NCBI RefSeq assembly: GCF_963675165.1
Contig: NC_087383.1
Span: forward strand, 2,014,979-2,078,978
DNA length: 64,000 nt
Reading direction: 5' to 3'
From: Halichondria panicea
Taxonomy: Eukaryota > Porifera > Demospongiae > Suberitida > Halichondriidae
How positions within the stretch are numbered: the first letter of the stretch is position 1; every line of letters starts with the position of its first letter. Positions 1 through 64,000 of the stretch are shown in pieces. Position numbers and translations under genes: made by a program. The notes beneath the pieces are model-generated. The model was not told the DNA's origin. It did no database searches and worked only from the letters and a program-made list of their open reading frames with translations.

Positions 1-45
1 AAACTCTTTAACCACAACTTTGGTAAACATAATATTATTTCTTAC

Positions 46-115
46 CTAAACTTCTTGAAGGCATGAGTGAGTGTTCGGGTTCATTACTGACAGGGCATCA
101 TTCTCAGTCTCAACT
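46..115 (-). pseudogene. IQGAP-like exon remnant (end of RasGAP-related domain)
   Basis: The reverse strand reads a worn version of the exon whose better copies give FEAENAALSVMNP, matching the IQGAP region just after SIAKMLQHA. The donor side (gtaag at 41-45) is kept. The acceptor seen in other copies (tttgcacag before TTTGAGG) is lost, because the sequence changes beyond position 115. Nothing else gene-like is visible in 118-588. Confidence 0.55.
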
Positions 116-589
116 CACATCAACCTCCAGCATGGGGTGGGTCGATCACAGTGACATAACACACACAAACTGTGCAAAGGAACAGGAAAACATGATAAAC
201 CGGCATTACGGTAACTTAAACCAACAGATGATAAATGGACTAAAATCATGAAAACTCACTAATAATAACGAGTGTTGCAAACTGCGATGTGCTAATGCAT
301 GCCTCTCACTTATAGTTTCGATTAGGGGGGGAGGGGCTAAATGAGGTTCTTTATACTGCTAATCACAGGGGCCCCTCTTTCCGTACTCTCCTAAAACCTA
401 ATCGCAGTCACGTACGTGACCCCTAACCTCTAGCGTGAGAGATATGAATGGGCACGTACATGTAACATCTGCTTAACCGGTACCTCGCGGATATGACACA
501 ACAAATCTACTGCAACCTGTAAGACTAGTCTGATATACATATACCACAGAAACAGTGTGCTTGCGTACATGCTAATTTAAAACTACTCA

Positions 590-716
590 CATCTGCCTTG
601 CTGTTGGCCAGTTCCAATTCTCACTCCAGCTCAGCCATGACACCCGGGTCCATGATTTGAGACCTCTTGAGCAGCTTCTCCTCCATGTCTAGATGACTGC
701 ACTTCTTCTTACTACC
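590..716 (-). pseudogene. Degenerate exon of the unidentified coiled-coil gene
   Basis: The reverse strand reads RSQIMDPGVMAEL, then ELELANSKAD, matching the intact exon at 30929-31078. Small indels and a stop break the frame, and the 5' half of the exon is scrambled. It lies downstream (in - strand order) of EFR3 exon 10, the same relative order as in the other duplicated blocks. Confidence 0.6.
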
Positions 717-913
717 ACTCTAGAAGGTAAAAAGGAAAACAAAATAATGCATTTGGTAAAGATCTACTCTCGTGCAAACAACATTGTAATTAGTATATAC
801 ATGTGATGATCGTTACTAAATTGTGGGTAAAGGGTCAAAAAAGCAAAATAATTATGATTTTTATAAAAACATTCTTCTCAACTCCTGCCATTCAGGAACC
901 TCGAACCTGGTAG

Positions 914-1302
914 GTATACCATATATCTTCTAATTTATCGGACACTTCTAATTACCCCGGACACTCTTTTGGGAAATTTTTGCTGTTCTAATACAACTTC
1001 TAATACAACGGACACTCCAGTGCTTTAATATTACATTCGTTCTAAATATCCGGACAATATCTTGAGTTACATTCATAGACGGCAAGTAAGACTTAGAGTG
1101 CTGCAGTTAGATAGCTTGAGTAGCGATAGCTAGTGCATCTATTCAGTCGCACACTGTTCTATTAAACTTAGCTAGCTTGCATGCAGCTGCTTGCTTGTTC
1201 TAATTATTCCGGACACTTCGCATGATCTGTTCCAATTATACCCAGACAATTTCCAAAATAATTATTTTTTGCTGTCCGATAAATTAGAAGATATACGGTA
1301 CT
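914..1302. mobile_element. MITE with terminal inverted repeats (TATATCTTCTAATTTATCGGAC family)
   Basis: The two ends are inverted copies of each other: atatcttctaatttatcgga near 921 and tccgataaattagaagatat near 1277. Flanks are TA-rich. The interior has no open frame of note. An inverted, one-end-truncated relative is at 48300-48656. It is probably a TA-targeting non-autonomous element of the Tc1/mariner type; the superfamily is inference. Confidence 0.6.
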
Positions 1303-1363
1303 CAACCCTCAATACCGTCCCCCCACACATGTACAAGACTGCCCCATACTCACCAGGGTGTCA

Positions 1364-1590
1364 TACAGGATTTTGAAATAGAGAGGGTAATAAGAAGAGT
1401 GACTAGACCTAAAAAAAGGTCAACTGTTATTAGTTAGCAAGAGTTCACAATAGACCTTTATCATGAACTCTTGCTGTTAGTATGTAAAATTGCCAGCTAT
1501 AGACCCCAACTAGTACCTAAATGTAAATTTTAGGGGAGGGAGGATTGGAGCTAGAGGGGGATATCCCCCTTCCCCCTGTATGACACCCTG
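1364..1590. mobile_element. Small DNA transposon, TIR CAGGGTGTCATACAGG, 5-bp target duplication
   Basis: The left end reads CAGGGTGTCATACAGG and the right end is its reverse complement (CCTGTATGACACCCTG). The element is flanked on both sides by ctcac (1359-1363 and 1591-1595), a perfect 5-bp target duplication. A second member is at 27908-28092, where an empty allele confirms the boundaries. There is no coding capacity. Confidence 0.8.
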
Positions 1591-1638
1591 CTCACCCTTT
1601 AGAAGACTGCCCCCCCCCCCCCATACACACACACTCAC

Positions 1639-2255
1639 CCTCTAGAAGAATGTCCCACCATAGCCTTCGGAGCTGTCTCCCTCCTCTTAGCAATCACTCC
1701 ATCAATGTGCGTCGTCTTGAGTACCTCATTTCGACTGATCTTGGACGCTAGATGCAGCACACCCGCCACTGTAGCATGTAGCACCACTCTGTGATGTGCC
1801 TGAAGGCCTTTCTCCTTCACAGCAAGCTCTTGCAGCTGGTGTAGGAAGACCAGTATATCCGAGAGCCCTTGATAAGAGAATTCCAGTGTCAGGAGAAATA
1901 CGAGTTGGTAGAAAGCGAGTGTGTTAGCAGGGCTAGTGCAGATAGCTTTGGCCAGTTCCAGGAGATTGGTGAAGAGAGAGTTGACTGTTTTAGAGAGGAA
2001 CCTTTTCAAAACCACACCCAGTGAGAGCCCTACAGCCTCCAGACTCACCCAATCACTGCACAAGGGGAGGGTATAAATACACGTACATGTAGCTGTAAGC
2101 ACTGCACATGATTGTATACATACATGTAGTGAAAGCTAAGACAAAATGGACCTGTATAACTGACAAATAAAATCTAGTACGCCCACTGAACATAGCAAGG
2201 TGCACACACACGCACGCACGCACGCAAGCACGCACGCACACACACACACGCACGC

Positions 2256-2301
<46 letters not shown>

Positions 2302-5300
2302 GCACGCACGCACGCACGCACGTGTTGAGAGGAATCTTGTCCTTCTTGGCATGGTGATCTACGACACGATGCCAGAGTAGGGCCACATCCAGCTGTGTGC
2401 TGGGCTCTCGAATGAGGAGCAATTGGACGAGGGAGGCAAACAGTTGCCCTGGGAACGCAGTCTCCAGCACTGATGCGTGACAAGTGTCAGCCACCGCCCT
2501 CAAACACTTGACCAGGGAGGTAGTCAACATGGGGCTGCATAATAAAGGAGAGTATACAATTATGGAAGCATAAACACTTAGTAATGCACGCAGTCTATTG
2601 TGCATGGTCACATAATTATAAGCAGATCATCCTCTATAATATTCCCCACTTGGGGTCTATATCATAGCAACTGGCTGGGGTTTAACTACCATAAACCCCA
2701 GCCCTAGCCTGGAGCACATTCCTCATAAACTCCCTTGCCTTGAGGGCGCACTGATTTTATACTAGATCTACACAGCCAAAAAGAAGCTAGACACTTGTTG
2801 ACAAAGGCAGGACAGATGGGTGGGGCTCACTAAACACCAGGAAGGCTGGAGGATGGCCGGGTGGGGCTCACTGCTTGGACATTGACAAGTTAGTGCGTAG
2901 AGCTAGAAGCTTAGCACTGGCTAAAAGCTATACGCACAACCTTTTTGCCTCAATAGTTTTTGAGACAGTTAGCTAGTTGTATCCAAGGTAAGGTAGCTTA
3001 GGTAACAAGTACTTTTCATTAAAGTGGGTATATAACACTTACTGTCCACTACATTTGAATTTATGGCAAACGTAAACCATCCTTGGCCTCGGAGCTTCAC
3101 CCTCGTCCTCGGAGGTTTACTGCCATAAATTCTGATGTATGGACAATAAGTATAACATAATATCATAGTCTACTCAAAGGTTACTGCTATAAACAGGATT
3201 CACGAAGGCACCAGAATCATAGAACACGTACATGTACAAACAGTGTTTATGACAGGAAACTAAACACATACATGTACACAAATAGCTAAATGAAGCAACA
3301 GCTTTATAATTACAATTCTCACCTGTTTTGAGTGTCCTGAGGTGCCAGAGGATGTACAGACAGTCCAGTGGTGGCTCCGCTATCAAGACCCCCTGAGGCC
3401 ACGGGTACATAAGAGTTGATGAGCCCCAGTATATCTGGCTTATGATAGTCGGGAAGGACTCCTGCAAACTCCCCCACAGTGATAGTGATGGATTGCTGAA
3501 AGGTCAGAGAGGACGTGAGGTCGGAGGGGCCTTCTGAAACAGTTTCTATGGAGATACGGAGGTGGCGGACCAGTGTACGGAATATATCCAGTACAGACGG
3601 ACCTGCATGAGTGGACACAAGCTAAGTAATGTAAATACATGTATGCCGATTTAAAGCGTGGAATTAAACCATACTACCGTATTACTAGAATGTTTTGCGA
3701 GCATCAAACATTTGCGAATTTTGCGAGGGTTGATCAATTCGCAACAATAATATCTGCAAAACCTAAATTATTAGTAGTAAATACACACGATCCTTGCCAG
3801 AACGCAATAGTTAGATCGCAAAGGGTCACATTTTCTGCTGATTTGGCTCATTCGAAAAGGTTTTTCACCAGAAAAATATTCTAGTAATACGGTACGTATA
3901 ATTATAAAGATTAAGCCAGTGTCAAAACATACAATGTCATGTACAAACTTTAATAACAGCTATGAAAGCATCTGCGTATAAAGAATAAATGCGTATAGCC
4001 TTCTTTAGAAAATGGCCCCAAAATAGTGTTGAAACCATACAAGTACTCTACCATGGAGACTCACCTAGAGAGCTGTCTGCTGCCACGGCAACACACTTAG
4101 AGAGTGTGCCGAGGATCCCCTGTTTGGTCTCCCAGGACTCCTTCACCCTGGCATCCAGGTGGTCCACCAGCGACTGGACGGCCTTGTACCGATCCTGTCT
4201 CTGTGGGGGTACATGTACAGTGGATAATGTACACTGGGGGGCTGTGGGGGTACGTGTATTATAGTGGATAATGTACACAGGGGGGCTGTGGGGGAGGTAC
4301 ATTTAAGATAATGTACCCTGGGGGACTCGGGCTGTGGGGGGCACATGTAAGTGGATAATGTACACTGGGGGCTGTGGGGGTACATGTAAGTGGATAATGT
4401 ACACCGGGGGCTGTGGGGGTACATGTAAGTGGATAATGTACACTGGGGGCTGTGGGGGCACACGTAAGTGGATAATGTACACTGGGAGGCTGTGGGGGCA
4501 CATGTAAGTGGATAATGTACACTGGGAGGCTGTGGGGGCACATGTAAGTGGATAATGTACACTGGGGGCTGTGGGGGCACATGTAAGTGGATAATGTACA
4601 CTGGGAGGCTGTGGGGGCACATGTAAGTGGATAATGTACACTGGGGGCTGTGGGGGCACATGTAAGTGGATAATGTACACTGGGGGCTGTGGGGGTACAT
4701 GTAAGTGGATAATGTACACTGGGGGCTGTGGGGGCACATGTAAGTGGATAATGTACACTGGGGGCTGTGGGGGCACATGTAAGTGGATAATGTACACTGG
4801 GGGCTGTGGGGGCACATGTAAGTGGATAATGTACACTGGGAGGCTGTGGGGGGTACATGTAAGTGGATAATGTACACTTGGAGGCTGTGGGGGGTACATG
4901 TAAGTGGATAATGTACACTGGGAGGCTGTGGGGGCACATGTAAGTGGATAATGTACACTGGGGGCTGTGGGGGTATATGTAAGTGGATAATGTACACTGG
5001 GAGGCTGTGGGGGGTACATGTAAGTGGATAATGTACACTGGGAGGCTGTGGGGGTACATGTAAGTGGATAATGTACACTGGGAGGCTGTGGGGGGTACAT
5101 GTAAGTGGATAATGTACACTGGGGGCTGTGGGGGCACATGTAAGTGGATAATGTACACTGGGAGGCTGTGGGGGGCTACGTATAATTATATCAAGATATA
5201 ATTTTTGGTTACGAAATACTGAATGTAGGGCATAATAGGTTCTTTCCACAAGCATAATAGGCTGAATTTGGGGCAGTGCTCAAAAGCATAATAGGCATCC

Positions 5301-8195
5301 AGGTGGTCCACCAGCGACTGGACGGCCTTGTACCGATCCTGTCTCTATGGGGGTACGTGTACAGTGGATAATGTACACTAGAGGGCTGTGGAGGGATAAG
5401 ATAATGTACACTGGGGGGTACATGTCTACACTGTAAGTAGACACTGGAGGGAACAATTGAAATGCTTGAATAAACAATCTTGTTCAGAAAGTGACGGAGT
5501 ATGTTGGACCTGAAAGCTATCAATGTTACGTTGTGGACAGTCAAGTCAGAATTTACAGTCGACCGTACACGACCATAAGTATCAAGCATGATCAAGGGCG
5601 TATACAGAGAAGAGGGCATGCAACTCACTATGTATCCTACGTACTCATCCGACTTCGTATCAGAGACCGGATATGCTAAAAATAGAATTCAGTATACGGA
5701 CGTGAACAAGTGGGCGGTGCTGTTTACGGAGTTATAATTATGGGCGTGTACATCAGAGCTGCCTTTGCTAGCTAGCTAGCTAGCTAACATAACATGAACA
5801 GTGCAGTATTATTTTAGAGAAGTGTCATGACCAGTCCTAGTCCAGCCAGGTCCAATACAACCCCTTCGAGCAGGAAGTTAAGTGCTGGGCGCATTGTTAA
5901 GAAGTACCAGAGACTCAGGAAGACAGGTTTATTGTACCTACATGTAGGTTTCATCTTCTTGGAGTTGCAACTGTTGGATGGTTTGCCTCTTTGCCTTTGA
6001 CACTGCTAGTACGAGCCATACTGCTGCTGAGAACTAGTTTTACTATGCTGCAATCAAGCTAGCTAGCTAGCACAGATATAAAAAATACTTTGATTTACCT
6101 TGTGCGGTCAAAGGTTACGCATGGGCGTTTTTGTGGGAAGTTCTAAAAATAGCTCAATACAAAGTCGGATGATCTGAGAATAGGGCGAGAGTTGCATGCC
6201 CTCTTCTCTGTATACGCCCTTGGCATGGTGCACTAATAATAATACACTATGGGGAGAACCGTTTCCAAGTTGGCCACCAGTATATACGTGTACCTGCATG
6301 GCTTCCACGACGATGACGTACACACCAGCTGTGAATTCCTTGTCTGATATCCATAGTTTGTTTACGTCAAAGTGTCTACAAGGGAAGCAATGGAGTGTTA
6401 CACACAGGAAATGAGACAATGGTTGTCATGGTACTAGACCTGCTGAGACAACATTGCACAATAGTCATAGTACTTTACTACCATCAGGAGTTCAATAAGA
6501 ATCCCAATGCACTCCTGCTGAACATGCAGTTCGATTTAAGTTAGGGAAACCACCTTGCCTACAAGTACAGTGTTGTAATACCTACGCATGTACGTACACT
6601 GTAACATATACATTAGGGAAACCACCTTGCCTACAAATAGCACCTATGCACACGAGGCATTGACTGACTTACTGCAGTATTGGCTTGAGGACACTGTCGA
6701 TGTGAGAGAGTCCGGCAAAAGTGATGAGCTCAGTGAGACTATCCTGAGAGTACCCTCCCAGACTGTCCCCCTCCTCCACAACAGGCTGGATCTCACCAGA
6801 CTCTCTGTCAGAGTGGGAGGGGGGTTACTATGGGCACACACTGCATATACTCATACACATTGCCTAAGGCCACCAATGGGTAATGGTGCGTGTACGTCGC
6901 TCATTGAAGCTACAGTATGTATGATTGTGTATTAGCCAGTGCTCCAGGAGCAGCAACTTGTAGATACTATTAATGTTATTACATAATTATAGTATACCTT
7001 GACTGGGCGACACTGTGACTGTGCATATTGAAGAGGAAGGGCGGCACTATCTTGTTCATGTGATCTAGGTCCCAAATGTTCATCTGGAGGTTGTCTTGCC
7101 GACCAATCTTCTTTATCACTCCCCTCAGCCCTTGCAACCCAGCCATCTGCGTCCTGTGTGAGGTGTAGTGGGGAGGGGTGGAGTTGGTGATATAAGCAAT
7201 GTGATCACAAGTAATGCATGTGGCAGAGCACCCTAAGCGCGGTACAGTTAAAATATGACACCTAACACTTCGAACTGTGGCCACTCAAACTCATTTCATT
7301 TCAAACAGTGAATGTGCTCATACTCGTGATATTTGTCGGCGTCGTCGACATTCTTGGTGAGGCTAAGAGAGGCAAAGCGGTGGATGAGGAAGTCGTACTG
7401 TCTGTGGTAGGGGGTGTTCCCTTCCTCTCGCTCGGCAAACTTCACAAACTGTGTGTGTGGAGGAAGGGTCGTCAATGTGTTGTATACACAATACACTATT
7501 AACAAAATGAAAAGTATATGTACATGCAATCTAATCGTGAAGATACACGTTCACTCTCTGCACTCACCCACCCACACACTCTACTCACACACCCACTCCC
7601 ACACCCACACACATCACACTCCCCCCTACTCACCGAATTGGTGGCCAGTTCTGTGTTGCTCGTTTCCAGCATATTATGCAGTATATCCAGGTAGCTATCC
7701 ACAATCAACTGGAGCTTTCGTGAGTCACAGGCTGACAGCAGCTTCTCCGTCACTTGCAGAGCCACTCACATGCCTGGGGGGAGGGAGAGGTGGTATTTTG
7801 TACCACGTTTATGAGAAAGCCATTGGATACTATAGTTGTATCATAGATATAACATTTAAAGTTCCCAGCCAAATAAGATACATCATTTTCTGTTCCGGAG
7901 GTACGGGGAAGGTCGATAAATTTCCCTAGCTATACATGACATGTCGACATTGTATACTGTACAGGTATGTCTCTGAAATAGTCGTCTAACCCGTTACATC
8001 TCCGTTTCTCTCTCTTTGCAGGCTCCGACGCAGGTACTCTCCAATATTGTCCAGATGGTCAGGGGAGGTTTGAGCAAAGAAGAGCAGCTTGTCTATATTA
8101 GCAGACACAGGTGTGGGTGTTTGAGGGTCCTCTGGGAAGAGCCCATCAACCAGCCGTTTGTAGCGAGGTTTGGGGCAGCAGAAGCACGTCGCCAT
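1639..8195 (-). CDS. EFR3: EFR3-like protein, exons 1-10 (exon 2 frameshifted in this copy)
   Basis: EFR3 is an armadillo-like plasma-membrane anchor that recruits PI4-kinase III alpha with TTC7. Exons on the - strand: 1 from ATG at 8195 to about 8000; 2 7634-7773; 3 7324-7448; 4 6998-7153; 5 6673-6804; 6 6294-6375; 7 4065-4200; 8 3323-3602; 9 2322-2534; 10 1639-2055. All joins from exon 2/3 onward have GT-AG and matching phases. Landmarks are an N-terminal CFCC (family palmitoylation region) followed by [14 protein letters not shown], then [29 protein letters not shown] and LVDHLDARV. Exon 2 lacks 2 bp found in the 62-kb copy (gccactcaca against gccacactcaca near 7763), which breaks the frame, and the exon 1/2 join does not resolve. 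The C-terminal end of the family (after roughly two thirds of its length) is not seen. The gene is head-to-head with NLR1. The frames of exons 3-10 are intact, so expression of a shorter product cannot be excluded. Confidence 0.85.
2208..2320. repeat. (CA)n/(CGCA)n microsatellite abutting EFR3 exon 9 donor
   Basis: Alternating CA and CGCA units fill the start of EFR3 intron 9. On the - strand the donor of exon 9 (AACAC then GTGCGT, GT at 2320-2321) is itself the first unit of the repeat. The long cysteine/valine-rich reading frames here are artefacts of the repeat. Confidence 0.85.
3675..3894. mobile_element. MITE, TIR TACCGTATTACTAGAAT, in EFR3 intron 7
   Basis: The ends TACCGTATTACTAGAAT and ATTCTAGTAATACGGTA are inverted repeats. 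The paralogous intron at 59235-59270 runs from ggaattaaacc to gtgtcaaaac without it, so this copy is an insertion. A TA target duplication is likely because TA sits at both ends. There is no coding capacity. Confidence 0.75.
4203..5180. repeat. Minisatellite, 39-42 bp units, in EFR3 intron 6
   Basis: About 24 tandem units contain tgtaagtggataatgtacac and a G-rich gctgtggggg stretch. Most units are 39 bp, a multiple of three without stops, so both strands stay open with a 13-residue period; these frames are not genes. The array directly abuts the exon 7 acceptor: the unit's own ccccacag is the splice acceptor sequence. A shorter, more variable version is in the paralogous intron at 59550-59925, and a vestige is at 19030-19150. 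Confidence 0.9.
5295..5344 (-). pseudogene. Partial duplicate of EFR3 exon 7
   Basis: The reverse strand repeats the first 50 nt of exon 7 ([17 protein letters not shown]), with an acceptor-like ccatag in front. It lies upstream in the intron, separated from the true exon 7 (4065-4200) by the minisatellite. There is no matching donor, because the copy stops in mid-exon. It looks like the outer edge of the tandem duplication that seeded the minisatellite. Confidence 0.8.
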
Positions 8196-8269
8196 AGTTA
8201 GATCTAGTTCTGTGTCTTGATTGATTGTAGACCTAGCATTTATTTGTAAAACATAGAGCAGAGGTTTTT

Positions 8270-8893
8270 ATGTAATATGTTGGCAACCCTGCGCTTTCTT
8301 CTGGGTTTCTCACCCGTATCGTTTGAGGTACCCCCGAACGAGTCGGGTAAGAACTCAGCTAGTTCGATAAAATCCCCTTTTTCCGATTTTTTAGATAGTT
8401 TGTCGGGAATGGGGATGGCATTCTGGCCTACATTGACCGTATATGAGACTTCTGGTCAAAGTAACGGAATAATGCTTGGTATGGTCGGTAATGTAGGGAG
8501 GCTCATGCGGGTTTGAGTACGGGGGGCACTAGTGGATACGAGGGGAACATGTGCTAGTGAGGTACTTGACATACCTGCCGTTCCGGTGCTGACAACAGGG
8601 CCTGAGGTGGGACTCCGTGGGGTACCCGAGGCGGAAGCAGAGATGGTTGGGATCGAGGATGGGACTGATGGTGAGACTGATGAGGGGCCGGCTGTGGGGC
8701 GGTGTTGTTGGACTGCTGCCTGAATCCGCTGGTCCATTGCGGTGGTAACACCGCGCCGAGGGCTGCCTGGACAGAATTGGCAATCATGGTGTTGAGAGTT
8801 GTCGGAGTTGTCGTCGGGTTGGTGGAACTGATCGGAGGTGTTCCAGTTGAGGATGTGCTCGAGGAGGTAGTGGTCATCTTCGTATAGAGAATT
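8270..8893 (-). pseudogene. Retroelement gag-like ORF fragment between EFR3 and NLR1
   Basis: The reverse strand carries the Ser/Thr/Pro-rich N-terminal part of the ORF seen intact at 62397-62992, starting MTTTSSSTSSTG and reaching IPIPDKLSKKSEKGEF and GEKPRRKRRVANIL. In this copy the reading is split over frames by indels. The fuller copy at 22262-23330 continues into a CCHC zinc knuckle, which supports a gag-like origin. It fills most of the 0.9 kb between the EFR3 and NLR1 start codons, so any shared promoter must lie in or around it. Confidence 0.65.
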
Positions 8894-9092
8894 ACAGGAT
8901 AGATCAGCAAGGGAAATCTTGAGGATAGACCCAGAAGAGAAGTTTTCTAATTCCTTTGTTCTTTCACTGACTGCCTGACCACGTGTTCCTTGCGCATGCC
9001 AGTACCGTGTTGGTTGCAATTGGTATCCTTCTGATTAAATTCCATTATATTTCTGAGAGAGCTAGCTGCAAGGCACAGATTTATTTGCTGGA

Positions 9093-12043
9093 ATGGCCAC
9101 TAAAGAGCAGAACCAAGGTATAAAGACTGTCATGTTTCCTATAAAGGATAAACCCAATGATTGCTAAAGCATAAAACCCTCATTGGTGATTGCTAATCTT
9201 GTGTGCTTGCTATCTATTTCAGAGCTCACAATTGACGATCTGAAGACAGAAATGAAACTGACTGATGAGCAGCTCAATACAGCAATAAAGGAACCAGATT
9301 TACCCGAGTTAGCAGCATGTTTCGACAATGTTCACAAAGGCTATCTTGAAAAATTGGAGCTCTCACCTGGAGAGCAAACTGACGTGAGGACTAGAGCATA
9401 TGTAGATGGCACTCTGGCAGGAATGTTGCTGGCTTTGAAATTCTGGATTCTGACCAACAGACAAGACGCCACTTTCCAAGCTCTGCTACTCATCATACTC
9501 TCCCTGCTCAAAGAAGACGTTGCTGTTCGAGTGTGCAAGTACTTGTCTGACAAATGTGAGTCTGTTATGTGAGAGTGTGGTCATTGTGGTACCATACGTT
9601 GTGGGAGTGATTGCAACCAAATAAGGGACTCTTCAACTTAATTGCTATTGTTACACATACAATTCTGTATTAACTATCACCAGGAATAGTACTCACCTAT
9701 TGTTTTGTTTCCCCAGACTCCACCACCTCGTGTCCCCCCTCCCGAGAGAGGGTCCTGCTGAACCACAAGCTGTCCTCGTACAGGGACTACCTACAAAGTC
9801 GCTACAGAGCACGAGTATCCACATCAGCCACACAATGGCCTCCTGTTCCAACAAACAAAGTCTTCAAACTGGCCATGATTCAGAAGGAGAAAATACAGAG
9901 AGGAAGAATCGACGATGAATTTGTTAAACTAACAATTACGGGGAAAATTGATGACATTTTACTTTTAAAGACTCCTGTTAACTTGACTAACATTTTCTCT
10001 GAGATTGGGGATAGACGAAACTTTGTGTTGATTGAAGGAGCTCCCGGCTCTGGCAAGAGCACCCTTGCTCTACACATCTGTCAGGAGTGGGCAAAGGGGA
10101 AACTGTTCCAAAAGTTCGATATTGCAATCCTCGTGAAACTGAGAGATCCCCTTGTTAGAGAAGCAAAGACAATTGCTGACGTACTTCCCTGCATTGATAC
10201 GGCCGTGGCTAACAAGACAGAGGCAGTTATAAAATCACTGTATGGCAAAGGTGTACTGTGGGTGCTAGACGGATGGGACGAGCTTCCTTCTGACCTCCCT
10301 AGAGACTCAATCATCAACAAACTAATTCGACCAGACATGTCACAAAAAGGAGCCCTACACGAATCAGCTGTGATTGTAACATCTCGACCATCATCTTCGG
10401 CTGAGCTCCACCCACTAGTGTCGTCCAGGGTAGAAGTGTTAGGGTTCACTCCACATCAACTAGAACAGTATTTTACCGAGTGTCTGAATGGTGACTCACA
10501 AGCTGTGCAGACTCTACTGGAGAGAATTCGAGAGAACCCAGTGGTAGAAGGTAGCTGCTACCTCCCCCTCAATGCTTCCATCATCGTTAATTGCTTCTTG
10601 TCTGATAACCACTCACTCCCAACATCCAACCACGGGATATTCATATCAGTTGTCCAGAGCTCTCTCAAGAGATACCTCAAGGAGAAGTTGAGGAAGACCA
10701 TTCCAGTGGGAAACATCACATCCCCAGACTCACTGCCCTCGGAAATCAGAACACAGACCGTACAAATGTGTCAACTTGCATATCATGGGATTGAAAAAAA
10801 TAAAGCAACATTTACTGACGGTGATTTGGCCGCTCTTCACATTACGAAGGAGATTTCAAACGTTGGATTATTACAAACTGTTCCCAGCATCATTAGCGAT
10901 GGTGATCTGGTTTACTACTGCTTTCTCCACCTGTCTATTCAAGAGCTACTAGCAGCAATCCACATCTCTCTCATGCCTCCCAAGCAACAAATTTCTGTAT
11001 TCCAGAAGCTCTTCGGGAATCCTCGATTCAGTGCAGTCTTCCAGTTTTATGCTGGTATCACCAAACTGAGTACTAGTAGACCAATCCTCAGTTTGCTACC
11101 TCGATTCTTGTGTCCAGTTCCAGCCACTGTTTTTGATCTGGTCAGAAAGGTTGTCAAAAATAAGAAAGAGAAAGATTATGGTGAGCCGAAGCCCCTTTTG
11201 TTGTCCCTCATCAATTGTTTGTACGAAGCTGAAGACTCGCGACTGTGTGTGTTTGTGGCTAATCTTCTTAATCACAATCTATATCTTGATTACACTACAA
11301 TGAATCCTATTGACTGCCTCTCTGTTGGATATTTCGTATCAGCTTGTTCCAACACCAGTAATGGATTCATACTTAGCCTCAACAATTGCTCTATTGGTGA
11401 CCAAGGCTGCAAATTTCTGGCCCGAGGACTCTCCAAGTGTCCCAACTCTAATAATGATATTCCTACAGCAGGGATACACATCGCTGAGATTATCGAGAAC
11501 ATTAGTTCAATATCTGAATTGAATTTGTCTGATAATGCCATTGGTAACAGTGGGCTTAGCACACTCTGTGATGCCTTGTCAACTAACACATCATTAAAGA
11601 GCCTGAACCTGACCAATTGCTCACTAACAATATCAGACGACAATGGAGCTGCCCTCTATCAACTTCTGAATACAAACAATTCCCTCGAATATCTTAGTTT
11701 GTATGGTAACACAGTGACTAGCTGTCGTCACATTGCTGCTGGACTTGCAGTCAATAAGACTCTGAGAACATTGGACTTGAATTCCTGTGCACTGACTGAT
11801 CAGAGTATCGAGGAGCTATCAACTGGACTGATCAACAAGATTAAAGCACTGTACATATGGGATAATGACTCAATAACAGAAGATGGAATGAAGACGCTTG
11901 CCAGACATCTAACCACCCACTGCTCTGAACTGACAGCATTGTGGATACCCAGACACCTAATATCCTGTATCGAGACAGTATTCAGGGACACTCACAAAGA
12001 GAGGAAGAGAAATGGACTACCCGAGATTTATTGTGTTAATTAG
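9093..12043 (+). CDS. NLR1: Death-fold / NACHT / LRR receptor
   Basis: Model: join(9093-9117, 9223-9555, 9717-12043), 894 residues, GT-AG introns, phase 1 at both joins. Exon 1 encodes MATKEQNQ. Exon 2 (residues 9-119) is an alpha-helical Death-superfamily-like domain with ELTIDDLKTEMKLTDEQL and LLIILSLLKEDVAVRVCKYL. Exon 3 holds a linker, then NACHT with Walker A GAPGSGKS (residues 227-234), Walker B-type LDGWDE (303-308) and the sensor-like VTSRPSSS. At least five degenerate LRRs of the LxLxxNxI/CxL type follow from about 11370 to 11940. NACHT proteins are ATP-dependent oligomerising switches; an intracellular immune sensor role is inference from the family. Compared with NLR2, it has lost 8 LRR codons at 11440-11480 and one LRR pair. 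The start was chosen because the same first exon and donor recur in all five copies. Confidence 0.93.
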
Positions 12044-12173
12044 ATTAATAATTAATTATTAAATTGAGATTGATTGATATTCATACAGTTTTGACGATTG
12101 ATTTTATTTTCTGCCATAATTATATCACAATGTCATTATAATATCAATGACAATTTGAGAAAAGTACTATTAA

Positions 12174-13070
12174 CCCTTTCCCGGCTTTAATTAAAACAAA
12201 ATAATACAGAATAAATACATGTTTTTCTTTAAAAATCCATATCTTATGAACCGTACATTGAAATCACTCGTAACTATTTCCTACAGGTAGCCCAGACCCC
12301 GGGGGTACCATGACATCATCATCGTTACCTAGCAACTGACCACCCCCAACTAATTAGCGATTGTTTACAAACATTCACAATTATGTACACAAACAATATT
12401 ATACGAAGGCACAAAGTGACTATAGACACTAAGTAAGTGTTCTCAATGTTCTCACGGTGACATAGTTCGATCAGGATCTGCCGAAACTTCTCTGCGAGGT
12501 CGTATCAGCAGACGCCCTTTTCCCGGGAAACGTTCTTCACCTACACACACGTTTATAAGTTCAATGGTGGCTCATGATATCCACTGCTGTACTAACTAGC
12601 CTAAGCAAACCTATACTGAAGCTATCCTGAAGCTATCAGAATACAGTAGGTTGTACAAATGCTACTCTAGACTTACCAGATCCAGAAACTTGGTCCAGCT
12701 CCTTCAGGCTCCTCAGGCTCTTTATTTTTTAGCTTGAGGTAGCTTCCTACCTAGCTACGATCCCAGTCACTGTCCTCTCACTCTACAAGGCCATAAGCAT
12801 CGATATTCTCACTGTCTAGCAGCTCTAGAGCCCCACTGAGGTTGTACTACAAAGATCTTGAAGTCATCATCAAACGGTCACTTTTCTTTCGACAGTACTG
12901 CACAAAGCGTACCTCGAAGCAAGATGTTGAAAATACCACGTGAAAGAGCAGCTCAATGCGCATGTGCTGGTACCTACAGTGTGCGCATAGCTCCAACACA
13001 GCCCGCACAGCAAATTTTTGAAAAATCTCGGTCAGCTGGACAACATATGTAGTCCAAAGCCGGGAAAGGG
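12174..13070. mobile_element. piggyBac-like non-autonomous element at TTAA
   Basis: The 897-bp element has ends CCCTTTCCCGGCTTT and AAAGCCGGGAAAGGG, with TTAA at both sides (12170-12173, 13071-13074). The paralogous site after NLR2 (about 26742-26765) reads actattaataag with a single TTAA, a clean empty site. TTAA duplication and CCC-starting TIRs are the piggyBac signature. No transposase frame remains. A second copy, in opposite orientation, is at 41334-42238. Confidence 0.9.
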
Positions 13071-13158
13071 TTAATAATAGTATAATTACTATAATAGTAT
13101 GTTAGAACATTACGTCGTTAATAACGTGTCAATAGTACATGCAGATGATATAAATAAT

Positions 13159-15798
13159 TCATGCACTGCTGTGAATAGTCAATGAATACATGCACTTTGC
13201 TAATGGCAAATCCAATTTAACGCTCTGTCGATTTTTGTTCATGAGAAAGATGAGCAGATTAACGTTCACTTTGGTCCTCCCAAACATCTTCATGATTGCC
13301 AGGTCCTCGTATTGCAGCTGAAGGAGGTCCTGTGTGGGGAGAAGAGAGGGCAGTGAAACACTTCAACTGGTATAAGACAAAGAATGCATGTATTTGTAAG
13401 ACAAATGAATACATGTACTTACATACACCGTACAAGCATACCAACACTATACCTGACACAAGGCAGTAAACTTCTTGAACACTTTACGTACCTACCATCT
13501 ACCTGTACACACACCCTCACCTGGAGGACCAGCTCCACCTTCTCTATCTGCCTGATGTGATCTCAAACACAACATTTCCGAACCTGAACCTGGGCGAGTA
13601 AGAAATAATGTTCACATAATTATAGCATAACGTTGCACATAAGATCAAAGCTGTAGCAAGCAGTCAGGCTGACCAGATTTTGGCCTAACCACTTTTTGCA
13701 GCTGGGTAGGTAATGGTCGTAAATATGTGACAGGGCCTAGGAAAACCCCCCTTAACGCGGCACTAATTAAATTAAGCTATAGGTCAATTTAGTAGAAATG
13801 AAAAACATGGGCAAAAAATTTTTTTTTTCACAGGTGCTAACTTCAGCCCTTCCTCTACCTACCTGTAAAAATTTGGCTCTCTACAAAGCTTTAAACAGGT
13901 CAAGCCCTGACGTTGAAGAAACTCACCGAACGTTCATTTTTTACAATGAAATTTACTGTCTATGTGAGGGGAAATTCCCTGGGAATTTCCCTATTATTGT
14001 TAATTATTTTTAACAAAAAAAAATTACAACTTGTACAGGACTATTTCATCAGCCCAGTACTTACAATCATCAAGAGGAGCCAGGTATATTATAGCTCCAC
14101 TTCTTAACAAACATAATTTAGCAACAGAAATTCATTAGAAAGAGCAGCTATCTAGCTAGCTAGCTTGGCGTAGATCCACTCTTGTTTCTTTAGATGTATG
14201 TATCCCGTGCCACTTGTCTTCATAAACCCTCCATAACAACCTACAGATAAGTAGTAAGTTAAGATAGACACAATATCAATGTCACTTACATTCTAGCCAA
14301 TAGACTATTGTTTCTCAGGCCTCCGACACTCGCAACAACCTGGGGGAACCATCCATATAAATGTTATAGGACAATTTCACAGGGTTTCCTGGGCTCTCCA
14401 AGATGTGATCACTCATCCCATCAGGCCTGCTAATACTAAGCACAATGGCAGTGATACCAATACTAAATTAAAGGAGGAAAGCTTCTTGTAAGGCTAATAA
14501 TAAGTTGGATCTAGCATATAGACGAATACTAAGTGAAAGGCCACCTATAATAGATCAGACAGGCTTCCTTTAAGCTTTATGAAGAACAGAGACACTTTTT
14601 GTAGGCTCCATACAAGTGAGCGATCTATTATAAGACTGATACATGACACAGAAAGTAAGTACAAGCTGATAACAAGACATGAAAGCTTACCATTGGAGCG
14701 ACGGGAGTCTTTGTCTTTTTATTTCTTCGAAGATCCTTCCTAGATGCTAAGCAATCCAGCTACATAGCTATACTAGCTAGCTAGAGAGTCCTAGAATGCC
14801 TAGCCTTCATCTAACTAACTCGTCTTCTCCAGAAAATCTTTTACTAAGCTTTATGAGTATACGGAAGTGCCCGGAAATCAATAATTGAACTTCAATTATT
14901 CATGAAGTTTGAGCGTCATTTACTCAAGAGGGCGTTGCAATACTTCGTAGCGTTCCCTCGAACATATCTCCGGATAGAAAATAGCTAGGAGGTCGATCTT
15001 GGTATCATTTTGAAGCTCAGAGAACGCTTTATCTGATTCAACAATAAAAATAAACTTGGGTACACCCGCGTTAAGGGGTGTTTTCCTAGGCCCTGTCACA
15101 TATTGTAAGTGATAATGCACATGCTGTTTTGGTGAGGAAAAGTGATGACCTTTTCTGAGGTAAAAAATTCACCACTGTATGCAATAGTACAAAAACAGTT
15201 GACCTTTAATTGTAAGTTGGCCTGACCACTTTAAAGTTGCTTGCTACGCCCCTGCATGAAGATTGGGGCATAAAAATAAGTTAATAGCCTCACACTGGAG
15301 GAATTGTTAAAGTCTAGATTAGTAGTAGAGTCTGAGCTTCAGTCAAACAGTGGACAAAGTACGTACCAGAGCAATTAATGGCACATGTGATGATTATCAT
15401 GTTGTTTAATAGAAGTATGCTAGTATAACGGCTACTCTCACTCAAATATACGGAGACTCACAGAGTGGGTGGAGCATATCTCCATGGACACTGATGTATG
15501 GATGATTGACTTGGTCACGTCAGAGTACTTGTCGATACCCAGCCTTCTGTCCGGGGGGTCGACTGTCGATGCTCGCAAGAACTCTCTGTGGGGGGTACAG
15601 CGAGTGTATGTATATTCATACCCTCGATCTGCATGGCAACGAAAATAGCTAATGTGCAATTTAGATCATACGATACTTTAGTAGAAGGTAGAAACACATA
15701 CAAATTCAGTTTTGGTTATCACATTTCTTATACCTAAATCTTGAAGGCGTCCGAGTGTACGGGTTCATTACTGACAGGGCAGCACTCTCAGCCTCAAA
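13159..15798 (-). pseudogene. IQGAP: IQGAP-like C-terminal exons, fragment after NLR1
   Basis: IQGAPs are actin/Cdc42/calmodulin scaffolds. - strand pieces, in order: 15734-15798 (FEAEN-type exon); 15462-15595 (FLRASTVDPPDRRLGIDKYSD, then MEICSTHS, matching the post-GRD region); 13514-13580 (RQIEKVELVLQ); and 13159-13329 (DLLQLQYEDLAIMKMFGRTK, then VNVNLLIFLMN and a stop), the family's extreme C-terminus. The 13.5-kb exon lacks 43 nt present at 51425-51533, which shifts the frame into a stop, and the exons between the post-GRD and C-terminal parts are missing. A 1.37-kb transposon sits in the middle. It is a tail-only pseudogene on the - strand, convergent with NLR1. Confidence 0.8.
13727..15099. 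mobile_element. 1.37-kb non-autonomous DNA transposon, TIR GTGACAGGGCCTAGGAAAAC
   Basis: The ends are inverted repeats (GTGACAGGGCCTAGGAAAAC; the right arm is its near-perfect complement, extending through ttaacgcgg). The paralogous locus near 27400 reads gtaaatattgtaagtg without the insert, and here both flanks carry atat, implying a 4-bp (or palindromic TA-type) target duplication. The interior has only short spurious frames. Confidence 0.8.
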
Positions 15799-15996
15799 CT
15801 GTGCAAAGGAACAGGAAAAACACGATAAACTCTTAAACCAACAGACAATAATCATGGAAAGTTAATAATTTTCTGCTGATTTGGCGTTTTTTACCAACAA
15901 ATAATTATCTCTAGTCCAGTACTAATTTAATGTACATAGATGCAGTGCATAATGTAGGCCATAATCTGTACAGGTATACTGTACCACTTTTATCAC

Positions 15997-16116
15997 CTGT
16001 TGTTTGTAGCACTCAAATATCTACCCCATCGGCACACTGCTCTGCTCCAACTCCTCACAGCGATCCAGTGCCTTCTTGAGCTCTTCCTCCATCACAAGTC
16101 TCTCTTGCACAGCAGA
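15997..16116 (-). pseudogene. Exon of unidentified coiled-coil gene (SAVQERL exon)
   Basis: The reverse strand reads SAVQERLVMEEELKKALDRC, then EELEQSSVPMG, a heptad-rich helix, with an acceptor cag before it. A stop follows where the better copy at 30177-30330 continues VDGVDIFECYKVTGEG. Here it is joined directly upstream of the IQGAP FEAEN exon, a juxtaposition also seen at 28.6 and 56.6 kb. Confidence 0.6.
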
Positions 16117-16825
16117 CTGGGTAATAGATTGCATGGTGGTCATGTACACACACACAGGTATACAGATACAACCATCACAACATCGTGGTAGTGGTACAGT
16201 AGTTATATAATTGCAGGTACATGTATTAATAAAAGCACCGCGGGTGCTGATGCCTCGGTGGAGGTGCAAAGCTACATAACATAAAGCTACACACATTATC
16301 ATGATGAATATTTTTGCATTTTTGCTGCATGCAAACTCAAATTGCATGGTGGTCGATCATGTACACACACACACACACACACACACAGGTAATACAACCA
16401 CCATGTGGTAGTGGTACAGCTGTTTGCTCACTGCATTACCACAAAACAACAAAATACCATACAATGTTGCTATGCAAACAACATGTGGTCCTAAGTAATG
16501 ATGGCTTCTAGCACTTGTATGTTAAATGGGTACTTTTTGAGGGTTACAAAATGGCTAATCTGTGAGACCCTCAAAAATTACCCGCTATAAGGTGGCATCA
16601 ATATTATAGTAAATGCTCTCACGATCTACTCTTGGTGGTATATATGAAAACTCACATACAAATTATGGTGAGGATCTGAAATGGAGAATGGGCGGGGACT
16701 AGCTTGCATATACCAGCAGATATGATATACATGTAGCTACTAACCGTCCACTGAATGTATGGAAAGCAGTGTGAAGGCTGAAGAAACTGTTAGTACGAAG
16801 TACTGCAAAGGACATCAAACAGTGC

Positions 16826-17322
16826 ATGTACATAGTGGGACCATATAGGCAGTGCATGTACATACTGGGACCATAGGCAGTGCATGTACATAGTGGAGCC
16901 ATAGGCAGTGCATGTACATAGTGGGACCATAGGCAGTGCATGTACATAGTGGGACCATAAGCAGTGCATGTACATAGTGGGGCCATAAGCAGTGCGTGTA
17001 CATAGTGGGACCATAAGCAGTGCATGTACATAGTGGGACCATAAGCAGTGCGTGTACATAGTGGGACCATAGGCAGTGCATGTACATAGTGGGGCCATAA
17101 GCAGTGCGTGTACATAGTGGGACCATAAGCAGTGCATGTACATAGTGGGACCATAAGCAGTGCATGTACATAGTGGGGCCATAAGCAGTGCATGTACATA
17201 GTGGGACCATAGGCAGTGCATGTACATAGTGGGACCATAAGCAGTGCATGTACATAGTGGGACCATAAGCAGTGCATGTACATAGTGGGACCATAAGCAG
17301 TGCATGTACATAGTGGGGCCAT
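16826..17322. repeat. 28-bp minisatellite, left half
   Basis: Tandem 28-bp units contain tgcatgtacatagtgggacc followed by ataagc or ataggc, about 18 units here. The unit contains no stop on the - strand in any frame, so three overlapping long frames with a 28-residue period appear; they are artefacts. The array continues at 18001 after a transposon that splits it. Confidence 0.92.
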
Positions 17323-17998
17323 CTCAGGTGCATTAAGGACTGGGACCAACATAAAAAAGACATTTATAAGAGGCATTTATAAGAGGCACTTCAACCTGCT
17401 GATGTTTACTGTGTATATTGATCTGTGTAAAACTTTTATGATGAAATGAAACACTGGCTTCCATTCTCTAGGAAAATATTAAATGAAGCCCCGCCCACTA
17501 ATTGATCAGTGGGGGTGGTCCGTTTTGTCGAAGCACTATTTCACTTTTCTATTGAAAAATCGGCGTTTAAACACTAAGTCTACTAGCTATTGCTGCTGCT
17601 CATTATACTTAGTTCTATCTAAGCTAACAACTCACTCTAGCGCTTAGCCCTCCTGGTCTTTGCAAAGGAGAAATAACAGAAAATTGTTTGATGTAGCAGT
17701 CTCATCTTGGATAGTAGGCTTCCCAGGGACATGGTCAACAATTTTTTGACAAAGTACAAGGATAAATCAGCTAAGGAAGGCTTATGGAAGTCATCTATTG
17801 CCTCGCAAGCTTTACTAGAGGGTGTTTTAAACGCCGACTAAGTCACTTCTCTAAACTAGCTGAATTACTGCAAAATGAAAAGGGAGTGGTACGTTGAAGT
17901 AATGAACGCGTGGGCGGAACCATGGCGACCGCATGGGCGGGGCTTATAATTTGCAAATTCAGCAATAATTGAAGGTCCCAGTCCTTAATGCACCTGAG
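17323..17998. mobile_element. 676-bp DNA transposon inserted in the 28-bp minisatellite
   Basis: Ends CTCAGGTGCATTAAGGACTG and its complement at the right are inverted repeats of about 25 bp. Removing the element and one AT restores the repeat unit ggccataagc, so the target duplication is 2 bp (AT). A 2-bp AT duplication recalls ISL2EU-type elements, but this is inference. There is no open frame of note inside. Confidence 0.85.
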
Positions 17999-18000
17999 AT

Positions 18001-18655
18001 AAGCAGTGCGTGTACATAGTGGGACCATAGGCAGTGCATGTACATAGTGGGACCATAAGCAGTGCATGTACATAGTGGGACCATAAGCAGTGCATGTACA
18101 TAGTGGGGCCATAAGCAGTGCATGTACATAGTGGGACCATAGGCAGTGCATGTACATAGTGGGACCATAAGCAGTGCGTGTACATAGTGGGACCATAGGC
18201 AGTGCGTGTACATAGTGGGACCATAGGCAGTGCGTGTACATAGTGGGACCATAGGTAGTGCGTGTACATAGTGGGACCATAGGCAGTGCGTGTACATAGT
18301 GGGGCCATAAGCAAGGCAGTGCGTGTACATAGTGGGGCCATAAGCAGTGCATGTACATAGTGGGACCATACGCAGTGCGTGTACATAGTGGGACCATAGG
18401 CAGTGCATGTACATAGTGGGACCATATAGGCAGTGCGTGTACATAGTGGGACCATAGGCAGTGCATGTACATAGTGGGACCATAAGCAGTGCATGTACAT
18501 AGTGGAACCATAGGCAGTGCATGTACATAGTGGGACCATAGGCAGTGCATGTACATAGTGGGACCATAAGCAGTGCATGTACATAGTGGGACCATACGCA
18601 GTGCATGTACATAGTGGGACCATAGGCAGTGCATGTACATAGTGGGACCATAAGC
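18001..18655. repeat. 28-bp minisatellite, right half
   Basis: The same 28-bp unit as 16826-17322, about 23 units, with a few length variants (for example an extra cagtgc-spaced partial unit near 18312). The halves were one array before the 17323-17998 insertion. From 18656 to about 19030 I see no gene: a remnant ending tgaaaccctgac (end of a MITE) and AT-rich sequence. Confidence 0.92.
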
Positions 18656-20121
18656 TCTGTACACACACTAGATGTCAATTTGAGTACCTTTTCTACTTTG
18701 CTCAAGACAATCATTCCGCCAAATTTGTCCGGTGGCTGCCTCCTGAACCCCCCCAACTGTTCAACAGCGTACGGCAGTCGTCATTTCCCCCCTTAGCTTA
18801 AAAATCCTGCTTGAAACCCTGACAATAGTGAATATTTGTGACATACCGTATAAGTAGAGGTTGTATGGTGAAAATGTTCGTATATTTCGTACTGTAGAGC
18901 ATCATACACTGTACGAAAAATAAAACTACAAAACTATTCTACAGTAATAGGCTCAATGTGGCTGTATGAATATTTAAAATACGAAATATTTCCAGTCCTA
19001 CAGTATTATAAACTCTTTAACTCTTTTTTGTCTCTGTGGGGGTACGTGTACAGTGGATAATGTACACTACAGGGCTGTAGGGGTACGTGTTAGATACTGT
19101 ACCCTGGGGGGCTGTGGGGGGATAAGATAATGTACACTGGGGGGTACATGTCTACACTGTAAGTAGACACTGGAGGGAACAATTGAAATGCTTGAATAAA
19201 CAATCTTGTTCAGAAAGTGACGGAGTATGTTGGACCTGAAAGCTATCAATGTTACGTTATGGACAGTCAAGTCAGAATTTACAGTTGACCGTACACGACC
19301 ATAAGTATCAAGCATGATCAAGGGCGTATACAGAGAAGAGGGCATGCAACTCACTATGTACCCTACGTACTCATCCGACTTTGTATCAGAGACCGGATAT
19401 GCTAAAAATAGAATTCAGTATACGGATGTGAACAAGTGGGCGGTGCTGTTTACGGAGTTATAATTATGGGCGTGTACATCAGAGCTGCCTTTGCTAGCTA
19501 GCTAGCTAGCTAACATAACATGAACAGTGCAGTATTATTTTAGAGAAGTGTCATGACCAGTCCTAGTCCAGCCAGGTCCAATACAACCCCTTCGAGCAGG
19601 AAGTTAAGTGCTGGGCGCATTGTTAAGAAGTACCAGAGACTCAGGAAGACAGGTTTATTGTACCTAGGTTTCATCTTCTTGGACTTGCAACTGTTGGATG
19701 GTTTGCCTCTTTGCCTTTGACACTGCTAGTACGAGCCATACTGCTGCTGAGAACTAGTTTTACTATGCTGCAATCAAGCTAGCTAGCTAGCACAGATATA
19801 AAAAATACTTTGATTTACCTTGTGCGGTCAAAGGTTACGCGTGGGCGTTTTTGTGGGCAGTTCTAAAAATAGCTCACTACAAAGTCGGATGATCTGAGAA
19901 TAGGGCGAGAGTTGCATGCCCTCTTCTCTGTATACGCCCTTGGCATGATGCACTAATAATAATACACTATGGTGAGAACCGTTTCCAAGTTGGCCACCAG
20001 TATATACGTGTACCTGCATGGCTTCCACGACGATGATGTACACACCAGCTGTGAATTCCTTGTCTGATATCCATAGTTTGTTTAGGTCAAAGTGTCTATA
20101 AGGGGAGCAATGGAGTGCTAC

Positions 20122-20456
20122 TACCGTATAGCGGGTATATTTCGAGGGTATAAATTTTCGCGAATGGACCATTACAAAGGATTTCGCGGATTTTATTTTC
20201 GTGGTCTGAGTTCCAGCCTTTTGGCGCATGCGCACATCAACATGCAGCTGTTACCACCACACCGTTAGCCTCGAATCCAGGCCTAGCCTATAACGGTGAG
20301 GCACCTCTTATTGTCGATAGGTGTGGTCAATAATACTGAACACGCCTACTATTCAATAAAGATATAAATTTTCGTGGGTAAAAATTTTCGCGGTAGAGGC
20401 TCAATCCGCGAAAACCGCGAACATTTATACCCTCGAAATATACCCGCTATACGGTA
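20122..20456. mobile_element. MITE, TIR TACCGTATAGCGGGTATA
   Basis: Long inverted ends (TACCGTATAGCGGGTATA at left, its complement at right) extend about 40 bp through a conserved tcgagggtataaa. Paralogous introns at 6397-6412 and 60305-60320 lack it, and TA is the shared target. A second member is at 31437-31693. Confidence 0.88.
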
Positions 20457-20573
20457 TATACACAGGATATGAGACAATGGTTGTCATGGTACTAGACCTG
20501 CTGAGACAACATTGCACAATAGGTCATAGCACTTTACTAACATCAGGAGTTAATTAAGAATCCTAATGAACTC

Positions 20574-21133
20574 TAGCCTCGATCCCAGGCCGCACTTCCC
20601 ACTAGGGAAGTAGGCCTGGTATCGACTGCTTGCGCATGCCCTAATATCCCCCCGATATCTGGGGGCTTTGGATAACATCGTTTATGCTCAGTAAAACTAT
20701 GACATCACAACGAAAGGAAGTGGATTGAAAGAAGTAGATAGAAAGTTCGATTGAAGGTTTCTAGCCCATCGGATAGCATTCTCTGATAGCTACCCTTAGC
20801 CTGCTATGTTAACAAAAGACTCACAGCCTGCAACAGTGTGGATGACGATCGTCTGAAAGGAGTGACGGCTGATAAAAGCCTATATGGACAGGCCACGCCC
20901 ATTTAACACTAACTTGGTGAAAGTCTACTATACTACTGCTACTGATTCTATCAGAAGAAAATAGCAGTACAACAAACCTACACAGCTCTGTCTCTAGCTA
21001 GCTAGCTATATAGCTCTGTGTATGACTTTTAGGATATTTTCTCTGATGTATCCAGTATTATAGGAATATTTATTTGGCGCATGCGCAAGCAGTCGATAGC
21101 AGGCCTTCTTTCAAAGGCCGGTGAAGGAGGCTA
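20574..21133. mobile_element. 560-bp MULE-like element, 9-bp target duplication
   Basis: The left end TAGCCTCGATCCCAGGCC and right end GGAGGCTA are inverted; the inner arms share gactgcttgcgcatgc. Flanks aatgaactc (20565-20573) and aatgaattc (21134-21142) are a 9-bp duplication with one mismatch. The paralogous 60-kb locus reads straight through (aatgaactcctgctg). The 9-bp duplication suggests Mutator-like; no transposase frame is seen. Confidence 0.75.
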
Positions 21134-22261
21134 AATGAATTCCTGCTGAATGCAGTTCCATTTAAGTTACACCTATTAGGGAAACCACCTTGCCTACAAG
21201 TACAGTGTTGTAACACCTACGTACGTACACTGTATACATGCACATTAGGGAAACCACCTTGCCTACAAGTAGCACCTACGCACACGAGGCATTGAATGAC
21301 TTACTGCAGTATTGGCTTGAGGACACTGTCGATGTGAGAGAGTCCGGCAAAAGTTATGAGCTCAGTGAGACTATCCTGAGAGTACCCTCCCAGACTGTCC
21401 CCCTCCTCCACAACAGGCTGGATCTCTCTGTCAGAGTGGGAGGGGGGTTACTATGGGCACACACTGCATATAATTATCTAAGGCCATCAATAGGTAAGTT
21501 TGATACAGACTGAGGCTATCAATGTTTCTGGTACATGTATGTAGCTCATTGAAGTATGTGTATTAGCCAGTGCTTCAGGAGTAGAACTGAAGCAAATTGT
21601 AGTGACTATCCTAGACAGTATACCTTGACTGGGCGACACTGTGACTGTGCATATTGAAGAGGAAGGGCGGCACTATCTTGTTCATGTGATCAAGGTCCCA
21701 AATGTTCATCTGGAGGTTGTCTTGCCGACCAATCTTCTTTATCACTCCCCTCAGCCCTTGCAACCCAGCCATCCGCGTCCTGTGTGAGGTGTAGTGGGGA
21801 GGGGTGGAGTTGGTGATGAAAGCAATGTGATCACAAGTTATGCATGTGGCAGAGCACCCTAAGGGCGGTACAGTTAAAATATGACACCTAACACTTCGAC
21901 CTGTGGCCACTCAAACTCATTTCAAAACAGTAAATGTACACATACTCGTGATATTTATCGGCGTCGTCGACATTCTTGGTGAGGCTAAGAGAGGCAAAGC
22001 GGTGGATGAGGACGTCGTACTGTCTGTGGTAGGGGGTGTTCCCTTCCTCTCGCTCGGCAAACTTCACAAACTGTGTGTGTGCGGAGGAAGGGTCAATGTG
22101 TTGTATAAACAAGTTCACTTCACACACTCACTCCTGGCCAATGGCATACCCCCTCCACACCCACTACACACACCCACACATATACATGCATGTTCACTTT
22201 TCACACTCACTACTCAAACCCACACACGTTCACTCTCGGCACTATCACAGACACACTCTAC

Positions 22262-23324
22262 TCACACAAGAGTGTTGGTATGGACAGTTTGGGAGGCGTG
22301 GGCATGTGCCAAAGTTCCAATTGCGGCTGCCGAGTTGACAGCCGCAATAGGTCGTTTGTGGTAGTTAGTAGGTGCTTTGGGAGGTTCGTAGTCATCGCAT
22401 TCCGTCGTTGCGTGGTCTAGGCTAAAGCATAACGAACAAAGCTCTTTGGTTTTTGCATTTACAAAAGCCATAGCATAAAATGTTTGATAGATCTCGCCCC
22501 ACTTCATGGCTGGGTTAGCTGCAGCTGATTTTCTAAAGTTTCTATCATACTGTATCCACATACTGTATCCACCCGTCTCCAGCGTATTTCCGGGCCGTGT
22601 GGACGATTAGTGAGGAATACGCTAAAAGGTCATGCACGCGTGTGGGGTCACGTTGCGTGACAAATGAGACGTATGCGTTAAAGCATTCAACCCACTGTAA
22701 TATGTTGGCAACCCTGCGCTTTCTTCTGGGTTTCTCACCCGTATCGTTTGAGGTACCCCCGAACGAGTCGGGTAAGAACTCAGCTAGTTCGATAAATTCC
22801 CCTTTTTCCGATTTTTTAGATAGTTTGTCGGGAATGGGGATGGCATTCTGGCCTACATTGACCGTATATGAGACTTCTGGTCAAAGTAACGGGGCTTGGT
22901 ATCGTCAGTAATGTGGGGAGGCTCATGGGGGTTTGAGTATGGGGGGCACTAGTGGATACGAGGGGAACATGTGCTAGTGAGGTACTTGACATACCTGCCG
23001 TTCCGGTGCTGACAACAGGGCCTGAGGTGGGACTCCGTGGGGTACCCGAGCCGGAAGCAGAGATGGTTGGGATCAAGGGTGGGACTGATGGTGAGACTGA
23101 TGAGGGGCCGGTGTTGTTGGACTGCTGCCTGAATCCGCTGGTCCATTGCGGTGATGATCGTTGGTAACACTGCGCCAAGGGCTGCCTGGACAGAATTGGC
23201 AATCATGGTGTTGAGAGTTGTCGGAGTTGTCCTTGGGTTGGTGGAACTGATCGGCGGTGTTCCAGTTGAGGATGTGCTCGAGGAGGTAGTGGTCATCTTC
23301 GTATAGAGAATTACAGGATAGATC
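22262..23324 (-). pseudogene. Retroelement gag-like ORF with CCHC zinc knuckle (most complete copy)
   Basis: - strand order: Ser/Thr/Pro-rich N-terminus (from 23300), IPIPDKLSKKSEKGEF, then ILQWVECFNAYVSFVTQRD and DLLAYSSLIVHTARKYAGDG, then YDRNFRKSAAANPAMKWGE and a C-X2-C-X4-H-X4-C knuckle (CSLCFSLDHATTEC, about 22420-22440). This layout is typical of gag-like ORF1 proteins of marine-invertebrate retroelements. A short duplication near 22545-22572 and indels break the frame. No reverse transcriptase or integrase is adjacent. Shorter copies of the same insertion lie upstream of NLR1 and NLR5. Confidence 0.75.
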
Positions 23325-23521
23325 AGCAAGAGAAATCTTGAGAATTATAGGATAGACCCAGAAGAGAAGTTTTCTAATTCCTTTGTTCTTTCACTGACTG
23401 CCTGACCACGTGTTCCTTGCGCATGCCAGTACCGTGTTGGTTGCAATTGGTATTCTGAGAGAGCACCCAATATAATTATTTCAGAGAGAGCTAGCTGCAA
23501 GGCACAGATTTATTTGCTGGA

Positions 23522-26500
23522 ATGGCCACTAAAGAGCAGAACCAAGGTATAAAGACTGTCATGTTTCCTATAAAGGATAAACCCAATGATTGCTAAAGCA
23601 TAAAACCCTCATTGGTGATTGCTAACCTTGTGTGCTTGCTATCTATTTCAGAGCTCACAATTGACGATCTGAAGACAGAAATGAAACTGACTGATGAGCA
23701 GCTCAATACAGCAATAAAGGAACCAGATCTACCCGAGTTAGCAGCATGTTTCGACAATGTTCACAAAGGCTATCTTGAAAAATTGGAGCTCTCACCTGGA
23801 GAGCAAACTGACGTGAGGACTAGAGCATATGTAGATGGCACTCTGGCAGGAATGTTGCTGGCTTTGAAATTCTGGATTCTGACCAACGGACAAGACGCCA
23901 CTTTCCAAGCTCTGCTACTCATCATACTCTCCCTGCTTAAAGAAGACGTTGCTGTTCGAGTGTGCAAGTACTTGTCTGACAAATGTGAGTCTGTCATGTG
24001 AGAGTGTGGTCATTGTGATACCATACGTTGTGGGAGTGATTGCAACCAAATAAGGGACTCTTCAACTTAATTGCTATTGTTACACATACAATTCTCTATT
24101 AACTATCACCAGGAATGGTACTCACCTATTGTTTTGTTTCCCCAGACTCCACCTCGTGTCCCCCCTCCCGAGAGAGGGTCCTGCTGAACCACAAGCTGTC
24201 CTCGTACAGGGACTACCTACAAAGTCGCTACAGAACACAAGTATCCACTTCAGCTACACAATGGCCTCCTGTCCCAACAAAGAAATGTTTCAAACTAGCC
24301 ATGATTCAGAAGGAGGAAATACAGAGAGGAAGAATCGACGATGAATTTGTTAGGCTATCAATCACAGGAAAAATTGACGATATTTTACTTCAAAAAACTC
24401 CAGTTAACTTGACTAACATTTTCTCTGAGATTGGAAATAGACGAAACTTTGTGTTGATTGAAGGAGCTCCCGGCTCTGGCAAGAGCACCCTTGCTCTACA
24501 CATCTGTCAGGAGTGGGCAGAGGGAAAACTGTTCCAAGAATTCGATATTGCAATCCTCGTGAAACTGAGAGATCCCCTCGTTAGAGAAGCCATTACAATT
24601 TCTGACTTACTTCCCTGCACACACAAAGCGATGGCTAATGAAACAGAAACTGCAATTATGTCACTGTACGGCAAAGGTGTACTGTGGGTGCTGGACGGAT
24701 GGGACGAACTTCCTTCTGACCTCCCTAGAGACTCAATCATCAACAAACTAATTCGACCAGACATGTCACGAGAAAGTCCACTACACGAATCAGCTGTAAT
24801 TGTAACATCTCGCCCGTCGTCTTCAGCTAAGCTCCACCCACGTGTATCGTCCAGGGTGGAGGTGTTGGGGTTCACTCCACATGAACTAGAACAGTATTTC
24901 AAGGAGTGTCTGAAAGGTGACTCACAAGCTGTGCAGACTCTACTGGAGAGAATTCGAGAGAACCCAGTGGTAGAAGGTAGTTGCTACCTCCCCCTCAATG
25001 CTTCCATTGTCGTTAATTGCTTTCTTTCTGATAACCACTCACTCCCCACATCCAACCACGGGATATTCATATCAGTTATCCAAAGCTCTCTCAAGAGATA
25101 CCTCCAGGATAGGTTGGGGAAGACCACTCCAGTGGGAGACATCACATCCCCAGACTCACTGCCCTCGGAAATCAGAACACAGACCGTACAAATGTGTCAA
25201 CTTGCATATCATGGGATTGAAGCCAACAAGGCGACATTTACTGACGGTGATTTGGCCGCTCTTCGCATTACGAAGGAGATTTCAAACGTTGGATTATTAC
25301 AAACTGTTCCCAGTATCATTAGCGATGGTCATTTGGTTTACTACTGCTTTCTCCACCTGTCTATTCAAGAGCTACTAGCAGCAATCCACATCTCTCTCAT
25401 GTCTCCCAAGCAACAAATTTCTGTATTCCAGAAGCTCTTCGGGAATCCTCGATTCAGTGCAGTCTTCCAGTTTTATGCTGGTATTACCAAACTGAGTACT
25501 AGTAGACCAATCCTCAGCTTGCTACCTCGATTCTTGTGTCCAGTTCCAGCTACTGTTTTTGATCTGGTCAGAAAGGTTGTCAAAAGTGAGAAAGAGAAGA
25601 AGTACGGTGAGCCGAAGCCCCTTTTGTTGTCCCTCATCAATTGTTTGTACGAAGCTGAAGACTCGTCACTGTGTGTGTTTGTGGCTAATCTTCTTAATCA
25701 CAATCTGCATCTTGATAACACTACAATGAATCCTATTGACTGCCTCTCTGTTGGATATTTCGCATCAGCTTGTTCCAACACCAGTAATGGATTCACACTT
25801 AGCCTCATAAGTTGCTCTATTGGTGACCAAGGCTGCAAATTTCTGGCCCGAGGGCTTTCCAAGTGTTCACAGAGTGAGATTAGTCTTAATCTTTCTAATA
25901 ATGATTTTCAAGAAGAAGGGATACACCACATCGCTGAGATTATCGAGAACACTAGTTCAATATCTAAATTGGTTTTGTCTTTTAATGCCATTGGCAACAG
26001 TGGACTTAGCACACTCTGTGAGGCCTTGTCAACTAACACATCATTAAAGAGTCTCGATTTCTCTGAATGCTCACTATCTCTCAACGATCACGGAGCAATC
26101 CCTCGACTACTGAGCACAAACACTACTCTTGAAGACCTCACATTGTCACGCAATGTTATTGGTAACACTGAGCTGAAGAATATCTGTGAGGCCTTGTCAA
26201 CTATCACATCATTAAAGAGCCTGAACCTGACCAATTGCTCACTAACAATATCAGACGACAATGGAGCTGCCCTCTATCAACTTCTGAATACAAACAATTC
26301 CCTCGAACATCTTAATTTGTCTAATAACACAGTGACTAGCTGTCGTCACATTGCTGCTGAACTTGCAGTCAATAAAACTCTGAGAACATTGTACTTGGAT
26401 TTCTGTCAACTGACTGATCAGAGTATCGAGGAGCTATCAACTGGACTGATCAACAAGATTGAAAGATTGGACATTGATGGTAATGACTCAATAACAGAAG

Positions 26501-26652
26501 ATGGAATGAAGACGCTTGCCAGACATCTAACCACCCACTGCTCTGAACTGACACGATTGTGGATACCCAGACACCTAAGATCCTGTATCGAGACAGTATT
26601 CAGGGACGCTAACAAAGAGAGGAAGAGAAATGGACTACCTGAGATTGTTTAA
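23522..26652 (+). CDS. NLR2: Death-fold / NACHT / LRR receptor, longest LRR array
   Basis: Model: join(23522-23546, 23652-23984, 24146-26652), 954 residues, all GT-AG with phase 1 joins. Domains are as in NLR1: MATKEQNQ, a Death-fold exon (nearly identical to NLR1), Walker A GAPGSGKS, LDGWDELPSD and VTSRPSSS. The LRR part is the fullest of the cluster. It keeps the segment SQSEISLNLSNNDFQEEG that NLR1 and NLR3 have lost, and it has one additional LRR pair (SLDFSECSLSLNDHG to LTLSRNVIGNTELKN). It most likely represents the ancestral length. Exposed LRR positions differ from NLR1 and NLR3 (see findings). Upstream is a gag-like fragment and then the EFR3 fragment on the opposite strand. Confidence 0.93.
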
Positions 26653-26829
26653 TATTATAATTACTTTTTGACAATCGATTTTATTTTCTGCCATAATTAT
26701 ATCATGTCATTATAATATCAATGACAATTTGAGAAAAGTACTATTAATAAGTATAATTACTATAATAGTATGTTAGAACATTACGTCGTTAATAACGTGT
26801 CAATAGTACATGCAGATGATATAAATAAT

Positions 26830-28352
26830 TCATGCACTGCTGTGAATAGTCAATGAATACATGCAATTTGCTAATGGCAAATCCAATTTAACGCTCTGAC
26901 GATTATTGTTCATGAGGAAGATGAGCAGATTAACGTTCACTTTGGCCCTCCCAAACATCTTCATGATTGCCAGGCCCTCATATTGCAGCCGAAAGAGGTC
27001 CTGTGTGAGGAGAAGAGAGGGCAGTGAAACACTTCAACTAGTATAAGACAAAGAATGCATGTATTTGTAAGACAAATGAATACATGTACTTACATACACC
27101 GTACAAGCATACCAACACTATACCTGACACAAGGCAGTAAACTTTAAACTTCTTGAACACTTTACGTACCTACCATCTACCTGTACACATACCCTCACCT
27201 GGAGGACCAGCTCCACCTTCTCTATCTGCCTGACGTGATCTCAAACACAACATGTCCGAACCTGAACCTGGGCGAGTAAGAAGTAATGTTCACATAATTA
27301 TAGCATAACGTTGCACATAAGATCAAGGTCGTAGCAAGCGGTCAGGCTGGTCAGGTTTTGGCCTAACCACTTTTTGCAGCTGGGTAGGTAATGGTCGTAA
27401 ATATTGTAAGTGATAATGCGCATGCTGTTTTGGTGAGGAAAAGTGATGACCTTTTTCTTACGTAAAAAATTCACCACTGTATGCCAATAGTAGAAAAGCA
27501 GCTGACCTTTAATTGCAAGTTGGCCTGACCACTTTAAAGTTGCTTGCTACGCCCCTGCATTAAGATTGGGGCATAAAAATAAGTTAATAGCCTCACACTG
27601 GAGGAATTGTTAAAGTCTAGATTAGTAGTAGAGTCTGAGCTTCAGTCAAACAGTGGACAAAGTACGTACCAGAGCAATTAATGGCACATGTGATGATGAT
27701 CATGTTGTTTAATAGAAGTATACTAGTATAACGGCTACTCTCACTCAAGTATACGGAGACTCACAGAGTGGGTGGAGCATATCTCCATGGACACTGATGT
27801 ATGGATGATTGGCTTGGTCACGTCAGAGTACCCGTCGATACCCAGCCTTCTGTCCAGGGGGTCCACTGTCGATGCTCGCAAGAACTCTCTGTGGGGGGTA
27901 CAATGAGCAGGGTGTCATACAGGGGGGGGAAAGGGGGGATATCCCCCCCTAGCTCCAATTTCCCCCCCCTTTCAATTATGACTGAGTGTCCATAGCTGGG
28001 TATTGAAATAACGGTTGACCTTTTTTTAGCAACATTTTCTGGTTACTTTTCTCATTTCCCCCCTCTACTTCAAAATCCTGTATGACACCCTGATGAGTGT
28101 ATGTATATTCATACCCTCTGCATGGCAACGAAAATAGCTAATTTGCAATTTAGATCATACGTAGGTACGATACTTTAGTAGAAGGTAGAAACACCCATGG
28201 CATCATCACATGACCATCATTCTTACATACACACTTTCAACTATTTAACTACAAATTCAGTTCTGGTAATCACATTTATTCCTTGATTTCTTGAAGGCTT
28301 CCTGAATGCACGGGTTCATTACTGACAGGGCCACATTCTCAGCCTCAAACAG
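26830..28352 (-). pseudogene. IQGAP: IQGAP-like C-terminal exons, fragment after NLR2
   Basis: - strand pieces: FEAENVALSVMNPCIQEAFKK exon (about 28293-28350), FLRASTVDPLDRRLGIDGYSD exon (about 27763-27896), the exon ending RQIEKVELVLQ (about 27200-27265), and the last exon 26830-27000 (DLFRLQYEGLAIMKMFGRAK, VNVNLLIFLMN, stop). It has the same 43-nt frameshifting deletion as the 13-kb copy. A 185-bp transposon sits at 27908. It is nearly identical to 54972-56290. Confidence 0.8.
27908..28092. mobile_element. 185-bp DNA transposon, TIR CAGGGTGTCATACAGG, empty site known
   Basis: CAGGGTGTCATACAGG at the left and the complement at the right, flanked by atgag on both sides (27903-27907, 28093-28097). 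The duplicated locus at 56041-56052 reads caatgagtgtat with one atgag, so the 5-bp target duplication and both ends are certain. Same family as 1364-1590. Confidence 0.92.
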
Positions 28353-28599
28353 CGCGAAGGTATACAGAAAAACATGATCAACTCTAAACCAACAGATAAC
28401 CGGACAATTCATGGAAAGTTACGAAAGGGTCAAATTTTCTGCTGATTTGGCATTTTTTTACCAAAAATTAATGATTATGGTTAAATTGAAAAACAGTCTA
28501 GTCCAGTAATGTACATAGATGCAGTGCATAATGTATGCCATAATCTGTACAGGTATACTGTACCACTTTTATCACCTGTTGTTTGTAGCACTCGAGTAT

Positions 28600-28720
28600 A
28601 CCCCATCGGCACACTGCTCTGCTCCAACTCCTCACAGCGATCCAGTGCCTTCTTGAGCTCTTCCTCCATCACAAGTCTCTCTTGCACAGCAGACTGGGTA
28701 ATAGATTGCATGGTGGTCAT
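28600..28720 (-). pseudogene. Coiled-coil gene exon (SAVQERL), second copy, with MULE-like end beside it
   Basis: The - strand reads SAVQERLVMEEELKKALDRC, then EELEQSSVPMGYTRVLQTT. An internal deletion replaces the VDGVDIFECYK part seen at 30177-30330. Just to the right, from 28768, begins ttagcctcgattccaggcc, the same terminus as the MULE-like element at 20574, followed by a short hairpin. From 28860 to 29200 there is only a stop-containing copy of the FLRAST exon (29030-29115). Confidence 0.6.
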
Positions 28721-29577
28721 GTACACACACAGGTATACAGATACAACCATCACAACATCGTAGTGGTTAGCCTCGATTCCAGGCCGCGAAGAGAAAGGCG
28801 GCCTGGAATACCTTGTATGCACATGTGCGTACATTACCCCAAAAAGGGGGTAATCCGTGCATTTGTGGATACTGTCAGTAAAATAAACCGTATACTATTT
28901 GTATTTTGAAGTTACGGTCCGTTACATAAAAGTATTGTGCAAATAAAAAATTATGACTGAGTTCTTACGCCTTTTATTGTATCAAGCCAAGTCTCTACTT
29001 AACGACACTGTAAGGGCATATCTCATGGACACTGATGCAGATGATTGGTTTGATCACGTCAGAGTACGCATCGATACCCAGCTATCTGTCCGGGGGGTCC
29101 ACAGTCGATGCTTGCAGGAAGAACCCTCTGTGGGGGGTACAATGAGAGTCATAATTATTATTATGATTCAGTTCCGGGAATAAATGTCATAGAAAGTCAC
29201 TAATTGACTCACTTTTTTTCCAGCCGAGGCAAATGGAGCACAGCTATAATAGGTTACGTCTCTGTGGGGCATGTAAAAATTGATTGACTTATATTGTGTA
29301 TCAGGTTTTAAGCAACTAATAAGGATTATCACTTATTGAGCGCACAGTCCATTCTACCCCCCGCCCACACACACCTGGTCAGTAGACAGCTGATTGCCCA
29401 TCCACAACATCGAAGGATTTTATCGCAGCCATGTACTTCATTGTATAGCTGCAAGGGGAGTGACGTGTGATACAGTGTGATTCAATGAAAGTCAGTACAA
29501 CACAGTTAGTGTATGTTTACCAAAGAGGTACATGAGATTGTTCTGACAAATCATTCTTGTACTCTCTAATACACTAA

Positions 29578-29834
29578 CAGGGTTTCATCTAGGATAACAA
29601 GTTGGGGGGGGGGGAGATTTGGGAGTGCGTAAGCACGTCGCAACATGTTTGGCTACGCCCACTTTTGTTTTAAAAAAAAGTTGATTACAACATGCTTAAC
29701 CTAACGCATCACAGTAGAGATATCTACCTTTAGTTAACTAATGTGGTGACATGTAGTACTAATGTGATGATGTCATTATTCTACAACATGGGGTGGGGAA
29801 GAACCACCCCCCCCCCCCAATAGATGAAACCCTG
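29578..29834. mobile_element. MITE, TIR CAGGGTTTCATCTA, 5-bp target duplication
   Basis: Ends CAGGGTTTCATCTA and TAGATGAAACCCTG flank a G-run and C-run interior. The flanking 5-mers are actaa on both sides (29573-29577, 29835-29839). Copies at 45334-45593, 52456-52627 and 57518-57773 sit in the same context, so they were duplicated with the block and did not insert independently. Confidence 0.85.
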
Positions 29835-30176
29835 ACTAACTGATACAGTACCAGAAATGCAACTTTTATATGGGGAAAAAAAAAGGACAATAGTCTCTAG
29901 ACACAATCGGCATCATGTATTGTGTATTTTGCCTAAGCCTTAATCAGTACATACTGTATAGCAGGTCATTTTCGTGGGATAAAAAATCCGAGACAAAAAC
30001 GTAGGCGTGGTGCAGCAGTGATTTCGTGTGTAAAAATTCCCTTTGCTTCACTGCATTGCACGCGTTCCGGTCAACCATGCCTACGTTTTCGTGAGTGATA
30101 AATATTCGTCAAGGTTTAGCTTGCCTATACCCAGGACGCTATACGTACGGTACGGTATACTGTACCACTTTATCAC

Positions 30177-33100
30177 CTGTTTCAAGTACTCTTCCTTCTC
30201 CCGTTACTTTGTAGCACTCGAATATGTCCACCCCGTCCACTGCAGGCACACTGCTCTGCTCCAACTCCTTACAGTGATCCAGTGCCTTCTTGAGCTCTTC
30301 CTCCATCACAAGTCTCTCTTGAACAGCAGACTGGGTAATAGATTGCATGGTGGTCATGTACACACACACAGGTATACAGATACAACCATCATAGCATCGT
30401 GGTAGTGGTACAGTAGTTATAATAAAGGTACAGTAGACTCTCGCTATTCCGACTCTCTGAAGTACGGCCTGAAATGTGGCCAACTCGCTATTCTGTATAC
30501 TTGCTGCCCCAAACTAGTAATTTTATACGTATACATTTTGGGTGTGGTTTAGCAGAAAAACTGTGTGTGGAGGGAGTGGTTGGGGTGTACAATGAGAGGT
30601 AGGAAGCGGGATGCTCATGAACACTACAATGAAAGTTATAAAAAAGGTAAACCGTTTTGTGAGCAAACACAGCTGTGGGATTACATTGTAATAGAGAGGA
30701 AATGATTCATTATCTTTATTTATTATCCTCGAGACAAAACCGCAAAATTAGTCATTAATATTCGAGGTAGGTTGATTATAAGCCGCGGCTATTTTCTGAA
30801 ATGCAAACTACCGCGCTATTCCGGCCAAGTTGCACTGTCCCAAGGGTGGCCGGATTAACGAGAGTCTACTGTACATGTATTAATTATACAGTATTCACCG
30901 AGTGTATACATGTACATGCTAAACTCACATCTGCCTTGCTGTTGGCCAGTTCCAATTCTCTCACCAGCTCAGCCATGACACCTGGGTCCATGATTTGAGA
31001 CCTCTCGAGCAGCTTCTCCTCCAGCTCCCTCAGCAGGTCATCCTCTAGACATCGAATGGTCTCACTCTTCTCCTCAACCTGACAGGGGAACATCAATAAG
31101 TTGCTGCCAGGTGGAGAATACTCGACATACAATAGTGACGTGCATGTACACTCAACTACAGAAAATCTGGCAATGAAATTTAACGGTATTCTCCCACTTT
31201 GAGATAAAGGTCAGCTTAAAGTTGGACTGTAGTTAGGTATTAAATAGGCATCTGCTATCAGGGTTGTTGCAATAACTATTATAAAGAGATAGTAGCGTAC
31301 GTGTACATACAGCTGTAATCACACAGTACACCATCAGATCGGCTATTCAGAGCATAGATCATACAGTATATACATGATCAATTGCTAAATGCTCTGAAAT
31401 GCAGCTCACTAGCAAAAAAAAGTAATGCCTAGCAAATACCGTATAGCGGGTATATTTCGAGGGTATAAATGTTCGCGGATGGACCTCTACAAAGGATTTT
31501 GCGGATTTTATTTTTGTGGTCTGAGTTCCAGCCTTTTGGCGCATGCGCACATCAACATGCAGCTGTACCTACACACCGTTAGCCTCGAATCCATAATACT
31601 GAACACGCCTACTATTATAAATTTTCGCGGTACAGGCTCAATCCGCGAAAACTGCGAACATTTATACCCTCGAAATATACACGCTATACGGTAGTAGATC
31701 TATTTTGATTAAAGGACACTAAACACTGCACATGTGTATCTCTCACCTCTGTGGGTGGTATAGGAACGAGGGAGGCCCTCTGATACTGTCTAGAGGACTG
31801 GACTTCTTCTCACTGCCAATCTAGAAAACACAATACGCATTTGGTAAAGATCTACCGTAATCGTTCTCATTATAGAACCAGTAAAAAATTTTTATTATTC
31901 TAGAAACAATGTACCAAAAAAAATGAAAGAGGGCGTCCTAATGGAGGCTGGTTCTATGATTGGAATGCTTATGGTACTCCCAAACAACATTGACCACAAT
32001 TGATCCAACAAAATTAAAATTCCTCACAATTTACCACAACCACAGACAAGTACTACATGTATCAGATTATTTTACACCACAACTGTCAAAGATAAAAATC
32101 ACAAATGTACCTAAGTCATTTTGAAACATACCTTGTAACCCCCCCCCTGTACGAGTTATATGTTTGTGTTAAGCACACTTAACAGTGTACTCTAAAAGCT
32201 ACATTTTGATAGTAAAAACTTGGGTATGATGTAAACACTACTGACGTTTTGGCAGGATTAGTGGAACATATATTTATGATCCATTCCCCCCTTAAGCCGT
32301 GGCTATTTTAAACCACCTCGCTATTCTGGCCAAGCTTCACTGTGCCGGATTAACAAGAGTCTAGTGTACATGTATTAACGAGTGCTGCAAGCTGCGCTGT
32401 GCTAATGCCTCTCGTCATGTTTCGCTTTCTCTCAAACTATGAGAGTGTTAGAGAGGTGAAGAGGTAATTACATAATGTATTACTGTTGACAGAATTAAAT
32501 TACAAATAGAATAGGAGAGGAGCTGAATGGAAACAGAAGCCTATCTTCTCAACGTTACACAGACTTGTGTACTCTATTGTTATCTATTCTATAATCATTG
32601 TTGTGCTTGTGGCTTCTTACCAGAATCCCAAGAGAAAAAGTAGATCAGGATCTGGATTATCTCACACGTGGGGATGAGCGCGCATGCGCATTAAATCTGC
32701 AAGAATAATGGGTGTCTGCAAAGAGAACAAAATAATGGCTACTATACTATAGCTATATAGCTGCTTTAAACAACAGATCTTTTCTGGCTCTTAGCGAACA
32801 AAAAGCAAGCGCTTTAGTGCAAGGCTAACGAATAGTGTGAACAGATGATTCTGAAGAGACTGTTACAGTAACAGCCTTCAATATGTGAGTCAAACTAGCC
32901 ATATCTCGAGAAAGAAGCCTTAGTTTGCTAATCCACGAATAAAATCCAAGAAAACGTGGCTAAAAGCCTATAGAAGCTGTTAGTTTTTGTCGTATTGCAA
33001 CCGTTGAGCAGTTACAGCTGGAATACACACACACACACACACACACAGTCAGCTTTAGCGTATCCCTCATACGGCTGCGCCTCAGTCGAGGCATAATAAA

Positions 33101-35215
33101 TTATTATACAGTATTCACCGAGTGTATACATGTACATGCTAAACTCACATCTGCCTTGCTGTTAGCCAGTTCCAATTCTCTCACCAGCTCAGCTATGACA
33201 CCCGGTTCCATGACCTCTCGAGCAGCTTCTCCTCCAACTCCCTCAGCAGGTTATCCTCTAGACATCGAATGGTCTCACTCTTTTCCTCAACCTGACAGGG
33301 GAACATCAATAAGTTGCTGCCAGGTGGAGAATACTCGACATACAACAGTGACGTGCATGTACAGTCAGCTCTCTCAACTCTGGCAATCAATACTGCTCAA
33401 AGACATTCTTAAAGTGATTGAGCTCACCTTTGGTAGCGCTGACTTATCACAGCTGTTGGTCCAATTCTCCAGAACTCTGAGCTTTCTTTCGAGGTGCAAC
33501 TGCAAGTGACAGAAGAGAAAATAGCTCCAATAATATTATACAATAATTAGTAGTATAGACACTGAAAGAGCAGATTACCAGGGACATAATTATTGCAGTG
33601 CTTATAATTATAGCTGCTCAAAGTGGTCATAAAGCTTCAACAGAATAACCAACCTGTATATTAAAATACATGCATGTACCCTGGGAGCAATGCAGACGTC
33701 AATCAGTCAAGTATTTATTCACAGCTGTAGGCACACACTTGCCCAACCCACTCACCAGAGAGGCCACCCTGATAGTGCCATCACTGTGTTCCTCATCTCT
33801 AACCCTGCTTTCAATGGTCAGCTTGTGTTATCTAAATCGAGGTATGAGAAAAACACTCCAATGTAAACAGTAGTACTTCAGAAACAGACATACAGGTTGG
33901 TGTCCTATATTGCAGTGCTTGTAATTATAGCTAGTACAAGGGTGTTCAGTCATGCAAAGTAGACTACCTTACCATAACAACCAATCGTGATCCTAAACAT
34001 CTTCATACATACAAAATTCAGTCCATAATAAAAGAGAGAAAGTATCGAGCGTATATCGTTACCTTGCATCAGATGTATTCGGAGTGTAACATTACACCCT
34101 GTCTGAACAACTTATGGCATAAAATGTTTCTGCCTCGAGGTAAGTAGCGGCTTCGGGTACTCGGATTGTTTGGTTAAAAAGCAAGAAGTTACGTCACTTT
34201 CCGAATACATTTGACGGAAGGTAATGGTACGTTGAATACTCCCTCTCTTTTATTATGGACTCTTGCTATTAGCGGCCTCTCAAAACTGGTAAGAAACTTA
34301 AGCAACTGTAATCACATGACGTACGTACATGTACCGACACCATTTTATGAAGGAGAGAGTATAATTATACAAAGCATCACATTCAGCGTGGGATTAATAT
34401 AAGGACTGTACATTTCCATGCAGTGCATACTGTACAATGTAACTATAGTAACTCACACGGTTCACTCTGATAACTTAATTTGATATGATCTTCATCAAAA
34501 AAGCAACGGGAAGTTTTACATGATTGGCTACTGTATCAGCTTGTCCCAAAACTGCTCACCCGTGGCACCTGTTGCACTTACACGCTCTGACCAGCCAGGT
34601 CAACCAGGCTCTGAACACAGAGAAGGAGGTAAAATCATCATAATAACAATAACTTATATGTACATTTACACATACATAGTCTGTACGTGTAGATCAAATT
34701 AAAGCAAAATAGTCGACCTAGTGTATGTTCACAGCTGTAGGCACACACTTGCCCAACCCACTCACCAGAGAGGACACCCTGATAGTAGTGCCATCACTGA
34801 GTTCCTCATCTAACCCTGCTTTCAATGGTCAGTTTGAATATTGTGTGTGATCTGGAGTTGTGCTCGGTAGATCCAAATGTCCGGTTCTCTGAGCAGAAGA
34901 GATTATACACATTACCAGCACATCAGGTGCACAGGCAGCATGCATGTACATGTACACACAAGGCTAAGTCTGAGAGCTCACACTAGGGCAGACCAACAGT
35001 GGCTGTAATAAAGAGGTGACATGCTAACACAGGTTGCATGAAACCAACCCTATGGAGACTGGGCCATTAACCTGGCTATAGGGTGATCACATTAGACAGA
35101 CAGGTTCACAAAGGTGCACAAGTGATAGTGACTTACTCTCCCCGATCTCAATGAGACTAGTAAATATCTTGGGGAGGGAAATCGGCTCCTCAGACAACCC
35201 AACCAACTTATGAGT
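30177..35215 (-). CDS. Unidentified coiled-coil protein gene, most complete set of exons
   Basis: I do not recognise the family. - strand exon-like pieces, 5' to 3': about 35127-35215 (KLVGLSEEPISLPKIFTSLI), 34762-34835 and a second copy 33757-33830 (KLTIESRVRDEEHSDGTIRV), 33428-33505 (LHLERKLRVLENWTNSCDK), 33150-33297 and again 30929-31078 (VEEKSETIRCLEDDLLRELE, then MDPGVMAELVRELELANSKAD), and 30177-30330 (SAVQERLVMEEELKKALDRC to FECYKVTGEG). Most have GT-AG edges, and heptad-like patterns suggest a coiled coil. Two exons occur twice and the 33.2-kb copy has small deletions, so the locus is itself partly duplicated and may not be functional. No start or stop could be assigned. Confidence 0.5.
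30431..30871. mobile_element. pogo-like element, TIR CAGTAGACTCTCG, TA target
   Basis: CAGTAGACTCTCGCTATTCC at the left and the matching inverted CGAGAGTCTACTG at the right, with TA on both flanks (30429-30430, 30872-30873). TIR form and TA duplication resemble Tigger/pogo elements. The short - strand frame inside is not a recognisable transposase. Duplicated copies: 46200-46642 and a truncated one at 58377-58640; a 3' end fragment is at 32295-32368. Confidence 0.8.
31437..31693. mobile_element. MITE, TIR TACCGTATAGCGGGTATA (second member)
   Basis: Same family as 20122-20456, shortened inside. The paralogous site at about 47006-47020 reads agcaaatagtagatc with a single TA, a clean empty site. 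The rest of 31080-33150 holds an exon-like piece near 31745-31820 (reverse strand, matching 47070-47150) and an unrelated insertion. Confidence 0.85.
32379..33105. mobile_element. Insertion of about 727 bp, second copy inverted at 39148
   Basis: The paralogous sequences at 30875-30905 and 46645-46675 run directly from tgtacatgtatt to atacagtatt, so this block is an insertion. It shares long stretches, in opposite orientation, with 39148-39973 (for example ggctagtttgactcacat on one strand). It ends in a (CA)n tract and a gcctcgaggcat-like motif. There are no clear TIRs and no coding capacity. The element class is unknown. Confidence 0.75.
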
Positions 35216-35449
35216 TAGCCTAGCTTGCACTAATTTAAAGCCCTATTGATTATTAGTCATAAAAGTGCAACAAAAGCTGTGCTGCCTAGCAGCAGCCATT
35301 GTGAACTTTGACCGCTTTGGAGATACATAATTATGGCAGGAAATGCAACTTCTGTTTCCTATAATTATTGGACCAAAGCTAATTCTCCAGAGGTGCACAC
35401 TTAATACACGGCAATCAGAGAGTGCAAAAACTCAACTCTGCAGTTCTGG

Positions 35450-35767
35450 TACTGTAAGACCTCTAATTAAGGTGACCCTCCAAATATGCGACACTCTCGA
35501 GCTTAGGTAATTTTCTGACTTCTACGACAGCTACGTTGACAATTATGTTTTAATGTCGCGTCCTAAATGATGTAAATATAGCCACACCCTAGCATCGTTT
35601 TTGGAAAACACGTTCTAGAAATTGAGGCAAGTATAGACTGAGTAGAGCTATCCATAATCAGATACGACATCAGGTTTTTAACATAATTGTTCAACCTCCA
35701 AAAGAAGCGACATCTGGCTTCGTAATTAGTTAAAAAAAGTGTCGCTTTAATTAAAGGTCTTACGGTA
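35450..35767. mobile_element. MITE, TIR TACTGTAAGACCTCTAATTAA-type
   Basis: Inverted ends are tgtaagacctctaattaa at the left and ttaattaaaggtcttacggt at the right. A second, left-truncated copy is at 49098-49419, again just upstream of the IQGAP/NLR junction, so the flanking region was probably duplicated with it. Confidence 0.7.
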
Positions 35768-35781
35768 ATCACATTTCTTAC

Positions 35782-36008
35782 TTGAATACGTCGGGTTCAT
35801 TACTGACAGGGCAGCATTCTCAGCCTCAAACTGTGCAAAGGAACAGAACAGAGCATGATCCACGACCTTACAAGGTAACTTAAACCAACAGATTAACCAG
35901 ACAATATTATTGATGAACCAGACAATAATCTATGGCTGATCAATTGACTCACCCTCTTTCCATTCGGAGAATGCTGTAATACTTTAGCAATGGAGCCAGG
36001 TTTTGTCT
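35782..36008 (-). pseudogene. IQGAP: IQGAP-like GRD-end exons next to NLR3
   Basis: The - strand exon at 35953-36008 reads ETKPGSIAKVLQHSPNGKR and the next, 35782-35829, reads FEAENAALSVMNP. Together they match the IQGAP GRD end (GSIAKMLQHA, then the NAHLSIINEY region). GT-AG edges are present. No earlier IQGAP exon is seen: NLR3 begins 175 bp to the right. A similar pair is at 49440-49635 beside NLR4. It is a fragment. Confidence 0.72.
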
Positions 36009-36183
36009 CTGTTGGGTATGTGAACAGTGAAAATCAAATATCTTTGGTGGATGTGGATGTGGTCTGCAAAAAAAGTGGGTGTCTGAGATACACCCACTTT
36101 TTTGCAAGTCATGCAAAAACAACACACAAATATATTTCAGAGAGAGCTAGAGCTAGCTGCAAGGCACAGATTTATTTGCTGGA

Positions 36184-39114
36184 ATGGCCACTAAAGAGCA
36201 GAACCAAGGTATAAAGACAGTCATGTTTACTACAAAGGATAAACACAATGATTGCTAAAGCATAAAACCCTCAATGGTGATTGCTAACCTTGTGTGCTTG
36301 CTTATCTATCTTCAGAGCTCACAATTGATGATCTGAAGACAGAAATGAAACTGACTGATGAGCAGCTCAATACAGCAATAAAGGAACCAGATCTACCCGA
36401 GTTAGCAGCATGTTTCGACAATGTTCACAATGGCTATCTTGAAAAACTGGAGCTCTCACCTGGAGAACAAACTGACGTGAGGACTAGAGCATTTGTAGAT
36501 GGCACTCTGGCAGGAATGTTGCTGGCTTTGAAATTCTGGATACTAACCAACGGACTAGATGCCACTTTCCAAGCTCTGCTACTCATCATACTCTCCCTAC
36601 TCAAAGAAGACGTTGCTGTTCGAGTGTGCAAGTACTTGTCTGACAAATGTGAGTCTGTCATGTGAGAGTGTGGTCATTGTGGTACCATACGTTGTGGGAG
36701 TGATTGCAACCAAATAAGGGACTCTTCAACTTAATTGCTATTGTTACACATACAGTTCTCTTTTACTATCACCAGGAATGGTACTCACCTATTGTTTTGT
36801 TTCCCCAGACTGCACCACCTCGTGTCCCCCCTCCCGAGAGAGGGTCCTGCTGAACCACAAGCTGTCTTCGTACAGGGACTATCTACAAAGTTTCTACAGA
36901 GCACAAGTATCCACATCATCCACACAATGGCCTCCTGTCCCAACAAACAAAGTCTTCAAACTGGCCATGATTCAGAAGGAGAAAATACAGAGAGGAAGAA
37001 TCGACGATGAATTTGTTAAACTAACAATTACGGGGAAAATTGATGACATTTTACTTTTAAAGACTCCTGTTAACTTGACTAAGATTTTCTCTGAGATTGG
37101 GGATAGACGAAACTTTGTGTTGATTGAAGGAGCTCCCGGCTCTGGCAAGAGCACCCTTGCTCTACACATCTGTCAGGAGTGGGCAAAGGGGAAACTGTTC
37201 CAAGAGTTCAATATTGCAATCCTCGTGAAACTGAGAGATCCCCTCGTTAGAGAAGCAAAGACAATTGCTGACATACTTCCCTGCATTGATACGGCCGTGG
37301 CTAACGAGACAGAGGCAGAAATAAAATCACTGTATGGCAAAGGTGTACTGTGGGTGCTGGATGGATGGGACGAGCTTCCTTCTGACCTCCCTAGAGACTC
37401 AATCATCAACAAACTAATCCGACTAGACATGTCACAAAAAGGAGCCCTACACGAATCAGCTGTGATTGTAACATCTCGACCGTCATCTTCGGCTGAGCTC
37501 CACCCACGTGTATCGTCCAGGGTGGAAGTGTTGGGGTTCACTCCACATCAACTAGAACAGTATTTTACCGAATGTCTGAATGGTGACTCACAAGCTGTGC
37601 ATACTCTATTGGAGAGAATTCGAGAGAACCCAGTGGTAGAAGGTAGCTGTTACCTCCCCCTCAATGCTTCCATCATCGTTAATTGCTTCCTTTCTGACAA
37701 CCACTCCCTCCCAACATCCAACCACGGGATATTCACCACAGTTGTCCAGAGCTCTCTCAAGAGATACCTCAAGGAGAAGTTGGGGAAGACCACTCCAGTG
37801 GGAGACATCACATCCCCAGACTCACTGCCCTCGGAAATTAGAACACAGACCGTACAAATGTGTCAACTTGCATATCATGGGATTGAACAAAATAAAGCGA
37901 CATTTACTGATGGTGATTTGGCTGCTCTTTGCATTCCGAAGGAGATTTCAAACGTTGGATTATTACAAACTGTTCCCAGTATCATTAGCGATGGTGATCT
38001 GGTTTACTACTGCTTTCTCCACCTGTCTATTCAAGAGCTACTGGCAGCAATCCACATCTCTCTCATGCCTCCCAAGCAACAAATTTCTGTATTCCAGAAG
38101 CTCTTCGGGAATCCTCGATTCAGTGCAGTCTTCCAGTTTTACGCTGGTATCACCAAACTGAGAACTAGTAGACCAATCCTCAGCTTGCTACCTCGATTCT
38201 TGTGTCCAGTTCCAGCCACTGTTTTTGATCTGGTCAGAAAGGTTGTCAAAAATAAGCCGACGATCTTTTTGTTGTCCCTCATCAATTGTTTATACGAAGC
38301 TGAAGACTCGCAACTGTGTTTGTTTGTGGCTAATCTTCTTAATCACTATCTAGATCTTGATCGCACTACAATGAATCCTATTGACTGCCTCTCTGTTGGA
38401 TATTTCGCATCAGCTTGTTCCAATAGCAGTAATGGATTCACACTTAGCCTCAACAATTGCTCTATTGGTGACCAAGGCTGCAAATTTCTGGCCCGAGGAC
38501 TCTCCAAGTGTCCCAACTCTAATAATGATATTCCTACAGCAGGGATACACATCGCTGAGATTATCGAGAACACTAGTTCAATATCTAAATTGGATTTGTC
38601 TAATAATGCCATTGGTAACAGTGGACTTTTCGAACTCTGTGCGGCCTTGTCCACTAACACATCATTAAAGAGCCTGAACCTGCGCAGTTGCTCACTAACA
38701 ATATCAGACGACAATGGAGCTGCCCTTTATCAACTTCTGAATACAAACAATTCCCTCGAATATCTTGATTTGTCTGGTAACACAGTGACTAGCTGTCGTC
38801 ACATTGCTGCTGGACTTGCAGTCAATAAGACTCTGAGAACATTGGGCTTGTATAACTGTAAACTGACTGATCAGAGTATCGAGGAGCTATCAACTGGACT
38901 GATCAACAAGATTAAATCACTGAACATTTATGGTAATGCCTCAATAACAGAAGATGGAATGAAGACGCTTGCCAGACATCTAACCACCCACTGCTCTGAA
39001 CTGACACGATTGTTGATACCCTACCACCTAATATCCTGTATCGAGACAGTATTCAGGGACGCTAACGAAGAGAGGAAGAGAAATGGACTACCCAAGATTA
39101 ATGTTGTTTATTAA
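36184..39114 (+). CDS. NLR3: Death-fold / NACHT / LRR receptor
   Basis: Model: join(36184-36208, 36316-36648, 36809-39114), 887 residues, GT-AG, phase 1 joins. Domains are as in NLR1: Death-fold exon, Walker A GAPGSGKS, LDGWDELPSD, VTSRPSSS and C-terminal LRRs. It shares with NLR1 the loss of 8 LRR codons (38500-38550), so the two are sisters in this part. It has its own deletion in the NACHT-to-LRR linker near 38250 (KNKPTIFLLSL where NLR1 has KNKKEKDYGEPKPLLLSL). Its 5' flank differs from NLR1 and NLR2: no gag-like ORF and no EFR3, but IQGAP exon remnants. Confidence 0.93.
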
Positions 39115-39147
39115 TTGATTGATTATTAATTGAGATTGATTGTTATT

Positions 39148-39973
39148 ATGCCTCTAGGCGTAGCCGCACCAGGGATACGGTAAAGCTGAATGTGTGTGTC
39201 TGTTCCAGCTGTAACTGCTCAACGGTTGCAATGCGACGAAAACTAACAGCTTCTATAGGCTTCTAGCCACGTTCTCTTGGATTTTGATTCGTGGATTTGC
39301 AAACTAAAGCTTCTTTCTCGAGTTATGGCTAGTTTGACTCACATTGAAGGCTGTTGCAGTCTCTTCAGAATCTTTCATAGCATCATCTGTCCGCACAAAC
39401 TTTCTATTTAACATATGAGTTAGCCTTGCACTAAAGCGCTAGCTTTTTGTTAGCTACAATACTCAGAAAATATCTGTTAAAACAGCTAGCTAGCAGTAGC
39501 CATTTGTGAAATTGATCTCTTTGGACACACCCTTTAATTATTCCTGTGTATGTAATGCGCATGCGCGCTCATTCCCCACGTGTGAGAAAATAATAATATC
39601 CAAGATCCAGATCCAGATCCTCCTGGCAGAATCATCTTTGTCTTGAGGGCCTGGTAAGCCACAAAACACTACCATAATTATAACAATATAGATAACAATA
39701 TGCATGTACACAGGTCTTTTCTTCTTAGATATTATATACACTGAACTACAGATCTTGGAAGAATCAATTTTCTTCTTTCTTGAGGTCCTAGTAAGCCACA
39801 TAATACAACAATAGATGCATGTAAATAAGTCTTTTCTTCTCAGTGACTTTATATAGATAAGCTAACTTTAATATAAAATTCATTATAGAAACTAATATAA
39901 CACTCTAATACTTTTCAGCGAAAGCAAAAACATGGCGAGAGGCATTAGCACAGCGCCAGCTTGAACACTAGTT
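39148..39973. mobile_element. Insertion of about 826 bp in the NLR3 3' flank
   Basis: After NLR4 the homologous flank reads gattgttattcatacag without a break; here 826 bp intervene. It begins atgcctctaggcgtagccgc and contains a (TG)n tract. It shares most of its length, inverted, with 32379-33105. There are no clear TIRs. Short motifs of its left end (cgtagccgcac, tacggtaaagct) recur at 40190-40250, 40640-40735 and 51040-51095. Confidence 0.75.
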
Positions 39974-40379
39974 CATACAGTTTTGACAATTGATTTTAAT
40001 TAATTCTGCCATAATGCATTCAATGACAATTTAAATGCACAGAGAAAAGTAGTGAAGTATTATATACTAGTACATATAATTATGTTAGACACTATAAAAA
40101 CAAAATTAATGTTGTTAATTAATTACAACTTGTCAATAGCACAGCAATAACAAAGGCTTCTCCTTGGTAACAATAACAGACACACAGACACACGCACGCG
40201 CACACAGTCAGCTTTACTGTATCCCTCGTGCGGCTACGCCTCGAGGCATAACAAGGGCTTCTCCTTGGTAATAATGATAAATGCTCACATGCACAGTAAA
40301 TTGTCAATGAACACAAAGCAATTTGCTAGTGAAAATCCAATTTAACGCTCTGATGCCTTTTGTTCATATAATTATGAGG

Positions 40380-41138
40380 AAGATGAGCAAATTAACGTTC
40401 ACTTTAGCCCTCCCAAACATCTTCTAAACATCTTCATGATTGCCAGGCCCTCGTATTGCAGCTGAAGGAGGTCCTGTGTGGGGAGAAGAGAGGGCAGTGA
40501 AACACTTCAACTGGTGTAAGACAAATGAATACATGTACTTACATACACCGTACAAGCACAACACTATATACCTGACACAAGGCAGTAATTTTTTTCTTCT
40601 CCTTGGTAATGATAGACACACACACACACACACACACAGTAAGCTTTACCGTATCCCTCGTGCGGTAATAATAGACACACACGCACAGTCAGCTTTACGG
40701 TATCCCTCGTGCGGCTACGCCTCGAGGCATAACAAGGGCTTCTCCTTGAATTGGATAAATGCTCACATGCACAGTAAATTGTCAATGCAAGCAATTTGCT
40801 AGTGAAAATCAAATTTAATGTTCTGATGCCTTTTGTTCATATAATTATGAGGAAGATGAGCAAATTAACGTTCACTTTAGCCCTCCCAAACATCTTCTAA
40901 ACATCTTCATGATTGCCAGACCCTCGTATTGCAGCTGAAGGAGGTCCTGTGTGGGGAGAAGAAAGGGCAGTGAAACACTTCAACTGGTATAAGACAAAGA
41001 ATGCATGTATTCTACATAACACAAAATCATATTAGTACTCCCTTTATTGCTCCCCTCACCTGGAAGACCAGCTCCACATTCTCTATCTGCCTGCCCAGGA
41101 AACGACCAGACACCTCAAACTTGCTCACATCCACTGAC
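40380..41138 (-). pseudogene. IQGAP: IQGAP-like last exon in two tandem copies plus penultimate exon
   Basis: The last exon (DLLQLQYEGLAIMKMFGRAK, VNVNLLIFL) occurs twice, at about 40380-40473 and 40855-40950, within a roughly 480-bp tandem duplication that also copies a (CA)n/SINE-like tract. The penultimate exon (SVDVSKFEVSGRFLGRQIEN, VELVFQ) runs from 41057 up to 41138, where the Academ-like transposon interrupts it. Its upstream end (RNVVF) reappears at 44322-44345. Unlike the 13-, 27- and 55-kb copies, it keeps the 43-nt segment. Confidence 0.8.
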
Positions 41139-41333
41139 CAGTTGCTCCGCCATCTGACAGCTCACGTGAATATATTTGCAACCGTGACGTCATCAACAGC
41201 AACAAAAATCACAAAGAAGCTCCGCTTGATAGTGTTGTAGGTTAGTGGCAATAGCTGAAGATACAGTCCTATAACTCAAGCTATAAAGTCTGATACTGGC
41301 TGCATAGGTGTTGTAGCAACCACCAAGCCTTAA

Positions 41334-42238
41334 CCCTTTCCCGGCTTTAGCCGTCATATGACGGCAGCGGTAGTGATAATTTTCAAAAAATCGTTGTGGG
41401 CGCTGTGTTGGAGCTATGCGCATGCTGTAGGTACCAGCACATGCGCATTGGGCTGCTCTTTCACATGGTATCTTTAATATCTTGCCTCGAGGTACGCTTT
41501 GTGCAGTACTGTCGAAAGAAAAGTGACCGTTTGATAATGGCTACAAGATCTTTGTAGTACAACCTCAGCGAGGTTCTAGGGCAGCTAGACAGTGAGAATA
41601 ATGATGCTTATGGCCTTGTTGAGTAAGAGGACAGTGACTGGGATCATACCAAGAGAGGAAACTACTTTTCAGAGGTCAAGCTATAAACATAGAGCCTGAT
41701 CTGAAGAGCCAGAGGAAGAAGCTCCTGAGCATGAACCAAAGTCCTGGACCTTGTAAGTAACTATGGAGTATCATATGTAGTCTGGATAGCTTCAGTATGG
41801 TATGCTTAGTCTAGTTAGTACACAAGTGGACATCATGAGCCACCATTGAACTTGTAAACCTGTGTGTAGGTGAAGAAAACATTTCCCGGGAAAAGAGCGT
41901 CTGCCGATACGACCTCGCAGAGAAGTTTCTGCTGATCCTAATTGAACCATGTCACCGTGAGAACATTGAGAACACTTACTTAGTGTTTTTAGTTACTTCA
42001 TGCCTTCATACAATATTCTTTATGTTCATAATTGTAAATATGTGTAAAAAATTGTTAATTAGTGGGGGGTGGTCAGTTGCTAGGTAACGATGATGATGTC
42101 ATGGTACCCCCAGGATCTGGGCTACCTGTAGGAAATAGTTGCAAGTGATTTCAATGCATTGTTCATGAGATATTTATTTTTAAAGAAAAATATGTATTTA
42201 TTCTGTATTTTGTTTTTTTAATTAAAGCCGGGAAAGGG
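41334..42238. mobile_element. piggyBac-like element nested in the Academ-like element
   Basis: 905 bp with ends CCCTTTCCCGGCTTT and AAAGCCGGGAAAGGG, TTAA on both flanks (41330-41333, 42239-42242). It is inverted relative to the copy at 12174-13070 and diverged from it, mainly by small indels. Its position inside the larger element shows it inserted later. Confidence 0.9.
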
Positions 42239-42560
42239 TTAAATAATGCCATGCCTCTTATTTTTGAAAGAGGTTGCACTGTTTTTGTTACAAAAAGCTA
42301 CCACCAGCCCCCCTGGAATTTTTACTGAGACGGCGCTTATGGAATAACGGTGAGCGAGTACAAGTCAGTTTTAGCTGGTAGCTGTTGTACAAGCCTTTAG
42401 CTACAGTGTATGCTAAGTAAGGAACAGATTCGTTGTTACCAAAATTTTTTGCCACTTGTTTTAGCATGCCTAGTAAAGCCACACACAATTTGAGTACAAG
42501 TAAAAATATAAACAATATTTTAAGCATAACAAACAATATCTTAAACATAACAATTTAATA

Positions 42561-43900
42561 TTAGTCTAACTCAGGCTCTGATTCGGACTGACTGGTTTGA
42601 CTGTCACTCCCTGTATTTTGTCCGAACACCCAGTCGACGATGTCTTCCCCTTCTCTGTCTGTCAATCTGCCTGCCTCCACATCTTCTTCCAGAGATATAA
42701 TGTGAGTTTCGTTCTGTTTTGACCCTGCTATGTTATTACCACAATTTAAACACTCACAGCCAATTGAACAATGCTTCCCCCTTTTCTTGCAGCCACACCG
42801 TCCAGTCAAACAACCTGTCGAACACTTGCATCCTTTAAGGAGTGAGTTGACTCGATCACGGACAGCCTGTACGTTGGTGGCAGTATCCCATTTAATGGTG
42901 AGCTCATTGTCTGTGATACTCCAACCGTAGTTTTCTAATGGCTCTAATGTCATAATGGGTTGATCAGATTGTTGCCACATGTGTAGAACCCAACACGATC
43001 GCTTCCAATGAAGCAAAAGTGCATCATCAGATGGTATCATCTCGTTTTCAAATTTGACCCTGTCCCAAATATTTTGCCTTATATTGTCTAGCCAAATAGA
43101 GTGTTGTTCTTTAACTGTTAAATTTTGTTCAGACAATGAATGGTAATATGTAGCTGGTGAGTTAGTGTCAAATCCTGTTGCATGTTGTTTAAAGTAAGCT
43201 GTTCCCACCAGACGTACAAATGCTAAAAAACCCAATTCGTACTCTTGATTTGAAAGTCTTACATTTGCTAGGGTGCCTGGGGTCGAGCTTTCCAATCCTG
43301 AAGATATAAACTTAGTGTTCTGGTAAAAATATCGTAAAAATGTTGTTTTTCCTATTTTGCTAAAAAAGGATATGTAGTCACATCCACTTTAGCGTGTCGA
43401 AGTGCATCTTCTATGAGATCTTTGGGTTTACCGAGTGACGCTAGTATAGCATCTGTAACATTCCAATACACTACATATGCTTTTTTGTTAGGTTTGTCCC
43501 ATTGTGGTGCGTATGTATCATCCCCTAAACAGCGTGTTATATCTTTTCTACATTTAGGACAAACCTGACGAGTGAAATCAATCTTCAAGGAGGCTGCAAG
43601 GGTACGTGCTGGCTCACTTCGCCAGTTGCTTGGACTACTCATATTCCCACTGACGCCATGGCACAACTCACATACTCCGTTGTCTGCAACACTGTCACTG
43701 ACTTCCCCAAAAGAAAGCTGCCTTCTAGTTTTTCGCTTACTAGCTAGACACTATTAATTTTTACAAATGTTTGTATTAATTTTTTATATCATTATTGTGT
43801 GACACAACAAACCTGGAATGTCTATGATGTGTCCATAGTCTGTGTACGTGTGGTGCACTCCATCTTGTGGGACTCCATGTGGTTTGACATGGAAATTGTG
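42561..43900 (-). CDS. Transposon-encoded cysteine-rich protein (Academ-type, internally deleted)
   Basis: - strand pieces: an exon near 43812-43900 (HGVPQDGVHHTYTDYGHIID with a donor gtttgt); a frame from about 43745 to 43352 (CELCHGVSGN, VCPKCRKDITRC, AYVVYWNVTDAILASLGKPK); and a frame ending at 42561. The last contains FLAKIGKTTFLRYFY-like sequence, KRSCWVLHMWQQSDQP, and a C-terminal run of nine cysteines (GCKCSTGCLTGRCGCKKRGK, HCSIGCECLNC). The second and third frames would be continuous if one base were restored near 43350, so this copy is probably frameshifted. The IGKTT helix resembles the H2TH part of XPG-type nucleases. The upstream catalytic part expected in the family is missing. 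It is a decayed transposase, not a host gene. Confidence 0.65.
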
Positions 43901-44321
43901 GTCAAGTTTGCAAGCTCATAATTTTTGCTTCAAAGCTGGGTACAAGCAAAATGTTTTTGCAAAGTAATGCTCAAAGCTTACAAATTTTGTTGATACCCAT
44001 CACGTAGCTTCACTTTGTTAGCAAAATTTTTTGTCACTTGTTCTAGAGGAGTACTATCATATGACATAGAGTGCTATTTGAGCTCGTGGAGCCAAACTTA
44101 TAAAAGCTTAACAACTATTCTCGTGTATGCATGTAGACTAGGAACAGTTCTACGTGCCTGAGCTCGTTCGTGAGTGTATGTACAATACTTCGTAGAATAT
44201 AAGTGTGTGAATATTTAATTACTTGTAGTATTAGCTTCATTTTGATAGCGGAAGTTGAACTTCCGTTGCAAATAAATTTGTGTACTTATATAGTACTTCC
44301 AGAATCTTGGCGGAACAACTG

Positions 44322-46180
44322 TGACGTGATCAACACAACATTTCTGAACCTGGGGGAGTGTTAACATAGCGCTCAACGTTACACATAGAGGCATAAAGTA
44401 AGTCAATAGCCTCACACTGAAATAGATTAGTAGTAGAAGCTGGACAAAGTATGTACAAGAGCAATAATATTAAGAGCACATGTCGATGATTATCATGTTG
44501 TTTGATCATAGTAGAGGGATTCCCAGAATAGTACATCAATGACAAGAGACATACGAAGCTCTTAACATCAATACCGTGACACACCAATGTACGCAGGAAT
44601 TGAAAGCATAATTATATTCTATTTAGTATATAGACAGCCCGTATTAAAGATCTAAGCACACAACACAAGTATGTTAGTATCTGCTATGCACTCTCCAGTA
44701 CGTAGGTGAAGACTCACAGAGTGGGTGGGGCATATCTCCATGGACACTGATGCAGATGATTTGATTTGATCACGTCAGAGTACGCGTCGATACCCAGCTA
44801 TCTCTCCGGGGAGTCCACTGTCGATGCCCGCAGGAAGAACCCTCTGTGGGGGGGGGGGGAACAGTGAGAGTCATATTATGATTTAGTTCCGGAAATAAAT
44901 GTCATAGAAAGTCACTAATTGACTCACATTTTTTCCAGCCAACGTAAATGGAGCACAGCTATAGGTTACGTCTCTGTGGGGCATGGAAAAATTGATTGAC
45001 TGAAATTGTGTATCAGGTTTTAAGCAACTTTTTTTAGCAGAATCTCATTGAACATCTACTTATTCAACGTATATATAACGTATAAATCACTTATTGAGCG
45101 CACAATCCATTCTACCCGGCCCACACACACCTGGTCAGTAGACAGCTGATTGCCTATCCACAACATTGAAGGATTTTATCGCAGCTATGTACTTCATTGT
45201 ACAGCTGCAAGGGGAGTGACGTGTGATACAGTGTGATTCAATGAAAGTCAGTACAACACAGTTAGTGTATGTTTACCAAAGAGGTACATGAGATTGTTCT
45301 GACAAATTAATCTTGTACTCTCTAATACACTAACAGGGTTTCATCTAGGATAACAAGTTGGGGGGGGGAGATTTGTGAGTGCGTAAGCGCGTCGCAACAT
45401 GTTTGGCTACGCCCACTTTTTATGTTTTTTTTATTTGATTACAACATGCTTAACCTAACGCATCACAGTAGAGATATCTACCTTTAGTTAATCACATTAA
45501 CTAATGTGGTGACATGTAATACTAATGTGATGATGTCATTATTCTACAACATGGGGGGGAAGAACCACCCTCCCCCCAATAGATGAAACCCTGACAAACT
45601 GATATAGTATCAGAAATGCAACCTTTATATGGGGAAAAAAAAACGGGCAATAGTCTCTAGACACAATCGGCATCATGTATTGTGTATTTTGCCTAAGCCA
45701 TAATCAGTACATACTGTATAGCAGGTCATTTTCGTGGGATAAAAAATCCGAGACAAAATCGTAGGCGTGGTGCAGCAGTGATTTTGTGTGTAAAAATTCC
45801 CTTTGCTTCACTGCATTGCATGCGTTCCGGTCAACCATGCCTACGTTTTCGTGAGTGATAAATATTCGTCAAGGTTTAGCTTGCCCACGGAAACTATACC
45901 CAGGACGCTATACGTACGGTACGGTATACTGTACCACTTTATCACCTGTTTCAAGTACTCTTCCTTCTCCTGTTACTTTGTAGCACTCAAATATGTCCAC
46001 CCCGTCCACTGCAGGCACACTGCTCTGCTCCAACTCCTTACAGCGATCCAGTGCCTTCTTGAGCTCTTCCTCCATCACAAGTCTCTCTTGCACAGCAGAC
46101 TGGGTAATAGATTGCATGGTGGTCAACTACACACACACAGGTATACAGATACAACCATCATAGCATCGTGGTAGTGGTAC
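44322..46180 (-). pseudogene. IQGAP-like exon remnants in a duplicated block after NLR3
   Basis: After the Academ-like element the block continues like 51505-52640: the RNVVF exon end (44322-44345), then AT-rich sequence, then a stop-containing FLRAST-type exon (about 44745-44850). From 44860 to 46180 it parallels 29110-30390, including a short frame TMKYMAAIKSFDVVDGQSAV near 45150-45210, the MITE at 45334-45593 and the SAVQERL exon at 45957-46112. No intact gene is seen. Confidence 0.6.
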
Positions 46181-46199
46181 AGTAGTTATAATAAAGGTA

Positions 46200-46642
46200 C
46201 AGTAGACTCTCGTTATTCCGACTCTCTGAAGTACGGCCTGAAATGTGGCCAACTCGCTATTCTGTATACTTGCTGCCCCAAACTAGTAATTTTATACGTA
46301 TACATTTTGGGTGTGGTTTAGCAGAAAAACTGTGTGTGGGGGGAGTGGTTGGGGTGTACAATGAAAGGTAGGAAGCGGGATGCTCATGAACACTACAATG
46401 AAAGTTATAAAAAAGGTAAACCGTTTTGTGAGCAAACACAGCTGTGGGATTACATTGTAATAGAGAGGAAATATGATTCATTATCTTTATTTGTTATCCT
46501 CGAGACAAAACCGCAAAATTAGTCATTAATATTCGAGGTAGGTTGATTTTAAGCCGCGGCTATTTTCTGAAATGCAAACTACCGCGCTCTTCTGGCCAAG
46601 TTGCACTGTCCCAAGGGTGGCCGGATAAACGAGAGTCTACTG
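46200..46642. mobile_element. pogo-like element, TIR CAGTAGACTCTCG (block copy)
   Basis: The same element as 30431-30871 in the same context, with TA flanks. The two differ by few substitutions, so it was copied with the surrounding duplication. Confidence 0.8.
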
Positions 46643-46689
46643 TACATGTATTAATTATACAGTATTTACCGAGTGCAAACATGTACATG

Positions 46690-48190
46690 CTAAACTCACA
46701 TCTGCCCTTGCTGTTGGCCAGTTCCAATTCTCTCACCAGCTCAGCCATGACACCCGGGTCCATGATTTGAGACCTCTCGGGCAGTATCTCCTCCAACTCC
46801 CTCAGCAGGTCATCCTCTAGACATTGAATGGTCTCACTCTTCTCCTCAACCTGACAGGGGAACATCAATAAGTTGCTGCCAGGTGGAGAATACTCGACAT
46901 ACAATAGTGACATGCATGTACACTCAACTACTGAATCTGGCAATGAAATTTAACGGTATTCTCCCACTTTGAAATAAAGGCCAGCTTAAAGTTGGACTGT
47001 AGTTAGCAAATAGTAGATCGATTTTGATTAAAGGCCAGTGAATATTCTAACCACTGCACATGTGTATCTCTCACCTCTGTGGGTGGTATAGGAACGAGGG
47101 AGGCCCTCTGATACTGTCTAGAGGACTGGACTTCTTCTCACTGCCAAGGTATAAAAACAAAATATGCATTTGGTAAAATCTACTCTCAAACAACATTGCA
47201 CATTGACAGGTAAAGGGTTATTAAAGTAAAATATGAAGTTTGACCAAGCATTCCTCCTCTCACCTCCTGCTCATTCAGGAACTTCATGAACCTTTGAAGG
47301 ACTCGTCACATGATCTTGAAAGATACGGACTTGGTTGAGGATTTGAGTGGGGCTAAAGTGAGAGAGGAGGTTGTGGGAGAGGGGCCTCAGACCAGGGCTG
47401 GTGGGACGCAGTGTCACGTGAGAGAAGACTCGAACACATGATCCTCCGTCTGCGGACAGTTGCTGTGAGGAGAATGAGAATTTTAAGGCACTGGAATTGA
47501 ACTGTGCACAAGCACGAAATACATGCACTATTTTATTCGTACCACATAACTAACTAAAAATGCTCACCAATAAAACACCACACACCACTTGGTGTACAAC
47601 ATTTTAACGAATCTACAAATGAACTGCTGCTCCTCTAGACAACCTGCCCAACCCTCCACATACACACTGGCTGCATCATGCATAAAGAAAATGGCATCTA
47701 TTTTCACAGCGTTTGACCATCAAACGTATCAGAGAATAATCTCACGCCCATATTGCTGATTTGCTTGAAATGCCCACCACCATCTTAGCAATGTACCAGC
47801 AAGGGGCTTTTGTTGTGAGCATCAATGGTAGGCCATGGCATTCAGTTGCTATTGATGAGTCACATGAAATGCAGGTACTCTCTGATAAGAAGATCTTAAT
47901 TGGACTGTTTGTGTCTGAAATGGGAGGCTTACTACAACTTCATATCAGCTAAAGCCTACAAGGTGTTAGGGCCTTCTGAAAATATGATTTCCTCTACCAA
48001 CTCGATCAAAACTATATAAGAAACAAGTTTACTTTTCCCTAGTGAGATCTCAGCTCTCTCAACTCTGGCGACCAATTACTGCTCAAATACATTTATTCTT
48101 AAAAGTGATTGAGCTCACCTTTGGTAGCGCTGACTTATCACAGCTGTTGGTCCAATTCTCCAGAACTCTGAGCTTCCCCTCGAGGTGCAA
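46690..48190 (-). pseudogene. Coiled-coil gene exons, copy before NLR4
   Basis: - strand pieces: 48105-48190 (LHLEGKLRVLENWTNSCDKS), about 47255-47300 (VLQRFMKFLNEQE), 47073-47150 (SSPLDSIRGPPSFLYHPQR) and 46693-46858 (VEEKSETIQCLEDDLLRELE, MDPGVMAELVRELELAN). An extra base near 46706 shifts the frame of the last piece at its end. A longer - strand frame at 47271-47528 (ADGGSCVRVFSHVTLRPTSP) may be part of the same gene; its role is unclear. The 47530-48040 stretch shows only a short + strand frame (47761-47952) that I cannot place. Confidence 0.5.
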
Positions 48191-48299
48191 CTGCAAGTGA
48201 CAGAAGATTTAAGTTGAGGTTGAGAAAAGAGTTTCATGCAATAAAGTTAGAAGACACTGAATAAGCAGATTACCAGATAAAGTACAGCATAATTATGTT

Positions 48300-48656
48300 C
48301 TGGACAGGAAATTGTCCGGGTATAATTGGAACAGATTTTTATAGCGCATGCGAAGTGTCCGGGAATAATTAGCATGCAGCTGCATACGAGTGAGCTAAGT
48401 TTAATAGAACAGGGCACGACTGAATAGTTGCACTATTATAGCTATCTAAAACTAGATACTCAAAGCTATCTAACTGCAGCACTCTAAGTATTACTGGCTG
48501 GTTATGACTGTAACTCAACTTTTCAAGGTATTGTCCGGACAAATGTAATATTAAAGCACAAGAGTGTCCGTTGTATTAGAACAACGAAAATTGGCAGGCA
48601 AGAGTGTCAGGGATAATTAGAAGTTTCTGAGGCGATAAATTAGAAGATATACGGTA
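48300..48656. mobile_element. Truncated MITE, inverted relative of 914-1302
   Basis: The right end (cgataaattagaagatatacgg) and the interior (gtccgggtataattgga, gcatgcgaagtgtccggg) match 914-1302 on the opposite strand. The left TIR is missing. Confidence 0.65.
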
Positions 48657-49097
48657 CCTCAGAAACAGACATGCAAGTTCGTTGTCTAAGGACATAATTA
48701 TTGCAGTGCTTATAACTATGGCTAATACAAGGGTGCTCAGTTAAAGTCGACCATACATACTTGATCCATATTATACATGTACCCTGGGAGCAGTACAATA
48801 AGTCAAGAGCTCATAGTAAAAAAGAGAGAGTATCGAACGCATCGCTATCTTGCATCAGATATATTCGGAAAGTAACGTGACACCCTGTCTGAAACACGTC
48901 ATCAATTAAATTGATCAGTTACAAAGCAGGAAGTTACGCTACTTTCCAAATACATCTTATGCTACGTTGGATACTCTCTCTCTCTTATTATGGGACTCTT
49001 GTTATTAGCGGCCTCTCAAAAAATTGGCTAAGAATAATTACATGTACACAGCTGTAGGTACACACTTGCCCAACCCACTCACCAGAGAGGACACCTT

Positions 49098-49635
49098 CGA
49101 GGTTAGGTAAATTTATGACCTCTAAAAGTAGCGACAGCTGCGTTGACAATTAATTTTTAATGCCGCGTCCTAAATGGAGGTAAATGTAGGCACACCCTAG
49201 TAAAGTAGTAAAGATTCTAACTCACTGGAAAATACGTTTTTAAGTGGCTATAGAAATCGAGGCAAGTAGACTGAGTAGAGTTACATGTACCTCCAATTAG
49301 ATGAGACCCTCTAAATAATGGACACCAGGTCTTCAACATGATTTTCAACCTCCAAAAGAAGCGATCTCTGGCTTCAATAAGTTTTAAAAAGTGTTGCTTT
49401 AATTAAAGGTCTTACGGTAATCACATTTCTTACTTGAATACGTCGGGTTCATTACTGACAGGCAGCATTCTCAGCCTCAAACTGTGCAAAGGAACAGAAA
49501 ACATGATCCACGACGTACCTTACAAGGTAACATAAACCAAGAGATGAACCAGACAATCATCTATGGCTAATAAATTGACTCACCATCTTTCCATTCAGAG
49601 AATGCTGTAATACTTTAGCAATGGAGCCAGGTTTT
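49098..49635 (-). pseudogene. IQGAP: MITE remnant and IQGAP-like GRD-end exons next to NLR4
   Basis: 49098-49419 is a left-truncated copy of the 35450-35767 MITE. Then the - strand exon FEAENAACQ-type (about 49440-49485, with a 1-base deletion in the acagggcagc stretch) and the exon ETKPGSIAKVLQHSLNGK (about 49575-49635) follow. The arrangement parallels 35450-36008, showing that NLR3 and NLR4 were duplicated with this flank. Confidence 0.7.
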
Positions 49636-49842
49636 GTCTCTAGCTCTAGCTAGCTCTGTGGGTGAAAACAATATGTCTTTGGTGGGTGTGGTGGTGAATG
49701 TAAAAAGTGGGTGTATCTCAATCTTAGATATCTGAGATACACCCACTTTTTTTGCAAGTCATGCAAAAACAACAACACTCAATAATATATTTCAGAGAAA
49801 TCTAGAGCTAGCTAGCTGCAAGGCACAGATTTATTTACTGGA

Positions 49843-50793
49843 ATGGCCACTAAAGAGCAGAACCAAGGTATAAAGACTGTCATGTTTCCTATAAAGGATA
49901 AACCCAATGATTGCTAAAGCATAAAACCCTCATTGGTGATTGCTAACCTTGTGTGCTTGCTATCTATTTTCAGAGCTCACAATTGACGATCTGAAGACAG
50001 AAATGAAACTGACTGATGAGCAGCTCAATACAGTAATAAAGGAACCAGATCTACCCGAGTTAGCAGCATGTTTCGACAATGTTCACAAAGGCTATCTTGA
50101 AAAATTGGAGCTCTCACCTGGAGAGCAAACTGACGTGAGGACTAGAGCATATGTAGATGGCACTCTGGCAGGAATGTTGCTGTCTACTTAATTGCTATTG
50201 TTACACATACAATTCTCTATTAACTATCACCAGGAATGGTACTCACCTATTGTTTTGTTTCCCCAGACTCCACCACCTCGTGTCCTCCCTCCCGAGAGAG
50301 GGTCCTGCTGAACCACAAGCTGTCCTCGTACAGGGACTACCTACAAAGTCGCTACAGAATGCAAGTATCCACATCAGCCACACAATGGCCTCCCGTCCCA
50401 ACAAAGACAATTTTCAAACTAGCCATGATTCAGAAGGAGGAAATACAGAGAGGAAGAATCGACGATGAATTTGTTAGGCTAACAATTACGGGGAAAATTG
50501 ACGATATTTTACTTCAAAAAACTCCGGTTAACTTAACTAACATTTTCCCTGAGATTGAGGATACACGAAACTTTGTGTTGATTGAAGGAGCTCCCGGCTC
50601 TGGCAAGAGCACCCTTGCTCTACACATCTGTCAGGAGTGGGCAAAGGGGAAACTGTTCCAAAAGTTCGATATTGCAATCCTGGTGAGACTGAGAGATCCC
50701 CTCGTTAGAGAAGCAAAAACAATAGAAGATCTTCTCCCTTGTAGGAATTCAACACTGGCATGCCAAATAGGGGCAACAATTATAATTAATTGA
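49843..50793 (+). pseudogene. NLR4: truncated Death-NACHT pseudogene
   Basis: Exon 1 (49843-49867, MATKEQNQ) and the start of the Death exon (49974) are intact. A deletion of about 200 bp then removes the second half of the domain together with its splice donor: the frame runs LAGMLLST and stops at about 50191. The NACHT exon acceptor is at 50275-50276. That frame keeps Walker A GAPGSGKS but stops at 50793, because sequence jumps from inside NACHT to the 3' flank shared with NLR3 (attaattgattgattatt). Walker B, the rest of NACHT and all LRRs are gone. Two independent deletions make function as an NLR very unlikely. Confidence 0.9.
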
Positions 50794-51194
50794 TTGATTA
50801 TTAATTGAGATTGATTGTTATTCATACAGTTTTGACAATTGATTTTAATTCTGCCATAATGCATTCAATGACAATTTAAATGCATAGAGAAAAGTAGTGA
50901 AGTATTATATACTAGTATATATAATTATGTTAGACACTATAAAAACAAATGTTGTTAATTAATTACAACTTGTTAATAGCACAGCAATAACAAAGGCTTC
51001 TCCTTGGTAACAATAACAGACACACAGACACACGCACACGCACACAGTCAGCTTTACCGTAGCCCTCGTGCGGCTACGCCTCGAGGCATAACAAGGGCTT
51101 CTCCTGGTAATAATGATAAATGCTCACATGCACAGTAAATTGTCAATGAACACAAAGCAATTTGCTAGTGAAAATCCAATTTAACGCTCTGATG

Positions 51195-52035
51195 CCTTTT
51201 GTTCATATAATTATGAGGAAGATGAGCAAATTAACGTTCACTTTAGCCCTCCCAAACATCTTCTAAACATCTTCATGATTGCCAGGCCCTCGTATTGCAG
51301 CTGAAGGAGGTCCTGTGTGGGGAGAAGAGAGGGCAGTGAAACACTTCAACTGGTATAAGACAAAGAATGCATGTATTCTACATAACACAAAATCATATTA
51401 GTACTCCCTTTATTGCTCCCCTCACCTGGAAGATCAGCTCCACCTTCTCTATCTGCCTGCCCAGGAAACGACCAGACACCTCAAACTTGCTCACATCCAC
51501 TGACGTCATCTTAAACACAACATTTCTGAACCTGGGGGAGTGTTAACATAGCGCTCAACGTTACACATAGAGGCATAAAATAAGTCAATAGCCTCACACT
51601 GAAATAGATTAGTAGTAGAATCTGGACAAAGTACGTACAAGAGCAATAATATTAAGAGCAGATGTCGATGATTATCATGTTGTTTGATCATAGTAGAGGG
51701 ATTCCCAGAATAGTACATCAATGACAAGAGACATACGAAGCTCTTAACATCAATACCGTGACACACCAATGTACGCAGGAATTGAAAGCATAATTATATT
51801 CTATTTAGTATATAGACAGCCCGTATTAAAGATCTAAGCACACAACACAAGTATGTTAGTATCTGCTATGCACTCTCCAGTACGTAGGTGGAGACTTACA
51901 GAATGGGTGGGGCATATCTCCATGGACACTGATGCAGATGATTTGTTTGGTCACGTTAGAGTACGCATCGATACCCAGCTATCTCTCCGGGGAGTCCACT
52001 GTCGATGCCCACAGGAAGAACCCTCTGGGGGGGGA
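51195..52035 (-). pseudogene. IQGAP: IQGAP-like C-terminal exons, fragment after NLR4
   Basis: - strand: a FLRAST-type exon with a stop (about 51905-52030); the penultimate exon 51425-51533, reading RNVVFKMTSVDVSKFEVSGR then FLGRQIEKVELIFQ, intact and the empty site for the Academ-like insertion; and the last exon (about 51230-51317, DLLQLQYEGLAIMKMFGRAK). This is the best match to the IQGAP C-terminus in the window (family: FKNVIFEIS, DFEVKAKFMG, DLLQLQYEGVAVMKLF). The stretch 50794-51190 is the NLR3-type 3' flank with a (CA)n and SINE-like tract. Confidence 0.82.
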
Positions 52036-52455
52036 ACAGTGAGAGTCATATTATGATTCAGTTCCGGGAATAAATGTCATAGAAAGTCACTAATTGACTC
52101 ACATTTTTTCCAGCCGAGGCAAATGGAGCACAGCTATAGGTTACGTCTCTGTGGGGCATGGAAAAATTGATTTACTGAAATTGTGTATCAGGTTTTAAGC
52201 AACTAATAAGGATTATCACTTATTGAGCGCACAATTCCCCGCCCACACACACCTGGTCAGTAGACAGCTGATTGCCTATCCACAACATTGAAGGATTTTA
52301 TCGCAGCTATGTACTTCATTGTACAGCTGCAAGGGGAGTGACGTGTGATACAGTGTGATTCAATGAAAGTCAGTACAACACAGTTAGTGTATGTTTACCA
52401 AAGAGGTACATGAGATTGTTCTGACAAATCATTCTTGTACTCTCTAATACACTAA

Positions 52456-52627
52456 CAGGGTTTCATCTAGGATAACAAGTTGGGGGGGGGGATTTGGGAG
52501 TGCGTAAGCGCAAGTGTTTGGCTATGCCCACTTAAAAATAGTTGATTTAATACTAATGTGATGATGTCATTATTCTACAAGATTTGGGGGGGGGGAAGAA
52601 CCACCCCCCCTACTAGATGAAACCCTG
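52456..52627. mobile_element. MITE, TIR CAGGGTTTCATCTA (deleted block copy)
   Basis: The same element and position as 29578-29834 within the duplicated block, but 85 bp shorter through an internal deletion that removed the gtttggctacgcccac flank-to-centre part. Confidence 0.8.
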
Positions 52628-52818
52628 ACTAACTGATACAGTACCAAAGATGCAACCTTTTACATGGCAAAATTAAAAACGGCCATTGTCAAAGTAATGT
52701 AGACGCAATCGTCATCATGTATAAATTGTGTATTTGGCCTGGCCTAAGCCATATTCAGTACATACTATATAGCAGGTCATTTTCGTAGGTTATAACATTC
52801 GAAACAAACAACGTCTAC

Positions 52819-53160
52819 ACACAGTAAGTGCAGTAGTAGTAGATCTAAGAGGTAGTCTAATGCTCAAGAATGATGGAACATCTTATATACATATAGTAGT
52901 CATCTGCAGAATTGTGTAGAGGAGATGTTTCACCATCTTTGAGCATTAGTTTACCTCTTAGATCTACTACTACTGCACTGCACTATACTGCACTTACTGT
53001 GTATATAGCTAGTAGGTATCTTCAAGACCAGCTAGCTCACTGACAGTTGACAAACTAATGCTCAATGGAACATCTCTACACAATTCTACTACTACTGCAT
53101 GCACTTACTGTGTATATAGTAGGTATCTTCAAGACCAGCTAGCTCACTGATAGTTGACAA
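52819..53160. repeat. Imperfect foldback plus direct repeat
   Basis: The arm gtgcagtagtagtagatct (about 52829) and its complement agatctactactactgcac (about 52961) extend to some 60 bp and would form a hairpin with a loop of about 70 bp. The outer part (cacttactgtgtatatag with cttcaagaccagctagctc) is then directly repeated at 53110-53155. There is no coding. It may be a foldback-type MITE; no paralogous empty site was found. Confidence 0.7.
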
Positions 53161-53266
53161 ACACTCTCTGGGACAAAAACCATTGTGTAGCTCTTACTTC
53201 AATATTTTACAAACTTCCTTTATTTAGAATAATAGCGCATGCATTGCAGAATGCAGAGGCTGCAAA

Positions 53267-54745
53267 ATATGGTGGGCCGTTTGTTTCAAAATTCAAATGT
53301 TACATTTTCATTCAAATCACAATACATTCATTCAAGATGTGCAATTTTCATTCAAGAGCATTCAAGATTATTCATTCAAGATTCAAGATTTTGATGGATG
53401 CATAAACATGCATAACTTCAGATGACTTTAGCCACACTTTGTGGTTTTATTGCATGGTGTAGTTGTTTTAATTAACAGGAAATGGGGTTCACAATAATCA
53501 ACTCCCTCCCTCAGTAGTGGTAAGGTGATTCCCAAACCAGAAACATGACATTGATTGATGAAAATTAACAAGAGGTCAGGGGTTCGTTGCAGACCTTCGA
53601 GTTTTGAGCATTAAGCAAAGGACATCTTATAAATGTTGTGTTTTAATGACTGTATATGCATGCATGGCATGCATATCTTGAATAATTATTGTCGACTTGA
53701 ATGCATTAAAATCTTGAATGACAATTGCATGGTCTTGAATGGTCAGTGGATCTTTGGATCAATTTAAATTTGTTTTGGGCAGAATTTCAAATCGATAGAA
53801 ATTTATATATTTTTTGATTTTGAATATTTTGAAACTGCAAGAGTACATGCAAATGAGTGCATTCTATTTTCAATTCTTGAGGAAGAACTGGTCCTGAGTT
53901 TCGTGCAGAAAAAAGCAGTTTCATATTTTGCACCCACAGGGGTTAGCTTATAATGACCTTTGTACTCTAAGAAGCTGTGCACTTTATAGTCTGTTATAAA
54001 ATCAGTATTATGTGCACCTAGCTTGTATGCGTACAGGTTATGTTAACAGTTGTATCCCACCCTGATTGACAATGACAATTACACCCCTGTCTGTATAGGT
54101 GTTCCAAGTACCATGGCCAATAGATGAGTGTTCCCAGCATACAGACGGTACTATACATATAATCATACAGTTGTTCGATTGCACACACGCACACACAATA
54201 ATATCATAATTTAATTGATCCTTCAACATTGAAATGTTTAATAATATTAATTATGTACAGTTAAGGAAGTACATTATTATATTATACATAGCAGAGTCGT
54301 GCAGTTGGCTAGCCTCGAGGAAGTGATTGGGATATCAAGGCTAGCAGTTGGCAAGGTTATATTCTGGCTATATTTAGCATTGCATTGGAGCATGGCTTCT
54401 CAAGAGTACAAAGGTCATTTTAAGCAAACCCTGTGGATGCTATAAGCGCTAGTGATGGTCAAAAATTGAAAATGCTTTTTCTGCACGAAACTCAGGACCA
54501 ATTCTTCCTCAAGAAATTAAAAGTAGAATGCACTCATTTGCATGTACTCTTGCAGTTTCAAAATATTCAAAATCAAAAAATATATAAATTTCTATCGATT
54601 TGAAATTCTGCCCAAAACAAATTTAAATTGATCCAAAGATCCACTGACCTTGAATGAATACTGTATATGCATCTTGAATGAATGTATTGTAATCTGAATG
54701 AAAATATAACATTAATTTTGAATTTTGAAACAAACGGCCCACCAT
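53267..54745. mobile_element. Composite inverted-repeat element of about 1.5 kb
   Basis: Outer arms gggccgtttgtttcaaaatt (53275) and aaacaaacggcccacc (54728) are inverted, as is a longer inner arm of about 175 bp (53749-53920 against 54474-54650, for example ctggtcctgagtttcgtgca on one strand). A spacer of about 550 bp lies between. Two nested inverted pairs suggest a foldback element or two head-to-head copies. The left outer region is rich in a ttcattcaag-type motif. There is no open frame of note. Confidence 0.7.
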
Positions 54746-54971
54746 ACACCATAGCAAAAACACATTGATTTTACAATGTAAAAGGGTGGGCCAGCTCAGC
54801 ACAATTCAAATAGCAATCAAAATTCCAGGCTCTTAAAAGAATAGGACTATTATATCATTCAATGACAATTTAGAGAAAAGTAGCGAAGTACATAGTATGT
54901 TAGAACATTAGGTCGTTAATTAATCAATTGCAACGTGTCAATAGTACATGCAGATGATATAAATAATTGAA

Positions 54972-56290
54972 GAATGCTCACATGCAATTGTCAATGAATA
55001 CATGCAATTTGCTAATGAAATCCAATTTAACACTCTGAGGATTTTAAAAGTTCATGAGGAAGATGAGCAGATTAACATTCACTTTGGCCCTCCCAAACAT
55101 CTTCATGATTGCCAGGCCCTCGTATTGCAGCTGAAGGAGGTCCTGTGTGGGGAGAAGAGAGGGAAGTGAAACACTTCAACTGGTGTATAAGACAAAGAAT
55201 GCATGTATTTGTAAGACAAATGAATACATGTACTTACATACACCGTACAAGCATACCAACACTATACCTGACACAAGGCAGTAAACTTCTTGAACACTTT
55301 ACGTACCTACCATCTACCTGTACACACACCCTCACCTGGAGGACCAGCTCCACCTTCTCTATCTGCCTGATGTGATCTCAAACACAACATTTCCGAATCT
55401 GAACCTGGGCGAGAAGAAATAATGTTCACATAATTATAGCATAACTTTGCATAAGATCAAGGTCGTAAGAAGAGGTCAGGCTGGTCAGATTTTGGCCTAA
55501 CCACTTTTTGCAGCTGGGTATAGTAATGGTCGTAAATATTGTAAGTGATAATGCGCATGCTGTTTTTGGTGAGGAAAAGTGATGGCCTTTTTCTTAGGTA
55601 AAAAATTCACCACTGTATGCAAAAGTTCCAATAGTACAAAAACAGTTGACCTTTAATTGTAAGTTGGCCTGACCACTTTAAAGTTGCTTGCTATGCCCCT
55701 CCATGAAGATTGGGGCATAAAAATAAGTTAATATAGCCTCACACTGGAGGAATTGTTAAAGTCTAGATTAGTAGTAGAGTCTGAGCTTCAGTCAAACAGT
55801 GGACAAAGTACGTACCAGAGCAATTAATGGCACATGTGATGATTATCATGTTGTTTAATAGAAGTATGCTAGTATAACGGCTACTCAAGTATACGGAGAC
55901 TCACAGAGTGGGTGGAGCATATCTCCATGAACGCTGATGTATGGATGATTGGCTTGGTCACGTCAGAGTACTTGTTGATACCCAGCCTTCTGTCCAGGGG
56001 GTCCACTGTCGATGCTCGCAAGAACTCTCTGTGGGGGGTACAATGAGTGTATGTATATTCATACCCTCTGCATGGCAACGAAAATAGCTAATTTGCAATT
56101 TAGATCATACGATACTTTAGTAGAAGGTAGAAACACACATGACCATCATCACATGACCATCATTCGTACATACACACTTTCAACTATTTGACCACAAATT
56201 CAGTTCTGGTAATCACATTTCTTACTTGATTTCTTGAAGGCTTCCTGAATGCACGGGTTCATTACTGACAGGGCAGCATTCTCAGCCTCA
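54972..56290 (-). pseudogene. IQGAP: IQGAP-like C-terminal exons, fragment in the 55-kb duplicate
   Basis: - strand: FEAEN-type exon (about 56232-56290), FLRASTVDPLDRRLGINKYSD exon (about 55903-56034), exon ending RQIEKVELVLQ (55336-55399) and last exon from 55142 (DLLQLQYEGLAIMKMFGRAK, VNVNLLIFLMN). It has the 43-nt frameshifting deletion shared with the 13- and 27-kb copies, and its C-terminal tail ends early (NF then stop). Confidence 0.8.
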
Positions 56291-56529
56291 AACAGCGCGA
56301 AGATATACAGAAAAACATGATCAACTCTAAACCTACAGATAACCGGACAATTCATGGAAAGTTACGAAAGGGTCAAATTTTCTGCTGATTTGGCATTTTT
56401 TTACCAAAAATTAATGATTATGGTTAAATTGAAAAACAGTCTAGTCCAGTAATGTACATAGATGCAGTGCATATTGTATGCCATAATCTGTACAGGTATA
56501 CTGTACCACTTTTATCACCTGTTGTTTGT

Positions 56530-58290
56530 AGCACTCGAGTATACCCCATCGGCACACTGCTCTGCTCCAACTCCTCACAGCGATCCAGTGCCTTCTTGAG
56601 CTCTTCCTCCATCACAAGTCTCTCTTGAACAGCAGACTGGGTAATAGATTGCATGGTGGTCATGTACACACACAGGTATACAGATACAACCATCACAACA
56701 TCGTAGTGGTTAGCCTCAATTCCAGGCCGCGAAGAGAAAAGCGGCCTGGAATACCTTGTATGCACATGCGCGTACATTACCCCAAAAAGGGGGTAATCCG
56801 TGCATTTGTGGATACTGTCAGTAAAATAAACCGTATACTATTTGTATTTTGAAGTTACGGTCCGTTACATAAAAGTATTGTGCAAATAAAAAATTATGAC
56901 TGAGTTCTTACGCCTTTTATTGTATCAAGCCAAGTCTCTACTTAACGACACTGTAAGGGCATATCTCATGGACACTGATGCAGATGATTGGTTTGATCAC
57001 GTCAGAGTACGCATCGATACCCAGCTATCTGTCCGGGGGGTCCACAGTCGATGCTTGCAGGAAGAACCCTCTGTGGGGGGTACAATGAGAGTCATAATTA
57101 TTATTATGATTCAGTTCCGGGAATAAATGTCATAGAAAGTCACTAATTGACTCACATTTTTTCCAGCCGAGGTAAATGGAGCACAGCTATAGGTTACGTC
57201 TCTGTGGGGCATGGAAAAATTGATTTACTGAAATTATGTATCAGGTTTTAAGCAACTAATAAGGATTATCACTTATTGAGCGCACAATCCATTCTACCCC
57301 CCGCCCACACACACCTGGTCAGTAGACAGCTGATTGCCCATCCACAACATCGAAGGATTTTATCGCAGCCATGTACTTCATTGTATAGCTGCAAGGGGAG
57401 TGACGTGTGATACAGTGTGATTCAATGAAAGTCAGTACAACACAGTTAGTGTATGTTTACCAAAGAGGTACATGAAATTGTTCTGACAAATCATTCTTGT
57501 ACTCTCTAATACACTAACAGGGTTTCATCTAGGATAACAAGTTGGGGGGGGGGGGAGATTTGGGAGTGCGTAAGCACGTCGCAACATGTTTGGCTACGCC
57601 CACTTTTGTTTTAAAAAAAGTTGATTACAACATGCTTAACCTAACGCATCACAGTAGAGATATCTACCTTTAGTTAACTAATGTGGTGACATGTAGTACT
57701 AATGTGATGATGTCATTATTCTACAACATGGGGTGGGGAAGAACCACCCCCCCCCCCAATAGATGAAACCCTGACTAACTGATACAGTACCAGAAATGCA
57801 ACTTTTATATGGGGAAAAAAAACGGGCAATAGTCTCTAGACATAATCGGCATCATGTATTGTGTATTTTGCCTAAGCCATAATCAGTACATACTGTATAG
57901 CAGGTCATTTTCGTGGGATAAAAAATCCGAGACAAAAACGTAGGCGTGGTGCAGCAGTGATTTCGTGTGTAAAAATTCCCTTTGCTTCACTGCATTGCAC
58001 GCGTTCCGGTCAACCATGCCTACGTTTTCGTGAGTGATAAATATTCGTCAAGGTTTAGCTTGCCCACGGAAACTATACCCAGGACGCTATATGTACGGTA
58101 CGGTATACTGTACCACTTTATCACCTGTTTCAAGTACTCTTCCTTCTCCCGTTACTTTGTAGCACTCGAATATGTCCACCCCGTCCACTGCAGGCACACT
58201 GCTCTGCTCCAACTCCTTACAGTGATCCAGTGCCTTCTTGAGCTCTTCCTTCATCACAAGTCTCTCTTGAACAGCAGACTGGGTAATAGA
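56530..58290 (-). pseudogene. Coiled-coil gene SAVQERL exon, two copies
   Basis: Copies at about 56536-56640 (ending SSVPMGYTRV, deleted form) and 58132-58284 (ending VDGVDIFECYKVTGEG). Between them are a FLRAST-type exon with a stop (56975-57070), a TMKYMAAIKSFDVVDGQ-like frame (57335-57390) and the MITE at 57518. It mirrors 28600-30330. Confidence 0.6.
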
Positions 58291-58376
58291 TTGCATGGTG
58301 GTCATGTACACACACAGGTATACAGATACAACCATCACAACATCGTGGTAGTGGTACAGTAGTTATAATAAAGGTA

Positions 58377-58640
58377 CAGTAGACTCTCGCTATTCCGACT
58401 CTCTGAAGTACGGCCTGAAATGTGGCCAACTCGCTATTCTGTATACTTGCTGCCCCAAACTAGTAATTTTATACGTATACATTTTGGGTGTGGTTTAGCA
58501 GAAAAACTGTGTGTGGAGGGAGTGGTTGGGGTGTACAATGAGAGGTAGGAAGCGGGATGCTCATGAACACTACAATGAAAGTTATAAAAAAGGTAAACCG
58601 TTTTGTGAGCAAACACAGCTGTGGGATTACATTGTAATAG
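58377..58640. mobile_element. Truncated pogo-like element at a duplication breakpoint
   Basis: The left end CAGTAGACTCTCGCTATTCC and about 264 bp match 30431-30690. The right half and TIR are missing, and EFR3 intron sequence follows directly. The breakpoint therefore falls inside a transposon. Confidence 0.8.
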
Positions 58641-58910
58641 ATAATAAAGGGGAAGTATGTGGAAGCATAAACACTAGTAATGCAGTGAAACCGTGCAGTC
58701 TATTGTGGTCACGCAGGTCATCCTCTATAATACAGCCACTATTAGTCTACTCACAGACTACAATAATTAAGTTTTACAAAGGCGACAGAATCACTAAGCA
58801 CTTTTGCATAGAACACGTACATGTACAAACAGTGTTTATGACAGGAAACTAAACACATACATGTACACAAATAGCTAAATGAAGCAACAGCTGTATAATA
58901 TCATTCTCAC

Positions 58911-61900
58911 CTGTTTTGAGTGTCCTGAGATGCCAGAGGATGTACAGACAGTCCAGTGGTGGCTCCGCTATCAAGACCCCCTGAGGCCACGGGTACATAA
59001 GAGTTGATGAGCCCCAGTATATCTGGCTTGTGATAGTCGGGAAGGACTCGTGCAAACTCCCCCACAGTGATAGTGATGGATTGCTGAAAGGTCAGAGAGG
59101 ACATGAGATCGGAGGGGCTTTCTGAAACGGTTTCTATGGAGATACGGAGGTGGCGAACCAGTGTACGGAATATATCCAGTACAGACGGACCTGCATGAGT
59201 GGACACAAGCTAAGTAATGTAAATACATGTATGCAGATTAAAGCGTGGAATTAAACCGTGTCAAAACATACATGTACAGTCATGCAGAAACTTTAATAAC
59301 AGCTATGAAAGCATCTGCATATGAAGAATATATGCGTATAGCCTTCTTTAGAAAATGGCCTAAAAATAGTGTTGAAACCATACAAGTACTCTACCATGGA
59401 GACTCACCTAGAGAGCTGTCTGCTGCCACGGAAACACACTTAGAGAGTGTGCCGAGGATCCCTTGTTTGGTCTCCCAGGACTCCTTCACCTTGGCATCCA
59501 GGTGGTCCACCAGCGACTGGACGGCCTTGTACCGATCCTGTCTCTGTGGGGGTACGTGTACAGTGGATAATGTACCCTGGGGGCTATGGGGTGATAAGAT
59601 ACTGTACACTCGGGGCTGTGGGGGATAAGATAATGTACACTGGGGGGCTGGGGGGCTGTGGGGGGATAATATAATGTACACTGGGGGGCTGTGGGGGTAC
59701 GTGTTAGATACTGTACATTGGGGGCTGTGGGGATAAGATAATGTACACTGGGGGGATGTGGGGGGATAAGATAATGTACACTGGGGGCTGTGGGGGGATA
59801 AGATAATGTACACTGGGGGCTGTGGGGGGATAAGATAATGTACACTGGCATGGGGCTGTGGGGGGATAAGATAATGTACACTGGGGGGCTGTGGGGGGAT
59901 AAGATAATGTACACTGGGGGGTACATGTCTACACTGTAAGTGGATACTGGAGGGAACAATTGAAATACTTGAATAAACAATCCTCTTCAGAAAGTGACGG
60001 AGTATGTTGGACCTGAAAGCTATCAATGTTACACAACAGAATAAAGCAGAGAGCAACGAAATACTGTTGATCACAGTCCGTTATATGGACAGTCAAGTCA
60101 GAATTTACAGTCGATCGTATGACCACAAGTATTTTTATCAAGCTATGATGCACTATACACTATGGTGAGAACACTTGGCCACAAGTGCATGTATATACGT
60201 GTACCTGCATGGCTTCCACAACGATGACGTACACACCAGCTGTGAATTCCTTGTCTGATATCCATAGTTTGTTTAGGTCAAAGTGTCTACAAGGGGAGCA
60301 ATGGAGTGTTACTATATACACAGGAAATGAGACAATGGTTGTCATGGTACTAGACCTGCTGAGACAACATTGCACAATAGGTCATAGCACTTTACTAACA
60401 TCAGGAGTTCAATAAGAATCCTAATGAACTCCTGCTGAACATGCAGTTACACCTATTAGGGAAACCACCTTGCCTACAAGCACAGTGTTGTAACACCTAC
60501 GTACGCACAATGTATACATATACATTAGGGAAACCACCTTGCCTACAAGTAGCACCTACGCACACGAGGCATTGACTGACTTACTGCAGTATTGGCTTGA
60601 GGACACTGTCGATGTGAGAGAGTCTGGCAAAAGTGATGAGCTCAGTGAGACTATCCTGAGAGTACCCTCCCAGACTGTCTCCCTCCTCCACAACAGGCTG
60701 GATCTCACCAGACTCTCTGTCAGAGTGGGAGGGGGGTTACTATGGGCACACACGGCATACTCATACACATTGCCTAAGGCCACCAATGGGTAATGGTGCG
60801 TGTACGTCGCTCATTGAAGCTACAGTATGTATGATTGTGTATTAGCCAGTGCTCCAGGAGCAGCAACTTGTAGATACTATTAATGTTAGTACATAATTAT
60901 AGTATACCTTGACTGGGCGACACTGTGACTGTGCATATTGAAGAGGAAGGGCGGCACTATCTTGTTCATGTGATCAAGGTCCCAAATGTTCATCTGGAGG
61001 TTGTCTTGCCTACCAATCTTCTTTATCACTCCCCTCTGCCGTTGCAACCCAGCCATCTGCGTCCTGTGTGAGGTGTAGTGGGGAGGGGTGGAGTTGGTGA
61101 TATAAGCAATGTGATCACAAGTAATGCATGTGGCAGAGGACCCTAAGCGCGGTACAGTTAAAATATGACACCTAACACTTCGAACTGTGGCCACTCAAAC
61201 TCATTTCATTTCAAAACAGTGAATGTGCTCATACTCGTGATATTTGTCGGCGTCGTCGACATTCTTGGTGAGGCTAAGAGAGGCAAAGCGGTGGATGAGG
61301 AAGTCGTACTGTCTGTGGTAGGGGGTGTTCCCTTCCTCTCGCTCGGCAAACTTCACAAACTGTGTGTGTGGAGGAAGGGTCGTCAATGTGTTGTATACAC
61401 AATACACTACAGTTGAGCCTCGGTTATCCGAACACCTTTGTCCCCGGGCCCATTCGGGTAAGTGAAATATTCGGATAATCAAAAGCTGGCTTTTGCCAGC
61501 CACGTGGGCAATTTCCTACTGCGCATGCTCAGATTGCACTATGCTCTAGCATTCGGATAATCGAGGATTCGGATAACCGGGATTCGGATAACCGAGGCTC
61601 AACTGTATTAACAAAATGAAAAGTATATGTACATGCAATCTAATCATGAAGATACACGTTCACTCTCTGCACTCACCCACCCACCCACCCACACACTCTA
61701 CTCACACACCCACTCCCACACCCACACACATCACACTCCCCCCTACTCACCGAATTGGTGGCCAGTTCTGTGTTGCTAGTTTCCAGCATATTATGCAGTA
61801 TATCCAGGTAGCTATCCACAATCAACTGGAGCTTTCGTGAGTCACAGGCTGACAGCAGCTTCTCCGTCACTTGCAGAGCCACACTCACATGCCTGAGGGG

Positions 61901-62315
61901 AGGGAGAGGCATGAAAATGGTATTTTGTACCAAGTTTGGGAGAAAGCCATTGGTTGTATCATAGATATAACATTTAAAGTTCCCAGCCACATAAGATACA
62001 TCATTTTCTGTTCCGGAGGTACGGGGATGGTCGATAAATTTCCCTAGCTATACATGACATGTCGACATTGTATACTGTACAGGTATGTCTCTGAAATAGT
62101 CGTCTAACCCGTTTCTCTCTCTTTTGCAGGCTCTGACGCAGTCTCAGAGCGAGGTACTCTCCAATATTGTCCAGATGGTCAGGGGAGGTTTGAACAAAGA
62201 AGAGCAGCTTGTCTATATTAGCAGACACAGGTGTGGGTGTTTGAGGGTCCTCTGGGAAGAGCCCATCAACCAGCCGTTTGTAGCGAGGTTTGGGGCAGCA
62301 GAAGCACGTCGCCAT
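58911..62315 (-). CDS. EFR3: EFR3-like protein, exons 1-8 (3' part missing)
   Basis: - strand exons: 1 from ATG 62315 ([21 protein letters not shown]-terminal cysteines of the family's membrane anchor); 2 61751-61892 ([17 protein letters not shown]); 3 61235-61359; 4 60908-61063; 5 60585-60716; 6 60205-60286; 7 59408-59543; 8 58911-59190 ([20 protein letters not shown] to SVHPLASQDTQNR). Exons 2-8 join in phase with GT-AG. Exon 1 aligns well through EYLALRLRQSLQKREKR, but its donor does not give the phase exon 2 needs, so that join is unresolved. Exons 9 and 10 are absent: about 270 bp past exon 8 the sequence switches to the IQGAP/coiled-coil duplicate. It would encode at most a truncated protein. 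It is head-to-head with NLR5. Confidence 0.85.
59550..59925. repeat. Short minisatellite in EFR3 intron 6 (62-kb copy)
   Basis: About nine units of roughly 38-42 bp built on ggataagataatgtacactg with a G-rich part. It is the same family as 4203-5180, but unit type (gataagataatg) and number differ, showing independent expansion at paralogous sites. Confidence 0.88.
61410..61605. mobile_element. 196-bp pogo-like MITE in EFR3 intron 2
   Basis: CAGTTGAGCCTCGGTTATCC at the left and the matching CCGAGGCTCAACTG at the right, TA on both flanks. The paralogous intron at 7490-7503 reads acactattaac with a single TA, a clean empty site. This TIR type is characteristic of Tigger/pogo-derived MITEs. Confidence 0.92.
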
Positions 62316-62396
62316 AGTTAGATCTAGTTCTGAGTCTTGATTGATTGTAGACCTAGCATTTATTTGTAAAACGTAGAGCAGAGGTTTTTATGTAAT

Positions 62397-62992
62397 ATGT
62401 TGGCAACCCTGCGCTTTCTTCTGGGTTTCTCACCCGTATCGTTTGAGGTACCCCCGAACGAGTCGGGTAAGAACTCAGCTAGTTCGATAAATTCCCCTTT
62501 TTCCGATTTTTTAGATAGTTTGTCGGGAATGGGGATGGCATTCTGGCCTACATTGACCGTATATGGAATAATGCTTGGTATCGTCGGTAATGTGGGGAGG
62601 CTCATGCGGGTTTGAGTACGGGGGGCACTAGTGGATACGAGGGGAACACGTGCTAGTGAGGTACTTGACATACCTGCCGTTCCGGTGCTGACAACAGGGC
62701 CTGAGGTGGGACTCCGTGGGGTACCCGAGCCGGAAGCAGAGATGGTTGGGATCGAGGGTGGGACTGATGGTGAGACTGATGAGGGGACGGCTGTGGGGTG
62801 GTGTTGTTGGACTGCTGCCTGAATCCGCTGGTCCATTGCGGTGATGATCGTTGGTAACACCGCGCCGGCGCCGAGGGCTGCCTGGACAGAATTGGCAATC
62901 ATGGTGTTGAAAGTTGTCGGAGTTGTCGTCGGGTTGGTGGAACTGATCGGCGGTGTTCCAGTTGAGGATGTGCTCGAGGAGGTAGTGGTCAT
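62397..62992 (-). pseudogene. Retroelement gag-like ORF fragment between EFR3 and NLR5
   Basis: An open - strand frame from ATG at 62992: MTTTSSSTSSTGTPPISST, a long Ser/Thr/Pro-rich stretch, TVNVGQNAIPIPDKLSKKSE, GEFIELAEFLPDSFG and GEKPRRKRRVANIL. It then runs into unrelated sequence where the 22-kb copy continues to the WVECFNAYV domain and zinc knuckle. It is the only copy with an unbroken frame, though C-terminally truncated, and lies in the same place as in the NLR1 unit. Confidence 0.65.
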
Positions 62993-63187
62993 CTTCATAT
63001 AGAGAATTACAGGATAGATCAGCAAGAGAAATCTTGAGAATTATGGGATAGACCCAGAAGAGAAGTTTTCTATTCTTTCACTGACTGCCTGACCACGTGT
63101 TTCTTGCGCATGCCCGTGTTGGTTGCAATTGGTACTCCATTATATTTCTGAGAGAGCTAGCTGCAAGGCACAGATTTATTTGCTGGA

Positions 63188-64000
63188 ATGGCCACTAAAG
63201 AGCAGAACCAAGGTATAAAGACTGTCATGTTTCCTATAAAGGATAAACCCAATGATTGCTAAAGCATAAAACTCTCATTGGTGATTGCTAACCTTGTGTG
63301 CTTGCTTATCTATTCTCAGAGCTCACAATTGACGATCTGAAGACAGAAATGAAACTGACTGATGAGCAGCTCAATACAGCAATAAAGGAACCAGATCTAC
63401 CCGAGTTAGCAGCATGTTTCGATAACACTGATGATTATCTTGAAAAGCTGGAGCTGTCGCCTGGACAGAAAACTGACGTCAGCGAAGTGAAGGCTAAAAC
63501 ACGTCTAAACCGCACTCAAGCCGGAATAAAACTTGCCCTAGAATACTGGCAGAACAAGAACCAACTACAAGCCACCTTCCAAGCTCTGCTACTCATCATA
63601 CTCTCCCTGCTCAAAGGAGACGTTGCTGTTCAAGTGTGCAAGTACTTGTCTGACAAATGTGAGTCTGTTATGTAAGAGTGTGGTCATTGTGGTACCATAC
63701 GTTGTGGGAGTGATTGCAACCAAATAAGGGACTTTCAACTTAATTGCTATTGTTACACATACAATTCTCTATTAACTATCACCAGGAATGGTACTCACCT
63801 ATTGTTTTGTTTCTCCAGACTCCACCACCTCGTGTCCCCACTCTCAAGAGAGGGTCCTGCTGAACCACAAGCTGTCCTCGTACAGGGACTACCTACAAAG
63901 TCGCTACAGAGAACCAGACTCCACATCAGCCACACAATGGCCTCCCGTCTCAACAAACAAAGTCTTTAAACTGGCCATGATTCAGAAAGAGAAAATACAG
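63188..64000 (+). CDS. NLR5: Death-fold / NACHT receptor, 5' part (cut by window end)
   Basis: Exons 63188-63212, 63320-63658 and 63819 onward, open to the window end at MIQKEKIQ, just before NACHT. Splice signals and phases are as in NLR1. The Death-fold exon is 6 nt longer than in the other copies, and its middle (about 63418-63575) is strongly diverged (FDNTDDYLEKLELSPGQKTD, SEVKAKTRLNRTQAGIKLAL), while both flanks are nearly identical to NLR1. NACHT and LRRs lie outside the window. Confidence 0.88.

Follow-up and report, generated by a model that had tools for sequence, protein, structure and literature searches.

Animal NLRs are often regarded as conserved sensors, plant NLRs use an NB-ARC ATPase, and lamprey VLRs, in which variable residues on the LRR strands form the binding face, are assembled somatically. 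The Amphimedon NLR repertoire (Yuen et al. 2014) is said to be of the same gene class as the sponge genes described here. In the excerpted sections of PMC8226289, the plant hvNLRs (such as RPP1 and RPP13) show periodic entropy spikes in their LRR, with at least 10 positions above 1.5 bits, and their paralogues are often clustered. Fungal NLRs, as treated in sections of PMC4986451, carry highly conserved WD, ANK or TPR repeats with positively selected sites on the concave face and with exchange between members, and the same sections report that no LRR motifs were found. In zebrafish, parts of PMC4852459 describe the NLR-B30.2 genes as a large, largely clustered family in which gene conversion acts differently on the NACHT and on the recognition end; there, B30.2 is the variable and selected domain and the LRRs are not particularly variable. 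Finally, the main text of a 2026 paper on Dysidea avara (PMC12909245), in which the NLR expansion of Halichondria panicea is given as the largest when related to the span of the assembly, is without the terms 'positive selection', 'hypervariab' and 'diversifying'.

In the array described here, which sits on a chromosome-scale contig (C7) of the demosponge H. panicea, LRR entropy spikes periodically as in plant hvNLRs, and 44 columns (27 of them in the LRR) exceed 1.5 bits where the excerpts of PMC8226289 ask for at least 10. In contrast to plant hvNLRs, however, the sponge ATPase is NACHT, with NB-ARC under its cut-off, and hvNLRs are defined, in those excerpts, on near-allelic series across individuals, whereas here paralogues of one assembly were compared. 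The sponge family may work like the plant hvNLRs, yet is an animal NACHT family and not a member of the hvNLRs. With the fungal NLRs (PMC4986451, same sections) it shares hypervariable positions borne by repeats and exchange among members, although the sponge repeats are LRR and not WD, ANK or TPR; like the zebrafish genes (PMC4852459, same parts), it is a large and largely clustered animal family in which conversion seems to act differently on NACHT and on the recognition end, but here the LRR itself varies, and B30.2 was unmatched in six sponge proteins. The sponge NLR repertoires covered in the main text on Dysidea avara (PMC12909245) are of the same gene class as the array. As in lamprey VLRs, the variable residues are those of LRR strands, but the sponge diversity is present in the assembled genome and spread over paralogues. 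Among the literature matches listed, no earlier report of a hypervariable NLR face in a sponge was noticed, the main Amphimedon NLR paper lying outside that scope.

Genes of the array and their paralogues

The window (i.e., the whole stretch of DNA analysed, 64,000 nucleotides long, C7:2014979-2078978) contains three genes, referred to as NLR1, NLR2 and NLR3, and parts of two further copies:

9222..9555, plus strand: matched part of the N-terminal exon of NLR1 (helical domain, no Pfam match; tblastn of residues 1-135 of protein P0004; GTGAGT donor next)
9717..12043, plus strand: large exon of NLR1, with NACHT, helical domains, LRR and a TAG stop codon (the frame is open from 9686 and contains the start of the ORF called at 9875)
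11276..11962, plus strand: LRR region of NLR1, with eight hypervariable strands (11276-11296, 11372-11392, 11510-11539, 11594-11614, 11684-11713, 11762-11791, 11840-11869, 11930-11962)
23651..23984, plus strand: matched part of the N-terminal exon of NLR2 (tblastn of P0004 residues 1-135)
24146..26652, plus strand: large exon of NLR2 (NACHT-LRR in the long form, which has an additional LRR block; the intron's 3' end includes the ATG at 24115)
25702..26580, plus strand: hypervariable LRR strands of NLR2 (25702-25722, 25798-25818, 25960-25989, 26044-26064, 26302-26331, 26380-26409, 26458-26487, 26548-26580)
36309..36648, plus strand: matched part of the N-terminal exon of NLR3 (tblastn of P0004 residues 1-135)
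36809..39114, plus strand: large exon of NLR3 (NACHT-LRR; the intron's 3' end includes the ATG at 36778)
38347..39033, plus strand: hypervariable LRR strands of NLR3 (38347-38367, 38443-38463, 38581-38610, 38665-38685, 38755-38784, 38833-38862, 38911-38940, 39001-39033)
49973..50793, plus strand: truncated fourth copy, with the N-terminal exon and the start of NACHT only, after which the frame stops (tblastn)
63319..64000, plus strand: start of a fifth copy, which runs off the window and continues as L059 (tblastn)

NLR1, NLR2 and NLR3 share one gene plan, i.e., a small N-terminal exon, a GTGAGT donor, a short intron and one large exon. A CCCCAG acceptor ends at 9716, 24145 and 36808, respectively, and since the latter two lie downstream of the ATGs proposed by the ORF finder for NLR2 and NLR3, these ATGs are placed inside the intron end. 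The annotated relatives have ca. 118 extra N-terminal residues, which are largely helical and without Pfam match at E<=0.1, and the corresponding exons are present in the window. NACHT scored 72.5 (NLR1), 77.4 (NLR2) and 71.0 (NLR3) bits against a curated cut-off of 26.7, and was the best match in all three genes, ahead of NB-ARC (15.9 bits in NLR1 and 16.4 bits in NLR2, under the cut-off of 23.5, and absent among the matches listed for NLR3). A C-terminal LRR_6 match scored 37.8, 45.1 and 39.1 bits, respectively (cut-off 23.4), and LRR was the sole repeat type matched in six proteins. NLR1, NLR2 and NLR3 are thus NACHT-LRR genes, with products that, by domain content, are predicted to be intracellular.

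Genome searches for paralogues scored 54 of 340 candidates with NLR2 as query and 62 of 326 with NLR1, so that the family counts are lower bounds. From these, 59 loci (L009-L067) were taken, with at least five further copies lying outside the alignment. The aligned set consists of the 58 loci with a frame running from NACHT into the LRR (1653 pairs), the broken L067 being left out; the frame of L051 has an early stop after codon 823. All but one of the 58 are located on C7 between 1.5 and 4.23 Mb (57 loci), and L018 is on C1. Many of the 66 database proteins compared with the loci were identical to fetched loci, and may represent the same sequences in other assemblies. No viral relatives of the family were confirmed.

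Variability of exposed LRR codons and tests for selection

An earlier note, made on the window alone, had described hypervariable LRR codons in otherwise near-identical NLR genes. This observation is confirmed, and the variability proved to be wider than first described. The peptides quoted are all present, within a few bases of where they had been placed (i.e., YLSLYGN at 11690-11710, TLDLNSCAL at 11768-11794 and ALYIWDND at 11846-11869 in NLR1, with counterparts at 26308-26328, 26386-26412 and 26464-26487 in NLR2, and at 38761-38781, 38839-38865 and 38917-38940 in NLR3), and the intervening TVTSCRHIAA and TDQSIEELSTGLINKI are invariant across the three genes. Over codons 725-825 (303 bp), the proposed skew between NLR1 and NLR3 held, although with 14 replaced codons and 1 silent change instead of some 12 and 2, and all 14 replacements fell at exposed codons, in agreement with their proposed position at the x residues of LxLxx. 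In the same codons, 16 replacements (13 exposed) and 3 silent changes separated NLR1 from NLR2, and 16 replacements (13 exposed) and 2 silent changes separated NLR2 from NLR3. The stretches between strands are invariant as described, but 'nearly identical' was a loose term for the backbone of this trio, with NLR1 and NLR3 differing at 103 alignment codons (counted along the entire open frame, with gaps and some ten intron codons). Likewise, the three quoted strands are variable but not the only ones, as eight LRR strands vary.

Exposed codons were defined as x3, x5, x7, x8 and x10 of LxxLxLxx[NC]x, with five strands found by regular expression, and with three strands, as well as codon 822 in later analyses, added by eye once the entropies had been seen. 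The list holds 36 codons in the pairwise counts and 37 in the codon model; the class referred to as backbone takes in about ten intron codons. When entropy was calculated for 53 genes over 772 columns, 26 of the 27 LRR columns above 1.5 bits were in this list. In the 58 genes, the last three strands had 51, 53 and 51 distinct five-codon motifs and each of the remaining five strands 30-39, and there were 54 distinct strings of exposed residues. The commonest residues in the 14 most variable columns were Y, S, N, R, D, G and W, a usage that may be akin to that of antibody paratopes. Even among pairs with identical flanks (93-114 bases; 53 genes), differences in the hypervariable codons were present in 94 of 97 at strand 5, in 195 of 196 at strand 6, in 252 of 252 at strand 7 and in 191 of 191 at strand 8; at strand 6, where none of 99 flanking bases differed, the difference amounted to a mean of 3.6 of the 5 codons.

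The variable sites were mapped onto an AlphaFold model of P0004, in which eight strands alternate with helices. The mean pLDDT of the model is moderate (69.2), with ten-residue means of 74-97 from residue 711 on and of 39-85 for residues 621-710, which contain the first two LRR strands. With a strand zone made up of each three-residue strand plus one residue ahead of it and four behind it (limits set by the analyst, without use of the exposed list), 24 of the 28 LRR residues above 1.5 bits fell within this zone, which comprises 64 of 259 residues (Fisher p=5.6e-13). From -1 to +4 of the middle strand residue, mean entropy was 1.67, 0.08, 2.17, 0.22, 1.98 and 2.37. Given the repeat type, the hypervariable positions probably face the concave side of the LRR. 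A fold search with the model placed NOD2 and NLRP3 on top, at low TM-scores of 0.40 and 0.30-0.32 (normalised by query).

In the codon alignment and per-site rates of the 58 paralogues, variable sites were not evenly spread and silent changes were not as frequent as replacements. Over the 1653 pairs, pN was 0.355 for the 36 exposed codons, 0.047 for 215 other LRR codons and 0.057 for 527 backbone codons, and pS was 0.161, 0.102 and 0.162, respectively. A self-written, FEL-type site-wise codon model (52 genes; kappa fixed at 2.5; tree built on the non-exposed codons; rates capped at 50 before averaging) yielded a mean beta of 16.2 and alpha of 1.74 for the 37 exposed codons (mean beta/alpha of ca. 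9), vs. 0.76 and 1.44 for the 214 non-exposed codons. In this model, beta exceeded alpha at p<0.05 in 26 of 37 exposed and 9 of 214 non-exposed codons, the p-values being uncorrected for multiple tests and for recombination, which violates the single-tree assumption. The exposed pN/pS of 2.2 over all 1653 pairs is a weaker contrast than that of the codon model. When pairs were binned by backbone pS, exposed pN/pS was 3.3-5.6 (up to 0.06; 58 pairs), 3.8 (0.06-0.1; 83 pairs), 2.7 (0.1-0.2; 1216 pairs) and 1.2 (the 296 most diverged pairs), and this fall with divergence may reflect saturation of replacements.

A tree-free control made use of NNY codons, in which an exchange of C and T at the third base is silent irrespective of the other two. 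For 20 hypervariable columns of this type (53 genes), the pairs that differ amounted to 72% at positions 1 and 2, and to 9% at the third, silent position (median 4%, with 0.27-0.41 in three of the columns); the corresponding third-base figures are 8% for backbone codons and 5% for the remaining LRR codons. Since positions 1 and 2 have the same genealogy as the third base, gene conversion or local hypermutation would not readily yield this pattern, which favours diversifying selection over either of them as the source. Diversifying selection on the exposed LRR codons is, on these tests, strongly supported.

Selection, exchange and mutation as possible sources of the diversity

It is very probable that the array as a whole represents a sponge NACHT-LRR face under strong and sustained diversifying selection, on a backbone apparently homogenised by conversion. 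The concave LRR face would be subject to positive or negative-frequency-dependent selection, and most likely makes direct contact with a variety of microbial or non-self ligands. At exposed codons, point mutations of the ordinary kind would be fixed about nine times faster than silent ones, leaving most copies with an exposed set of their own, and ectopic recombination and gene conversion would shuffle LRR segments and homogenise the NACHT backbone, so that copies keep one signalling module and differ in face. The binding role is suggested by the fold, and both the ligands and the selective agent named here are presumptive. An animal lineage among the earliest to branch may thus use NACHT-LRR proteins as direct, specificity-generating receptors, as plants use hvNLRs, with 37 LRR face codons that on average change about nine times faster than silent sites, on separately homogenised backbones. 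A hypervariable, putative recognition face, a feature known mainly from plants and fungi, is here met in a sponge. This makes testable how animals without adaptive immunity gain specificity, with predicted binding residues defined codon by codon and with natural near-isogenic pairs (backbone matched, face different) at hand.

The same diversifying selection could be driven by allorecognition between sponges and not by microbes. This variant of the main explanation finds parallels in fungal NLR-type proteins with hypervariable repeats that act in incompatibility (in the sections of PMC4986451 used above) and in individual-specific receptor sets in H. panicea, seen as individual-specific receptor expression in its transcriptome (PMC8242945, in part). 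It seems unlikely, however, for a receptor that is presumably intracellular and thus away from the contact surface.

With regard to exchange within the array, 12 pairs had no silent backbone difference; two of these have no exposed difference either, and in the other ten the exposed replacements number 15.5-40.5. L041 and L051 show zero differences over 2.25 kb, 1.6-3.2% in the 750 bp upstream, 5-8% in the LRR (13-21 differences per 250 bases), and downstream of the gene 0.4-1.2% in the first 750 bp and ca. 4% beyond. For this pair, the notion that a backbone-identical pair is simply a recent duplicate was rejected, because the 2.25-kb identical tract adjoins diverged upstream DNA and a diverged LRR. 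L024 and L028 are identical at 1398 of 1400 positions in the 5' flank and at 924 of 934 on the downstream side (132 gap columns), and the stretch in between has 17.5 exposed replacements; L054 and L055 show one difference up to codon 731, followed by 15.5 exposed replacements; and P0004 has no difference from NLR3 over 461 backbone residues, with 22 of 37 exposed residues changed. Identical backbones beside diverged LRRs fit ectopic gene conversion and recombination in the array, conversion being their probable cause. Mutual information between exposed codons (39 short-form genes; adjusted) averaged 0.088 within 5 codons and -0.03 to 0.01 beyond, and this near-zero value beyond five codons could stem from recombination or from saturation.

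Such exchange might even account for the face by itself, if a limited pool of old LRR segments were swapped among paralogues by gene conversion, with point changes not under positive selection at present. Some pairs are indeed mosaics or show identity that breaks off abruptly, and certain strand motifs recur between genes. Nevertheless, shuffling leaves the replacement/silent ratio within codons unaltered, whereas the observed ratio is strongly skewed, and at the last three strands most motifs occur in a single one of the 58 genes, which makes shuffling on its own very unlikely. The reverse case, in which exposed residues are kept (up to 3 replacements), was found in 6 of 1653 pairs, e.g., L014/L015, whose backbones differ by 40 silent and 53 replacement changes, and L016/L019, with 7.5 and 20.5 of these, respectively; some minus-strand members thus do not diversify their face.

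The earlier note had left the choice between diversifying selection and a targeted diversification process. The former was borne out by the tests above; the latter, i.e., a germline mutator dedicated to the exposed codons (through adenine mutagenesis as in DGRs, AID-like deamination or some other route), the outcome of which selection merely tolerates, was not. The DGR signature is NNY, and several columns with a nearly fixed third base (NNC, NNT or NNA) and free first two bases superficially look like it. Exposed positions 1 and 2 also have a spectrum of changes unlike that of third bases in non-exposed codons, with transitions at 0.45 compared to 0.58 and C-to-T at 11 of 822 compared to 92 of 376, although codon and amino-acid constraints differ between these classes too. 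However, silent diversity, estimated only from pairs alike in the first two codon bases, was not clearly raised, with 0.074 beside and 0.065 in exposed codons, 0.048-0.055 elsewhere in the LRR and 0.100 in the backbone. Parsimony points the other way, with 5.2 changes per third base in 28 hypervariable codons but 1.7 in the rest of the LRR (and 14.7 per site at positions 1 and 2), although the third-base changes of the hypervariable codons concentrate where replacements are possible (e.g., codons 565, 707, 788 and 816).

Variation at majority-A positions was 0.03-0.05 in non-exposed codons vs. 0.35-0.40 at exposed positions 1 and 2, and the third A of the hypervariable codon 784 was kept in 58 of 58 genes. 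All 12 base changes occur, with leaving rates per base varying less than twofold. Rather than being confined to template adenines, as in a DGR, changes thus spare A outside the exposed codons and include all 12 types, and a mutator would need to avoid third positions and buried codons. Targeted mutagenesis, whether DGR-like or AID-like, was judged unlikely from the tests of silent sites, adenines and base changes, and together with the NNY result these tests indicate that strong selection is sufficient and a targeted mutator unnecessary. A sponge germline process that renews, with the precision of single codons, positions 1 and 2 of exposed LRR codons, and which would provide a germline-encoded, near-individual receptor repertoire, is therefore disfavoured and, like a dedicated mutator in general, highly improbable.

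Relaxed constraint, under which functionally free exposed residues would drift, is scarcely credible even though exposed surface residues of repeats often tolerate change, and was rejected because under drift replacements cannot outpace silent changes, which is incompatible with the FEL-type beta/alpha unless the silent rate is severely underestimated, and because LRR helix residues, some of which are necessarily surface-exposed, have a mean entropy of 0.29 (117 residues).

Relatives beyond the family

The pattern extends to more distant relatives. In 47 proteins that are 58-69% identical to NLR3 overall, 25 of the 40 most variable positions were in the exposed list, and entropy was 2.55 at exposed, 1.00 at other LRR and 0.75 at backbone positions. 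For NLR genes outside the 58-paralogue family, the comparison covered one family at the protein level, i.e., 39 proteins related to L007 on C13, some of which are from H. panicea. The same pattern was found there, with mean entropies over four strands of 2.09, 3.08, 2.91, 1.12 and 1.70 at x2, x3, x5, x7 and x8, respectively, and of 0.04-0.46 at the conserved positions.

Family members with a conserved exposed face or near-identical counterparts

In the main array of NACHT-LRR genes, backbones are alike and the exposed LRR residues (the x positions of LxxLxLxx) differ, whereas two groups of family loci show the opposite pattern, with exposed residues that are nearly or fully identical and a backbone that differs:

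C7 (NC_087383.1), 3.9-4.2 Mb, minus strand: L014/L015 and L016/L017/L019

Two further pairs within the genome, L044/L045 and L056/L057, were identical over the compared codons or one silent change apart, with partners separated by 200-300 kb. These pairs may have arisen by very recent gene duplication or by conversion, or may reflect a duplication in the assembly. Near-identical database proteins were also found for L020 (P0064), L022 (P0069), L023 (P0063), and L026 (P0067), backbone and exposed residues showing 0-1 differences; these proteins could be alleles of the respective loci, or the same DNA in another assembly.

Variability in the NACHT region and in a second family

A variable block was located in the NACHT region of NLR2, where each position carries a few common residues; the LRR codons, in contrast, vary more freely:

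window 24601-24660: variable block, codons 163-182 of NLR2

Similar periodic hypervariability was seen in a different NLR family, the C13 family of L007 relatives (P0123-P0161), in which variability peaks at x3 and x5, followed by x2.

Truncated copy and 3′ ends

The window also holds a truncated NLR copy:

window 49973-50793, + strand: N-terminal exon plus the beginning of NACHT, after which the reading frame stops

Among the copies, the stop position and final residues vary (window 12023-12043 in NLR1, and likewise at the other 3′ ends) via indels within AT-rich TTAATTGATTGATT-type repeats, and the 3′ flank holds further pieces similar to the end of the coding sequence (ACCCGAGATTAAT).
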